Of a stretch of DNA of 43,238 nucleotides, positions 1-43,238 are shown piece after piece; the first letter of the stretch is position 1; each line of letters opens with the position of its first letter. Made by a program: the position numbers and the translations under genes. The stretch comes from a candidate division WOR-1 bacterium RIFCSPLOWO2_02_FULL_46_20 (lineage in GTDB: Bacteria > Margulisbacteria > WOR-1 > O2-12-FULL-45-9), in NCBI GenBank assembly GCA_001771365.1, contig METP01000059.1:1-43238 (forward strand), read 5' to 3'. The notes below the pieces were generated by a model that had not been told where the DNA came from, did no database searches, and saw only the letters and a program-made list of their open reading frames with translations.

Positions 1-614
1 AGTTTCGGTAAGGTGTTAAAAAATGTCCCGATGCTCCGGGTCAGATTTCGATAGGTAAAGAGTATTTTGGGGCCTTCGGCCAGGACGTTAAAATCAGCAA
101 TCCTTTCCGAAAGGATCGCACGGAAGCGAGAGAAAATTTCATCGACGCTGCGCGTCTCCCCTGTTTCCAAGCGACAGACCAGATCCACCTGACTTTGGTT
201 GGCTAAACGCTTGTGGCGTCCGCCTATCTCAGCAATTCCTAAACCGGAGGCAATGGCGGCATAAGTAACTTCTTGAGAAAGACCAAAATAATCAGCGGTC
301 CTAACCTGCAAATAGACGGTTGCCGTATCGCGATCAAAGCAAAAAGCAAAGGAAGTGTTGCCCTCGCTATGCTCCTTATAATCTGTATTGGCCAAACTGA
401 TTACCGGAGTGCCGTTTCCCTCGATATCATCAAGCACAAAATGACGCTGACCGGCTTCAAGAAGCAAACCTCTTTTGAGTTCTCTGCCCTTTAGCGCCGC
501 CAAAAGAGGCGCGGCGTCTGTCGGGCGGCCTGGTCCAGAAAATCTTATATCACTCAACTGTCTTGTGTGGCCCCTGTAATTTACTGAAACAGGTCTTCCG
601 GTAATAGTGGTCAT
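1..614 (-). CDS. Unknown protein, N-terminal 204 codons, runs off window edge
   Basis: This reading frame is absent from the supplied ORF track, apparently because it has no stop inside the window. Reading the minus strand from the ATG at 614 gives an uninterrupted frame to base 1, starting MTTITGRPVSVNYRGHTRQL. The start is supported by AAGGAG seven bases upstream. The protein looks soluble: no signal peptide or membrane segment, mixed alpha/beta composition, one stretch TADYFGLSQEVTYAAIASGL. I recognise no family. It is divergent from the transposase/rny fragments downstream of 801. The long open frame plus a strong ribosome binding site make it very likely a real gene; its function is unknown. 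Confidence 0.82.
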   Translation of the reverse strand, partial: MTTITGRPVSVNYRGHTRQLSDIRFSGPGRPTDAAPLLAALKGRELKRGLLLEAGQRHFVLDDIEGNGTPVISLANTDYKEHSEGNTSFAFCFDRDTATVYLQVRTADYFGLSQEVTYAAIASGLGIAEIGGRHKRLANQSQVDLVCRLETGETRSVDEIFSRFRAILSERIADFNVLAEGPKILFTYRNLTRSIGTFFNTLPK

Positions 615-800
615 AGTTTTTTCTCCTTATCTATATCTAGAGAGCTCCGAAAAATTGACCCGGTAAATCCAGGTTGTCAAGTTTACCCGCCTCTGGTGGG
701 TCTTTCGGGCTCAGATATCTATCGATAGTCTCCCCCCCAGAATTTCACTGATTCTCAAATTCATCCAAGCAATTCTCGCGACTAGATTTAATCGCTTCTT

Positions 801-1005
801 TTGTCGTCAGTAGAGCGCTCGCACTCAACTGACGACGACCTGGATTTTATCGGCCCGCTGGTAAAGGAAAGCTACAGCAATGCCCATTATGCCGGTCGTG
901 ATCCCATCGATCCTCGAACTCTTTTCTTAATCTGTCTCTTGGAATTTATTGAAGGGCTTTCCGATCTTCAGGTGGTCAAGAAATTACGCAGGGCACCTCT
1001 GGGCG
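801..1005 (+). pseudogene. Transposase N-terminal fragment (IS1182/IS5-like, DUF772-type)
   Basis: The first ~65 codons of the 801..1202 frame contain GRDPIDPRTLFLICLLEF followed by [14 protein letters not shown]. This matches the pattern of the N-terminal domain (DUF772 type) of IS1182/IS5-like transposases, where a 'GRP.IDP..LL' segment leads into 'GLSDRQL...L'. The catalytic DDE part is missing: after about base 1005 the frame becomes a shadow of an RNase Y fragment in another frame. The TTG at 801 has an in-frame stop just upstream at 787-789 and no good ribosome binding site. I see a relic insertion sequence, not a working gene. Family placement is by eye. Confidence 0.62.
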
Positions 1006-1015
1006 AAGAAAAATT

Positions 1016-1219
1016 CAAGCGGGCCTTTCCGCCGCCAGGCCAGGGGCCAGGCGCGACTCTCTGGAAGCTTACGTCAAGCGATTGGAAAAACTTGAAGCGG
1101 TCGCCAAATCGTTCCCTGGCGTTGAAAAATGCTACGCCATCCAGGCCGGCCGCGAGATCAGGGTTATCGTCCAGCCGGATAAAATTGATGACAACCGAAT
1201 AATAAGGCTAAAGCTTTAG
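1016..1219 (+). pseudogene. RNase Y (rny) C-terminal fragment
   Basis: In a frame not listed in the ORF track, bases 1037-1219 encode [20 protein letters not shown], then [20 protein letters not shown] and [21 protein letters not shown], ending at TAG 1217-1219. This is the characteristic end of the HD domain and the C-terminal domain of RNase Y, the membrane-anchored endoribonuclease that starts mRNA decay in many bacteria. The preceding codons (QAGLSAA) resemble the family's 'QAADALSAA' with two codons lost. The N-terminal anchor, KH domain and most of the HD domain are absent; the sequence upstream belongs to a transposase. About 65 of roughly 510 residues remain. Assignment is confident; whether a full rny exists elsewhere is unknown. 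Confidence 0.82.
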
Positions 1220-1311
1220 TTTAAGGTCCCGGGCCATCTATCCCTGCGGTGTTTTCCCTGGTTCTCCCCCTTGCTTCCCCTCCCTTTAAAATGTGAAGTT
1301 TCTATTTTGGG

Positions 1312-1338
1312 TTGACAGGGTATTGTTTTGGGTAACAT
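1312..1338 (+). promoter_or_regulatory. Candidate promoter of the M20 peptidase gene
   Basis: TTGACA at 1312-1317 and TAACAT at 1333-1338, separated by 15 bp, which is shorter than the optimal 17. It lies 55 bp upstream of the ATG at 1393. The -10 box is followed directly by a perfect inverted repeat, so repression at the transcription start is plausible. Confidence 0.45.
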
Positions 1339-1369
1339 GAGAATTCTCAAAATAAAGTGAAATTTCTCA
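1338..1369 (+). promoter_or_regulatory. Paired operator-like palindromes
   Basis: TGAGAATTCTCA (1338-1349) is a perfect 12-bp palindrome. A related imperfect copy, TGAAATTTCTCA, lies at 1358-1369. Their centres are 20 bp apart, about two helical turns, and the first abuts the candidate -10 box. This is the usual geometry for cooperative binding of a dimeric repressor near a start site. No regulator gene is adjacent, so the binding protein is unknown. Confidence 0.4.
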
Positions 1370-1392
1370 ATGACAATAACGAGAAATAAGAA

Positions 1393-2610
1393 ATGAGCCT
1401 GCGAACAACACCAGTTAGAGCAAGGGTTTCAGAATTTCTTAGAAGAAGGACGTTGTCTAGCGCTGACAATCCGACGTTAGGAGGCGGTTCGCCACCCATA
1501 CTGAAAGATTTAAAAGTACTGGTTAATACTTCTTCGGAAACAAACGCCCTGGCTGATATCACTAGGGCAGCAAGAGTAATAAAAAAGCTTTTTAAGCCAT
1601 TTTTTGAAATAAGAGAATATCCGACCCCATTGGGCCCCGTAATCTGCTGCCAACCTGCTGGTCAGGCAGCCCCCATATTAATGGTTGCTCATTACGATAC
1701 AGTTGTTCCTGTCTCACGGGCCGGTGGGTATAGAGAAGAAGGTAATAAGGTATTTGGTGCCGGCATTTCCGATATGAAAGCCGGCATTGCTATGGCAGCT
1801 GCCTTGGCCAAGCGATATAAAATAGAAGGGAGAGCCATCCCTTTCGGCGTAATTATTGTGCCGGATGAGGAAATTGGTTCGCCGGAATCGGCGCCGATCC
1901 TCCGAACGGTGGCACGTTCTTATCGTCTCGCTTTGATCTTAGAACCAGTATTCACAACCGGACAATATGTCATGTCGAGACGAGGCTTAACTAAATATAA
2001 TATCGAGATCATTGGTAAAACAGTTCACACCGGACTTTCATATGAACGCGCAGATGCCATGTTAGCTGCGGCTCAAATTATTGTAGCTGTTAGTAAACGG
2101 CATGATCCGCAAAGGTACTTTTCAACAAATCTGGTGATAGACCCCCTGTCTTTGGTTGGCAAAATAAATGCTGTTGAGGGCCGGGTGAAACTAAGCGGCG
2201 AGATCCGAACAGGTTCTGAAACCGACCAACAGGGATTCTTCTCCTGGTTACGAGAGTTCATTTCTACAATTAGGATTGAAGGCGTCACTCTTCAGCTTGT
2301 TGTCCCGGAGAAAGGGCAATCCAGTCCCGTCACAGTTGGCGAAACAGCCCAGCGTTATGAACGAGTTTTGCAGGAAGTTATGACTGGCCAAGGTATTGCC
2401 CCTGATTGCGTCCCGGCACATGAGAGAGGAGCTTCAGACCTTAATCGCTTGACCAATGTTCTACCGGCGATCGACGGCCTGGGAGCTGTCGGTTTTGGCG
2501 CCCATTCAACCACGGAATGGATAGACAGATTGGCGTTAGCCGAACGGACTAAACTATTGTGGGAATTGACCAATCGTTTATCTATTGAGTTGTCATCTTG
2601 GAGCTCATGA
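1393..2610 (+). CDS. M20 family metallopeptidase (CPG2/ArgE/DapE-like)
   Basis: A 405-residue cytosolic zinc hydrolase of the M20 family, which removes amino acids or acyl groups from small peptides and N-acyl amino acids. Visible landmarks: the first metal motif in MVAHYDTVVP, the bridging aspartate region GISDMKAGIAMAAALAK, the catalytic/metal glutamates in VPDEEIGSPES, the later EPV segment, and a C-terminal RGASDLN motif before the final metal histidine region (GFGAHST). The first ~60 residues are an extra, basic N-terminal stretch before the catalytic domain. The ATG at 1393 has only a weak ribosome binding site (GAGAAATAAGAA); a later start is possible. It stands alone and is convergent with purD, nine bases away. 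Substrate cannot be told from sequence: carboxypeptidase G2-like is most likely. Confidence 0.86.
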   Translation: MSLRTTPVRARVSEFLRRRTLSSADNPTLGGGSPPILKDLKVLVNTSSETNALADITRAARVIKKLFKPFFEIREYPTPLGPVICCQPAGQAAPILMVAHYDTVVPVSRAGGYREEGNKVFGAGISDMKAGIAMAAALAKRYKIEGRAIPFGVIIVPDEEIGSPESAPILRTVARSYRLALILEPVFTTGQYVMSRRGLTKYNIEIIGKTVHTGLSYERADAMLAAAQIIVAVSKRHDPQRYFSTNLVIDPLSLVGKINAVEGRVKLSGEIRTGSETDQQGFFSWLREFISTIRIEGVTLQLVVPEKGQSSPVTVGETAQRYERVLQEVMTGQGIAPDCVPAHERGASDLNRLTNVLPAIDGLGAVGFGAHSTTEWIDRLALAERTKLLWELTNRLSIELSSWSS

Positions 2611-2619
2611 TCCCGCGCT

Positions 2620-3906
2620 TCAGATCCTCGCTCGCTTCCGCAGGCATTTTAGTGCTTTTTTGCCAATATCTTGGCGATAGTGCATGCCTTTGAAACTGAT
2701 CAATGAAACCGCGCGGTAAGCATTATCAATCGCAAACTTGATTGTGTCCCCCAGAGCAGTAACGCCTAAGACCCGGCCTCCGGCGGTTAAAACTCCCGGT
2801 CCTTTCGTGCCCGCGTGAAAAACATACGCGTCTTTTAACTGACTAATCTTATCCAGCCCGCTGATGGGCAGTCCGGTCTCATATTTCCCAGGATAGCCGC
2901 CGGCGGCCAGCACAACACAAACCGCTGCCCTTTCTTTCCATTTCAAATTAACTGCTTGTAGCTTACCCTCTACTGTTTTTTCAAAAACCTCGACTAAATC
3001 AGATTCCAACCGCATCATAATAGGTTGGGTCTCTGGATCACCAAAGCGACAATTGAATTCCAGGACTTTGGGCCCTTGCTTGGTCACCATAATCCCGGCA
3101 TAAATAACACCTTTGTAAACAATGCCCTCCCGCTTCATGCCAACCATAAACGGCTCTAACGCACTATTATATATAGTATCCATGAGTTGATCGGTAACTA
3201 CAGGCGCCGGCGAATAGGCGCCCATGCCGCCAGTATTTGGACCTTCATCATTATCAAAAACCCGCTTATGGTCCTGCGAAGAAGCTAAAGGAACAATGGT
3301 TTCTCCGTCTGTTATGGCAATAATTGAGGCTTCTTCCCCCACCAAACATTCCTCAATCACTACTTTGTCCCCTGCCGCGCCAAACTCTTTGTCTTCCATT
3401 ATCTGATTCACAGCCGCCATCGCCTCTTTGACTGTTTGAGCAACAATAACCCCCTTGCCTGCTGCCAAGCCGTCAGCTTTAACAACAATCGGTGCTCCTA
3501 CATTATTAATGTAAGCAATGGCCTCTTTTGAATTGGTAAAGATGCCGGCCTGGGCAGTGGGAATGTCGTATTTGGCCATAAATTCCTTGGAGAAAACTTT
3601 ACTGCCTTCAATTTGCGCGGCGGCCTTGTTGGGCCCAAAGATTTTTAGGCCCTTCTCTTCAAACAGATCAACAATCCCAGCCACTAAAGGCATTTCCGGT
3701 CCAACAACCGTTAAATCAATTTTTTTCTCTAACGCAAACTTTAACAAACCTTTGATGTCATCTATATTAATATTTACGTTTTCAGCTAACTCTGCTGTGC
3801 CGGCATTACCCGGCGCACAATAGATCTTTTTTACCTTGGGACTTTGGGCAATTTTCCAAACTAAAGCGTGTTCGCGGCCACCGGAGCCAATTACCAGGAT
3901 ATTCAT
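2620..3906 (-). CDS. purD: Phosphoribosylamine-glycine ligase
   Basis: PurD, 428 residues, the family's usual length. It joins glycine to 5-phosphoribosylamine using ATP, the second step of purine synthesis. The N-terminus MNILVIGSGGREHALVWKIA is the typical PurD dinucleotide-like fold. VVKADGLAAGKGVIVA and EECLVGEEASIIAITDG belong to the ATP-grasp domain, PNTGGMGAYSP is the family signature, and EFNCRFGDPETQ carries Mg-binding residues. The start is supported by GGGAGG seven bases upstream and by a 4-bp ATGA overlap with recJ, so it is the translationally coupled last gene of the efp-to-purD operon. The C-terminus carries a basic tail (KCLRKRARI) beyond the usual end. Confidence 0.97.
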   Translation of the reverse strand: MNILVIGSGGREHALVWKIAQSPKVKKIYCAPGNAGTAELAENVNINIDDIKGLLKFALEKKIDLTVVGPEMPLVAGIVDLFEEKGLKIFGPNKAAAQIEGSKVFSKEFMAKYDIPTAQAGIFTNSKEAIAYINNVGAPIVVKADGLAAGKGVIVAQTVKEAMAAVNQIMEDKEFGAAGDKVVIEECLVGEEASIIAITDGETIVPLASSQDHKRVFDNDEGPNTGGMGAYSPAPVVTDQLMDTIYNSALEPFMVGMKREGIVYKGVIYAGIMVTKQGPKVLEFNCRFGDPETQPIMMRLESDLVEVFEKTVEGKLQAVNLKWKERAAVCVVLAAGGYPGKYETGLPISGLDKISQLKDAYVFHAGTKGPGVLTAGGRVLGVTALGDTIKFAIDNAYRAVSLISFKGMHYRQDIGKKALKCLRKRARI

Positions 3907-5591
3907 GTTCTGGCCTCCCTTATGTCAACTAGAGAAAGTTGTGCGCTGTCGAACCCGTTCCACTCATTGGCTTCCAGGCGGTAAGCAATGTCATAGACCT
4001 TGTCATAAGACAGGCCGTCGGAAAAAGCCCCGAGACTAAACCCGATTGCCTCCAGCCCGTTGGTGAATTTCAATTTCAGGTGCCGGCCGTCTTTACCCAC
4101 TTTACGCGCGTCAGCCACACTAAATTTTCTGCTCATAAAGACAGGCCGGGGGTTCCCTTCCCCATGAGGATCTAAAACCTCCAACTCCCTGGCCAAATTC
4201 AATGTTATATCGGCCGGATCAAGCTCTGCCTCAATTAAAATCCTGGGCGCCAGATCATTCAAAGAAATATAATTATCGACAATTGTATTAATTTTTCGCC
4301 TAAACTCGTCTACCTTATCAGCTTCAATTTCAAACCCGGCCGCCCCGGCATGTCCGCCAAAATCAATAAACAGATCGGAGCAGGCATTTAATAATTTATA
4401 AATATTAACGCCGGCTAACGAACGCGCTGACCCTCGACCCACCCCATCATTTAATCCGATCAAAATTGTTGGCCGATTATAACAATCAACAACACGTGAC
4501 GCCACAATACCGATAACCCCGGGATGCCAATCATGGCCGACCAGCACCACCACTTTATTGTTTTTTACATATTCTTCGGTTAATTGAGCAAAGACCTCTT
4601 CTTTGATTTCACTGCCAATACCCTGGCGCCTGACATTTATCTTATTTAATTCAACCGCCAAGCCTTGGGCCTCAACATCATCATCGCTCAATAGGAGATC
4701 AACAGACTTTGAGGCATGCTCCAACCTGCCGGCCGCATTAATACGCGGCGCCAGGCCAAAATAAATATTATTGACTGAAATTTTATCCGGCAGTGAAGCA
4801 ATCCTGGCTAAATGCTTAATTCCCAAACGCATATTTTGATTAATTAAACCCAGGCCAACCTTGGCAATAACACGATTCTCCCCGGTTAAAATCACAACAT
4901 CAGACACAGTCCCCAAAGCGGCTAAATCAAGCAGTGAAGTTAAAAACCGGCTGTCTTTTTCTCCGGCAATACGCAGCAGCGCCCAGGCGAACTTAAAAGC
5001 CACCCCTGCCCCCGACAAATCCCTTGTTGGTTGATCCGCTAATTTTGGATTAACTATCGCCACAGCCTCTGGCAGCCGCCTGGGAATATTATGGTGATCT
5101 GTGACAATTACTTCCAGGCCAAGCTTGTTTGCTTCTTCTATTTCCTTAAAGTTGGAAACCCCGCAATCAACAGTAATAATTAATTTTACGCCCGTCTCGG
5201 CAATTTTTTTAACGGATTCCAAAGACAAACTATACCCTTCTCCATAACGGTGCGGGATATAGTATGTTGCCGGGATTTTAAGAAACCTCAAAGTATGCAT
5301 CAAAATAGCCGTGCCGGTCACTCCGTCCACATCATAATCACCAAAAACGCAAATCTTCTCGCTGCGCTCCCTGGCTAAAAGCACACGCTTGGCCGCAGCA
5401 ACAACATTGGGCAATTCCATGGGGTCGGAGAGATCTGCCAGGCGCGGCCGCAGAAAAGATCGGCCTGCCTGCGCCGTTTTTATCCCACGATTGATCAAAA
5501 CCTGGGCAGTTAAAGGAGAAACGCTTAGCTCTTGCGAGAGGGTTTGGGACAAAAACTGATCCGGTTTATGCGATTGCCACAGTTTACTCAT
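3903..5591 (-). CDS. recJ: Single-stranded-DNA-specific exonuclease RecJ
   Basis: RecJ degrades single-stranded DNA 5' to 3' in recombination and mismatch or base-excision repair. The DHH phosphoesterase motifs are all present: VFGDYDVDGVTGTAIL (motif I), LIITVDCGVSN, VTDHHNIP (the DHH), LSGAGVAFKFAWALL, and the DHHA1 motifs GRGSARS and GGHAGAAGFEI, followed by the C-terminal OB region. The ORF track starts at 5660, but the first 23 codons there overlap the DUF362 gene. I prefer the ATG at 5591 (MSKLWQSHKP), which forms a TGATG stop-start junction with DUF362 and gives 562 residues, normal for the family. No clear Shine-Dalgarno sequence precedes it, as expected for re-initiation. Confidence 0.95.
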   Translation of the reverse strand: MSKLWQSHKPDQFLSQTLSQELSVSPLTAQVLINRGIKTAQAGRSFLRPRLADLSDPMELPNVVAAAKRVLLARERSEKICVFGDYDVDGVTGTAILMHTLRFLKIPATYYIPHRYGEGYSLSLESVKKIAETGVKLIITVDCGVSNFKEIEEANKLGLEVIVTDHHNIPRRLPEAVAIVNPKLADQPTRDLSGAGVAFKFAWALLRIAGEKDSRFLTSLLDLAALGTVSDVVILTGENRVIAKVGLGLINQNMRLGIKHLARIASLPDKISVNNIYFGLAPRINAAGRLEHASKSVDLLLSDDDVEAQGLAVELNKINVRRQGIGSEIKEEVFAQLTEEYVKNNKVVVLVGHDWHPGVIGIVASRVVDCYNRPTILIGLNDGVGRGSARSLAGVNIYKLLNACSDLFIDFGGHAGAAGFEIEADKVDEFRRKINTIVDNYISLNDLAPRILIEAELDPADITLNLARELEVLDPHGEGNPRPVFMSRKFSVADARKVGKDGRHLKLKFTNGLEAIGFSLGAFSDGLSYDKVYDIAYRLEANEWNGFDSAQLSLVDIREART

Positions 5592-6670
5592 CAATAACTT
5601 TGAAACAACTTTCCCCAGCCGGTTTTGAGCATTTCCTTGACCCGTTTTCTGCCAATACAAGGCAACCAGTAATAATCATGGTAGAGGATCGAAGCAAGGT
5701 AAGACCACGGGGCCAGGACAGTGCGCAGCAGAAAATTCTCTAACGGTTTGAGCGGCCCCCAATAAATAAACTCCTGCCCCCGGCTGGCAAAAGTTGTCCT
5801 CTCCATCTTAAATCCAAAATTAACATTGGCAATATCTTCACCAACCACCTCAATCTCTTTAGGATCTCCAACGCCAAGCCCCGCTTCGTGAGCCAAACGA
5901 ATAAATTTTAAAGACATAGGATCAAATCCCATCATCTTGGCAGAGATGGCATCAATGGCTACCTGGTCAGCAGAGGCCAGAGCAAAATCCTTTACGTAAG
6001 GGACCATACAACGCGGCCCGGGACCATCGCCGGCAAAGCTGCCATCCATTACGGCAAAAACCCCGCTGTGAATTTCTTTTTGAATGGTTAAGAGATCAAC
6101 CAGGGTCTCGTGGATAACAGAATGGGTCCAGTGTCTTTTCTCATGCAACAGTCCGCCAAAGGCATTTTTCATTGCCCCGGTCATGGTCGTAAAAATATGC
6201 GTCTTCATGGTTGGCAAATGGATAATGTTTTCACCAATCAGGCGCCTGGGAATGTGGATCCCCTCTGGAAATATTTTATCCAAAACCAGCATTTTAGCTT
6301 TTGGCTCATATCTCACCCATTCTTCACCTTCGTAAAGGTGGATGTTGCGTAAACCGTATTTATCAAGAACAGGTTTATGCTTATTGGCAATTTCCCCTAT
6401 TTTGGCCGAAACTACAACGGTGCGATTATGACAACCATGTATAAACTCTTTGCTATAGCCATCTGCCAGAAGTGTTTTGATAACCCCTTCCAGCTGCCAG
6501 GGGGTGGTTGAACAGGCCGGATAAAAGTGGTGCCAGGATATATTAATTTTTAAAGCGGTATCCTTATCCCTGGGCAGATACTTTTGATAATCTGCCAGAT
6601 GCATGAGCTTTTGGTAATCATCAAGCACCGTCTCTGGCTTTATTTTTATGACAGCAACTTTAGAACTCAT
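5591..6670 (-). CDS. DUF362 domain-containing protein
   Basis: 359 residues with the DUF362 pattern: an early KINISWHHFYPACSTTPW segment, IIHLPTMKTHIFTTMTGAMKN (family motif of a lysine followed by T-x-T-x-K-N) and FALASADQVAIDAISAKMMG near the end. DUF362 proteins are often linked to iron-sulfur or ligand binding, but the biochemical role is unsettled, and no 4Fe-4S ferredoxin motif is visible here. The gene sits between ubiA (4-bp ATGA overlap) and recJ (TGATG junction), so it is transcribed with both. Family call is good; function is unknown. Confidence 0.85.
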   Translation of the reverse strand: MSSKVAVIKIKPETVLDDYQKLMHLADYQKYLPRDKDTALKINISWHHFYPACSTTPWQLEGVIKTLLADGYSKEFIHGCHNRTVVVSAKIGEIANKHKPVLDKYGLRNIHLYEGEEWVRYEPKAKMLVLDKIFPEGIHIPRRLIGENIIHLPTMKTHIFTTMTGAMKNAFGGLLHEKRHWTHSVIHETLVDLLTIQKEIHSGVFAVMDGSFAGDGPGPRCMVPYVKDFALASADQVAIDAISAKMMGFDPMSLKFIRLAHEAGLGVGDPKEIEVVGEDIANVNFGFKMERTTFASRGQEFIYWGPLKPLENFLLRTVLAPWSYLASILYHDYYWLPCIGRKRVKEMLKTGWGKLFQSY

Positions 6671-7539
6671 ATTTTAATCCAATAAACGATTATAGCTAGA
6701 GCGGCAATCCACAAAAGAATATCGATAATTAGAGGAATGTCGGTAAGCAATATTTTTTCCGGACGACCGCCTTCATCTTTCTTATAAATCAAATAAAGAT
6801 AGCGAAAAATACCGTAAATAACAAAAGGGATGGTGTAAAACAGGTTTTTTGTTCCAAATTTAATCACGGTATCCGGCCATAAGCAATAAATGGCATAAGC
6901 AACGATAGTTGCCCCAGCCACCACTGAAATCAGCTGGTCCAAAAGCTGTGGGTTATAATCTTTAAGGCTTCTCCGATGGTCACTCCCCTCACCAAGCGTA
7001 AGCAACTCATGTCTTCTTTTTCCAAACCCGATAAACAAGGATAATAAAATGGTGCATAGTATCAACCAGGGAGAAAGAGAGACATCAATTACAACTACTC
7101 CGGCCACCGCCCGTAAAACAAAACCGGCAGCAATGGCAAAGACATCAAAAATCACCATCTCTTTGATCAAAAAAGTATAGAGCAACATCAGCAAGACATA
7201 TGAAAGCGCTACCAGGGCAAAAGCAGAATCAAGATATAACGAGGCGGGGATGGCAATGAACAGGAGAACCAGGGCCAAACCTAAAGCTTGCGGGAGCTTG
7301 ACCTGGCCGTTGGCAATGGGCCTAAATTTTTTCTGTGGATGCTTACGGTCATTTTCCGCGTCTCTAATATCATTAACAATGTAAATAGCGCTGGAAAGAA
7401 GACAAAAAATAACAAAGGCAAATAACACTTTACATAAAAGAGCCGGATTTAAAAAATTGAGCGAAAAAATAAGCGCGGCAAAAACAAAAAAATTCTTGGT
7501 CCACTGGGCCGGACGCAGGATTTTGAATAAAGCTATCAT
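6667..7539 (-). CDS. UbiA-family polyprenyl-phosphate phosphoribosyltransferase-like membrane enzyme
   Basis: 290 residues with about eight or nine membrane helices. The UbiA metal/pyrophosphate motif is clear as YIVNDIRDAENDRKHPQKK (N-D-x-x-D-x-x-x-D), followed by RPIANG. A second polar loop has GKRRHELLTLGEGSDHRR and LKDYNPQLLDQ. The KHPxKxxRPIA wording and the YNxxxLD loop match the decaprenyl-phosphate phosphoribosyltransferase branch (Rv3806c-like) better than quinone or haem O prenyltransferases. The likely reaction is transfer of phosphoribose from PRPP to a polyprenyl phosphate for cell-envelope sugars. It starts by a TAATG junction with accB. Subfamily is inferred by eye. Confidence 0.85.
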   Translation of the reverse strand: MIALFKILRPAQWTKNFFVFAALIFSLNFLNPALLCKVLFAFVIFCLLSSAIYIVNDIRDAENDRKHPQKKFRPIANGQVKLPQALGLALVLLFIAIPASLYLDSAFALVALSYVLLMLLYTFLIKEMVIFDVFAIAAGFVLRAVAGVVVIDVSLSPWLILCTILLSLFIGFGKRRHELLTLGEGSDHRRSLKDYNPQLLDQLISVVAGATIVAYAIYCLWPDTVIKFGTKNLFYTIPFVIYGIFRYLYLIYKKDEGGRPEKILLTDIPLIIDILLWIAALAIIVYWIKI

Positions 7540-7973
7540 TATCCCTTCTTGATCAGTATCAATTTCTGGCCATATTCTACCGGCTGGCCATTCTCAACCA
7601 GGACTTTAACAACTTTGCCTTTGACCTCCGCTTCAATCTCATTAAATAGTTTCATAGCTTCAACAATACAAACAACTTTACCAACTTCAACTTCGTCTCC
7701 TGCGTTAACAAAAGACGGCGCTTCCGGTGACGGAGCCCGATAAAAAGTTCCAACCATGGGAGAGGTAATGGCTACCAGGCCCTGATCTTCCGCTGCCTCA
7801 GCCGACTCGGCAGCCGGCATCACAAGATGGGCCGCAGGCAGATGGGTGCTGACCACTCCACCCTTTTCCCGCCGCACCTCGTATTTGATCCCGTTTTCCT
7901 CAATGGACAAACCAGAAATATCTTCCTCTTTAACCATTTGAATTAATCTTTTAACTATTTCCCAATCAGCCAT
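7539..7973 (-). CDS. accB: Biotin carboxyl carrier protein of acetyl-CoA carboxylase
   Basis: 144 residues. The N-terminal helix (VKRLIQMVKEEDISGLSIEE) and short KYEVRREKG strand are typical of AccB, followed by an Ala/Pro linker and a biotinyl domain. The biotin site is EAMKLFNEIEAE, with the lysine that carries biotin; Met-to-Phe in the usual 'EAMKLMNEI' is the only deviation. It carries carboxyl groups in fatty-acid synthesis. accC is not beside it. It lies six bases after efp, and efp-accB adjacency is common in bacteria. Confidence 0.96.
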   Translation of the reverse strand: MADWEIVKRLIQMVKEEDISGLSIEENGIKYEVRREKGGVVSTHLPAAHLVMPAAESAEAAEDQGLVAITSPMVGTFYRAPSPEAPSFVNAGDEVEVGKVVCIVEAMKLFNEIEAEVKGKVVKVLVENGQPVEYGQKLILIKKG

Positions 7974-7979
7974 AATTTA

Positions 7980-8534
7980 TCACGTCCTTCCGAGATATGT
8001 ACTCTCGTTGGTATTAACTTTAAGCAGATCACCGACGTTAACAAAAAATGGAACTTGAATCACCGCGCCGGTCTCAAGAGTAGCCGGTTTGCCGCCGGAA
8101 ACAGTATCACCTTTAAAGCCAGGCGCAGTCTCCGTAACTTTTAGTTCAACCGTGGCGGGCAAATTAACATCCAGGGCCTCCTCCCCATAAAAAGAAATAT
8201 TGATGACAAGACCCTCTTTGAGAAACTTGGCTGAATCACCGATCTTTGCGGTTGGCAATGAAATTTGCTCAAAAGTTGTCTGGTCCATAAAATAAAAGCT
8301 GTCGGAATCGGCGTAGAGAAATTGCATTTGTTTGTATTCAATGCGCGCCGGCTCCATCTTTTCTCCGGCATTAAAGGTCTTGTTTATTATCGCCCCGGTC
8401 CTTAGATTTTTGAACTTAATTTTAATGCTGGTCTGCTGAGCGGCTCTTTTCTGGTGAAATTCCAAACAACGGAAGAGATCATTGCCTATCTCAACAGTGA
8501 CTCCTGCCTTTACATCGTTTATGGGGATAGCCAT
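7980..8534 (-). CDS. efp: Elongation factor P, atypical loop
   Basis: EF-P binds between the P and E sites and rescues ribosomes stalled at polyproline. I set the start at the ATG 8534 (MAIPINDVKAGVTVEIGNDL), giving 185 residues, the normal length. The track's longer frame adds 38 residues encoded by promoter sequence. The three beta-barrel domains are complete, ending in FVNVGDLLKVNT and ESTYLGRT. The domain I loop that normally reads 'HVKPGKGxAF' is here HQKRAAQQTSIK, so the usual lysine or arginine at the loop tip is not in place and the PGKG motif is gone. The start has no Shine-Dalgarno; a strong promoter ends nine bases upstream (leaderless). It heads the efp-accB-ubiA-DUF362-recJ-purD operon. 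Confidence 0.94.
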   Translation of the reverse strand: MAIPINDVKAGVTVEIGNDLFRCLEFHQKRAAQQTSIKIKFKNLRTGAIINKTFNAGEKMEPARIEYKQMQFLYADSDSFYFMDQTTFEQISLPTAKIGDSAKFLKEGLVINISFYGEEALDVNLPATVELKVTETAPGFKGDTVSGGKPATLETGAVIQVPFFVNVGDLLKVNTNESTYLGRT

Positions 8535-8543
8535 AGCCAAGAC

Positions 8544-8572
8544 AGTATAGCGAATCCACCTCCGCTTTTCAA
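8544..8572 (-). promoter_or_regulatory. efp promoter, leaderless type
   Basis: On the minus strand TTGAAA (8567-8572) and TATACT (8544-8549) are spaced by exactly 17 bp. Only nine bases separate the -10 box from the efp ATG, so transcription should start about two bases before the ATG. Confidence 0.72.
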
Positions 8573-8687
8573 GACTACGGTTTCCACGATTCCCAATTGG
8601 CAAGAAGAAAAACGGCTGAAGGAGATCAATCCGGGAGTTGACGAGCATAGTTTCAGGGGGAAAGAATAAAATGCGGCTAAGAAAGTA

Positions 8688-8800
8688 TCTTTATTCCCAC
8701 ACCAAAATACCCCACCGCTTGCGGTGGGGTTACCTTGTAGGCGAAGGGCGGGGTCTAATACCCCGCTCGAGCAGGTGGGGTTTTGGTGTGGGAATTTATT
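8688..8800 (+). repeat. 113-bp palindromic element, copy 1
   Basis: The ends form an inverted repeat ATTCCCACACCAAAA / TTTTGGTGTGGGAAT. Inside are a perfect 10-bp-stem hairpin (ACCCCACCGC-TT-GCGGTGGGGT) and a second stem (GCGGGGTctaatACCCCGC). A reverse-oriented copy at 28838-28950 differs at only two positions. There is no open frame for a transposase; it resembles a MITE or other small non-autonomous palindromic repeat. It fills the gap between the unknown gene (stop at 8815) and the efp promoter. Confidence 0.9.
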
Positions 8801-8814
8801 AAGAACTTAAGCGA

Positions 8815-9390
8815 CTATATTCCGCTCAATGAACGCAGTATCTTAGCCTGGAGTTTTAGTATCTCCTGTCGCAGATCACCGCATGATCTTAATTGTCCGT
8901 TAGCCAAAGTCAGATTAAGCAGCATAGTTTCGCCAATACTTCTCTCATCACTCGGCAATAATTCTGTTGTGAAATCGGCCGCCTTACCCATTTCAGAAAG
9001 AGTACTCCCCCCAAGCCAGTTCAGATCCCCTCCTGCTGCTTTTAAATCAAACAATTCAGGACAGAAAGCCACCCAGGCGCTTAAAGAATCAAGCACCTTT
9101 GTTGTCTTAAGCTGGGCCGGCAAGTCTCTTGGTTCAACAAAAAATAGGCCTGGCTGGCGTTGGTCGACAGGAATAGGCTCTTCAGGAGACTTGGGGTCCA
9201 CAAGCCCCGCCACAACCTGGATCGTGAGAAGATTCGGGCTAGTTCGTACTTCTCCAATATCACTGGAAAAGCCAACCAGGCCTTCCCACGATGTCCGCGC
9301 CAGTCTTCGCGAATACAGATCAAAACAATATCTTCCCAGACTTGGTCGAATGGCAGACAGCCATTTGGTATGATTAATAATTACGCTCAT
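8815..9390 (-). CDS. Unknown 191-residue protein downstream of the kinase
   Basis: Starts MSVIINHTKWLSAIRPSLGR. No membrane segment, signal peptide or recognised domain. The centre is rich in short loops (PKSPEEPIPVDQRQPGLFFV) and the C-terminus is helical (LRQEILKLQAKILRSLSGI). A GGAGGG lies 11 bases before the ATG, somewhat far. The gene follows the Ser/Thr kinase on the same strand after 105 bp, so the two may be co-transcribed and the protein could be a partner or substrate; this is inference from position only. The opposite-strand frame 8783..9373 is a shadow. Confidence 0.65.
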   Translation of the reverse strand: MSVIINHTKWLSAIRPSLGRYCFDLYSRRLARTSWEGLVGFSSDIGEVRTSPNLLTIQVVAGLVDPKSPEEPIPVDQRQPGLFFVEPRDLPAQLKTTKVLDSLSAWVAFCPELFDLKAAGGDLNWLGGSTLSEMGKAADFTTELLPSDERSIGETMLLNLTLANGQLRSCGDLRQEILKLQAKILRSLSGI

Positions 9391-9495
9391 GTTTAATTAG
9401 TCCCTCCAGGTAATTTTGGCCAATTATTCATCGGCAGGTACCGCGAAAAATTTCAGTCTATTTGCTTTTAGTAATTTGTGGATTGCGCGCGGGAA

Positions 9496-10749
9496 TTAAT
9501 CAAGTGGGGCAATATTTTGCGGGGGTAAAGGCGGAGGATTTCCCATTTCATCTAAAATCGCTTCCACTGCTAATCTGGCAGCAAAAGCGCTTCCATATCT
9601 TTCCTCCTTATCACTTGCAGTCATTTTTTCAACAATAGCTCTGATCCTTAAACGAAAATTTTCCGCCAAACCACGAACAGGCTCCATCCAATCCATGGCT
9701 GGTCCATTCTCTGGTGCCACAGGCAGCCCAAAAGCATCCCCGGTTGACCTCCTGTAGATGGATTCCATCAGTAAGCTTGTTTCAGGGTAGAGGCGTTGAT
9801 CAAAAGGAATATTCTGAAAAGGCCTTCGGCCTGTTAGTAAAAAATAGAGCGAAATCCCAGCACTATAAATGTCTGAGCGAGGATCTAGATCTTCACTTCT
9901 CGCCTGTTCAGGCGACATGTAGGTCGTTTTCCCGATTACCACGTTTGGCTCTCTGTTTTGATGCGCTATTCCGGTTCCCCAATCTACAATAGTCACTTCT
10001 TCAATCTCCAAACCATACCTGCTTACTAAAATATTTCTGGGGCAAATATCCGCATGGAGAATCCCCTTGCCATGGGCATATTCCAAACCTCTAAAAACTT
10101 GCCTGATAATATTTAAGGCAGCGATCGCGTAATCAGTAATTTCATAGTTTCCCCTGCAATCAATGAATTCCGCTAATTGCTTACCTGGAACAACTTCCAT
10201 AATAATGTAATTGCCTCCATGAGCCATGACATCGACTATGGTATTATTAAGGCTTGTCTCACTAGGATCACGTCGGCCAAGAATCTTGTATGCCGCTATC
10301 TCCGCGGTTATCCACCTTCCCCCATCTACGCCCCGGTCAACCTTCAGAGCCACCTTCCTGTTTTCCCGCGTGTCCCGACAAAGAAAAACTGTTCCCAATC
10401 CACCCCGCCCAAGTTCACCGATTACTCTGTAGCGGCCATTAATTAGATCACCAATATTTAAGTTTGTCAGCGTATCTTCTGGCAGCGCGTCATAAACCTC
10501 AATCCCCTGCGCCCCAATTTCTGATCCGGTGGATCGAGCTTCACCCACATTATTTACGGCACCTTCCTCTTTCATCGTATCTACCAAAGTTTGCGTTAGT
10601 TCCATCGGGTCGACTTCTACCACAGGTGGCTCGCCAGAGGAGAGAGCAGGCCGATTGTGTCTTTGGGTAGGGCTTTGGGGTTTTGGACGGAACGTTGAAG
10701 GTCCTACGAATCTTGGTCTTGATATATTGGTAATTTCATAACTACTCAT
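9496..10749 (-). CDS. Hanks-type serine/threonine protein kinase, non-RD
   Basis: A 417-residue cytosolic kinase with a ~100-residue disordered Pro/Ser/Thr-rich N-terminal region and then a kinase domain: glycine loop GELGRGGLGTVF, ATP-binding lysine in KVALKVD, catalytic loop HADICPRNIL (HRD replaced by HAD, with the catalytic Asp and Asn kept), metal-binding DWG in place of DFG, and TYMSPEQA / DPRSDIYSAGISLYFLLTGR. It therefore looks active but non-RD. There is no transmembrane helix or PASTA domain, unlike PknB. The track's TTG at 10761 is less likely than the ATG at 10749, which has TTGGAGC five bases upstream. It is divergent from plsY and upstream of the 191-residue unknown gene. Confidence 0.92.
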   Translation of the reverse strand: MSSYEITNISRPRFVGPSTFRPKPQSPTQRHNRPALSSGEPPVVEVDPMELTQTLVDTMKEEGAVNNVGEARSTGSEIGAQGIEVYDALPEDTLTNLNIGDLINGRYRVIGELGRGGLGTVFLCRDTRENRKVALKVDRGVDGGRWITAEIAAYKILGRRDPSETSLNNTIVDVMAHGGNYIIMEVVPGKQLAEFIDCRGNYEITDYAIAALNIIRQVFRGLEYAHGKGILHADICPRNILVSRYGLEIEEVTIVDWGTGIAHQNREPNVVIGKTTYMSPEQARSEDLDPRSDIYSAGISLYFLLTGRRPFQNIPFDQRLYPETSLLMESIYRRSTGDAFGLPVAPENGPAMDWMEPVRGLAENFRLRIRAIVEKMTASDKEERYGSAFAARLAVEAILDEMGNPPPLPPQNIAPLD

Positions 10750-10826
10750 GTTTTGCTCCAATACTCTCAGGTACTTTCCGCTATATATATATCGTTAAAA
10801 AATGGAGATAATTTCAGTTATACGGG

Positions 10827-10846
10827 AAAAATATTATAATATTTTT
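10827..10846. promoter_or_regulatory. Perfect 20-bp AT palindrome between kinase and plsY
   Basis: AAAAATATTATAATATTTTT is a perfect palindrome in the 178-bp divergent gap between the kinase ATG (10749) and the plsY GTG (10928). It contains TATAAT-like boxes readable on both strands and could be an operator or a bidirectional -10 region. No other copy was noticed in the window. Confidence 0.4.
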
Positions 10847-10892
10847 GGGAGGAACTGGGGTTGGGGCGGCCAGGCTAGGTCGGGAAGTCAGC

Positions 10893-10921
10893 TTGACTGT
10901 CTTTTTCAAGTCGGGTAAAAT
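10893..10921 (+). promoter_or_regulatory. plsY promoter, leaderless type
   Basis: TTGACT (10893-10898), 17 bp, TAAAAT (10916-10921), then six bases to the plsY GTG at 10928. Transcription is expected to start at or within a base or two of the GTG. No Shine-Dalgarno sequence is present. Confidence 0.75.
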
Positions 10922-10927
10922 GCGCCT

Positions 10928-11524
10928 GTGGCTATTCAAACTCTTGCCGTTATCATTTTGGCCTACTTTCTTGGCTCCATTCCCTTTGGTTTTTTAATTG
11001 CCAAAATATGGAATGTTGATATTCGACGCCACGGTTCGGGCAACATCGGCGCCACTAATGTTTTGCGTAATTTAGGCCCCATCCCCGGGTCGATTGTCTT
11101 TATACTTGATCTGGCCAAGGGAACTTTGCCAATTCTTATGGCCCAACCACTAACCCAAAACTACTGGCTAATTACTCTGAGCGGGGCAGCCGCCATATTG
11201 GGTCACACTTTCCCGATATTCTTAAAATTTAAAGGCGGCAGAGGAGCCGCCACCGGCCTGGGAGTCTTGTTAGGCATAGCGCCTGATGTTTTTGCCGTGG
11301 CTGTAATCTTTGCCCTTTTGGTTCTGTTTATAACTCGTTATATCTCTGTGGTTTCAATGAGTACGGCTATCTTGGTCACCAGTATTTTTTTTGTTTTGCA
11401 GCGGCCCCAGCCCTACACCATAGTCGCCGGGCTTGTGGCCATATTAATTATTGTCAGGCACATCTCCAACATCAAAAGGCTCATCAACAAAACCGAGCCA
11501 AAGATTGGAGCAAGCCGTGGCTAA
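10928..11524 (+). CDS. plsY: Acyl-phosphate glycerol-3-phosphate acyltransferase
   Basis: 198 residues, about five membrane helices. PlsY moves an acyl group from acyl-phosphate to glycerol 3-phosphate, the first step of phospholipid synthesis. The three family motifs are clear: GSIPFGFLIAKIWNVDIRRHGSGNIGATNVLR, an FPIFLKFKGGRGAATGLGV segment, and the C-terminal ARHxxN-like RHISNIKRLI. The start is GTG at 10928; the ATG at 10920 is out of frame. It is followed by gpsA with an 8-bp overlap, so the enzyme that makes glycerol 3-phosphate is made with the enzyme that uses it. Confidence 0.96.
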   Translation: MAIQTLAVIILAYFLGSIPFGFLIAKIWNVDIRRHGSGNIGATNVLRNLGPIPGSIVFILDLAKGTLPILMAQPLTQNYWLITLSGAAAILGHTFPIFLKFKGGRGAATGLGVLLGIAPDVFAVAVIFALLVLFITRYISVVSMSTAILVTSIFFVLQRPQPYTIVAGLVAILIIVRHISNIKRLINKTEPKIGASRG

Positions 11525-12503
11525 AATATCAGTTATCGGCGCAGGCGCCTGGGGGACTACCCTGGCTATCCTCCTGGCTGAGAATAAACACGAGGTCTGC
11601 CTCTGGGCATATGAAAAAGAGCTGGCCCAAGAAATTGAGGAGTTTAGAGAAAACAAAAGATTTTTGCCCGGCTTCCAATTACCATCACAGATTCAAGCCA
11701 CTAATGAGCGGGAGGAAACCAAAGATACGCAAATATATATTTTTGTTGTCCCAACCCAGCATCTAAGATCTGTGGCAAAGAGTTTTAAGTATATTATTCA
11801 GACCAATAGCTTGATTGTCTGTGCCAGCAAGGGGATTGAAGAAGGAAAGTTAAAGCTGCCGCTGGAAATACTGAAAGAAGAGTTAAAAACTGATAATCTG
11901 GCTGCTCTATCCGGACCAAATTTATCAAGAGAAATCGCCCAGGGCCTACCCGCGGCCACAGTCGTTGCCTCAGAGAAGATAGAAACCGCCCAAGCCGTGC
12001 AAAAAGTTTTGCTAATGGAACGTTTTAGGGTCTACACAAACGCGGATCCTCTTGGAGTTCAATTGGCTGGCGCATTAAAGAATGTTATTGCCATTGCCGC
12101 CGGAGTTGTTGATGGTCTGGAGATGGGAGACAATGCTAAAGCGGGTCTTTTAATCAGGGGCTTGGCTGAAATAACCAGATTGGGTGTGGCTATGGGGGCA
12201 AAGCCCGAGACTTTTGCCGGTCTGGCCGGCATGGGGGACTTGATTACCACCTGCGGCAGTAAATTATCCAGAAATCACTGCGTTGGCAAGCAAATTGCCA
12301 AAGGTAAAAAGCTCAACATAATTATGAAAGAGATGTCAGCCGTGGCCGAGGGGATCCCGACAACAAAAGCTGCTCTGGCACTGGCTAAGAAGCACAAAAT
12401 TATACTGCCAATAATGGAGGAAGTTAACCAACTGCTTTTTGAGGAGAAAAGCCCGTCTCAGGCTATTACAGATTTATTGACCCGGGAGGCGAAGAGCGAA
12501 TAG
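11517..12503 (+). CDS. gpsA: NAD(P)-dependent glycerol-3-phosphate dehydrogenase
   Basis: GpsA reduces dihydroxyacetone phosphate to sn-glycerol 3-phosphate for phospholipid synthesis. I place the start at the GTG 11517 (VAKISVIGAGAWGTTLAILL), giving 328 residues, rather than the track's start at 11451 inside plsY. Supporting this are GGAG six to seven bases upstream and the Rossmann motif GxGxxG immediately after the start. Other landmarks: CASKGIEEG, ALSGPNLSREIAQGLPAATV, the catalytic lysine in LAGALKNVIAIAAGVVDGL, and GLAGMGDLITTC. It converges on the GT2 gene, 21 bases away; no clear terminator hairpin is visible between them. Confidence 0.96.
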   Translation: MAKISVIGAGAWGTTLAILLAENKHEVCLWAYEKELAQEIEEFRENKRFLPGFQLPSQIQATNEREETKDTQIYIFVVPTQHLRSVAKSFKYIIQTNSLIVCASKGIEEGKLKLPLEILKEELKTDNLAALSGPNLSREIAQGLPAATVVASEKIETAQAVQKVLLMERFRVYTNADPLGVQLAGALKNVIAIAAGVVDGLEMGDNAKAGLLIRGLAEITRLGVAMGAKPETFAGLAGMGDLITTCGSKLSRNHCVGKQIAKGKKLNIIMKEMSAVAEGIPTTKAALALAKKHKIILPIMEEVNQLLFEEKSPSQAITDLLTREAKSE

Positions 12504-12524
12504 TTTTATCTTACCGGGAAAGCA

Positions 12525-13460
12525 TCAAAACCCTATTTTTTTTCTGACAATATAAAGAGGTCTCTCTTTGGTCTCCTCAAAAACCCGACTGATGTATTCG
12601 CCAATTATACCCAAAAAGATTAACTGGATACCACCAATGAACAAAACCGCCACTAGAACTGAAGCCCACCCGGCAATGGCCTGTTGAGTGAAAAATCTTA
12701 TATAAACAGCATATAATATATAAAGGAAACTAAATGAGGCGGCCACTAATCCCAAATAGGTAGCCAGCCGCAAGGGAAAAGAAGAAAAAGAGATAATCCC
12801 ATCAATAGCAAAGGCCAACATCCGGGCCAACGAATATTTTGTTTTACCGGCTGACCGCTCTGCTGCCTGATAAGGGATAAATTCCTGCTTAAACCCTACC
12901 CAGCTGATCAAGCCGCGCAAAAATCGCGACCTTTCTTTAAAACTTTTCAATACATCAACAACTTTGCGGTCAAGTAAGCGATAATCGGCGCCACTAACCG
13001 GCAGATTAATCCTGGCAATTTTATTTATCAGCCAATAGAACAGGCCGGCGGATGTATTCTTAAAAACCCCGGCCCCCCTGGTCTCTTGTCTCAAGGTGTT
13101 GATAACCTTTGCCCCACCCCGCCACCTGTTTAATAGTTCGGGGATCAATTCCGGCGGATGCTGCAAGTCAGCATCTATGGTTATAACGGCGCCGCCCAAG
13201 GCAGAATCTAACCCGGCAGAGAGAGCAATCATATGGCCAAAGTTTCTTGAAAAACTTAGCGCTTTTACCCGAGAGTCCTTTTGGTTGAGTGTGGACAAAA
13301 TCTCAAAAGAGCTGTCTGTGCTGCCATCATCAACCATAATAATCTCGTATGAGAGATTAAGTGGTTTTAAAACAGCGCTTAGACGATCGTAAAGCGCTTG
13401 AAGATTGCCTGCCTCATTGTGGATCGGAATAACTAGCGATAATTCAGGTTTGCCGAACAT
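12525..13460 (-). CDS. GT2 polyprenyl-phosphate glycosyltransferase (DPM1/GtrB/ArnC-like)
   Basis: 311 residues. The family GT2 domain starts at once (SLVIPIHNEAGNLQALYDRL), with VDDGSTDSS and the D-x-D-like TIDADLQHPPELIPELLNRW typical of dolichyl/polyprenyl-phosphate sugar transferases; the SGADYRLLDRKVVD and RSRFLRGLISWVG segments fit the same group. Two C-terminal membrane helices follow (ATYLGLVAASFSFLYILYA and VLFIGGIQLIFLGIIGEYIS). It likely makes a polyprenyl-phosphate sugar donor. It is the last gene of the glyQ operon and overlaps the preceding membrane protein gene by 17 bp, which suggests that protein uses the lipid-linked sugar. Confidence 0.9.
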   Translation of the reverse strand: MFGKPELSLVIPIHNEAGNLQALYDRLSAVLKPLNLSYEIIMVDDGSTDSSFEILSTLNQKDSRVKALSFSRNFGHMIALSAGLDSALGGAVITIDADLQHPPELIPELLNRWRGGAKVINTLRQETRGAGVFKNTSAGLFYWLINKIARINLPVSGADYRLLDRKVVDVLKSFKERSRFLRGLISWVGFKQEFIPYQAAERSAGKTKYSLARMLAFAIDGIISFSSFPLRLATYLGLVAASFSFLYILYAVYIRFFTQQAIAGWASVLVAVLFIGGIQLIFLGIIGEYISRVFEETKERPLYIVRKKIGF

Positions 13461-15498
13461 ATCTATAATGAATTATACCAGAAATCAGGAGGATAAATAG
13501 CCCTGCCAGGCTCAAAGTTTCGCCCAAATAATTAAATTTTGTCTTGCCAAAATACAACCTGACTTTATTGGCATCAGGATAAACCAGCATAAAAGAAGGC
13601 GAAACCAAATAGATCTTATCTGCCCCTTCAACCCGCCAGTTGGGATGGTAGGAGACCTTGAGCAGGTGGGGGTAGCCGATTAAATTGGTAGTAAATCTGA
13701 TTTCTTCGGCCCCAATTTGCTCATAAATCCGCGGCTTAAGCATTTTGAGCGGCTGTCTTTTTAATTTTACCAAACTGTCGCTTTTTAACGCGAACCTCTC
13801 CAGATCTTTGGCTGACGGCTCTTTTATATATACCAGAGGAACACTTAAAAACTCCGCCACTCTAAACCATTGATAAAAATCCCTCTTCCAATTGTCGGTG
13901 CTAAAAAGGATTGGTTCATTTTGCAATGGCACCACATAATTTCCACTATTTGTTGCCAGGCGATAGATTTCATAATCCTCAAAAGTTTTCTCGAGTTTTA
14001 AGGCCGAAATAGTTTTTGCCTGCTTTTTAGCCTCGGGACTGCGAGCAATATACTGAGTCACATTGAACATTTCAAGTAGCGGTATCGCTGCCGGCAAATT
14101 CAGGTTGGTATATTCATATTGAGGGAAAGGACCGGAATGGACCCTGGAAACGGCAGATTGAATATAAAAGACAAACGGCGAACTTATAGAAGACTGCATG
14201 TACAGACCTTCCAGTGTCTCCCTTTTGGCAAAATACGGCAGATTTTCAAAGGCCCTTTCCGAACCAAAAGCATTATGCGCCGGAGAATGCTCATAAACCA
14301 CTCTCCCCTTTGGGGTTTTCGCCAAATAATTATTTATATCCTGAAAAAGCGGCCAGGTTTTCTTACTCTCAAACCCTTCATAGTTCCACTTTATCCAATC
14401 TTTGATAAAAGTAATATTTGGCGCCAGCCACAACACCGTCGTTAAAAAAACAATAAAAGGGATTAATTGAATCATTTTAATATCTCGAAGAAAAACCAGA
14501 ATAAGGGTTGCTCCGAAAATAACCAGATACAATTGAATAAAAGGGACAAACCTGATATCCAACATGCCGATCTGAGGCGCAGCATAATACAAAACCGTAG
14601 CTGCTAAAATCACATAAGCAAAATAGATCGTTCTTTTATCAAAAAGATTTAATATAAAGGCCCCTAGACTTAAAGCAAAGAAAGGAATAATGGTGATGGG
14701 AATAACCATTAGCCAGGACGAAATATGCCACTTGGCCGCATAACTGGTAACATAAGGCAGGTTGCTTAAAAATGGAATAAACCAAAAAGATAATAATAAA
14801 CCGGCCAAACCAAAGACCTTAAACAAATATATTATATTTTGCCAAAAGTCCTTTCTTGTAAAAAGAAAAAAACCAGCGATAACACCGGAGAAAACCAGGG
14901 TAAATCCATGGCTAAACCCCATTAGAAAAACCAGCAAGGCATTGGGAATAATCATATTTTTGTCCTCAATGCCTCTATACAGCAAACCAAAAAACAAGAC
15001 CATTAAAGACAAACTTAAACTATAAGAGGACTCCCCAGCCAGAGTGCTTGGGATGTTACCCCCCCACATGGAATTCGCTTCCAAAAACAAAAATCCCAGC
15101 GAGAATACCGCGCCGATTATCGGAACAGGGAACCGATACTTTAATAAGCGGAACATAAAATACACACACACCGGCAGGAAAAACGTGCCGAGCACGGAAA
15201 CGATCTTAAAAGCAACCTGCATTGGAATTAAATAACTTAAAACAACCATCAACAAATAGGTCAAAGGGAAATAATGGTAGAAAACTGGAAACCCGGCATA
15301 ATTCCCCGGATCCCACCCCATGATCTTGCCTTGCGGCAGAAAAACTTCTTTTAAGTAAACTGCTGTCGGATAATGAGACGGGGTATCTCCGCCCGTGGTA
15401 ATGGTTGAAGAAAACAACAAGGACGGCTTAAAATACGAAAAGAGAAAAACAAAAATAGCGGCCAAAATAACAAAGTTTATGAGATTATTTCTTTTCAC
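13444..15498 (-). CDS. Polytopic membrane protein, PTPS-related/GT-C-like
   Basis: 684 residues with about 12 membrane helices in the first two thirds and a soluble C-terminal region, ending in one more helix (LSLAGLFILLISGIIHYRY). The early segment TTGGDTPSHYPTAVYLKE then GWDPGNYAGFPVFYHYFPL fits the '6-pyruvoyl-tetrahydropterin synthase-related' membrane family (PF10131), which despite its name looks like GT-C/YfhO-type glycosyltransferases. The acidic GGDTPSH loop after the first helix is the likely active-site loop. It lies directly before a GT2 enzyme that could make its lipid-linked sugar donor and overlaps the preceding gene by 4 bp. The sugar and acceptor are unknown. Confidence 0.78.
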   Translation of the reverse strand: MKRNNLINFVILAAIFVFLFSYFKPSLLFSSTITTGGDTPSHYPTAVYLKEVFLPQGKIMGWDPGNYAGFPVFYHYFPLTYLLMVVLSYLIPMQVAFKIVSVLGTFFLPVCVYFMFRLLKYRFPVPIIGAVFSLGFLFLEANSMWGGNIPSTLAGESSYSLSLSLMVLFFGLLYRGIEDKNMIIPNALLVFLMGFSHGFTLVFSGVIAGFFLFTRKDFWQNIIYLFKVFGLAGLLLSFWFIPFLSNLPYVTSYAAKWHISSWLMVIPITIIPFFALSLGAFILNLFDKRTIYFAYVILAATVLYYAAPQIGMLDIRFVPFIQLYLVIFGATLILVFLRDIKMIQLIPFIVFLTTVLWLAPNITFIKDWIKWNYEGFESKKTWPLFQDINNYLAKTPKGRVVYEHSPAHNAFGSERAFENLPYFAKRETLEGLYMQSSISSPFVFYIQSAVSRVHSGPFPQYEYTNLNLPAAIPLLEMFNVTQYIARSPEAKKQAKTISALKLEKTFEDYEIYRLATNSGNYVVPLQNEPILFSTDNWKRDFYQWFRVAEFLSVPLVYIKEPSAKDLERFALKSDSLVKLKRQPLKMLKPRIYEQIGAEEIRFTTNLIGYPHLLKVSYHPNWRVEGADKIYLVSPSFMLVYPDANKVRLYFGKTKFNYLGETLSLAGLFILLISGIIHYRYVRQT

Positions 15499-16292
15499 TT
15501 CTTCAAGAACGAAAACCCAAGCTGATAAACAACGAAAAGAAAGATCAATAAGGCCAAAATCAGAAGAATATACCTATATTCAAGCCCAAGGATAGTTTTA
15601 ATTTCAACAATTCGGACAGTTCCAGGCGTAATAACCGTATAGTGTAAATTATCTTTGGTGAATTCTGAAACAGCAAAAATCTGATAGGTGCTGCCAGCTA
15701 AAGCCGAGAAGTTTTCAAGTGAAAAGCCTGTCTCGCTTGTAGATTTTTTCTTAAGATCGAGCCTTACGGCACTCTCCCCTGCTGAAAGCTCTCCGGGCAC
15801 TACCAGATGAGTTGTTACAGCCAAATCCTCGCTTCCTAGGTTCTTTAAGGATAAATAAATTTTCCCCTTCTTCCAAAAAGGCTCTGCTTGCATCTTGCCA
15901 AAGGCCTCGGCCGGCACATCCTGAGCGCGAGAATTGAAGGTTTGGGCAGTCAAAGCTGAAAAAGGATACTGGTTGGCGTCCGCATAATGCATAATCACCA
16001 CCAGAGGATATTGTCCTGGCTGTTTTAACTGTAAAGGAAAGCTATAATAAGCTTTGTATCCTTGGTTGACGCCAAGCTCCTGCGTTTTATCGGCCAGAAT
16101 CTTCCTGTCCACTACCCTGATTTCCGCTTGAACGTTATAGGCGGCTTCATCACCTTTATTCACAACCGAAACAAAAACTTTTAAAGTATTTACGTCAACC
16201 TTGGCGGCAACTGTGGTCTTTAAACTGATATAGGAAGCCGAAACTTGTGTCGCCAAACAAAGCAGCGCAAAGAATAAAGCTGCTTTTTTCAT
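15495..16292 (-). CDS. Exported, membrane-anchored protein of unknown function
   Basis: 265 residues: signal peptide [19 protein letters not shown], an extracytoplasmic beta-rich region, and a C-terminal membrane helix (YILLILALLIFLFVVYQLGF) followed by two lysines. Phrases such as TLKVFVSVVNKGDEAAYNVQ and PFWKKGKIYLSLKNLGSEDL suggest two Ig-like or CARDB-like modules. It is joined to glyS and to the GT-C-like gene by 4-bp overlaps. Topology suggests it is anchored in the inner membrane facing the periplasm. It may assist the neighbouring glycosylation proteins; that is inference. Confidence 0.8.
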   Translation of the reverse strand: MKKAALFFALLCLATQVSASYISLKTTVAAKVDVNTLKVFVSVVNKGDEAAYNVQAEIRVVDRKILADKTQELGVNQGYKAYYSFPLQLKQPGQYPLVVIMHYADANQYPFSALTAQTFNSRAQDVPAEAFGKMQAEPFWKKGKIYLSLKNLGSEDLAVTTHLVVPGELSAGESAVRLDLKKKSTSETGFSLENFSALAGSTYQIFAVSEFTKDNLHYTVITPGTVRIVEIKTILGLEYRYILLILALLIFLFVVYQLGFSFLKK

Positions 16293-18361
16293 CCTGGCAA
16301 CACCACTTTGCTAAAATCTGCGACCCTAAAGTACATTCTCTCAAGTGATTTTAAAAGTGCCAAACGATTTAGTTTTATTCGCTCATCCTTGTGCATAACC
16401 AGCACCTTGTCAAAAAACGACTCCAGCGGATCGGTTAATTTAACCAGAGATTGAACAGCCCTGGCCCATTCCTCTTTATTAATCGCCTCGCCAACTTCCC
16501 AATTTACCTTCATGTAGAGGTCAAATAATTCTTTTTCTTCCTTTTCAACCAGATCGGACGCAACAACCTCTTCGCACGGCACATCTTTAGAGATGCGTGC
16601 CACACGCTCGGCAGATTTTACAACGCCCGCGAACCATTTTTGACGCCCGGCTTGAGTTAAGGCTTCAGCTTTCTCAACCGCATCCAAAATATCATTAAAA
16701 TTCGCCAGAGCCGCTTCAACTATGTCGTAGCGAATACCTTTTTCCAATAAAATTGGTTTTAACCTGCCGCCAATAAAGGCTAAAAGCTGCCGCTGGACCG
16801 TAACCGCCCCCCCACCATGTTCAATCAATTCATCCAAAAGAAGATCTATTTTTTTATCAAGAATAATTCGGATAATTCCGTTGACAGCACGCCGTAAACC
16901 GTAGGGATCTACTGAGCCGGTGGGTATTGCGCCAATACTAAAACAACCCACCAGGGTATCAAGCCTGTCAGCCAGGGCAACAACAATGCCTTCTATAGAT
17001 TGTGGCAGTTTATCACCGGCAAATCTGGGCAAATAATGTTCGGCAATCCCCCGGGCTACCTTGGGGCCTTCACCGGACAACAAGGCGTATTCCCTCCCCA
17101 TAATACCCTGCAGTACCGGAAATTCGTAAACCATTTTGGTTGTTAAATCGGCCTTGGATAACTGGGCGATACGCTTAATAGTTTTTAAACTTGCTTCATC
17201 ACATTTGAGGCGTTTACCAATCCATTCGGCAAGCTTAATTACCCGATTCACTTTATCGGCCATAGTGCCAAGTTTTTCAAAAAAGGCAATTCGTTCCAGC
17301 TCTGCCAACCTGCCCTTTAAAGGCAATTTTATATCATCTTCAAAAAAGAATTTGGCATCAGCCAGCCTGGCCGAAATAACTTTTTGATTACCTTCGACCA
17401 CCCCTTTATTCTTACAGCCATCCGTAACCACCACAAATTTGGCCTGAAGTTTGCCGGATTGATCAATCAACGGAAAGTATTTTTGATTCTTTTTCATGGA
17501 AGTAATTAAAACATCCTGAGGGATCTTTAAAAACTCCGCATTAAGCTTCCCAACATAAACAATCGGGTTTTCCACCAAATAAGTTACTTCGTCCAGTAAA
17601 TCTACCTCAATTAAAGCGCTGGCCCCAATCTTTTGGGCTGCGGCTTCAACCATTTGCCTAATTTTTCCTTTCCTCTCCTCCTGATCAACAATTACGCCGA
17701 GCTTGAGAAGAAATTTTTTGTACGAACGCAGGGACAACCCTCGCGGTTGTCCGTTTGTTCGGACAGGGACAAGCCCTGTCCCTACATTATTTCCAAACCG
17801 ATGAGAACTAGTTTTATTTCCCGAGGTTATCCCCGCCAACTTAAATTTAACAACTTTGGCTCCGCATAAAGCAACAATCCAATGGATCGGCCTGATAAAC
17901 TTAAAATCAACGTCTCCCCAGCGCATGGCCAGCGGCTGACAGAGCGAATTAATGATCGCGGGAAAAATTTCAGCTAAAACTTTTTCAGTTGACTTGCCTT
18001 TTTTAACAATATTGGCAAAAACATAATTTTTGCCGCCAACGGTCTTAACAATTAAATCGTCTACGCTTACTTTCTGGCTGGCGGCAAAGCCAAGCGCCGC
18101 CTGCGTGGGCCTGCCGCTGGGGTCAAAAGCCCTGTCGGCCGGCGGACCTTTCACTTCCTCAGACAAATCAGCCTGTTTTTTGGTAAGGTCTTCAATAATT
18201 AAGGTCAAACGGCGGTAAGTTCCCAGGGTTTTTACGTCACTAAAGCTGACGCGCTCCTGTTGGAGTTTTTCTACGGCCTTATTTTTCAGGTCCGCCAGAA
18301 AATCCGGCATGAACCGCGCCGGAATTTCTTCACAGCCTATCTCAAGCAGAGCGTTCAACAT
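16289..18361 (-). CDS. glyS: Glycyl-tRNA synthetase beta subunit
   Basis: 690 residues, normal for the family. The beta subunit binds tRNA-Gly and acts with GlyQ in an alpha2beta2 enzyme. Recognisable segments: [20 protein letters not shown] at the start, [18 protein letters not shown] (HD-like region), [42 protein letters not shown] and [16 protein letters not shown] palindromic repeat lies inside the gene in frame, coding for residues ~192-213 ([19 protein letters not shown]) after HRFGNN, in a region where most GlyS proteins have a short linker. The start overlaps glyQ by 20 bp. Confidence 0.96.
17721..17787. repeat. Double-hairpin palindromic repeat inside glyS
   Basis: Two adjacent perfect 8-bp stems: GGACAACC-ctcgc-GGTTGTCC (17732-17752) and GGACAGGG-acaag-CCCTGTCC (17761-17781). 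The paired hairpins with related GGACA ends look like a mobile REP/RPE-type unit rather than normal coding sequence, yet the glyS frame is unbroken through it. Confidence 0.72.
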
Positions 18362-19193
18362 ACAGTTTTGCGCATCTCCTGGCTAATTTTCTGATTTTCA
18401 GGATATAGCCCATGCGCTCGGTTACAGAAATGGCTCCGCGCGCGTCAAGAATATTAAAAGCATGAGAACATTTTAAAACATAATCATAGGCAGGCAGTAC
18501 CAATTCTTTTTTGGTCAATTCCCAGGTTTCTTTTTCATAAACATTAAATAAGGTAATTAAGGCATTAACATCCGCCGCTTCAAAATTATATTTTGAATGT
18601 TCCTGCTCCTGCTGAAGATAGATTTCTCCATATTTAACCTTGTCATTCCACTTAATATCATAAACACTATCAACTTTTTGAATAAACATGGCCAGGCGCT
18701 CAAGCCCATAAGTTAATTCAACTGAAACGGGCTTGCAAGGAAAGCCGCCGCATTCTTGAAAATAAGTAAACTGGGTAATTTCCATCCCCTCCGCCCAAAC
18801 CTCCCAACCTGTGCCCCAGGCTCCAAGCGTTGGGGATTCCCAGTTATCCTCAACAAAACGGACATCATGTTTAGCGGGTTCAATACCGATAGCGCGCAGG
18901 GAATCCAGATAAATATCCTGAGAATCAAGCGGCGAAGGCTTTAAAATAACTTGATATTGAAAATAATGAAACAAGCGGTTAGGGTTTTCGCCGTAGCGTC
19001 CGTCGGCTGGACGTCTGACGGGATCGACATAGGCAACCTTCAACGGTTTTGGGCCTAAGGCTCCGAAAAAAGTGGCCGGGGACATGGTGGCCGCCCCTTT
19101 TTCAAGATCATAAGGCTGGCGAATTAAACAACCATAATCTGCCCAATATTGGTTAAGATAATTGATAATTTCTTGAAAAGAGAGCGTTTTCAC
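18342..19193 (-). CDS. glyQ: Glycyl-tRNA synthetase alpha subunit
   Basis: 283 residues. The class II catalytic subunit that activates glycine and charges tRNA-Gly with GlyS. Very conserved: [58 protein letters not shown], and [19 protein letters not shown]. The start is GTG at 19193; a TATAAT box ends six bases upstream, so the mRNA should be leaderless. It heads a five-gene operon (glyQ, glyS, anchored protein, GT-C-like, GT2). The divergent fmdB-like gene starts 14 bases away. Confidence 0.97.
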
Positions 19194-19227
19194 GATACAA
19201 TTATAACATGCCTTATTATGATTACAA
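19173..19227. promoter_or_regulatory. Overlapping divergent leaderless promoters, glyQ / fmdB-like
   Basis: Plus strand: TTGAAA (19173-19178), 17 bp, TACAAT (19196-19201), six bases, ATG 19208. Minus strand: TTGTAA (19222-19227), 16 bp, TATAAT (19200-19205), six bases, GTG 19193. The two -10 boxes share two bases, and each -35 box lies within the other gene's coding region. RNA polymerase can hardly occupy both at once. Confidence 0.72.
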
Positions 19228-19420
19228 GTGCACCCACTGCCAGGAAATATTTGAAATTCAAAAGAGTATGAATGATTCTTCTTCCCCCCAATGCCCTAAA
19301 TGCGCTTCCCCTGCTCAACGTATATTTAATCTCTTTCGGACTATAGGCGATAGCTCTGAATCAGGCAGCCGCTCCTGTACTTCTTGTTCATCAGGAGCCT
19401 GCTCATCATGTGGAGGATAA
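19208..19420 (+). CDS. FmdB-family zinc ribbon protein
   Basis: 70 residues. [20 protein letters not shown] and [12 protein letters not shown] give the two CxxC pairs of the FmdB/CxxC_CXXC_SSSS putative regulatory family. The tail is Ser/Cys-rich ([15 protein letters not shown]), as is common in this family. The ATG lies six bases after a -10 box. It heads the plus-strand operon toward lptB/lptF; its stop is inside the ribosome binding site region of the next gene. The role is not established for the family. Confidence 0.92.
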
Positions 19421-19427
19421 TTCTATA

Positions 19428-19697
19428 ATGAAATTCACCCCCAACGAACTTCTATTCTGGTTTTTTAAAAACAAGACAAAAATTAACCTGGACAACCCTG
19501 CGGATCTGGACACCTACCTTCAGCAAGTATTAACACATGGCAAAACAAACGACATCAAACAGCTGCTTAAAAGAGTAAAACCCTTAAAGTTTCAGGAAGC
19601 TTTTGAGCGTACAAAAAAATTCCTGCCGCTTGAAGTAAAAATGTTCTGGGAGGACTTTATTGGAAATAATTACTCCGCTGCAAAAAGAAATCCTTAA
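19428..19697 (+). CDS. Putative antitoxin of an AbiEii-type pair (DUF6922-like)
   Basis: 89 residues from the ATG at 19428 (MKFTPNELLFWFFKNKTKIN); the track's GTG at 19410 lies inside the preceding gene. GGAGG is 11 bases upstream. The protein has the layout of small DUF6922-like proteins found before AbiEii nucleotidyltransferases: an N-terminal LFWxx, then LDTYLQQVLTHGKTNDIKQL and a C-terminal FLPLEVKMFWEDFI. The toxin-like gene overlaps it by 38 bp. The family call is by pattern only and should be tested by profile search. Confidence 0.6.
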   Translation: MKFTPNELLFWFFKNKTKINLDNPADLDTYLQQVLTHGKTNDIKQLLKRVKPLKFQEAFERTKKFLPLEVKMFWEDFIGNNYSAAKRNP

Positions 19698-20325
19698 GAT
19701 TTTCCCTGAAATTGAAGATAGTAATGCTTTTTACCTGACAGGAGGAACTGCCTTAGCTGCTTTTTATTTAACGCATAGAAAAAGCAATGATTTGGATTTT
19801 TTTACGGGTGAAGAAAATATCCTTACCCCTTTCAGCTTTCGCCTCGAAAAAAAACTGCGCGATCAACAAATAAACACGGAAAGACGACGCGGATTGCATT
19901 CTTTTGTCGAACTTGTAGTAAACAAAGGCGACGAATCTACCCTTATCCACATCGCGCAAGATGCCCCATTCCGCCTTGAACCACCAATAGAACTTCCGGA
20001 ATTTCCAGGGCTCAAGATTGACAGCCTTGTTGATATTGCCTCGAATAAATTGCTGGCTCTTTTCCAGCGGGCCACCTTGAGAGATTTTATAGATATATAT
20101 TTCCTGATCAAAGAAAATCATTTCACGTCAGAAAAACTAATAAAACTGGCAAAGGAGAAGGACCCGGGTTTTGAGCTTTACTGGTTGGGCGTGGCATTTG
20201 AAAGGATCAATGTTTTTTCTTTTGATTCACCCGATATGCTGCTCTTAATAAAGCCTTGCGCCATGAAAGATCTCCTTTCTCTGTTTAACAATTGGAGAGC
20301 GGAACTTGCAAAAGAATTGCAATAA
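19660..20325 (+). CDS. AbiEii/AbiGii-type nucleotidyltransferase (putative toxin)
   Basis: 221 residues. The nucleotidyltransferase signature is clear: YLTGGTALAAFYLTHRKSND followed by DLDFFT, giving GGT plus a D-x-D pair. The second AbiEii motif also appears: DSLVDIASNKLLALFQRATL then RDFIDIYFL. AbiEii toxins transfer nucleotides to RNA or protein targets in type IV toxin-antitoxin/abortive-infection systems; many relatives in candidate phyla are uncharacterised. The start is TTG at 19660 with GGGAGG six bases before it. Together with the overlapping upstream gene it forms a compact cassette within a housekeeping operon. Activity and target are unknown. Confidence 0.85.
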   Translation: MEIITPLQKEILKIFPEIEDSNAFYLTGGTALAAFYLTHRKSNDLDFFTGEENILTPFSFRLEKKLRDQQINTERRRGLHSFVELVVNKGDESTLIHIAQDAPFRLEPPIELPEFPGLKIDSLVDIASNKLLALFQRATLRDFIDIYFLIKENHFTSEKLIKLAKEKDPGFELYWLGVAFERINVFSFDSPDMLLLIKPCAMKDLLSLFNNWRAELAKELQ

Positions 20326-20351
20326 CAAAACACCCGGTTGGAGGGTAATTT

Positions 20352-21362
20352 ATGAAAGAGCTGATTAAAAAAGTTGTTGAAGGCCATAATTTAACCAGGC
20401 AGGAAGCCGGCCTGGCCATGGACACTATTATGGGCGGCAACGCTACACCCTCGCAAATCGCCGCGTTTATCACAGCTCTACGCATGAAGGGTGAAACGGC
20501 GGACGAAATCAGCGGTTGCGCTGAAAAAATGAGAGAACATGCAACAAATATTTTCCCAAAGCAGAAAAATCTGGTTGATACCTGCGGCACAGGCGGGGAT
20601 GTTTCCGGTACTTTTAATATTTCAACAGTCGCTGCCCTGGTTGCAGCCGGCGCTGGCATACCAATAGCTAAACATGGCAACAGATCAGTCTCCTCCCGCT
20701 GTGGTTCAGCTGATGTGCTGGAAGCTCTGGGTGTTAAAATTGATATTGAACCCAAAAGAGTTGAAGAATGTATCAACACTATCGGCATCGGTTTTATCTT
20801 TGCGCCAAAATTCCACCAGGCTATGCGTTTTGCCATGCCCGGCAGAAAAGAGATCGGCATCAGAACCGTTTTTAATATTCTTGGCCCTTTAACCAACCCG
20901 GCCAAAGCCTCGGCCCAGGTGCTGGGCGTGTTCAAACCAGAACTAACAAAGTTAATGGCCGAAGTTCTGAAAAAACTTGGCTCAAAAGAAGCAATCGTTG
21001 TCCACGGCCTGGATGGTCTGGACGAAATCTCCATCTCCGACAAAACTCAGGTTTCTCATCTAAAAAACGGCCAGGTTAAAAATTATTTAATTAAACCAAA
21101 AAACTTTGGTGTAAAAAAAGCTAAAAGGACAGAAATCCAGGGCGGTTCGGCCAATGAGAATGCGGCAATCGCTTTAGCTATTCTCAATAACGAAGAAAAA
21201 GGCGCCAAGAGAAATATCGTGCTGATGAACGCGGCCGCGGCTCTCTGCGTTGGGGGCAAAGCCAAAGATTTAAAACAAGGGTTTAAATTAGCCGCCGAAT
21301 CAATTGACACGGGCGCAGCCCAACAAAAGCTCAACGAACTGATTAAATTTACCAACACATAA
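20352..21362 (+). CDS. trpD: Anthranilate phosphoribosyltransferase
   Basis: 336 residues, full length. Joins anthranilate and PRPP in tryptophan synthesis. Signature motifs: DTCGTGGDVSGTFNISTVAA (PRPP site), KHGNRSVSSRCGSADVLEAL, APKFHQAMRFAMPGRKEIGI with the anthranilate-binding Arg, and RTVFNILGPLTNPA. GGAGG lies seven bases before the ATG. No other trp gene is nearby; it sits between a toxin-like gene and lptB. The residues that separate TrpD from TrpD2 paralogues appear standard, so I call it TrpD. Confidence 0.95.
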   Translation: MKELIKKVVEGHNLTRQEAGLAMDTIMGGNATPSQIAAFITALRMKGETADEISGCAEKMREHATNIFPKQKNLVDTCGTGGDVSGTFNISTVAALVAAGAGIPIAKHGNRSVSSRCGSADVLEALGVKIDIEPKRVEECINTIGIGFIFAPKFHQAMRFAMPGRKEIGIRTVFNILGPLTNPAKASAQVLGVFKPELTKLMAEVLKKLGSKEAIVVHGLDGLDEISISDKTQVSHLKNGQVKNYLIKPKNFGVKKAKRTEIQGGSANENAAIALAILNNEEKGAKRNIVLMNAAAALCVGGKAKDLKQGFKLAAESIDTGAAQQKLNELIKFTNT

Positions 21363-21373
21363 GAGGGGGCAAA

Positions 21374-22096
21374 ATGTTCATTAAAACAGAAAATCTGATC
21401 AAAAATTATGGCGAGAAAGCGGCAGTTAACGGGGTCTCCCTTGAAGTTAAACAAGGAGAGGTCGTTGGCCTGCTTGGCCCAAACGGCGCCGGCAAAACCA
21501 CCTCATTCTACATGGTCGTTGGCTTGATCAGACCAGATGCTGGCAGGATCTTTCTGGACGACCATGAGATCACCAAACTTCCCATGCACCAACGCGCCCA
21601 CCTGGGCATTGGCTACCTGCCCCAGGAACAATCTATTTTTAGAAAGCTAACCGTTGAAGAAAACATTTTGGCTCTTTGGGAATTAATGCCGGAAATGAGA
21701 AAAGCGGAATATGAGAAAAAGCTGGTTGCGCTGTTGGCTGAGCTGGGAGTTGCCCATCTGCGCAAACAAAAAGCCTTTACCCTGTCTGGCGGAGAGCAAA
21801 GAAGGGTGGAAATCGCCCGGGCGCTGTGCACCAACCCTCAGTTCCTTCTGCTGGATGAGCCCTTTACGGGAATCGATCCCAAAACAGTAAATGATCTGCA
21901 AGACATTGTGAGACATCTTAAAACAAAAGGGATCGGCATCCTAATCACAGACCATAATGTGCGCGAAACCCTGGCTATAACTGATCGTTCTTATATAATC
22001 CACAAAGGACAAATCCTGGTTGCGGGAGACGCTAAAACCGTTTCTCGGTCGGAAGAGGCCAAGAAATTTTATCTCGGGGAGAACTTCGAACTTTGA
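21374..22096 (+). CDS. lptB: LPS export ABC transporter ATPase LptB
   Basis: 240 residues, the family's length. Powers extraction of lipopolysaccharide from the inner membrane with LptF/LptG. Walker A GPNGAGKTTSFYMVVG, Q-loop GIGYLPQEQSIFRKLTVEEN, signature LSGGEQRRVEIARAL, Walker B FLLLDEPFTGIDP and switch His in LITDHNVRETL are all intact, and the wording is closest to LptB. GAGGGGG precedes the ATG. lptF follows with a 4-bp overlap. Confidence 0.97.
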   Translation: MFIKTENLIKNYGEKAAVNGVSLEVKQGEVVGLLGPNGAGKTTSFYMVVGLIRPDAGRIFLDDHEITKLPMHQRAHLGIGYLPQEQSIFRKLTVEENILALWELMPEMRKAEYEKKLVALLAELGVAHLRKQKAFTLSGGEQRRVEIARALCTNPQFLLLDEPFTGIDPKTVNDLQDIVRHLKTKGIGILITDHNVRETLAITDRSYIIHKGQILVAGDAKTVSRSEEAKKFYLGENFEL

Positions 22097-23184
22097 TCAA
22101 AATCATTGATCGTTATATTCTTAGAGAACTGATTGAACCTTTTCTTTTTGGCCTGGGCGCTTTCACTTCCATCATGGCAGCCAGCATGATACTCTTCGAA
22201 TTAGTTCGAGCTGTCATTTTGCGCGGCATGCCATTTTTGGTGGCCATGCAGATTTTTGTCTACCGGCTCCCGGGTATTGTCGTCTATATTTTTCCTATGG
22301 CTATGCTGCTAGCCGCCCTATTGGCTTTTGCCAGACTCTCACATGATTCAGAAGTTGTGGCTTTCAGAGCTTCCGGCATATCATTGTACCGCTTAATGAT
22401 ACCGGTGCTGGCTCTGGGGTTATTTGTTTCTTTGATTAACCTTACTTTCGCGGAAATCGTTGTCCCAAAATCCAACAAAGCGGCCAAAAACCTGCTGCTC
22501 GAAACCACCACCAAACACACGCCCAAGTTGCAAAAAAATGTCTTTGTGCCTGAGTTGGAAAAAGGGGTGCTTAAGAGGATTTTTTATGCCGAAACCCTGC
22601 GCGGCAACACCATGCGCGATGTAATCGTCCAGGAATTTACGGACGGAAAACTCACCCAGATTATCAATGCCAAACAAGCGACCTGGCGGAAAGAAACCAA
22701 TGAGTGGACTTTTAACTCCGGAACCATTTATCTGATCGCTGAAAGCGGCGAGTACAAGCATTTAATTAAGTTTGAGGAACAATCAGTGGCCATAAAATAT
22801 ACTCCGGCGGATTTCTACATTGGCGACCGCAACCCTGAAGAGATGACCATCAGTGAACTGCGTGAATTTATCACCCTCAAAGAAAAAATGGGGGTGGAAG
22901 TTACCGACTTTAAATTGCAATTAAACATGAAAACGTCCATCCCTTTTGCCTCTTTGGTCTTTGCCCTGCTGGGCGCACCGCTGGGGCTCTCCCCTCGCCG
23001 CGCTTCTTCATCTGTCGGCCTTGGCCTTTCAATTATCGTTATTTTTGTATACTACATACTAACCTTTTTAAGCATGGCTGTAGGTGAGCTCAAATTACTC
23101 ACCCCAGGCCTGGCCGCCTGGCTGCCCAATATCCTGACCGGCGGGATCGGCTGGCGTATTCTCTCCAGGGCCACTGTAAAATAA
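22093..23184 (+). CDS. lptF: LptF/LptG-family LPS export permease (YjgP/YjgQ)
   Basis: 363 residues: three N-terminal membrane helices, a periplasmic beta-jellyroll region (~110-270), and three C-terminal helices, the LptF/G layout. Family segments include IDRYILRELIEPFLFGLGAF, PMAMLLAALLAFARLSHDSE, VVAFRASGISLYRLMIPVL and SIPFASLVFALLGAPLGLSP. Start TTG at 22093 overlaps the lptB stop. A second LptF/G gene lies in the opposite operon at 31383-32459. Which is F and which is G cannot be settled by eye. Confidence 0.92.
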   Translation: MIKIIDRYILRELIEPFLFGLGAFTSIMAASMILFELVRAVILRGMPFLVAMQIFVYRLPGIVVYIFPMAMLLAALLAFARLSHDSEVVAFRASGISLYRLMIPVLALGLFVSLINLTFAEIVVPKSNKAAKNLLLETTTKHTPKLQKNVFVPELEKGVLKRIFYAETLRGNTMRDVIVQEFTDGKLTQIINAKQATWRKETNEWTFNSGTIYLIAESGEYKHLIKFEEQSVAIKYTPADFYIGDRNPEEMTISELREFITLKEKMGVEVTDFKLQLNMKTSIPFASLVFALLGAPLGLSPRRASSSVGLGLSIIVIFVYYILTFLSMAVGELKLLTPGLAAWLPNILTGGIGWRILSRATVK

Positions 23185-24197
23185 TGTTCGCTTTTGGCAT
23201 AAAAACAATCCTCACGCTTCTGCTCACCGGCGGGCTCATCGCTTTTGTCGGAGACTATATCGGCAAAACAATCGGCCGCAAAAAAATAACCATATTTAAA
23301 CTAAGACCACGCCATACTGCCTTTATGATTACTATTATTACCGGGGTTCTAATTTCCCTGATCACCCTTGGCATTATTTTGGCAGTTTCCCAGAATACCC
23401 GCGTTGCCCTGTTTGGGCTTGAAGCGCTAAAAAAGACCTTGAGCGAAAATAAACAGGAGCTGGCAAATACCCTGAGAGAAAAAAAGAAGATTAACCAGGA
23501 GTTTGCGCTGGCTAATATATCTTTAGCCAAAGCCAAACTTGAGATCGCTGCACTGGAAACAAGCAAACAAAAATTAAGCGAAAAAATTGAGGCCTCTCGT
23601 AAAGACACCGTACTTTTTAAGGTTGGGGAAGTCCTGATTGTTTCTCTAATTAAAGCTGGGCCCGAGAGGCTCAAGCTGGAAAGCGGACTAAAACAAATCC
23701 TTTCCGCAGCCGACGCTCAGGTCAGAAGCTTTGGCATAGAAAAAAAAGATCATTTAATCTTTCTCCCACCCGAAGAATTTGAGCAGGCCATCGTTGACCT
23801 TCAGTTAAGCGACAAAGAAAATATCGTGAAAGTAATTGCCGCGCGCAACACCCTGTTCGGAGAAGAGGTTCCTGTGCGCCTGGAAATTTCAGAAAATAAA
23901 TTGATCTATAAAGCCGGGGAAGCTATCGCCGAAACAGAAATTTCACCTTCGTTTCCAAATCCCAGGATTGAACAAGAGATAAAGAAACTCTTGCTCCAAA
24001 CTCATCTCCTGGCCAGGGAGGTTGGAGTAGAACCAGATGCCAGCGGATCACTCGGAAGCCTCCCTTACGCCGAGATCCTCTCAGAAGCCAGGAAAATAAA
24101 AACCTATAAAAAAGAGCTCATCATTAAAACCATGGCCAAATCTGACATCTATGCGATTGGTCCGTTAAAAGTTGAGTTTAAGGCCTTTTATAAATGA
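23184..24197 (+). CDS. DUF3084 domain-containing membrane protein
   Basis: 337 residues. Two N-terminal membrane helices (ILTLLLTGGLIAFVGDYIG and FMITIITGVLISLITLGIIL) flank RKKITIFKLRPRHTA, then a coiled coil (~85-150; NKQELANTLREKKKINQEFA) and a soluble C-terminal region. This matches DUF3084, a family best known from Cyanobacteria. It starts by a TAATG junction after lptF and ends in an ATGA overlap with the YqgF-like gene, so it belongs to the lptB-lptF operon. Function unknown; position suggests envelope work. Confidence 0.82.
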   Translation: MFAFGIKTILTLLLTGGLIAFVGDYIGKTIGRKKITIFKLRPRHTAFMITIITGVLISLITLGIILAVSQNTRVALFGLEALKKTLSENKQELANTLREKKKINQEFALANISLAKAKLEIAALETSKQKLSEKIEASRKDTVLFKVGEVLIVSLIKAGPERLKLESGLKQILSAADAQVRSFGIEKKDHLIFLPPEEFEQAIVDLQLSDKENIVKVIAARNTLFGEEVPVRLEISENKLIYKAGEAIAETEISPSFPNPRIEQEIKKLLLQTHLLAREVGVEPDASGSLGSLPYAEILSEARKIKTYKKELIIKTMAKSDIYAIGPLKVEFKAFYK

Positions 24198-24583
24198 TTT
24201 TAGCCATTGACCCGGGTAAAATCAAATGCGGGCTAGCCGTGTTGAACGAATCCGGAAACGTCCTCGAAAAAAAAATCATCCCCAGATTGGAGATTTTATC
24301 CGATCTGCCGTTTTATCTGTCTAGATTTAGCATTGCCACGGTGATTGTTGGCCAGGGAGCTTTCGGTAAAGAACTGGGAAAAGAATTGGTAGAATTGGAT
24401 CTAAAAATTAATATTGTTTTTGTCTCGGAAAAAAACTCTACCCTGGAAGCCAGAAAACTCTATTGGCTGAACCATAAACCACTAGGCCTGTACCGTTTTT
24501 TGCCCGCCTCTTTACGTGTTCCACCGGTTCCAATTGATGATTACGCAGCTATGATTCTAGGGTCGCGGTATCTCGAAGGTTAA
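24194..24583 (+). CDS. YqgF/RuvX-like RNase H-fold nuclease
   Basis: 129 residues. MILAIDPGKIKCGLAVLNES is the metal-binding first strand of the YqgF/RuvX RNase H fold; VIVGQGAFGKELGKEL and VFVSEKNSTLEARKLYW (with the catalytic-type Glu) and a final PIDDYAAMILG Asp complete the acidic set. Such proteins mature pre-16S rRNA or resolve DNA junctions. This divergent form follows a DUF3084 gene. The last 27 bp overlap the 3' end of lnt on the opposite strand. Confidence 0.8.
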   Translation: MILAIDPGKIKCGLAVLNESGNVLEKKIIPRLEILSDLPFYLSRFSIATVIVGQGAFGKELGKELVELDLKINIVFVSEKNSTLEARKLYWLNHKPLGLYRFLPASLRVPPVPIDDYAAMILGSRYLEG

Positions 24584-25936
24584 TATTTCCTGTTGATTAG
24601 GCCGGGCCAGGCTAAGCACCCTGCCATAGGGATCAATCACGGCAGAGAGGCCCGAATTGCCCACCTGAACAAAATAGCGACGATTTTCAATGGCCCTGAG
24701 AATGCCGGCATTTAGATGATAATAAGGGACAGACGACTTATTAAACCAGGCATCGTTGGTCACCAACAGAATAAAAGCAGATTTCTGGCTTACTTTACTT
24801 CGCATCAGTCCGGGAAAAACCGATTCAAAACAAATCGCGCCGGCAATTGTCAGATCGTTGGCTATAAAAGGCTGTTGGTTTTTACCGGGACTAAATTCCG
24901 CGTCATAATAGCCTACCTTTTTGAGCAAAGGATAAAGAATAGGACGAAAAGGTAAATACTCGCCAAAAGGGACTAATTTTTCTTTATTATAATGGGCCAC
25001 AACCTCCCCCGCCGGAGACATGGCCACAATAGAGTTATAAGCTTTTCCCTGGGTATAATGTGGCGTACCAAAAACTAGCCAGGTCTTGGTCTCTTGACAC
25101 AAAACCTTGAGACGGGGAAAAAGGCGCGCATCACGCAAAACATAGGAGAAGATTGCTGTCTCAGGCCAGACGATGATATCCGGCATAGCCCGAGCCGCTA
25201 ATCTTGTCATTTTTTCGTGTACAGCAAATATCGGCATAACTTTTGTCGCATCTAGTTTTTCCATTTGATCAATATTGGCTTGAACAAGAGATAACTTAAT
25301 CGTCGGCACAACATTTTTGGGTGGTGCCGGCATTTGATAAACTCCATAAGCGTAAATGACCAACAATATAAAAGTGATCAGCGTCAAGGAACCTGCGACT
25401 GAACGTCGCGGTTCCTTGAAAAGATTAACAACGGCGGCATTGAATAATACAACAAGAAAAGTTATACCGTAAACTGAAATAAGAGAGGCGATTTGAATCA
25501 GAGGCAATAAAGATACTTGAGTATAGCCAATATCGCCGGAAGTAAAGCCAAATGGCCCCAGAGCTCTAAACCATTCAACAAAGGTCCAGAGTGCGGCCAC
25601 TATCACCGGGTAGGCAACACCGCTCACCTTTACCAAACGTAAAAGAAGTATGAACAAAAGAATAAAGAGCGTCTGAAACAGAGTAAAGACACCCCACCCC
25701 AACAATACCCACCACCCCGCAAATCGCAGCAGCGCCGTTATAACCCAAAATAAATCCAGTCCAAAAAAAAACAAACCAAAAAATAAACCGCACCACAGGG
25801 ATTCTTTCAGGTTTTTCACCTTAGTTAAGGCTATCAGCAAAGGCACCAGCGCCACCCAGGCCAGCCAAAATAAATTGGCCTTGGGAAAAGACAGCGACAG
25901 AAGGATCCCGGACAAAACAGATAAAATTATATTCAT
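24557..25936 (-). CDS. lnt: Apolipoprotein N-acyltransferase
   Basis: 459 residues: about seven N-terminal membrane helices, then a nitrilase-like periplasmic domain. Adds the third acyl chain to lipoproteins in the inner membrane, consistent with a diderm cell. The catalytic triad is visible as Glu in IIVWPETAIFSYVL, Lys in NKEKLVPFGEYLPF and Cys in AGAICFESVFPGL. A 36-bp hairpin is translated in frame at residues ~173-184 (KEPRRSVAGSLTL) in a loop before the last helix. The start forms a TAATG junction with the lipoprotein gene. It is the last gene of the holB-lptD operon. Confidence 0.95.
   Translation of the reverse strand: MNIILSVLSGILLSLSFPKANLFWLAWVALVPLLIALTKVKNLKESLWCGLFFGLFFFGLDLFWVITALLRFAGWWVLLGWGVFTLFQTLFILLFILLLRLVKVSGVAYPVIVAALWTFVEWFRALGPFGFTSGDIGYTQVSLLPLIQIASLISVYGITFLVVLFNAAVVNLFKEPRRSVAGSLTLITFILLVIYAYGVYQMPAPPKNVVPTIKLSLVQANIDQMEKLDATKVMPIFAVHEKMTRLAARAMPDIIVWPETAIFSYVLRDARLFPRLKVLCQETKTWLVFGTPHYTQGKAYNSIVAMSPAGEVVAHYNKEKLVPFGEYLPFRPILYPLLKKVGYYDAEFSPGKNQQPFIANDLTIAGAICFESVFPGLMRSKVSQKSAFILLVTNDAWFNKSSVPYYHLNAGILRAIENRRYFVQVGNSGLSAVIDPYGRVLSLARPNQQEILTFEIPRP
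25384..25419. repeat. 36-bp hairpin repeat inside lnt
   Basis: TCAAGGAACC-T-GCGAC-tgaac-GTCGC-GGTTCCTTGA forms a 15-bp stem with one bulged base and a 5-base loop. It is far stronger than expected by chance in coding DNA and keeps the lnt frame open. It is unrelated in sequence to the glyS and lptD repeats. Confidence 0.68.
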
Positions 25937-26592
25937 TATTCCATCCTTATGCTACAGCCTAAAATATCCAGGCCGGCATCAAGGCTGCTATTCTCGCTAT
26001 CATCAACATAAAAGACCGAGCCGGAAATTTTGGAAATATAATTATTAGGGCTGGGCAAATGATCCGCGGGTATTTTTGCCTGTCCAACCGGCCAGGGGAC
26101 ACTGACCAGGTCAAAATAGATCCGATCAGGAACTGCGGCGCCAAATATATCGCTTAATTGAAAAGTGAAAACAATTTTTGATTTAGTCTCGCCTAAAGTC
26201 GAAAAGACCTCCCGCGATATCGACAGATTACTGGCAAAAGGACCTTTAACCGTAGAATAGCCACCTGGATCAACAATAATATAGCCCGACCAGGTCAAAT
26301 AAAAATTAGCATAGTAGGCTTCGGCACTGCCCAATTCCGGCGTCATCCCCGGTTCCAGAAACTCTGGCGCATTTTCTATTATGTCCGGTGGCGGCAGGGC
26401 GACTTTGTAACCTTCAATGGAGCTCAAAACCATGAAATAACGGTTGGTCTCAACCTCGAGAGTCCCCCTTAAGGTTACATCCACAATCATGTGGTCGCCA
26501 TAGTCGACAATCGAAGTCACTGTGCGCGCACAGCCAAAACCAAACAACATGACTATAGCCAAAACAAGTATAATACTTTTATTTTGCATCAA
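25936..26592 (-). CDS. Putative lipoprotein of unknown function
   Basis: 218 residues. The N-terminus MMQNKSIILVLAIVMLFGFG is followed by Cys21, a lipoprotein-like signal although the lipobox (GFGC) is not ideal. The rest is probably a beta-rich domain with no recognised family; ends in GLDILGCSIRME. It overlaps lptD by 4 bp and lnt by one base, so it is made between the LPS translocon and the lipoprotein acyltransferase. An LptE-like partner role is a possibility from position, but nothing in the sequence shows it. Confidence 0.75.
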   Translation of the reverse strand: MMQNKSIILVLAIVMLFGFGCARTVTSIVDYGDHMIVDVTLRGTLEVETNRYFMVLSSIEGYKVALPPPDIIENAPEFLEPGMTPELGSAEAYYANFYLTWSGYIIVDPGGYSTVKGPFASNLSISREVFSTLGETKSKIVFTFQLSDIFGAAVPDRIYFDLVSVPWPVGQAKIPADHLPSPNNYISKISGSVFYVDDSENSSLDAGLDILGCSIRME

Positions 26593-28997
26593 TAATGAAA
26601 CACCGCGCCTTCCTGTTTAAATTCCTTCAATTCCTTTTCAAAGCCGTCAAAGTAAAAGCCCCGGCCGCTGGACATGCCAAACGGGTCGTTGGGCATGGCA
26701 TCCAAGCTGAAAGAGACGCTGAATTCCTTGCGATAATCAGAATATGTGTATTTTAACTTCCAGCAATGCAGCTCTTTGACGATCATTATATCACGCACCT
26801 TAAACTGCTGAGTGCTGGGTTCATAAATCTGGCTGAACTTAAATTCCCATTGATTGGGCTGTCCTTCCAAGAACAACACATCATATAAAATACTGCCGGA
26901 TTTTAATAAGCCTGTATTCATATCAGAAACCGTAGAAAAATTAAGGCTCAAATAGCTATAAGGCAATAAGTTTAAAGAATTAACCAGATCTTTCCACTTG
27001 GTATTTTCAATGTCCCAACCTGTCCTGGTATCCCAATATACGACCTGATTTGGCCGCAGCAGCCAATTCGTATTTACATCAAACCATTTGTGGGTTTGCC
27101 AGTTGTACCCCCCGTCAATGGTCCATCTAAAATTGCTCAGATAATAAAAAGTCATCTGTTCCTGAATACTATGATAACGAGTGCCCAACTGGTCAAACAA
27201 GAAGGGGGTATTCCCTTCACTAATTCCTTTTTTGTAGTCGATATCATTTCTAAAATAACTACCCAGATTAGTCCGCAAGCCCAAGCTTTCCCGATAAGCA
27301 TACAGTTGATCCCCTGGAGCATATAAAAACTGGTCAACCCCCGCATTTAATACGGCCGTGGTCCCCATAGCCAGTGGAATACTTTTATTAATATCCAGGG
27401 TCGCCCGATAGCGCTGGGTTGAGTAATCGCGATTGGTCCCGAGCTGAGGCACATAGCGCACTTCACGGTAATGCCCATAGCCAAAAATCGGCCGCAAAGT
27501 AAAAATCTTCAGGTCAATCGGGTCGGGTGATACTTCAATCTCCGGCAGTTTTTCCAGAAATTGTTGGCCTTCGTCGCCGATATAAGTATTACCGTCAAAA
27601 TCAATAAACCAGTTCTCCGTCAGGCGCCAGGAAAAGCCTTTTTCTCTGCCGGCAATCTCGATAACCGGCTCCAACCTCTCATCGCCCGGCAACCCTTCAT
27701 CTGCCACACTATTATAATAATTGGCTTTGGTAGTCAGCACAACATTATCAGACCACAGAGGTTGTCGATGATAAAAGCGCTGTGAAGCCCGCAGCCACCT
27801 GGGGCTATTTTTGGCATAGTCATAATTGAAATAATAGTCGGTGGCACTCTTTTGGTCGGCTTGATTAAAAGAAAATGAATTTTTCCTTAAAAAAGCTCCC
27901 CTGTCATCCAACGTATTAAATTTTAAGTTCCAGCGATCCCTATTTTTATAATCCAGATCCAGCCCAAAGGTGGTTTGGTCCCGCCTGCCGGAAGGGACAA
28001 GATAGGTAGAAGTATAAGCGTGATCGAGCGTTAACTTCGTGTAGGGATTTATCTGCTTGGTGTGATTAATTCTGGTAACCCAGTCGGTTACGCCGGTATC
28101 CTGTTCGCTCAAAGTATAAAGGAAAAGCGTCCCCACTCCCAGGCCTAAAAGATTATAGCTGTTTTCTATCCCGGAACCTAAACCTTTGCTTTGCATAAGA
28201 TCCAAATAAAGCAGGCCAAACGGATAATCCCAGGTGGATTTAAAATAATCACCCTCTACCGCATTATGGCCAATCACCCAGTTTTTTTTTGCTTTTTCCC
28301 CCAATGGATACACAATGTATGGCAGCCATAACACCGGCAGCTCACCGACATAAACAGTCGCATTAGTGCCAATTACTTTATCTTTTGGATAATACGCTAT
28401 CCTGTGGGCCTTTACATAATAATGAGAAGGACTGTCATCACAGGTTGAAATTGCCCCCCAGTTACCCACCATTTTACCGTTGGCATCATTAATCTCATTA
28501 GCTTGAACAAAAAGGTTCCCTTTAATTTTGCCGGGAGCCAATTTGGTCTTAAAGTTATTGTAATGGGTAATTTCGGTATCAACATCATACACAACATAAT
28601 CTGAAAAGGCTTCGTAATCTTCGGTCACCATTTTTACGTTGCCCTCAGCCGTGGCCACATTACTTTCAGAATCCATATAGAGTCTGTCGGAATAAATGGT
28701 AACTTTTTTTAATTTGACCTCAACAGACCCTGTGGCCACCACAATATCACTGCCTTCTTCATACTGCAGCTTATCTGCTTTAATATTAACGGGGATTTCT
28801 TCTTGGGCAAAAGCGGGAGCAAAAAGGCATAATGTCAAATAAATTCCCACACCAAAACCCCACCTGCTCAAGCGGGGTATTAGACCCCGCTCTTCGCCTA
28901 CAAGGTAACCCCACCGCAAGCGGTGGGGTATTTTGGTGTGGGAATAAAGAAATAAGCAATTACAATAACGTGCCGAAGGCGCACCTTCATTTGTCAT
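26589..28997 (-). CDS. lptD: LPS assembly outer-membrane protein LptD
   Basis: About 800 residues as drawn. Inserts LPS in the outer leaflet. After the signal sequence (YLTLCLFAPAFA, cleavage before QEE) comes an OstA/LptA-like domain (NIKADKLQYEEGSDIVVATG ... MDSESNVATAEGNVKMV), the LptD segment ISTCDDSPSHYYVKAHRIAY and VLWLPYIVYPLGEKAK, and a C-terminal beta barrel ending in an aromatic residue. The N-terminus is uncertain: codons ~17-53 are encoded by a 113-bp palindromic element. The ATG at 28997 has no ribosome binding site; an in-frame TTG at 28871 inside the element would give MSRWGFGVGIYLTLCLFAPA, a good signal peptide. Confidence 0.93.
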   Translation of the reverse strand: MTNEGAPSARYCNCLFLYSHTKIPHRLRWGYLVGEERGLIPRLSRWGFGVGIYLTLCLFAPAFAQEEIPVNIKADKLQYEEGSDIVVATGSVEVKLKKVTIYSDRLYMDSESNVATAEGNVKMVTEDYEAFSDYVVYDVDTEITHYNNFKTKLAPGKIKGNLFVQANEINDANGKMVGNWGAISTCDDSPSHYYVKAHRIAYYPKDKVIGTNATVYVGELPVLWLPYIVYPLGEKAKKNWVIGHNAVEGDYFKSTWDYPFGLLYLDLMQSKGLGSGIENSYNLLGLGVGTLFLYTLSEQDTGVTDWVTRINHTKQINPYTKLTLDHAYTSTYLVPSGRRDQTTFGLDLDYKNRDRWNLKFNTLDDRGAFLRKNSFSFNQADQKSATDYYFNYDYAKNSPRWLRASQRFYHRQPLWSDNVVLTTKANYYNSVADEGLPGDERLEPVIEIAGREKGFSWRLTENWFIDFDGNTYIGDEGQQFLEKLPEIEVSPDPIDLKIFTLRPIFGYGHYREVRYVPQLGTNRDYSTQRYRATLDINKSIPLAMGTTAVLNAGVDQFLYAPGDQLYAYRESLGLRTNLGSYFRNDIDYKKGISEGNTPFLFDQLGTRYHSIQEQMTFYYLSNFRWTIDGGYNWQTHKWFDVNTNWLLRPNQVVYWDTRTGWDIENTKWKDLVNSLNLLPYSYLSLNFSTVSDMNTGLLKSGSILYDVLFLEGQPNQWEFKFSQIYEPSTQQFKVRDIMIVKELHCWKLKYTYSDYRKEFSVSFSLDAMPNDPFGMSSGRGFYFDGFEKELKEFKQEGAVFHY
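28838..28950 (-). repeat. 113-bp palindromic element, copy 2, at the lptD 5' end
   Basis: Inverted copy of 8688-8800 with two mismatches in 113 bp. The shared sequence runs from TCTTTATTCCC to GGGAATTTATT in lptD orientation. It ends next to the lptD signal-peptide core. One mismatch changes TCG (copy 1) to TTG (copy 2, 28869-28871), in frame with lptD. Confidence 0.9.
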
Positions 28998-29004
28998 TTA
29001 AAAG

Positions 29005-31386
29005 TCATGTGAGCACTCTATGAATCAATCTTTGTTCCGCTATTTCGGTCAAAACATCAAAGCTACCGACTTTTTTATACAGATCCATAGCCTTTTCAAT
29101 TTCATGTTTTAGATAATAAATATCACCGAGATTTAAGCAGACAGCTGAAAGCTGAGGATCAAGGCCATAGGCTGTTTCCAGTTCCAGCTGAGCCAGGTCG
29201 ATTTGGCCAAGCAGCGAACAAATTACGCCAAGATTATTGCGTAAAATAACAGAGTTCGGCTCCATATGTACCGCCTCCTGGAGTTTAGCTTTGGCCTCGC
29301 TAAACTTTCCTTCATTAGCCAAAGCCACGGCTAAATTATTTAAGGCTACGGTAAATTTAGAATCTAACTGCGCCGCCGAGACAAATTCTTCAAGCGCCGC
29401 TTTATGCATCCCTTTCATAAAGTACTCAAAACCTGAACTATTATATTTTTGGCCAAAAGAGACGCTGACATCTTCTTTGCGTCCACTTCTGGTGGTCTTG
29501 GCTCCCCTTCCCCAAATAGCAATAATCTCTCGCTTCTCGGGCTGGGGAATAACCGCCAACAAGGCTTTGTGACGCATACTATTGAGACTGGCGGCCTTAA
29601 GATATTTAATCCGTCTTTTAAGGTTGCCAAAATCAATATCTTCCTGCAAGATGTCTTCATAGGTTTTCAGAGCCTTGTGGACGATACCCTGCGCCTCGTA
29701 GGCAGTGCCTAGATTAAAACGGACTGTGCGCGCAAAATCCGCGATCTCGGAGGAGGCGAACTCAAGCGCCCGATTAAACTGAGCGGCCGCCAGGTCAAAC
29801 CTACCCTCACGACGATAAACACAACCTAAAAGATTGGCGGCGAAGGGTGCTCGAGCCTGATCTTTGAGCGCGATTTGTAATTCACGGATCGCCGCATCTC
29901 GTTCCCCTTTTTCAATATACATCTTAGCCAAATCAAGGTGCAGGGCAACCTTCCAGGGGTCCTCAACCAATTTTCCCTTCATTTTTTCAATTTCAAGATC
30001 AAGTTCTTTCCCTTTGGCTTCCTTGTATCGTTCTATAACTCGCAAGTCGTAAGGTGCCATTTCTAATAAGTCTTGCAAAACCTTAACCGCCTTGCGGCAC
30101 AGCTTTAATTGAAAATATGCCTCTCCCAATAAAAGATAGGCGGCAACAAATTTTTTATCAATGGCAATAATGCCTTCAGCTTCAATGGTTGCCCGCTGGA
30201 CTTCACCCTTAGCCAGGCAAGCGCGGCCCAGTACTAAACGAGCCAATAGTAACTGAGGATGAATTTTAATAATTTCCCGGCATTTGCGAATAACCGATTC
30301 CGCTGAGCTGGGATCAACCTCAATCATTTTTTCAAATTGGTTGAGGGCTTCCTTGATCTGTTTTTTATATAGAAAAGCTTCGGCCAGATAGGTGCGGGCC
30401 AAAATTTGTTCGGGACAAAACTCTAAGACCTCTTCATATCCACGCACGGCCTCTTCGATAAATTCCGGTTGGCTATTGGCCAAATTATGATAGCATTCTA
30501 TGGCTTCGCTGAAATTGCCCTGGCGACGCAGAGACTCGGCCAAAGCCGAAGTGGCCTGAGGATGGTTGGGATAACTTTTTAAGACCGATTTAATTTTGGC
30601 GATAACATCGGCTAACCTGGTTGCGTCCAAGCGCACAATCTCCAGCAGTTTTTTAATGGCGGCCTCCGGGTTTAATGAGCGCATGTAAACATCGGCCAGG
30701 ATCTCACGGATCAGGATATTGCCTTCGAGTTTTCGCAGCAACCCTTCCAGCCTCTGAACAACTTCACGCCCAACCTCCGGATCATTGGAAAACATAGACT
30801 GAAAACATTGGGCCGCCTTATTGTAGTCTTCGGTGCGGGTATAGAGCTCCCCAAGTGTACGTAAAATATGTTTATCTTCTGGTCGATAGTTAAGAATTTC
30901 TTCGTAAAATTTGATCGCTTCCTGGATCCGGCCCTTTTCCAGATAAGCACCGGCCAAAATTTCTGTTAAAGTAGTATCTTTTACCCCCTGTCGCAAAGAT
31001 CTTTCAAGCAAGGCAATGGTTTCATCAATTCTGCCCTGTTTAACAAATATGCGGCCCAAGACATTACAGGCCTCCACGTTTTTTGGACTAACCTCCAAAG
31101 CTTCTTCCAGCTCTAAGATTGTGGCATCAAGGTTGCCTTGAACAACCTCAAACGCCGCCAGAGAAAGCCGCGGACCTATTTTTTCCGGCGCTTTGCCAAT
31201 TTCTCTCTCATAATCCAGCATTACTTCAGACAAGAGGCGCGGACAGAGCTGCACTGCCTGACTATAATGATTTTTGGCCAGTTTATAATAACCTTCTTCA
31301 AGATAATATCTGCCCACAGCCTTCAAAGCCTGCGGGTTATTGGGATCTTTTCTGATCGCTTCTTTGATGTTCTCTAAATTCCTCAT
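29005..31386 (-). CDS. Large tetratricopeptide-repeat protein
   Basis: 793 residues built almost wholly of TPR units (for example NPQALKAVGRYYLEEGYYKL, NVEACNVLGRIFVKQGRIDE, FTVALNNLAVALANEGKFSE), roughly 17-19 repeats, with a less regular linker near residues 590-630. No signal peptide or membrane segment, so probably a cytosolic scaffold. The ATG overlaps the lptG-like stop by 4 bp and the lptD frame begins seven bases after its stop. The place between LptG and LptD suggests a role in envelope assembly, but TPR proteins give little functional information. Confidence 0.88.
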   Translation of the reverse strand: MRNLENIKEAIRKDPNNPQALKAVGRYYLEEGYYKLAKNHYSQAVQLCPRLLSEVMLDYEREIGKAPEKIGPRLSLAAFEVVQGNLDATILELEEALEVSPKNVEACNVLGRIFVKQGRIDETIALLERSLRQGVKDTTLTEILAGAYLEKGRIQEAIKFYEEILNYRPEDKHILRTLGELYTRTEDYNKAAQCFQSMFSNDPEVGREVVQRLEGLLRKLEGNILIREILADVYMRSLNPEAAIKKLLEIVRLDATRLADVIAKIKSVLKSYPNHPQATSALAESLRRQGNFSEAIECYHNLANSQPEFIEEAVRGYEEVLEFCPEQILARTYLAEAFLYKKQIKEALNQFEKMIEVDPSSAESVIRKCREIIKIHPQLLLARLVLGRACLAKGEVQRATIEAEGIIAIDKKFVAAYLLLGEAYFQLKLCRKAVKVLQDLLEMAPYDLRVIERYKEAKGKELDLEIEKMKGKLVEDPWKVALHLDLAKMYIEKGERDAAIRELQIALKDQARAPFAANLLGCVYRREGRFDLAAAQFNRALEFASSEIADFARTVRFNLGTAYEAQGIVHKALKTYEDILQEDIDFGNLKRRIKYLKAASLNSMRHKALLAVIPQPEKREIIAIWGRGAKTTRSGRKEDVSVSFGQKYNSSGFEYFMKGMHKAALEEFVSAAQLDSKFTVALNNLAVALANEGKFSEAKAKLQEAVHMEPNSVILRNNLGVICSLLGQIDLAQLELETAYGLDPQLSAVCLNLGDIYYLKHEIEKAMDLYKKVGSFDVLTEIAEQRLIHRVLT

Positions 31387-32459
31387 TTAAACCAGCCTTC
31401 CCAAAAAAGCAGCAACCCACCAACGGCAGTAAAGGCTATTTGCGGAGTAAAGGCAGCAACCGCCGGAGGCAAAGCCCCCCCCTTACCCAAAGAACGAAAC
31501 ACGGAAGCAAAAACATAAAACGTAAACATAAACACAATGGTTACAACCATGCCCCAGGTTTTACCCGAACGCGGCGACGGCAAAGAAAAGGGGATCCCAA
31601 TCAAGGCAAAAACAAAACAGGTTAAAGGGATTGAATATTTCATAAATAATTCGGTCTGCAAAGCATTGACACTCCCCCCACCCTTACCTACTATGCCAAT
31701 CATCCCCTTGAGTTCGTCGCTACTCATCTCTTCGGGAGTTTTTTGGCCGCTAAAATTCAGAATATCTTCAGAAACATTAAGCTTCATATCGTCGAAACTG
31801 GCTTCATAATTTAAAAACCCATCGTTATCATATTTATGGATCGTCCCTGACTTAAGCTCCCAGATTCTACCCTGAAAAGTCGCCTCCTCAGCCAGGATAA
31901 CCCTGGGAAAGTTCTCATCCGCAAGCTCATAGACCATAATATTTTTCATAACCCTTCTTTGCATATCCACCTCACGCGCGTAATAATGGCGGTTATAGGC
32001 GTCTTTGAAAAAGACATCTTTTTTTACTTCGGGCAGCGGTTTTTTATAAATAATCTGCCGGATTATATTTGTGGCGACATGGTTGGCACGCGGCACAATT
32101 TTTTCATTGGTAATATAAGAAGCAAAACTGACCAGAACTCCGATAACAATAATGGGAGTGGCTATTCTAAAAAGATTGATGCCGGAAGTGCGCATGGCCA
32201 CAATCTCGTTATCTTTGGACAGTCGGCCCAGGTCCATAGCCGTGGCAAATAATGTGGAAACCGGAAAAGTAAGCACCATAATCGCGGGCATTTTGTAGAT
32301 TAAAAGTTTAAGGACGGCCCACAAGGGGACGCCCTTATTAATAATCAAATCCGCCATAGTGAAAAGCAAATCAACCGTCAAAACCAGCACAAAACCGACG
32401 ACGCCGATTAAAAAAGGCCCAATCATTTCAGAAGAAACATAACGGTCAATAATTTTCAT
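31383..32459 (-). CDS. lptG: LptF/LptG-family LPS export permease, second copy
   Basis: 358 residues with the same six-helix plus jellyroll layout as the plus-strand LptF gene: [57 protein letters not shown] and [19 protein letters not shown]. Together the two would make the LptF-LptG pair that works with LptB. The F/G naming is arbitrary. It overlaps rpsU upstream and the TPR gene downstream by 4 bp each. Confidence 0.9.
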
Positions 32460-32650
32460 TCAGCTTCTCTTCGCCGTCTTTGCTCCCGTCTTACCGCAGC
32501 ATCCTGCTGCTTTCTTCTGCGCTCCGAAGGTTTCTCATAAAATTCGCGCTTTTTAATCTCATCAATAACGCCTTCACGCCTGAGTTTTGTCTTAAACTTG
32601 CGCAGCGCTTTTTCCAGCCCCTCTCCCTTTCTAACTTCAATTTTGGACAT
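32456..32650 (-). CDS. rpsU: 30S ribosomal protein S21
   Basis: 64 residues, highly basic: [40 protein letters not shown] and a C-terminal RRREAE tail, the S21 pattern. S21 sits near the 3' end of 16S rRNA and aids initiation on mRNAs with Shine-Dalgarno sequences. A strong GGAGG lies six bases before the ATG. That one of the strongest Shine-Dalgarno sites in the window precedes S21 is notable, given the leaderless heads. Confidence 0.96.
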
Positions 32651-32663
32651 ATTTTACCTCCTT

Positions 32664-33326
32664 TCAGCTTTGATTATGTTCGTATTCTAAACAGCACATC
32701 AGCCGACCGCAAATCCCGGAAGTTTTTGAAGGCGATATTGCCAGGCCCTGTTCTTTAACCATCTTGACTGTAACATGTCTGGGCTTCTCCAGCCATACCG
32801 AACAACACAACGAACGGCCACACGGCCCCAACCCCCCCATGATGCGGGCCTGATCCCGCGGCGAAACCTGGCGTAAATTAACCCGAGCCTCAAGAGAGGT
32901 CGACAAATCACGCGTCAGGTCACGCAGGTTCTTGATCTTTTTGCCATCCAGCAACTTGTAATAAATAACAATTCGATTAATATCAAACAAATATTCCACA
33001 TTGACGATCTTAACCGGCAGCTCATGCTCATTTACCTTTTGGGCGGCAATACCCAGCCCTTTTTGTTCCAGCTCCGGCAGGGTTTTAACTTTTTTGATAT
33101 CCTCGGGAGTAGCGTAACGAATTACCTTTTTTAACCGCACATCACGCGATAAGGCCTTGGGCAAGCCATGCATATATGAAACAATCTCACCATACTCAAT
33201 GCCCCGGTCTGTCTGCACCACCACCGGCGACCCCACCTTGATGGCACCTTCCCGGTAACCCGTAATAGGACAAACGCGATTAAACTTACGCAGTTTTATC
33301 GCCAGCTGTTTCTTGTTGTCAGACAT
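32664..33326 (-). CDS. ricT: PSP1-domain protein, RicT (YaaT)-like
   Basis: 220 residues. PSP1 domain with VGSPVVVQTDRGIEYGEIVS near the start and LRQVSPRDQARIMGGLGPCG then RSLCC and GICGRLMCCLEYE, the cysteine clusters of RicT. In Bacillus RicT works with RicA and RicF as an iron-sulfur complex that promotes RNase Y-dependent mRNA processing; no RicA/RicF is seen here. It is next to holB (8-bp overlap), as in many bacteria. An AGGAGC sits five bases before the ATG. Confidence 0.93.
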   Translation of the reverse strand: MSDNKKQLAIKLRKFNRVCPITGYREGAIKVGSPVVVQTDRGIEYGEIVSYMHGLPKALSRDVRLKKVIRYATPEDIKKVKTLPELEQKGLGIAAQKVNEHELPVKIVNVEYLFDINRIVIYYKLLDGKKIKNLRDLTRDLSTSLEARVNLRQVSPRDQARIMGGLGPCGRSLCCSVWLEKPRHVTVKMVKEQGLAISPSKTSGICGRLMCCLEYEHNQS

Positions 33327-34020
33327 GGGCTGCTCCTAACTTTAAACACATAATATTTAAGGCCAGTTTTAAATTGGCCTTTCTTTTAATAAGGCATAAG
33401 GTGTCTAAAATAACCCTGGCATAACGCACATTGCTTAGTTTATGTCGGGCAAAATATGAGAGATTATAAAGTATCATTTCAATTCTTTCTTTTTCTTTTT
33501 CCAAAACAGCAGAAAGCTCAAAAAGCTCAAGGCAATTTTTCTTGTTTACATTTTTTAATTCGTCATAAAAAGAAGCCAACTCGGGATCAGCCTGCCAAGC
33601 TTCGGCTCTTTCGGAATAAATAATTTTTTGGCACCGGGAGATAATGGTTTTGGGTATTTTGTCTTCCCGTTCGGCCAGCAGGATAAAAACCACGCCAGGA
33701 GCCGGCTCTTCCAGTGTTTTTAAAAAAGCTGCCGCGGCTGGCCCGGTTAAAGTGTCTGCCTGGTCGATAATAACCAAAAGATAACGGCTGGCAGACGGGC
33801 CATAACGAACCCAGGTTTGTAATTCCCTGACCTGGTCTATCTTAAAGCTTGTACCATCCGGGACAACCACAAATTTGTCTTGTTTTTTGCACCGCAGCTG
33901 ATCGGCAAAAGCCTCGGCTTCTTCTCTTTTGCCAACACCAGGCGGCCCAACAAACAGATAAGCCCCGGCCACACGATCACTTTTGGCAACGCCCGCCAGG
34001 ATGTTTTTTGTGCGTGACAT
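33319..34020 (-). CDS. holB: DNA polymerase III delta' subunit-like, short
   Basis: 233 residues. AAA+ clamp-loader domain with GAYLFVGPPGVGKREEAEAF (Walker A), LVIIDQADTLTGPAAAAFLK (Walker B region), TLEEPAPGVVFILLAERED and the SRC motif IPKTIISRCQKI. The four-cysteine zinc module of canonical delta' is absent and the protein is about 100 residues shorter than usual. It loads the sliding clamp with DnaX. The ATG is preceded by TATAAT eight bases away, so it heads the holB-ricT-rpsU-lptG-TPR-lptD-lipoprotein-lnt operon. Confidence 0.88.
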   Translation of the reverse strand: MSRTKNILAGVAKSDRVAGAYLFVGPPGVGKREEAEAFADQLRCKKQDKFVVVPDGTSFKIDQVRELQTWVRYGPSASRYLLVIIDQADTLTGPAAAAFLKTLEEPAPGVVFILLAEREDKIPKTIISRCQKIIYSERAEAWQADPELASFYDELKNVNKKNCLELFELSAVLEKEKERIEMILYNLSYFARHKLSNVRYARVILDTLCLIKRKANLKLALNIMCLKLGAAHV

Positions 34021-34028
34021 TAGGGGTA

Positions 34029-34034
34029 ATTATA
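34029..34034 (-). promoter_or_regulatory. holB extended -10 promoter, leaderless type
   Basis: Minus-strand TGTTATAAT is an extended -10 element; TATAAT occupies 34029-34034, eight bases before the holB ATG. No strong -35 box is present, which fits an extended -10 promoter. No ribosome binding site lies between it and the ATG. Confidence 0.6.
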
Positions 34035-34057
34035 ACACGAAAAAATGAAAATGAATA

Positions 34058-36007
34058 TTAACGCTTCACAGTATGAACATCGGAGATTTTACGGATAGCA
34101 ACAAGCACTTGATTAAGATGCGCCGCGTTCTTTATGTCCACTGTTAAACGCAAAAAAGCCGAGCTGCCGCGTTTAGTGGTAATCTGGGCCGAATACACAT
34201 TGGTTTGCGTTTCGGCAATTTCAGACAAAACCTCCTTAAGCACCCCCACCCTGTCAAAGGCTTCCACCTCTATCTCTACCGGAAAAAACGCTTCACCGTC
34301 TAGATTCCAATCAACTTTGACCATTTTATCCCTGGGAAATTTTTGCTTAATAACATTGTCACAATCCTGGCGATGGATGGCAACCCCTTTTCCCCGAGTC
34401 ACAAAGCCAACAATCTTTTCTCCGGGAATCGGCCGGCAACACTTCGAAAATTTGGCTAAAACATTGTTCAAGCCCGCCACAGTTACCAAACTCTTACTTT
34501 TACCCGGCGGCTTGGCAAGTTTAACCGATTTTACCTTCGGCGCCCCTTTGACACCTAATTCTTGCTTGGATTCCGGCAATTTAACCCCTTGTTGTTTTTT
34601 AAACCATCCCCTGATTTTAATTTTGGCAGAAGCAGTTCTGACAAACCTTAACCAGTCCTGGCTGGGGTTGTTTTTTTTACCGGTTAATATTTCAACAATG
34701 TCGCCATTTTTCAGCTCGTGATCCAGAGGCACAAGGCGGCCGTTTGCTTTGGCTCCCGTTGCGCGATGGCCCACCTCCGTATGAACTCGATAGGCAAAAT
34801 CAATAGGCGTAGCGCCCGGCGGTAAACCAAAAACATTTCCCTTTGGAGTAAAAACAAAAACCTCATCGACAAAAAGATCGATTTTGAGGCTCTCCATAAA
34901 ATCCTTGGCGTCTTTTAATTCATTTTGCCATTCCAGCATCTGCCTAAACCAGGACATTTTTTGATCCAAGTTTTTATCTGTCGCACCTTCTTTATAACGC
35001 CAGTGAGCCGCGATGCCATATTCGGAGACACGGTGCATCTCTTTGGTACGGATTTGCGTTTCGACAGGCCTGCCTGCTGGACCGATCACTGTAGTATGCA
35101 AAGATTGGTAACCATTAGACTTGGGCATAGCAATATAATCGCGAAACCTCCCGGGAATAGGTTTCCAGGCTGCGTGCAACACGCCTAAAACGGCATAACA
35201 CTCTTTGATCGTCTCCACAATTATCCTAATAGCAGTTAAATCGTAAATTTCGTCAAACTCCAAATTTTGATCGACCATTTTATGATAAATGCCGTAAAAA
35301 TGTTTGGGCCGGCCGTTAATTTGGACTTTGATATTAACTTTAGTCAGTATATCTATAGCCTGTTTAATAAATCCCTGAATATATTCCTCACGGTTATCAC
35401 GACGCTCGGCTATCTTCTTTTTTATCTCTTCATACTGGCTCGGCTCCAGCACTGCAAAAGCCAGATCCTCCAGCTCCCACTTTAGTTTCCACATACCCAG
35501 CCGATGGGCTAAGGGGGCAAAAATTTCGCGTGTTTCCAAAGCGGTCTCTTTTTGTTTTTCCGCCGGCAGATATTTTATTGTGCGCATATTATGGAGACGG
35601 TCCGCCAGCTTAATCACAATAATGCGAAAATCCTCACCCATGGCTACAAACATTTTGCGGAAGTTTTCTGCTTGTTGTACTTCGCGGCTGACAAAAGTTA
35701 ACTGGCTCAGTTTGGTAACCCCTTCCACCATTCTGGTTACTTCTTCACCAAAAATTTTAGCCAGCTCAATGCGGCTAACCTCGGCATCTTCAATGACATC
35801 GTGGAGAAAGGCCGCGGCAATGGTTAACGGGTCTTGCTCCAATTCAGCCAAGATGTGAGCAATAGCTAAAGGATGGATAAAAAATGGGTCGCCAGATAAT
35901 CTTTTATGCCTGGCGTGAGCATTTTTAGAAAACTCATAAGCCCGTCTCACAATCTCAAGATCAGCTTTGGGATTATATGATTTTATTTTTGCTTCTAGCT
36001 GATTCAT
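34058..36007 (-). CDS. relA: Bifunctional (p)ppGpp synthetase/hydrolase
   Basis: 649 residues: HD hydrolase domain (SGDPFFIHPLAIAHILAELE, FLHDVIEDAEV and LADRLHNMRTIKYLP), synthetase domain (DLTAIRIIVETIKECYAVLG, PKSNGYQSLHTTVIGP and VETQIRTKEMH), TGS domain (VFVFTPKGNVFGLPPGATPI) and C-terminal ACT domain. The HD and ED motifs are intact, so it should both make and degrade the alarmone. Shorter than the ~720-residue Rel of many bacteria. The start overlaps the aldolase stop by 4 bp, tying it to the yggS-to-relA operon. Confidence 0.95.
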   Translation of the reverse strand: MNQLEAKIKSYNPKADLEIVRRAYEFSKNAHARHKRLSGDPFFIHPLAIAHILAELEQDPLTIAAAFLHDVIEDAEVSRIELAKIFGEEVTRMVEGVTKLSQLTFVSREVQQAENFRKMFVAMGEDFRIIVIKLADRLHNMRTIKYLPAEKQKETALETREIFAPLAHRLGMWKLKWELEDLAFAVLEPSQYEEIKKKIAERRDNREEYIQGFIKQAIDILTKVNIKVQINGRPKHFYGIYHKMVDQNLEFDEIYDLTAIRIIVETIKECYAVLGVLHAAWKPIPGRFRDYIAMPKSNGYQSLHTTVIGPAGRPVETQIRTKEMHRVSEYGIAAHWRYKEGATDKNLDQKMSWFRQMLEWQNELKDAKDFMESLKIDLFVDEVFVFTPKGNVFGLPPGATPIDFAYRVHTEVGHRATGAKANGRLVPLDHELKNGDIVEILTGKKNNPSQDWLRFVRTASAKIKIRGWFKKQQGVKLPESKQELGVKGAPKVKSVKLAKPPGKSKSLVTVAGLNNVLAKFSKCCRPIPGEKIVGFVTRGKGVAIHRQDCDNVIKQKFPRDKMVKVDWNLDGEAFFPVEIEVEAFDRVGVLKEVLSEIAETQTNVYSAQITTKRGSSAFLRLTVDIKNAAHLNQVLVAIRKISDVHTVKR

Positions 36008-36669
36008 CTATTGCGACTACGGTTGCGGCTGCGATCCATTACTCCAAGGGCGGGTGGAATAGCAGGTTTACGTTGTGGCGGCCTGCCCAGCTCTCTCTCC
36101 CTATCTCTAGGCGCGGACCTGCCGCCAGAAGCTCGCACCGCCACAGTTACTTTACAAGAATTTTCTAAGGCTGAGGTGCGTTTGTACGCTTCTTCAAGAT
36201 TATCTCCAATGGCAAAACTTCCGTGCCCTTTTAAGACAGCCACTACATTTTCATTACCTAGAAAGGCTGGAAGCATACGCGCGGTTTCTTCGGAACCAAT
36301 GCTGCTGCGCACTCTCAAAATAGGTGCGGATTTAAAAACAAATGTCCCTTCCGCATCCTGCGGCACAATTTTGTTGTCGGTTATAGAAACAGCAATAGTG
36401 TTGGCCGGATGGGCATGGACAATTGCTTTGGCTCCACTCTGTTTATAAACCGCGCGATGGGCATTAATTTCTCTTGAAGCAGAGCTGTCTTGCTCACCGG
36501 CTTCAAGCCCCACTTCAACAATATCTTTTTCCCGTAAATCCCCCAACATAGCATCCCGATGTGTAATAAAGACCTTGTCCCCTTCACGCACACTTATATT
36601 GCCACCACAAGCATCAACCAACCCTTCCTGAAACAGCAACTTTCCGATCCTTCTAAATTCTTCAAACAT
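36004..36669 (-). CDS. Class II aldolase/adducin family protein
   Basis: 221 residues from ATG 36669 (MFEEFRRIGKLLFQEGLVDA); GGGAGG lies five to six bases upstream, so the track's start at 36744 is rejected. ACGGNISVREGDKVFITHRD and AIVHAHPANTIAVSITDNKI are the class II aldolase (fuculose/ribulose phosphate aldolase, adducin head) motifs with zinc-binding His pair; LKGHGSFAIGDNLEEAYKRT carries the last His. The C-terminal ~42 residues are an unusual Arg/Pro-rich tail ending RSRNRSRNR. Beside pfkB it may act on a phosphorylated sugar or nucleoside fragment, as in salvage routes; substrate unknown. Confidence 0.85.
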   Translation of the reverse strand: MFEEFRRIGKLLFQEGLVDACGGNISVREGDKVFITHRDAMLGDLREKDIVEVGLEAGEQDSSASREINAHRAVYKQSGAKAIVHAHPANTIAVSITDNKIVPQDAEGTFVFKSAPILRVRSSIGSEETARMLPAFLGNENVVAVLKGHGSFAIGDNLEEAYKRTSALENSCKVTVAVRASGGRSAPRDRERELGRPPQRKPAIPPALGVMDRSRNRSRNR

Positions 36670-36703
36670 TTTTACCTCCCTACCCCGAGCAAAGTCGAGG
36701 GGC
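36670..36703 (-). repeat. Hairpin repeat in pfkB-aldolase gap
   Basis: The 34-bp gap between pfkB stop and aldolase ATG holds CCCCTCGACTTTGCTCGGGG, a short stem-loop ending just before GGGAGG. The same kind of unit (translating as PLDFARGR) is a widespread short repeat in uncultured bacterial genomes. It could modulate access to the ribosome binding site. Confidence 0.5.
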
Positions 36704-37603
36704 CTAAAACTCGGTAAAACGCCGAAATTCTTCAACTCGCGCACTGATTTCTTCCGGCCGCAAACTCTTCATTCGATCCAAACTGAAATCTTCAACATTG
36801 AACGACGCCATGGTTGACCCAATAATAATGGCGCGGCGAATATTAGCCTGGGAAATATCCCCCGTTTTGGCCAGATAACCGATAAACCCACCGGCGAAAG
36901 AATCGCCGGCCCCGGTTGGATCGCGCAATATATCCTGAGGATAGGCTGGAGCGGAAAAATGGACTCCATCGGAAAAAAGCAAAGCGCCGTGCTCGCCTTT
37001 TTTGATAATAACAGTTTTGACTCCCAGTTTTAAAAGTTTGGCCGCGGCGACAGGAATATTGGGTGTCTCCATAAACTGCCTGACCTCCCCATCGTTCATT
37101 AAAACAATATCAGCCCGCTTAATTACCTTCTCCAGGGCTTCACGTTTAGTCTCGATCCAAAAGTTCATGGTATCCATGGCCACTAATTTTGGTTTAGTCA
37201 GCTGGTCCAAAACTTTTAACTGCAATTTCGGATCCAGATTAGCCAGAAAAACATATTCGGCATCTTTTAATTTATCCGGCACCCTGGGATCAAAAAGGCT
37301 GATAACATTTAATTTGGTATCTTTAGTATGGGCTTGATTCATGTCGTATTCATAGTAACCAGACCAGCGGAAAGTTTCTCCCGGCAAAATTTGAATCCCG
37401 CTCACATCGATATTTTTCGATTTCAGGAAATCAAAATGTTCTTTGGGAAAATCAGACCCGGCCACCCCTATCATCGCGGTTTTGGCATGAAAACTGGCTG
37501 AGATTGAGGCATGAATCGCCGATCCTCCCAGGATATCCTTTTTCTTGCCAAAAGGCGTTTCGATCGTATCCAAACCTATGGAACCGACTATCAAAACCGT
37601 CAT
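36704..37603 (-). CDS. PfkB-family carbohydrate/nucleoside kinase
   Basis: 299 residues. LIVGSIGLDTIETPFGKKKD and ILGGSAIHASISA form the N-terminal PfkB signature; the C-terminal catalytic motif is DPTGAGDSFAGGFIGYL with the base Asp. It resembles the adenosine/ribokinase group; the exact substrate is unclear. GGAGG is seven bases before the ATG. It lies between yggT and the aldolase gene on the same strand. Confidence 0.92.
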   Translation of the reverse strand: MTVLIVGSIGLDTIETPFGKKKDILGGSAIHASISASFHAKTAMIGVAGSDFPKEHFDFLKSKNIDVSGIQILPGETFRWSGYYEYDMNQAHTKDTKLNVISLFDPRVPDKLKDAEYVFLANLDPKLQLKVLDQLTKPKLVAMDTMNFWIETKREALEKVIKRADIVLMNDGEVRQFMETPNIPVAAAKLLKLGVKTVIIKKGEHGALLFSDGVHFSAPAYPQDILRDPTGAGDSFAGGFIGYLAKTGDISQANIRRAIIIGSTMASFNVEDFSLDRMKSLRPEEISARVEEFRRFTEF

Positions 37604-37637
37604 TTAGTTCCCTCCAATCATTCTTTATAAATTGCGG

Positions 37638-37895
37638 TTATAACAATATTTTTAAGATGAGCTGGTGCACAATCCAAAGTAGAATAATAACAACAAAAGG
37701 AGACACGTCCATTCCCAAACGCAAGGGTGGTAAGCCCACGCGGACGACGGAAAGGAGCGGTTCAGTTGACAAATAGACCGGCTTAATTAACGGGTTCTCC
37801 CGGCTGTGCGCAATCCAGGGCAGCACAGCCCGCAGAGCCAGGAAAATATAATATATTGAAAACAAAAAATTAATTACGAAAACTATGAAGTCCAT
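37638..37895 (-). CDS. YggT family membrane protein
   Basis: 85 residues with two membrane helices: VFVINFLFSIYYIFLALRAV and a C-terminal VVIILLWIVHQLILKILL, and the conserved linker NPLIKPVYLSTEPLLSVVR. YggT/YlmG proteins occur beside sepF in Gram-positive bacteria and cyanobacteria and influence nucleoid or septum organisation. It overlaps proC by 13 bp. Confidence 0.92.
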   Translation of the reverse strand: MDFIVFVINFLFSIYYIFLALRAVLPWIAHSRENPLIKPVYLSTEPLLSVVRVGLPPLRLGMDVSPFVVIILLWIVHQLILKILL

Positions 37896-38692
37896 TTTTT
37901 TGAAATAATCTTTGATTTGTTTGCCGCGGCAACCACCGCTCGGCTTAGGGCTTGTTTGACTCTGGCCTTTTTGATAATTTTTAAGCCCTCGACGGTTGTG
38001 CCTCCCTTTGAGGCAACCATCTCACGCAGCTCTTTGGGCGATTTTCCGGTTTTTTTGACGGTAGTCGCTGCGCCAAGCACAGTTTGCACGGCAAGCTTTG
38101 TGGCAATGGCCCTGGGCAGGCCGGCCGCCACCCCCCCGCCAATCAGCGCGTCTATCGTTTCGTAGACAAAGGCCGGTCCAGAACCGGAAAGTCCGGTAAC
38201 CGCGTCCATCCACTTCTCTGGCACACCAATCACCTTTCCAACTGCTTTAAAGATGGCCTCTACTTTTTTGTATTGCCTGCCGCTAACCAAATTATCCTTA
38301 GCCAAAGCCGTAATACCCATGCCGACTAAGCAGGGATTATTAGGCATGGCTCTAATAATTGGCAGCCCAGGCAGTTTCTTCCGCAAATAACCAAGTGGAA
38401 TCCCTGCGACAATTGAAACCAGTAGTGGCAAAACTTGCTTTGTTTTCCCAAGTTGCGGAGCAAGCTCTGCGACTACGACACCAACACCCTGAGGTTTCAC
38501 AGCTAAAACAACAATCTCACCCTTAGCAAACGCCTCCTGATTATCTTTGGCAAGCCCAATCTTATATTTCTTTTTGAGATAACCAAGCCGCCGCTTGCTA
38601 ACATCCGCAGCCATAATGTTTGACGGTAAATCCAGCTTAGAGATTATGGCCTCGGCCATCTTCCCCGCGCCGACAAAAGCAATGATTGTCAT
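37883..38692 (-). CDS. proC: Pyrroline-5-carboxylate reductase
   Basis: 269 residues, full length. Last step of proline synthesis. IIAFVGAGKMAEAIISKLDL is the NAD(P) fold; VLAVKPQGV, RAMPNNPCLVGMGITAL and the C-terminal signature GSGPAFVYETIDALIGGGVA / VASKGGTTVEGL are canonical. ATGA overlap with sepF. proC is a frequent member of the yggS-sepF-yggT cluster. Confidence 0.96.
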   Translation of the reverse strand: MTIIAFVGAGKMAEAIISKLDLPSNIMAADVSKRRLGYLKKKYKIGLAKDNQEAFAKGEIVVLAVKPQGVGVVVAELAPQLGKTKQVLPLLVSIVAGIPLGYLRKKLPGLPIIRAMPNNPCLVGMGITALAKDNLVSGRQYKKVEAIFKAVGKVIGVPEKWMDAVTGLSGSGPAFVYETIDALIGGGVAAGLPRAIATKLAVQTVLGAATTVKKTGKSPKELREMVASKGGTTVEGLKIIKKARVKQALSRAVVAAANKSKIISKKWTS

Positions 38693-39132
38693 CTAGAAAA
38701 AAACGTTTCCCGTTTTTCCTGGCTAAAGGCTATTTCTTCTTCCAGAGAGGACCTATCGTCCGCGGAGGTTATGGCTATGTTATTGGGCGTATAAAGAAAT
38801 ATTGATTCCCCTATTTTCATCATGTGCCCATCAATCGCGTAAGCAGTACCGCAGACAAAGTCGATTAAGCGCGTTCCTTCGCTGGGATCGAGATGCTTTA
38901 AGCTTATAATAACTGGCGAGCCACCACGAAGACGGGTTGAGATATTCAAAGAATCTTCGTAAACTTTCGGTTCATAGAATATTATTTCAACTCCTCCGGA
39001 TTCCCCTCTCGCTTCTTTTTTAGCTTTCAAAAGTGTGCTCATTTCCAGCTGTTGCCCATAGCCCCGATCTTCTTCTCCCTCTTCGTCAAGCCCAATAAAC
39101 GCCTTTGCCCTTCTTAAAATACTTTCAACCAT
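38689..39132 (-). CDS. sepF: Cell division protein SepF
   Basis: 147 residues. An N-terminal amphipathic segment (MVESILRRAKAFIGL) for membrane binding, an acidic linker (DEEGEEDRGYG), and the SepF core: VYEDSLNISTRLRGGSPVII, DPSEGTRLIDFVCGTAYAID and FLYTPNNIAITS. SepF links FtsZ filaments to the membrane. A GGAG is ten bases before the ATG. Its presence supports relationship to Cyanobacteria/Gram-positive lineages rather than Proteobacteria. Confidence 0.95.
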   Translation of the reverse strand: MVESILRRAKAFIGLDEEGEEDRGYGQQLEMSTLLKAKKEARGESGGVEIIFYEPKVYEDSLNISTRLRGGSPVIISLKHLDPSEGTRLIDFVCGTAYAIDGHMMKIGESIFLYTPNNIAITSADDRSSLEEEIAFSQEKRETFFSR

Positions 39133-39159
39133 TTACTATCAACTCCTTTCCCTCCTCCG

Positions 39160-39855
39160 CTAGAGCTTCGGAGGGCGTTGCCCAAAAATAGCCCGGCCAA
39201 GCCTGATCATATTCGAGCCTTCCTGGATAGCTATTTCAAAATCATCGGTCATACCCATAGAGAGATACTTCATCTTAACATTGGGAAGGTTTAATTTTTT
39301 AATTTCTTCGCTCAAGGTTTTCAACTTCTTAAAACAGGGACGAGTTTTTTCCGGATCGGCCGCCATCGGGGCGATAGTCATCAAGCCCTGGACTTGAATG
39401 CTAGCAAATCCGCTGATAAGTTGCAATAGTTTCACTGCTTCTTCCGGCTTCACCCCGTATTTCGTCGCTTCCCCCGACGTATTAACCTCAATCAAAATCG
39501 GGGTTCGTCTCTCGCCAATCGTCCGTCGTCTGTCGTCTATTTCCTTCGCCAGTCGCTCCGAATCCACTGATTGAATTAAATTAAATTTTTCCAACGCTTG
39601 TTTAACTTTATTTCTCTGCAAATGGCCAAGCATATGCCAGGTAACGTTTGGATATTTTTGCTTCAGAGCCTCATTTTTTGGGATTGCTTCCTGAATCTTG
39701 TTTTCGCCAACGTCGGTTATGCCGGCTTGGATAGCTTGTTCAATCAATTCAACCGGAATAGTTTTAGTAACTGCGATTAATTTAATATCCTGGGGATCAC
39801 GGCCAAGCGATTTGATCCTTTCACGAATATTCCGCAGGTTTTCTTTAATTGACAC
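39160..39855 (-). CDS. PLP homeostasis protein YggS
   Basis: 232 residues from GTG 39855 (VSIKENLRNIRERIKSLGRD); the track's start at 39939 would read through the promoter. PLP-binding lysine in KLIAVTKTIPVELIEQAI, then GENKIQEAIPKNEALKQKYP, WHMLGHLQRNKVK, IEVNTSGEATKYG, GLMTIAPMA and LSMGMTDDFEIAIQEGSNMIRLG are the YggS/PLPBP motifs. A low-complexity DDRRRTIGERRTP patch replaces the usual helix before the LIEVN strand. TATAAT ends ten bases upstream. It heads the yggS-sepF-proC-yggT-pfkB-aldolase-relA operon. Confidence 0.95.
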   Translation of the reverse strand: MSIKENLRNIRERIKSLGRDPQDIKLIAVTKTIPVELIEQAIQAGITDVGENKIQEAIPKNEALKQKYPNVTWHMLGHLQRNKVKQALEKFNLIQSVDSERLAKEIDDRRRTIGERRTPILIEVNTSGEATKYGVKPEEAVKLLQLISGFASIQVQGLMTIAPMAADPEKTRPCFKKLKTLSEEIKKLNLPNVKMKYLSMGMTDDFEIAIQEGSNMIRLGRAIFGQRPPKL

Positions 39856-39878
39856 CCTGGCGAGTATTATAGCATAAT
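39849..39878. promoter_or_regulatory. Face-to-face near-leaderless promoters, yggS / sorting-domain gene
   Basis: Plus strand: TTGACA (39849-39854), 18 bp, CATAAT (39873-39878), eight bases, ATG 39887. Minus strand: extended -10 TGCTATAAT with TATAAT at 39866-39871, ten bases, GTG 39855. The -10 boxes lie one base apart on opposite strands and the plus -35 box overlaps the yggS start codon. Confidence 0.66.
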
Positions 39879-39886
39879 TAGATACA

Positions 39887-40216
39887 ATGAAACATTTAAG
39901 CTGGTTGTGTGTTTTTCTCATCGCCGTCACCCTCATCAACTACCCCAATCCCTTTAATCCCAAGGGGAACGAAATAACAACCTTTGAATGTACCACCGAC
40001 ACAACAGCCGAAGCCTTTTTGCACATATACGATATGGCGGCGCGCAGGATATTGCGCAAAGCCTTCAACCTCCAGGGCGGAACGGCAGTAAAAACCACCT
40101 GGAACGGTTATAGCGACTACAATGAACAAGTCGGCAACGGCCTTTATCTCTATCAAATTATCGATATTGCTAATAATCGGGTTGGAAAAGGTAAAATATG
40201 GGTCGTCAACCAATAA
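39887..40216 (+). CDS. Stand-alone FlgD-Ig/T9SS-like C-terminal sorting domain with signal peptide
   Basis: 109 residues. A signal sequence (MKHLSWLCVFLIAVTL) is followed directly by NYPNPFNPKGNEITTFECTT, LHIYDMAARRILRKAF, KTTWNGYSDYNEQVGNGLYL and YQIIDIANNRVGKGKIWV. This is the pattern of the FlgD_ig/type IX sorting-like module ('YPNPFNP...IYD..G......WDG....G..V..G.Y.Y'), which normally sits at the C-terminus of large secreted proteins. Here it is the whole mature protein. The start is predicted leaderless. The PorV-like gene overlaps its end by 19 bp. Confidence 0.82.
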   Translation: MKHLSWLCVFLIAVTLINYPNPFNPKGNEITTFECTTDTTAEAFLHIYDMAARRILRKAFNLQGGTAVKTTWNGYSDYNEQVGNGLYLYQIIDIANNRVGKGKIWVVNQ

Positions 40217-41202
40217 CGATCTTCACAACGGCGATGGTGGTCTTGCTCTGTACAACCCTCAACGCCCGGACCACATTTGATCCGTTGTCCATCGGGGTTG
40301 GCGCCAGGGCCCTGGGCATGGGGAAGGCTTACATTGCGGTGGCCGAGGATGGGGACACTATTTTCAACAACCCCGCTGGTTTAGGAGAGATCGACTCCTT
40401 TCAATTTACCAGCATGTCCGGCAGCATTTTAGAAGATTTAACATATACTGTCCTTGGTGGGATTTATCCCACAGGAGGAAAAAGCGCTGTAGGAATAGGT
40501 TATGTTTCAGCCTCGGTGGCTGGCATAGCCATGCGTGATTCGGCTGGAAATTTCCTGGCAAACTCTGATTATAGCAACAGTGTTTTTCTCTTTTCGTTTG
40601 GCAGAAAATTATCAGAAAAATTCTCTCTGGGAGCAAATTTAAAATATTTTTCACAAACCGGCTCTGCCTACAACAACGGCAACGGGACAGGGCTAAATCT
40701 TGATGTGGGCGTACTGCAAAGCGGCTTGGGCTGGCTCTCGCTGGGGGCTGTCGGCCAAAACCTTTTCAGCTCCGGAAAAATTTCATATAAAAATGGAGAA
40801 GAAGAAACCTTCCCCCTAACTCTTAAAGTTGGCGCAAAAATGCACATCCTGGGGCAACAATTTACCGCGGCAGTCTTTTCTCCCACAAAATTAAACATAG
40901 TTCTCGACGCGGACGTACGCTTGCAAGGCACGAAACCAACAACTATTCACGCCGGAGCGGAATTCTCCCCCTCCCCATTGTTAGCTCTCCGAGCCGGGGT
41001 CGACCAATCCCCCTTACCTGGCGGCATACAAAACAACCTTACTTCGGGCATAAGCCTTAAACTGGCTGGCATAGGTTTTCACTACGCCTATCATACTTAT
41101 ACCGAAATTTCAGCAAATTCTACTCATTATTTCTCACTTTCCTTCGATGACCGGGGTTGGCCAATAGAAGGCCCACCGGAAATCATCCTGGGCATGAACT
41201 GA
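40198..41202 (+). CDS. PorV/PorQ-like outer-membrane beta-barrel protein
   Basis: 334 residues. A signal peptide (MGRQPITIFTTAMVVLLCTT ending LNA) precedes GVGARALGMGKAYIAVAEDG and TIFNNPAGLGE, the hallmark N-terminus of PorV/PorQ (UPF0164-like) barrels; alternating beta strands follow to the end (THYFSLSF). PorV in Bacteroidetes shuttles type IX secretion substrates; whether that applies here is unknown. AAAGG lies five bases before the ATG, inside the sorting-domain gene, so the two are co-translated. Confidence 0.82.
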   Translation: MGRQPITIFTTAMVVLLCTTLNARTTFDPLSIGVGARALGMGKAYIAVAEDGDTIFNNPAGLGEIDSFQFTSMSGSILEDLTYTVLGGIYPTGGKSAVGIGYVSASVAGIAMRDSAGNFLANSDYSNSVFLFSFGRKLSEKFSLGANLKYFSQTGSAYNNGNGTGLNLDVGVLQSGLGWLSLGAVGQNLFSSGKISYKNGEEETFPLTLKVGAKMHILGQQFTAAVFSPTKLNIVLDADVRLQGTKPTTIHAGAEFSPSPLLALRAGVDQSPLPGGIQNNLTSGISLKLAGIGFHYAYHTYTEISANSTHYFSLSFDDRGWPIEGPPEIILGMN

Positions 41203-41219
41203 GGTCCAGTTAGGCCCAG

Positions 41220-41370
41220 TTCCGCAAAATTATCATTTAAAATGCGACACCCTGTATACTTTCTAAGGGGTTAAACCTGAAGAAAGGGGTGTTGGCAAAT
41301 GAATCGTTACACAATGTTCGAAGTGGCTTGGGAATTGCACCTGGCGGGCCTAAAGCCAGCGGGAGAATAG
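41220..41370 (+). mobile_element. Insertion-sequence left end with transposase N-terminal fragment
   Basis: ATG 41299 with AAAGGGG upstream begins MNRYTMFEVAWELHLAGLKP, then AGE and TAG at 41368-41370. The reading resembles the helix-turn-helix N-terminus of IS481/IS3-like transposases; the rest is missing. Upstream ~80 bases (GCGACACCCTGTATACTTTC) may be the element's left end. It meets the PAS fragment at the CCAGCGGG near 41356. Confidence 0.45.
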
Positions 41371-41696
41371 GTGACGCCAATTTCAATTTCCAATGTACTG
41401 CCGTTTTTGCGGCGATGCCGGGTTTCAAAACGATCGGCTCCCTGCGCGATTACTTTCTTAATATGCGCTGCGGTCTCTTCCGCGTTCTCGGCCGCCTCCA
41501 GATCCCTCACGCTCATCTGCAGAAGTTCTTCGCGGCTGTAGCCGGTCATTTTACAATAGGCATCGTTGACATCCAGCAAGCGGCCTGCGGTGTCCGCCAG
41601 CCAGAAACCATCCAGGGCCGTCCGAATGATGTTGGCGTAAAATTCTGACTCAGGCATGGTTAAGCGCCCTCCCGCTTCAAGCATGGTTGGCTCCAT
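41307..41696 (-). pseudogene. PAS-domain sensor fragment
   Basis: The 129-codon frame has a clear PAS domain: YANIIRTALDGFWLADTAGR, LLDVNDAYCKMTGYSREELL, then FETRHRRKNGSTLEIEIGVT YSPAG. At that point, where PAS proteins continue into 'G..F.F.RDITERK', the sequence switches to antisense transposase DNA (FRPARCNSQATSNIV). No kinase or other output domain remains. Higher G+C than the neighbours suggests transfer. Probably a relic of a sensor histidine kinase or cyclase. Confidence 0.8.
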
Positions 41697-41829
41697 AAGC
41701 AGAAATGATTTGGAAAATTGGCGGCGGAACAGGCGTGGTTAGGACACGATAGATAGATAGCAACTTACTTACTTGCTTGCTTCTATAAGATTAGTGCCAA
41801 TCAATGTCGGCTCCTTTATTTATAAATAA
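41697..41829. repeat. Gap with two tetranucleotide repeats
   Basis: Non-coding gap containing GATAGATAGATAG (41748-41760) and (ACTT)3(GCTT)2 (41763-41782) almost side by side. No promoter or RNA gene recognised. Confidence 0.55.
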
Positions 41830-42129
41830 TTATACAACCGCGTGCGCCGGAAGTTTGATGTGCTCATCTAACTTCCGGTCAATTATATTTACTTTGTCGG
41901 ACACAAACGTTACTTTGTCATCCACTAATTTTATTTGTTCTTTAACTTCTTCAAATCCTCTTTGCATTTCACTTCTTATTACCGCATGCCCTTCCGCGAC
42001 TGCTTTTACATCCGAAGCAACCTGCTCCAGCACGACGCCTTGTTTTTGAATTAAATCATAGTGTTTCTGCTGGCCTTCCTCCAACGAACTGATTTTTTCT
42101 AATACTTGATCTATTTTTGCTTTAGCCAT
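41830..42129 (-). CDS. Small coiled-coil protein
   Basis: 99 residues, starting MAKAKIDQVLEKISSLEEGQ. Heptad pattern through most of its length, for example VRSEMQRGFEEVKEQIKLVD-like and DDKVTFVSDKVNIIDRKLDE repeats. GAGGGG lies five bases before the ATG. Similar small coiled-coil proteins are common in candidate phyla near mobile DNA; no function can be given. Its intact start and full frame make it the only apparently whole gene in this end region. Confidence 0.7.
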   Translation of the reverse strand: MAKAKIDQVLEKISSLEEGQQKHYDLIQKQGVVLEQVASDVKAVAEGHAVIRSEMQRGFEEVKEQIKLVDDKVTFVSDKVNIIDRKLDEHIKLPAHAVV

Positions 42130-42189
42130 TTATACCCCTCTTAAATATCCACAAGTAAATTATATAGCTCTGGCTTATGTAACGCAAGC

Positions 42190-42298
42190 ACAATCTTTTT
42201 AGCCCCCTGATATAATTGGACTAACTGGAAAGAGAGGGTTTGATGAAGGGGGGTTGGAAATGACGCACAGGAAATGGACGGGGGAAGAAAAAATGGAT
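42190..42298 (+). mobile_element. IS3-like left end with OrfA N-terminal fragment
   Basis: ATG 42260 begins MTHRKWTGEEK, similar to the 'RRKWTPEEKLAIVLEGL' start of IS3-family OrfA, and is cut at about 42298 where the opposite-strand hsdR fragment begins (KNVY). The 70 bases upstream may be the IS left end. Fragment short, so assignment is tentative. Confidence 0.4.
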
Positions 42299-42670
42299 GT
42301 ACACATTTTTGACCGTTCCGTCGTCGCGCGTAAGGTTCTTTACGTAATCCTCCTGAATAGTCGCTGTTTTTTCTGCAATCCCTTGATTTGGGTTGGCAAG
42401 TTCGCTAACAAAGAAATGCTCCCACTCGGCATCACTAAACGCAAATTCATTTAGCTTCTCCAGTTGCTTGCGCAAGTTGGAAACCAGATCAGCTTCGGAG
42501 GTGATGGCGAGGTGCTCATAGGCTTGGCGTTCAAGCTGTTCGATAAATGCCCGCTCCAGCTCTGCTTCACTTTGATAGTGTGCGACACGCCTTGCGTCTG
42601 GCGTATATTCCGCCACGACGGTGCTTGGCGGATTTTCCGCAACTAGATTGTACTTGTTATTAATTGGCAT
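42221..42670 (-). pseudogene. hsdR N-terminal fragment (type I restriction subunit)
   Basis: The frame starts MPINNKYNLVAENPPSTVVA, then YQSEAELERAFIEQLERQAY, EHLAITSEADLVSNLRKQLE, NEFAFSDAEWEHFFVSELAN, PNQGIAEKTATIQEDYVKNL and RDDGTVKNVY, the usual N-terminus of HsdR. After KNVY (about base 42299) the sequence is foreign. The nuclease and helicase domains are gone, so it cannot restrict DNA. Confidence 0.87.
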
Positions 42671-43094
42671 AGGCGTTAAAAGTTAAAAGCTTGCCTCGGT
42701 AGTATTCATACTGAGACCTACGGGCCTTAAGCTCCGCAGGCAAGCCAATTGAGATATCGCCCACAAGCGCATCCAATTTATTAAGAACAGAAACAATTCT
42801 GTCTTGTTCCTTGACTTCAGGTATAGGAATTTCATATTTCATGATCGCCTTTTTATCTCCCCGAGGCATTTTTGCGCCTTTCGCTGAATTTTCAATATTA
42901 CGAAAAACATTGACAAGTGTTTCGTTGAGGTTAGCATCGTTGCGGGCGTTTTTGCGGACATTGATAAAAAGTTCACTTGGTAAAACATAGAAACCCTTTT
43001 CTTTTACTGTATCGGCTCGACCAAACTCGGCTTTTTTATTGGAAAGCATACTGTAGTCAAAATCTTTCTTTCCTGCACGCCGCTCATCAGCGTT
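42660..43094 (-). pseudogene. Chimeric HsdM-HsdS fragment (type I modification/specificity)
   Basis: The frame is open from 43094, upstream of the track's ATG at 43049. The first part (RRAGKKDFDYS, FGRADTVKEKGFYVLPSELF and INVRKNARNDANLNETLVNV, FRNIENSAKG) is internal HsdM sequence; the second (AKMPRGDKKAIMKYEIPIPE, VKEQDRIVSVLNKLDALVGD and ISIGLPAELKARRSQYEYYR) is the C-terminal part of HsdS. The methylase catalytic NPPY region and the DNA-recognition domains are missing. An internal deletion seems to have joined the two genes in frame. The stop overlaps the hsdR fragment start. Confidence 0.85.
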
Positions 43095-43142
43095 TTAGAG
43101 TAGCATATATCCCAACCGCAACAGTCACGCCAGTTAATACTT

Positions 43143-43238
43143 TGGGACTGCTGAAAAACCCCTCTGAAAGTGGTCAAAAATATGAGAAAATAAAGCAACA
43201 CAATATGGAGGTGTTGTTTTATGATCAAAAAAGACATG
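43143..43238 (+). mobile_element. Insertion-sequence left end and start of a transposase, cut by window
   Basis: GGGACTGCTGAAAAACCCC at 43144 resembles an IS terminal repeat. GGAGG then lies nine bases before ATG 43221, which begins MIKKDM at the very edge. Position directly upstream of the hsdM fragment suggests it is what broke that gene. Family cannot be told from six codons. Confidence 0.45.

Follow-up and report, generated by a model that had tools for sequence, protein, structure and literature searches.

A free type IX-like sorting domain encoded next to a PorV-family barrel in a candidate division WOR-1 bacterium

Toward the end of the window, which is the whole stretch of 43,238 nucleotides from contig METP01000059.1 of the candidate division WOR-1 bacterium RIFCSPLOWO2_02_FULL_46_20 analyzed here, a short gene for an exported C-terminal domain (CTD) is followed by a gene for an outer-membrane barrel (Table 1). 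CTD sorting domains are normally the tail of large surface proteins. An earlier note on this DNA had described a complete exported CTD whose gene overlaps a PorV/PorQ-like gene by 19 bp, and this description is borne out by the open reading frames and by the family profiles. The mini-protein passes TIGR04183, the T9SS type A sorting domain, marginally (23.4 bits, cut-off 23), and the barrel protein passes the PorV/PorQ family model NF033709 (125.3 bits, cut-off 90) and falls far short of the T9SS PorV equivalog NF033710 (51.3 bits, cut-off 250). In addition, the A4 profile matches the solved PorV structure 6h3i (E 1.9e-5). The window PorV ends about 20 residues past the barrel and SLH is absent from it; an AlphaFold model of this protein from three sequences was unusable (pLDDT 36).

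Because the promoter ends 8 bases from the start codon of the mini gene, its mRNA is probably leaderless. Positions 39849-39887 of the window hold back-to-back promoters, with the -35 box of the mini gene overlapping the first codons of yggS and a TATAAT for yggS in the opposite direction. The AAAAGG-type ribosome-binding sequence of porV lies inside the mini gene, a layout from which we infer that translation of the two genes would be coupled. The window also encodes LptD-like and LptF/G-like proteins, recognized by eye, so that an LPS outer membrane is likely.

Table 1. Coordinates of the CTD/PorV locus in the window and of free CTDs lying between a long CTD gene and PorV in related genomes.
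Feature	Position	Strand	Remarks
Free CTD mini-protein ORF, 109 aa, ATG start	39887..40216	+	leader, then CTD/FlgD-Ig-like beta-sandwich
Mini-protein leader, 17 residues	39887..39937	+	K/R-rich start, W6-L7, hydrophobic core, (A/T)13-x-(T/S/A)15, then NYPNP
PorV/PorQ-family outer-membrane barrel ORF, 334 aa, ATG start	40198..41202	+	own signal peptide; no SLH or other C-terminal extension
Overlap of the mini and porV frames, 19 bp	40198..40216	+	
Sigma-70-like promoter TTGACA-18-CATAAT, 11/12	39849..39878	+	ends 8 bases 5' of the mini ATG
yggS, divergent neighbor, GTG start at 39855	39160..39855	-	conserved left flank of the cassette
Free CTD between long CTD gene and PorV	L183:7390-7728	-	
Free CTD between long CTD gene and PorV	L184:6971-7312	-	
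Free CTD between long CTD gene and PorV	L299:1459-1812		

The best profile match of the mini-protein falls at the very C-terminus of PorU (NF033707, E 1e-6, covering positions 998-1075 of a profile of 1095), and a PDB sequence search returned the PorU CTD as the only match at E < 0.01. Pfam FlgD_ig stayed below threshold (16.8 versus 27). An AlphaFold model computed with 48 CTDs as input, mostly from other phyla, reaches a pLDDT above 90 for most of residues 31-109; its best PDB match is PorU 6za2 (E 6.8e-5), an Ig-like beta-sandwich of the PorU/RgpB CTD kind; PorZ, FlgD and a 75-residue chain of the SprA-PorV-RemZ complex 8gl8 are, among others, lower structural matches. In the mini-proteins of all 14 genomes that encode one at this locus, the domain stands alone after the leader and carries no cargo. 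It is confirmed that the mini-protein is essentially only a type IX-like CTD, complete and exported.

The comparison set comprised 57 related genomes, 19 of which (own genome included) belong to the same order. The two-gene unit, whose conservation the earlier note had proposed to check, proved to be conserved: the free mini-protein is present with the same start region in 14 of the 19 order genomes, the 13 others being 50-70% identical to that of the window, and a PorV ortholog lies directly 3' of it in every case. The two frames overlap in 12 of these 14 genomes, by 19 bp in six and by 4 bp in another six, and touch or nearly do so in the remaining two. In most genomes whose contigs extend far enough, yggS lies next to the mini gene and rpsB comes after porV; most of the others in this count are on contigs that break off or were missed by the simple gene caller. 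Between G010 and G012 the mini gene has accumulated 11, 10 and 45 substitutions across the three codon positions (NG86: dN 0.095, dS 1.28, dN/dS about 0.07), a pattern which marks it as a real gene under strong purifying selection.

In four genomes (G017, G019, G025 and G026) yggS adjoins rpsB with too little space between them for the pair. In G015 about 400 bp separate yggS from rpsB, without a CTD or PorV frame. Short near-repeats lie in this gap (L275 about 1084-1501), where the cassette would be. G014 has porV-rpsB on a contig that stops within porV, and G001 and G018 were left out of the locus verdict. The empty yggS-rpsB sites indicate that the pair was gained, or in some genomes lost, as one compact cassette. 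The earlier note had named, as the finding that would speak against it, a longer CTD gene broken in this genome; no such gene was seen at the yggS/rpsB locus in the 14 genomes, and a frameshifted or truncated cargo gene is ruled out by this result together with the strong purifying selection.

The window pair is one of many CTD/PorV pairs in these bacteria. The seven genomes checked carry 7-15 near-full-length PorV-like genes each (80 in total), and 38 of the 80 are immediately preceded by the end of a CTD encoded on the same strand, mostly as part of an open frame of 240-4400 codons. CTD frames in other phyla, among the matches listed, all have at least 237 codons. The own genome also encodes long proteins ending in the same domain, a class to which the earlier note had pointed, and those scanned carry Ig-like domains or a beta-helix. 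Many paralogous PorV proteins have a C-terminal extension, and of 66 such extensions scanned (alignment A2; also L200, L201 and L203), 58 contain SLH, three TPR and two LysM domains. SLH or LysM on these paralogs is likely to be a wall anchor in the same chain as the barrel, and no report of a PorV-SLH fusion was found in the literature searched. CTD distances and PorV distances are correlated (r 0.63, and 0.585 for cargo pairs alone, with 0 of 2000 within-genome shuffles as high for either), which at the level of sequence shows a long-kept CTD-PorV pairing; linked inheritance, which alone can correlate two trees, could contribute to the correlation. We also observed one free CTD whose signal peptide is ordinary and which lacks an adjacent PorV (L207:3410-3853:+), and proteins of 186-187 codons that consist of a short pre-domain and a CTD (L212 and L213, from G009 and G010).

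PorV genes linked to a mini-protein fall into two strongly supported clades of the PorV tree: clade I, to which the window gene belongs, lies beside cargo PorV-SLH genes, and clade II occurs in families f5 and f8. Mini-linked PorV would on this topology need at least two origins. Clade II pairs (L291-L294) consist of a free CTD and a short PorV, and in L292-L294 one or two more proteins that look exported, and a pth-like gene, come after the pair. Free CTDs of a third kind have a long CTD gene on one side and PorV on the other; those in G009 and G013 are lipoproteins with an LLSGC lipobox, and that in G029 has an ordinary signal peptide. PorV is free of extensions in 18 of 18 free-CTD pairs (the window's kind and clade II) versus 12 of 51 cargo pairs, counts in which the orthologs are not independent, so that the contrast is overstated by its Fisher value. 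Outside the order, the nearest relatives of the mini-protein are the C-termini of 600-1100-aa cargo genes beside PorV-SLH genes. Overall, the window pair appears as a stripped form of a cargo/PorV-SLH pair, without cargo and without SLH; the direction from cargo to mini-protein is a matter of parsimony and not of proof, with the tree rooted at its midpoint. The earlier proposal that the mini-protein is what remains of a larger cargo is in agreement with this ancestry. It does not fit the present state of the gene, as the free CTD form is ancient and selected and is part of a compact cassette.

In the current view, a sorting domain is a tag that depends on the SprA translocon and in many cases on the PorU sortase as well. 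SprA (PF14349) was found in none of the 57 relatives, with four of four Bacteroidota controls positive and the own genome 86% complete. The PorU peptidase domain C25 (PF01364) is absent from the own genome, order and class and was found in two of the 57 relatives, elsewhere in the phylum. TIGR03517, for the GldL/M motor, gave no match, and since the Bacteroidota controls did not match either, it had no working positive control. A type IX secretion system as the setting of the pair, for which the earlier note had suggested a search for sov, porK and porU, is not supported, with SprA and the PorU peptidase domain undetected in the own genome, order and class. A PorU remnant beside porV was likewise ruled out as the local story: although the CTD is PorU-like, C25 is missing at all three levels.

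By analogy with known CTD-PorV systems, there is in our view about an even chance that the two proteins form a constitutive outer-membrane unit of two subunits, in which the mini-protein would be the standing CTD subunit, a lid or adaptor, of its own PorV. The mini-protein would be exported by Sec, fold as a PorU-like CTD and dock on the PorV barrel in the way known for cargo CTDs, here without a passenger. It would then serve as the permanent lid or adaptor of the barrel and not in cargo delivery. The ancestor would have been a cargo-CTD/PorV-SLH pair that was reduced, by loss of its cargo and its wall anchor, to a small housekeeping cassette located between yggS and rpsB. The class of explanation put forward in the earlier note, a plug or an adaptor within a minimal surface-attachment module, remains the best one, and for it we infer both binding and location. 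More tentatively, the class as a whole might have surface display by CTD proteins and PorV-SLH barrels that operates without SprA; free CTD/PorV would be its core, cargo-less part, and free CTDs would have arisen repeatedly.

The leader of the mini-protein raises a different possibility. It comprises exactly 17 residues before NYPNP in 12 of 14 orthologs; W6 and L7 do not vary, and the residue is A or T at position 13 and T, S or A at position 15. Its identity of 48% approaches that of the domain (56%), whereas the signal region of PorV reaches 11% and its barrel 46%. As the third codon positions of the leader are free to vary, the constraint acts on the protein. The leader is without a classic AxA cleavage site and may stay uncleaved, holding the protein at the inner membrane. 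The mini-protein would in that case be a CTD held at the inner membrane or in the periplasm, acting as chaperone or pilot of nascent PorV from the periplasmic side or tying the barrel to the inner membrane. The fixed length, the invariant W6-L7 and the high identity of the leader speak for this reading, as does the lipid-anchored free CTD (LLSGC) that precedes PorV genes in G009 and G013. However, we consider it unlikely: positions 13 and 15 hold small residues in keeping with the -3/-1 rule of signal peptidase I, a pattern that would allow cleavage, at an unusual threonine, and a hydrophobic stretch of 12 residues is short for an anchor. In addition, the clade II minis have ordinary-looking signal peptides, and the CTD-PorV contacts known from other systems occur on the cell surface.

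It is rather improbable that the mini-protein works like a reduced PorA, as a minimal CTD that is released or stays on the surface and either competes with cargo for PorV or reports whether the barrel is occupied. PorA is a small CTD protein that is surface-located without T9SS machinery and has a reported interaction with PorV, and its 23-kDa form is linked to signaling (PMC7712824); free CTDs are moreover common to many genera. Yet the frame overlap with one particular PorV implies a fixed partner, the mini-protein has no passenger or sensor region and no regulator was seen at the locus. CTD and PorV could also be operon neighbors only, active in separate processes and co-inherited by chance linkage. 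We regard this as quite improbable, as the order of CTD before PorV recurs at dozens of unlinked loci in seven genomes and known CTDs bind PorV-like barrels (PMC5562754, PMC12618676). That the mini gene is what is left of a lost cargo gene, in decay and retained solely because the translation of porV depends on it, would agree with the cargo C-termini as nearest relatives outside the order and with the porV start inside the mini gene, but is highly improbable given the strong purifying selection, the fixed leader and start codon and the count of 0 of 14 genomes with a longer CTD gene at the locus.

In these genomes, where neither SprA nor the PorU sortase was detected, a sorting domain persists as a whole protein beside its own PorV, together with dozens of CTD/PorV pairs in which the barrel often has SLH domains. 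If such pairs bind, CTD-PorV docking would be a module usable apart from the known machine, and a minimal pair would be small enough to solve and reconstitute, so that the docking step would become directly testable.

Several known systems share parts of this arrangement. The SLH-barrel architecture of the PorV paralogs resembles that of OmpM outer-membrane tethers (PMC10628300); however, the SLH of OmpM is N-terminal and its barrel is a different one, and the window PorV has no SLH. PorA of Porphyromonas gingivalis comprises 246 aa with a FimH-like N-terminal domain, which the mini-protein does not have. The type B CTD genes of Flavobacterium are followed directly downstream by the gene of a cognate shuttle barrel, SprF (PorP-like) (PMC12618676), so that there, too, a CTD gene precedes its barrel partner, and some of these operons include a peptidoglycan-binding partner (PMC12618676, PMC9143113). 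In this comparison PorE is the wall anchor, and PorE-PorP-PG1035 forms a wall-anchored complex (PMC9143113). Here, by contrast, a type A-like CTD (TIGR04183) is combined with barrels of the PorV/PorQ family; the paralog barrels carry the likely wall anchor (SLH or LysM) as a fusion, and the window pair has none. Compared with PorU-PorV of P. gingivalis, the mini-protein is without a peptidase or any other domain, in a genome, order and class in which SprA and the PorU peptidase are undetected. Still, PorU-PorV offers the precedent of a CTD that is never cleaved and is held on the cell surface by PorV (PMC5562754), and the CTD of PorU is the best match of the mini-protein in both structure and profile.
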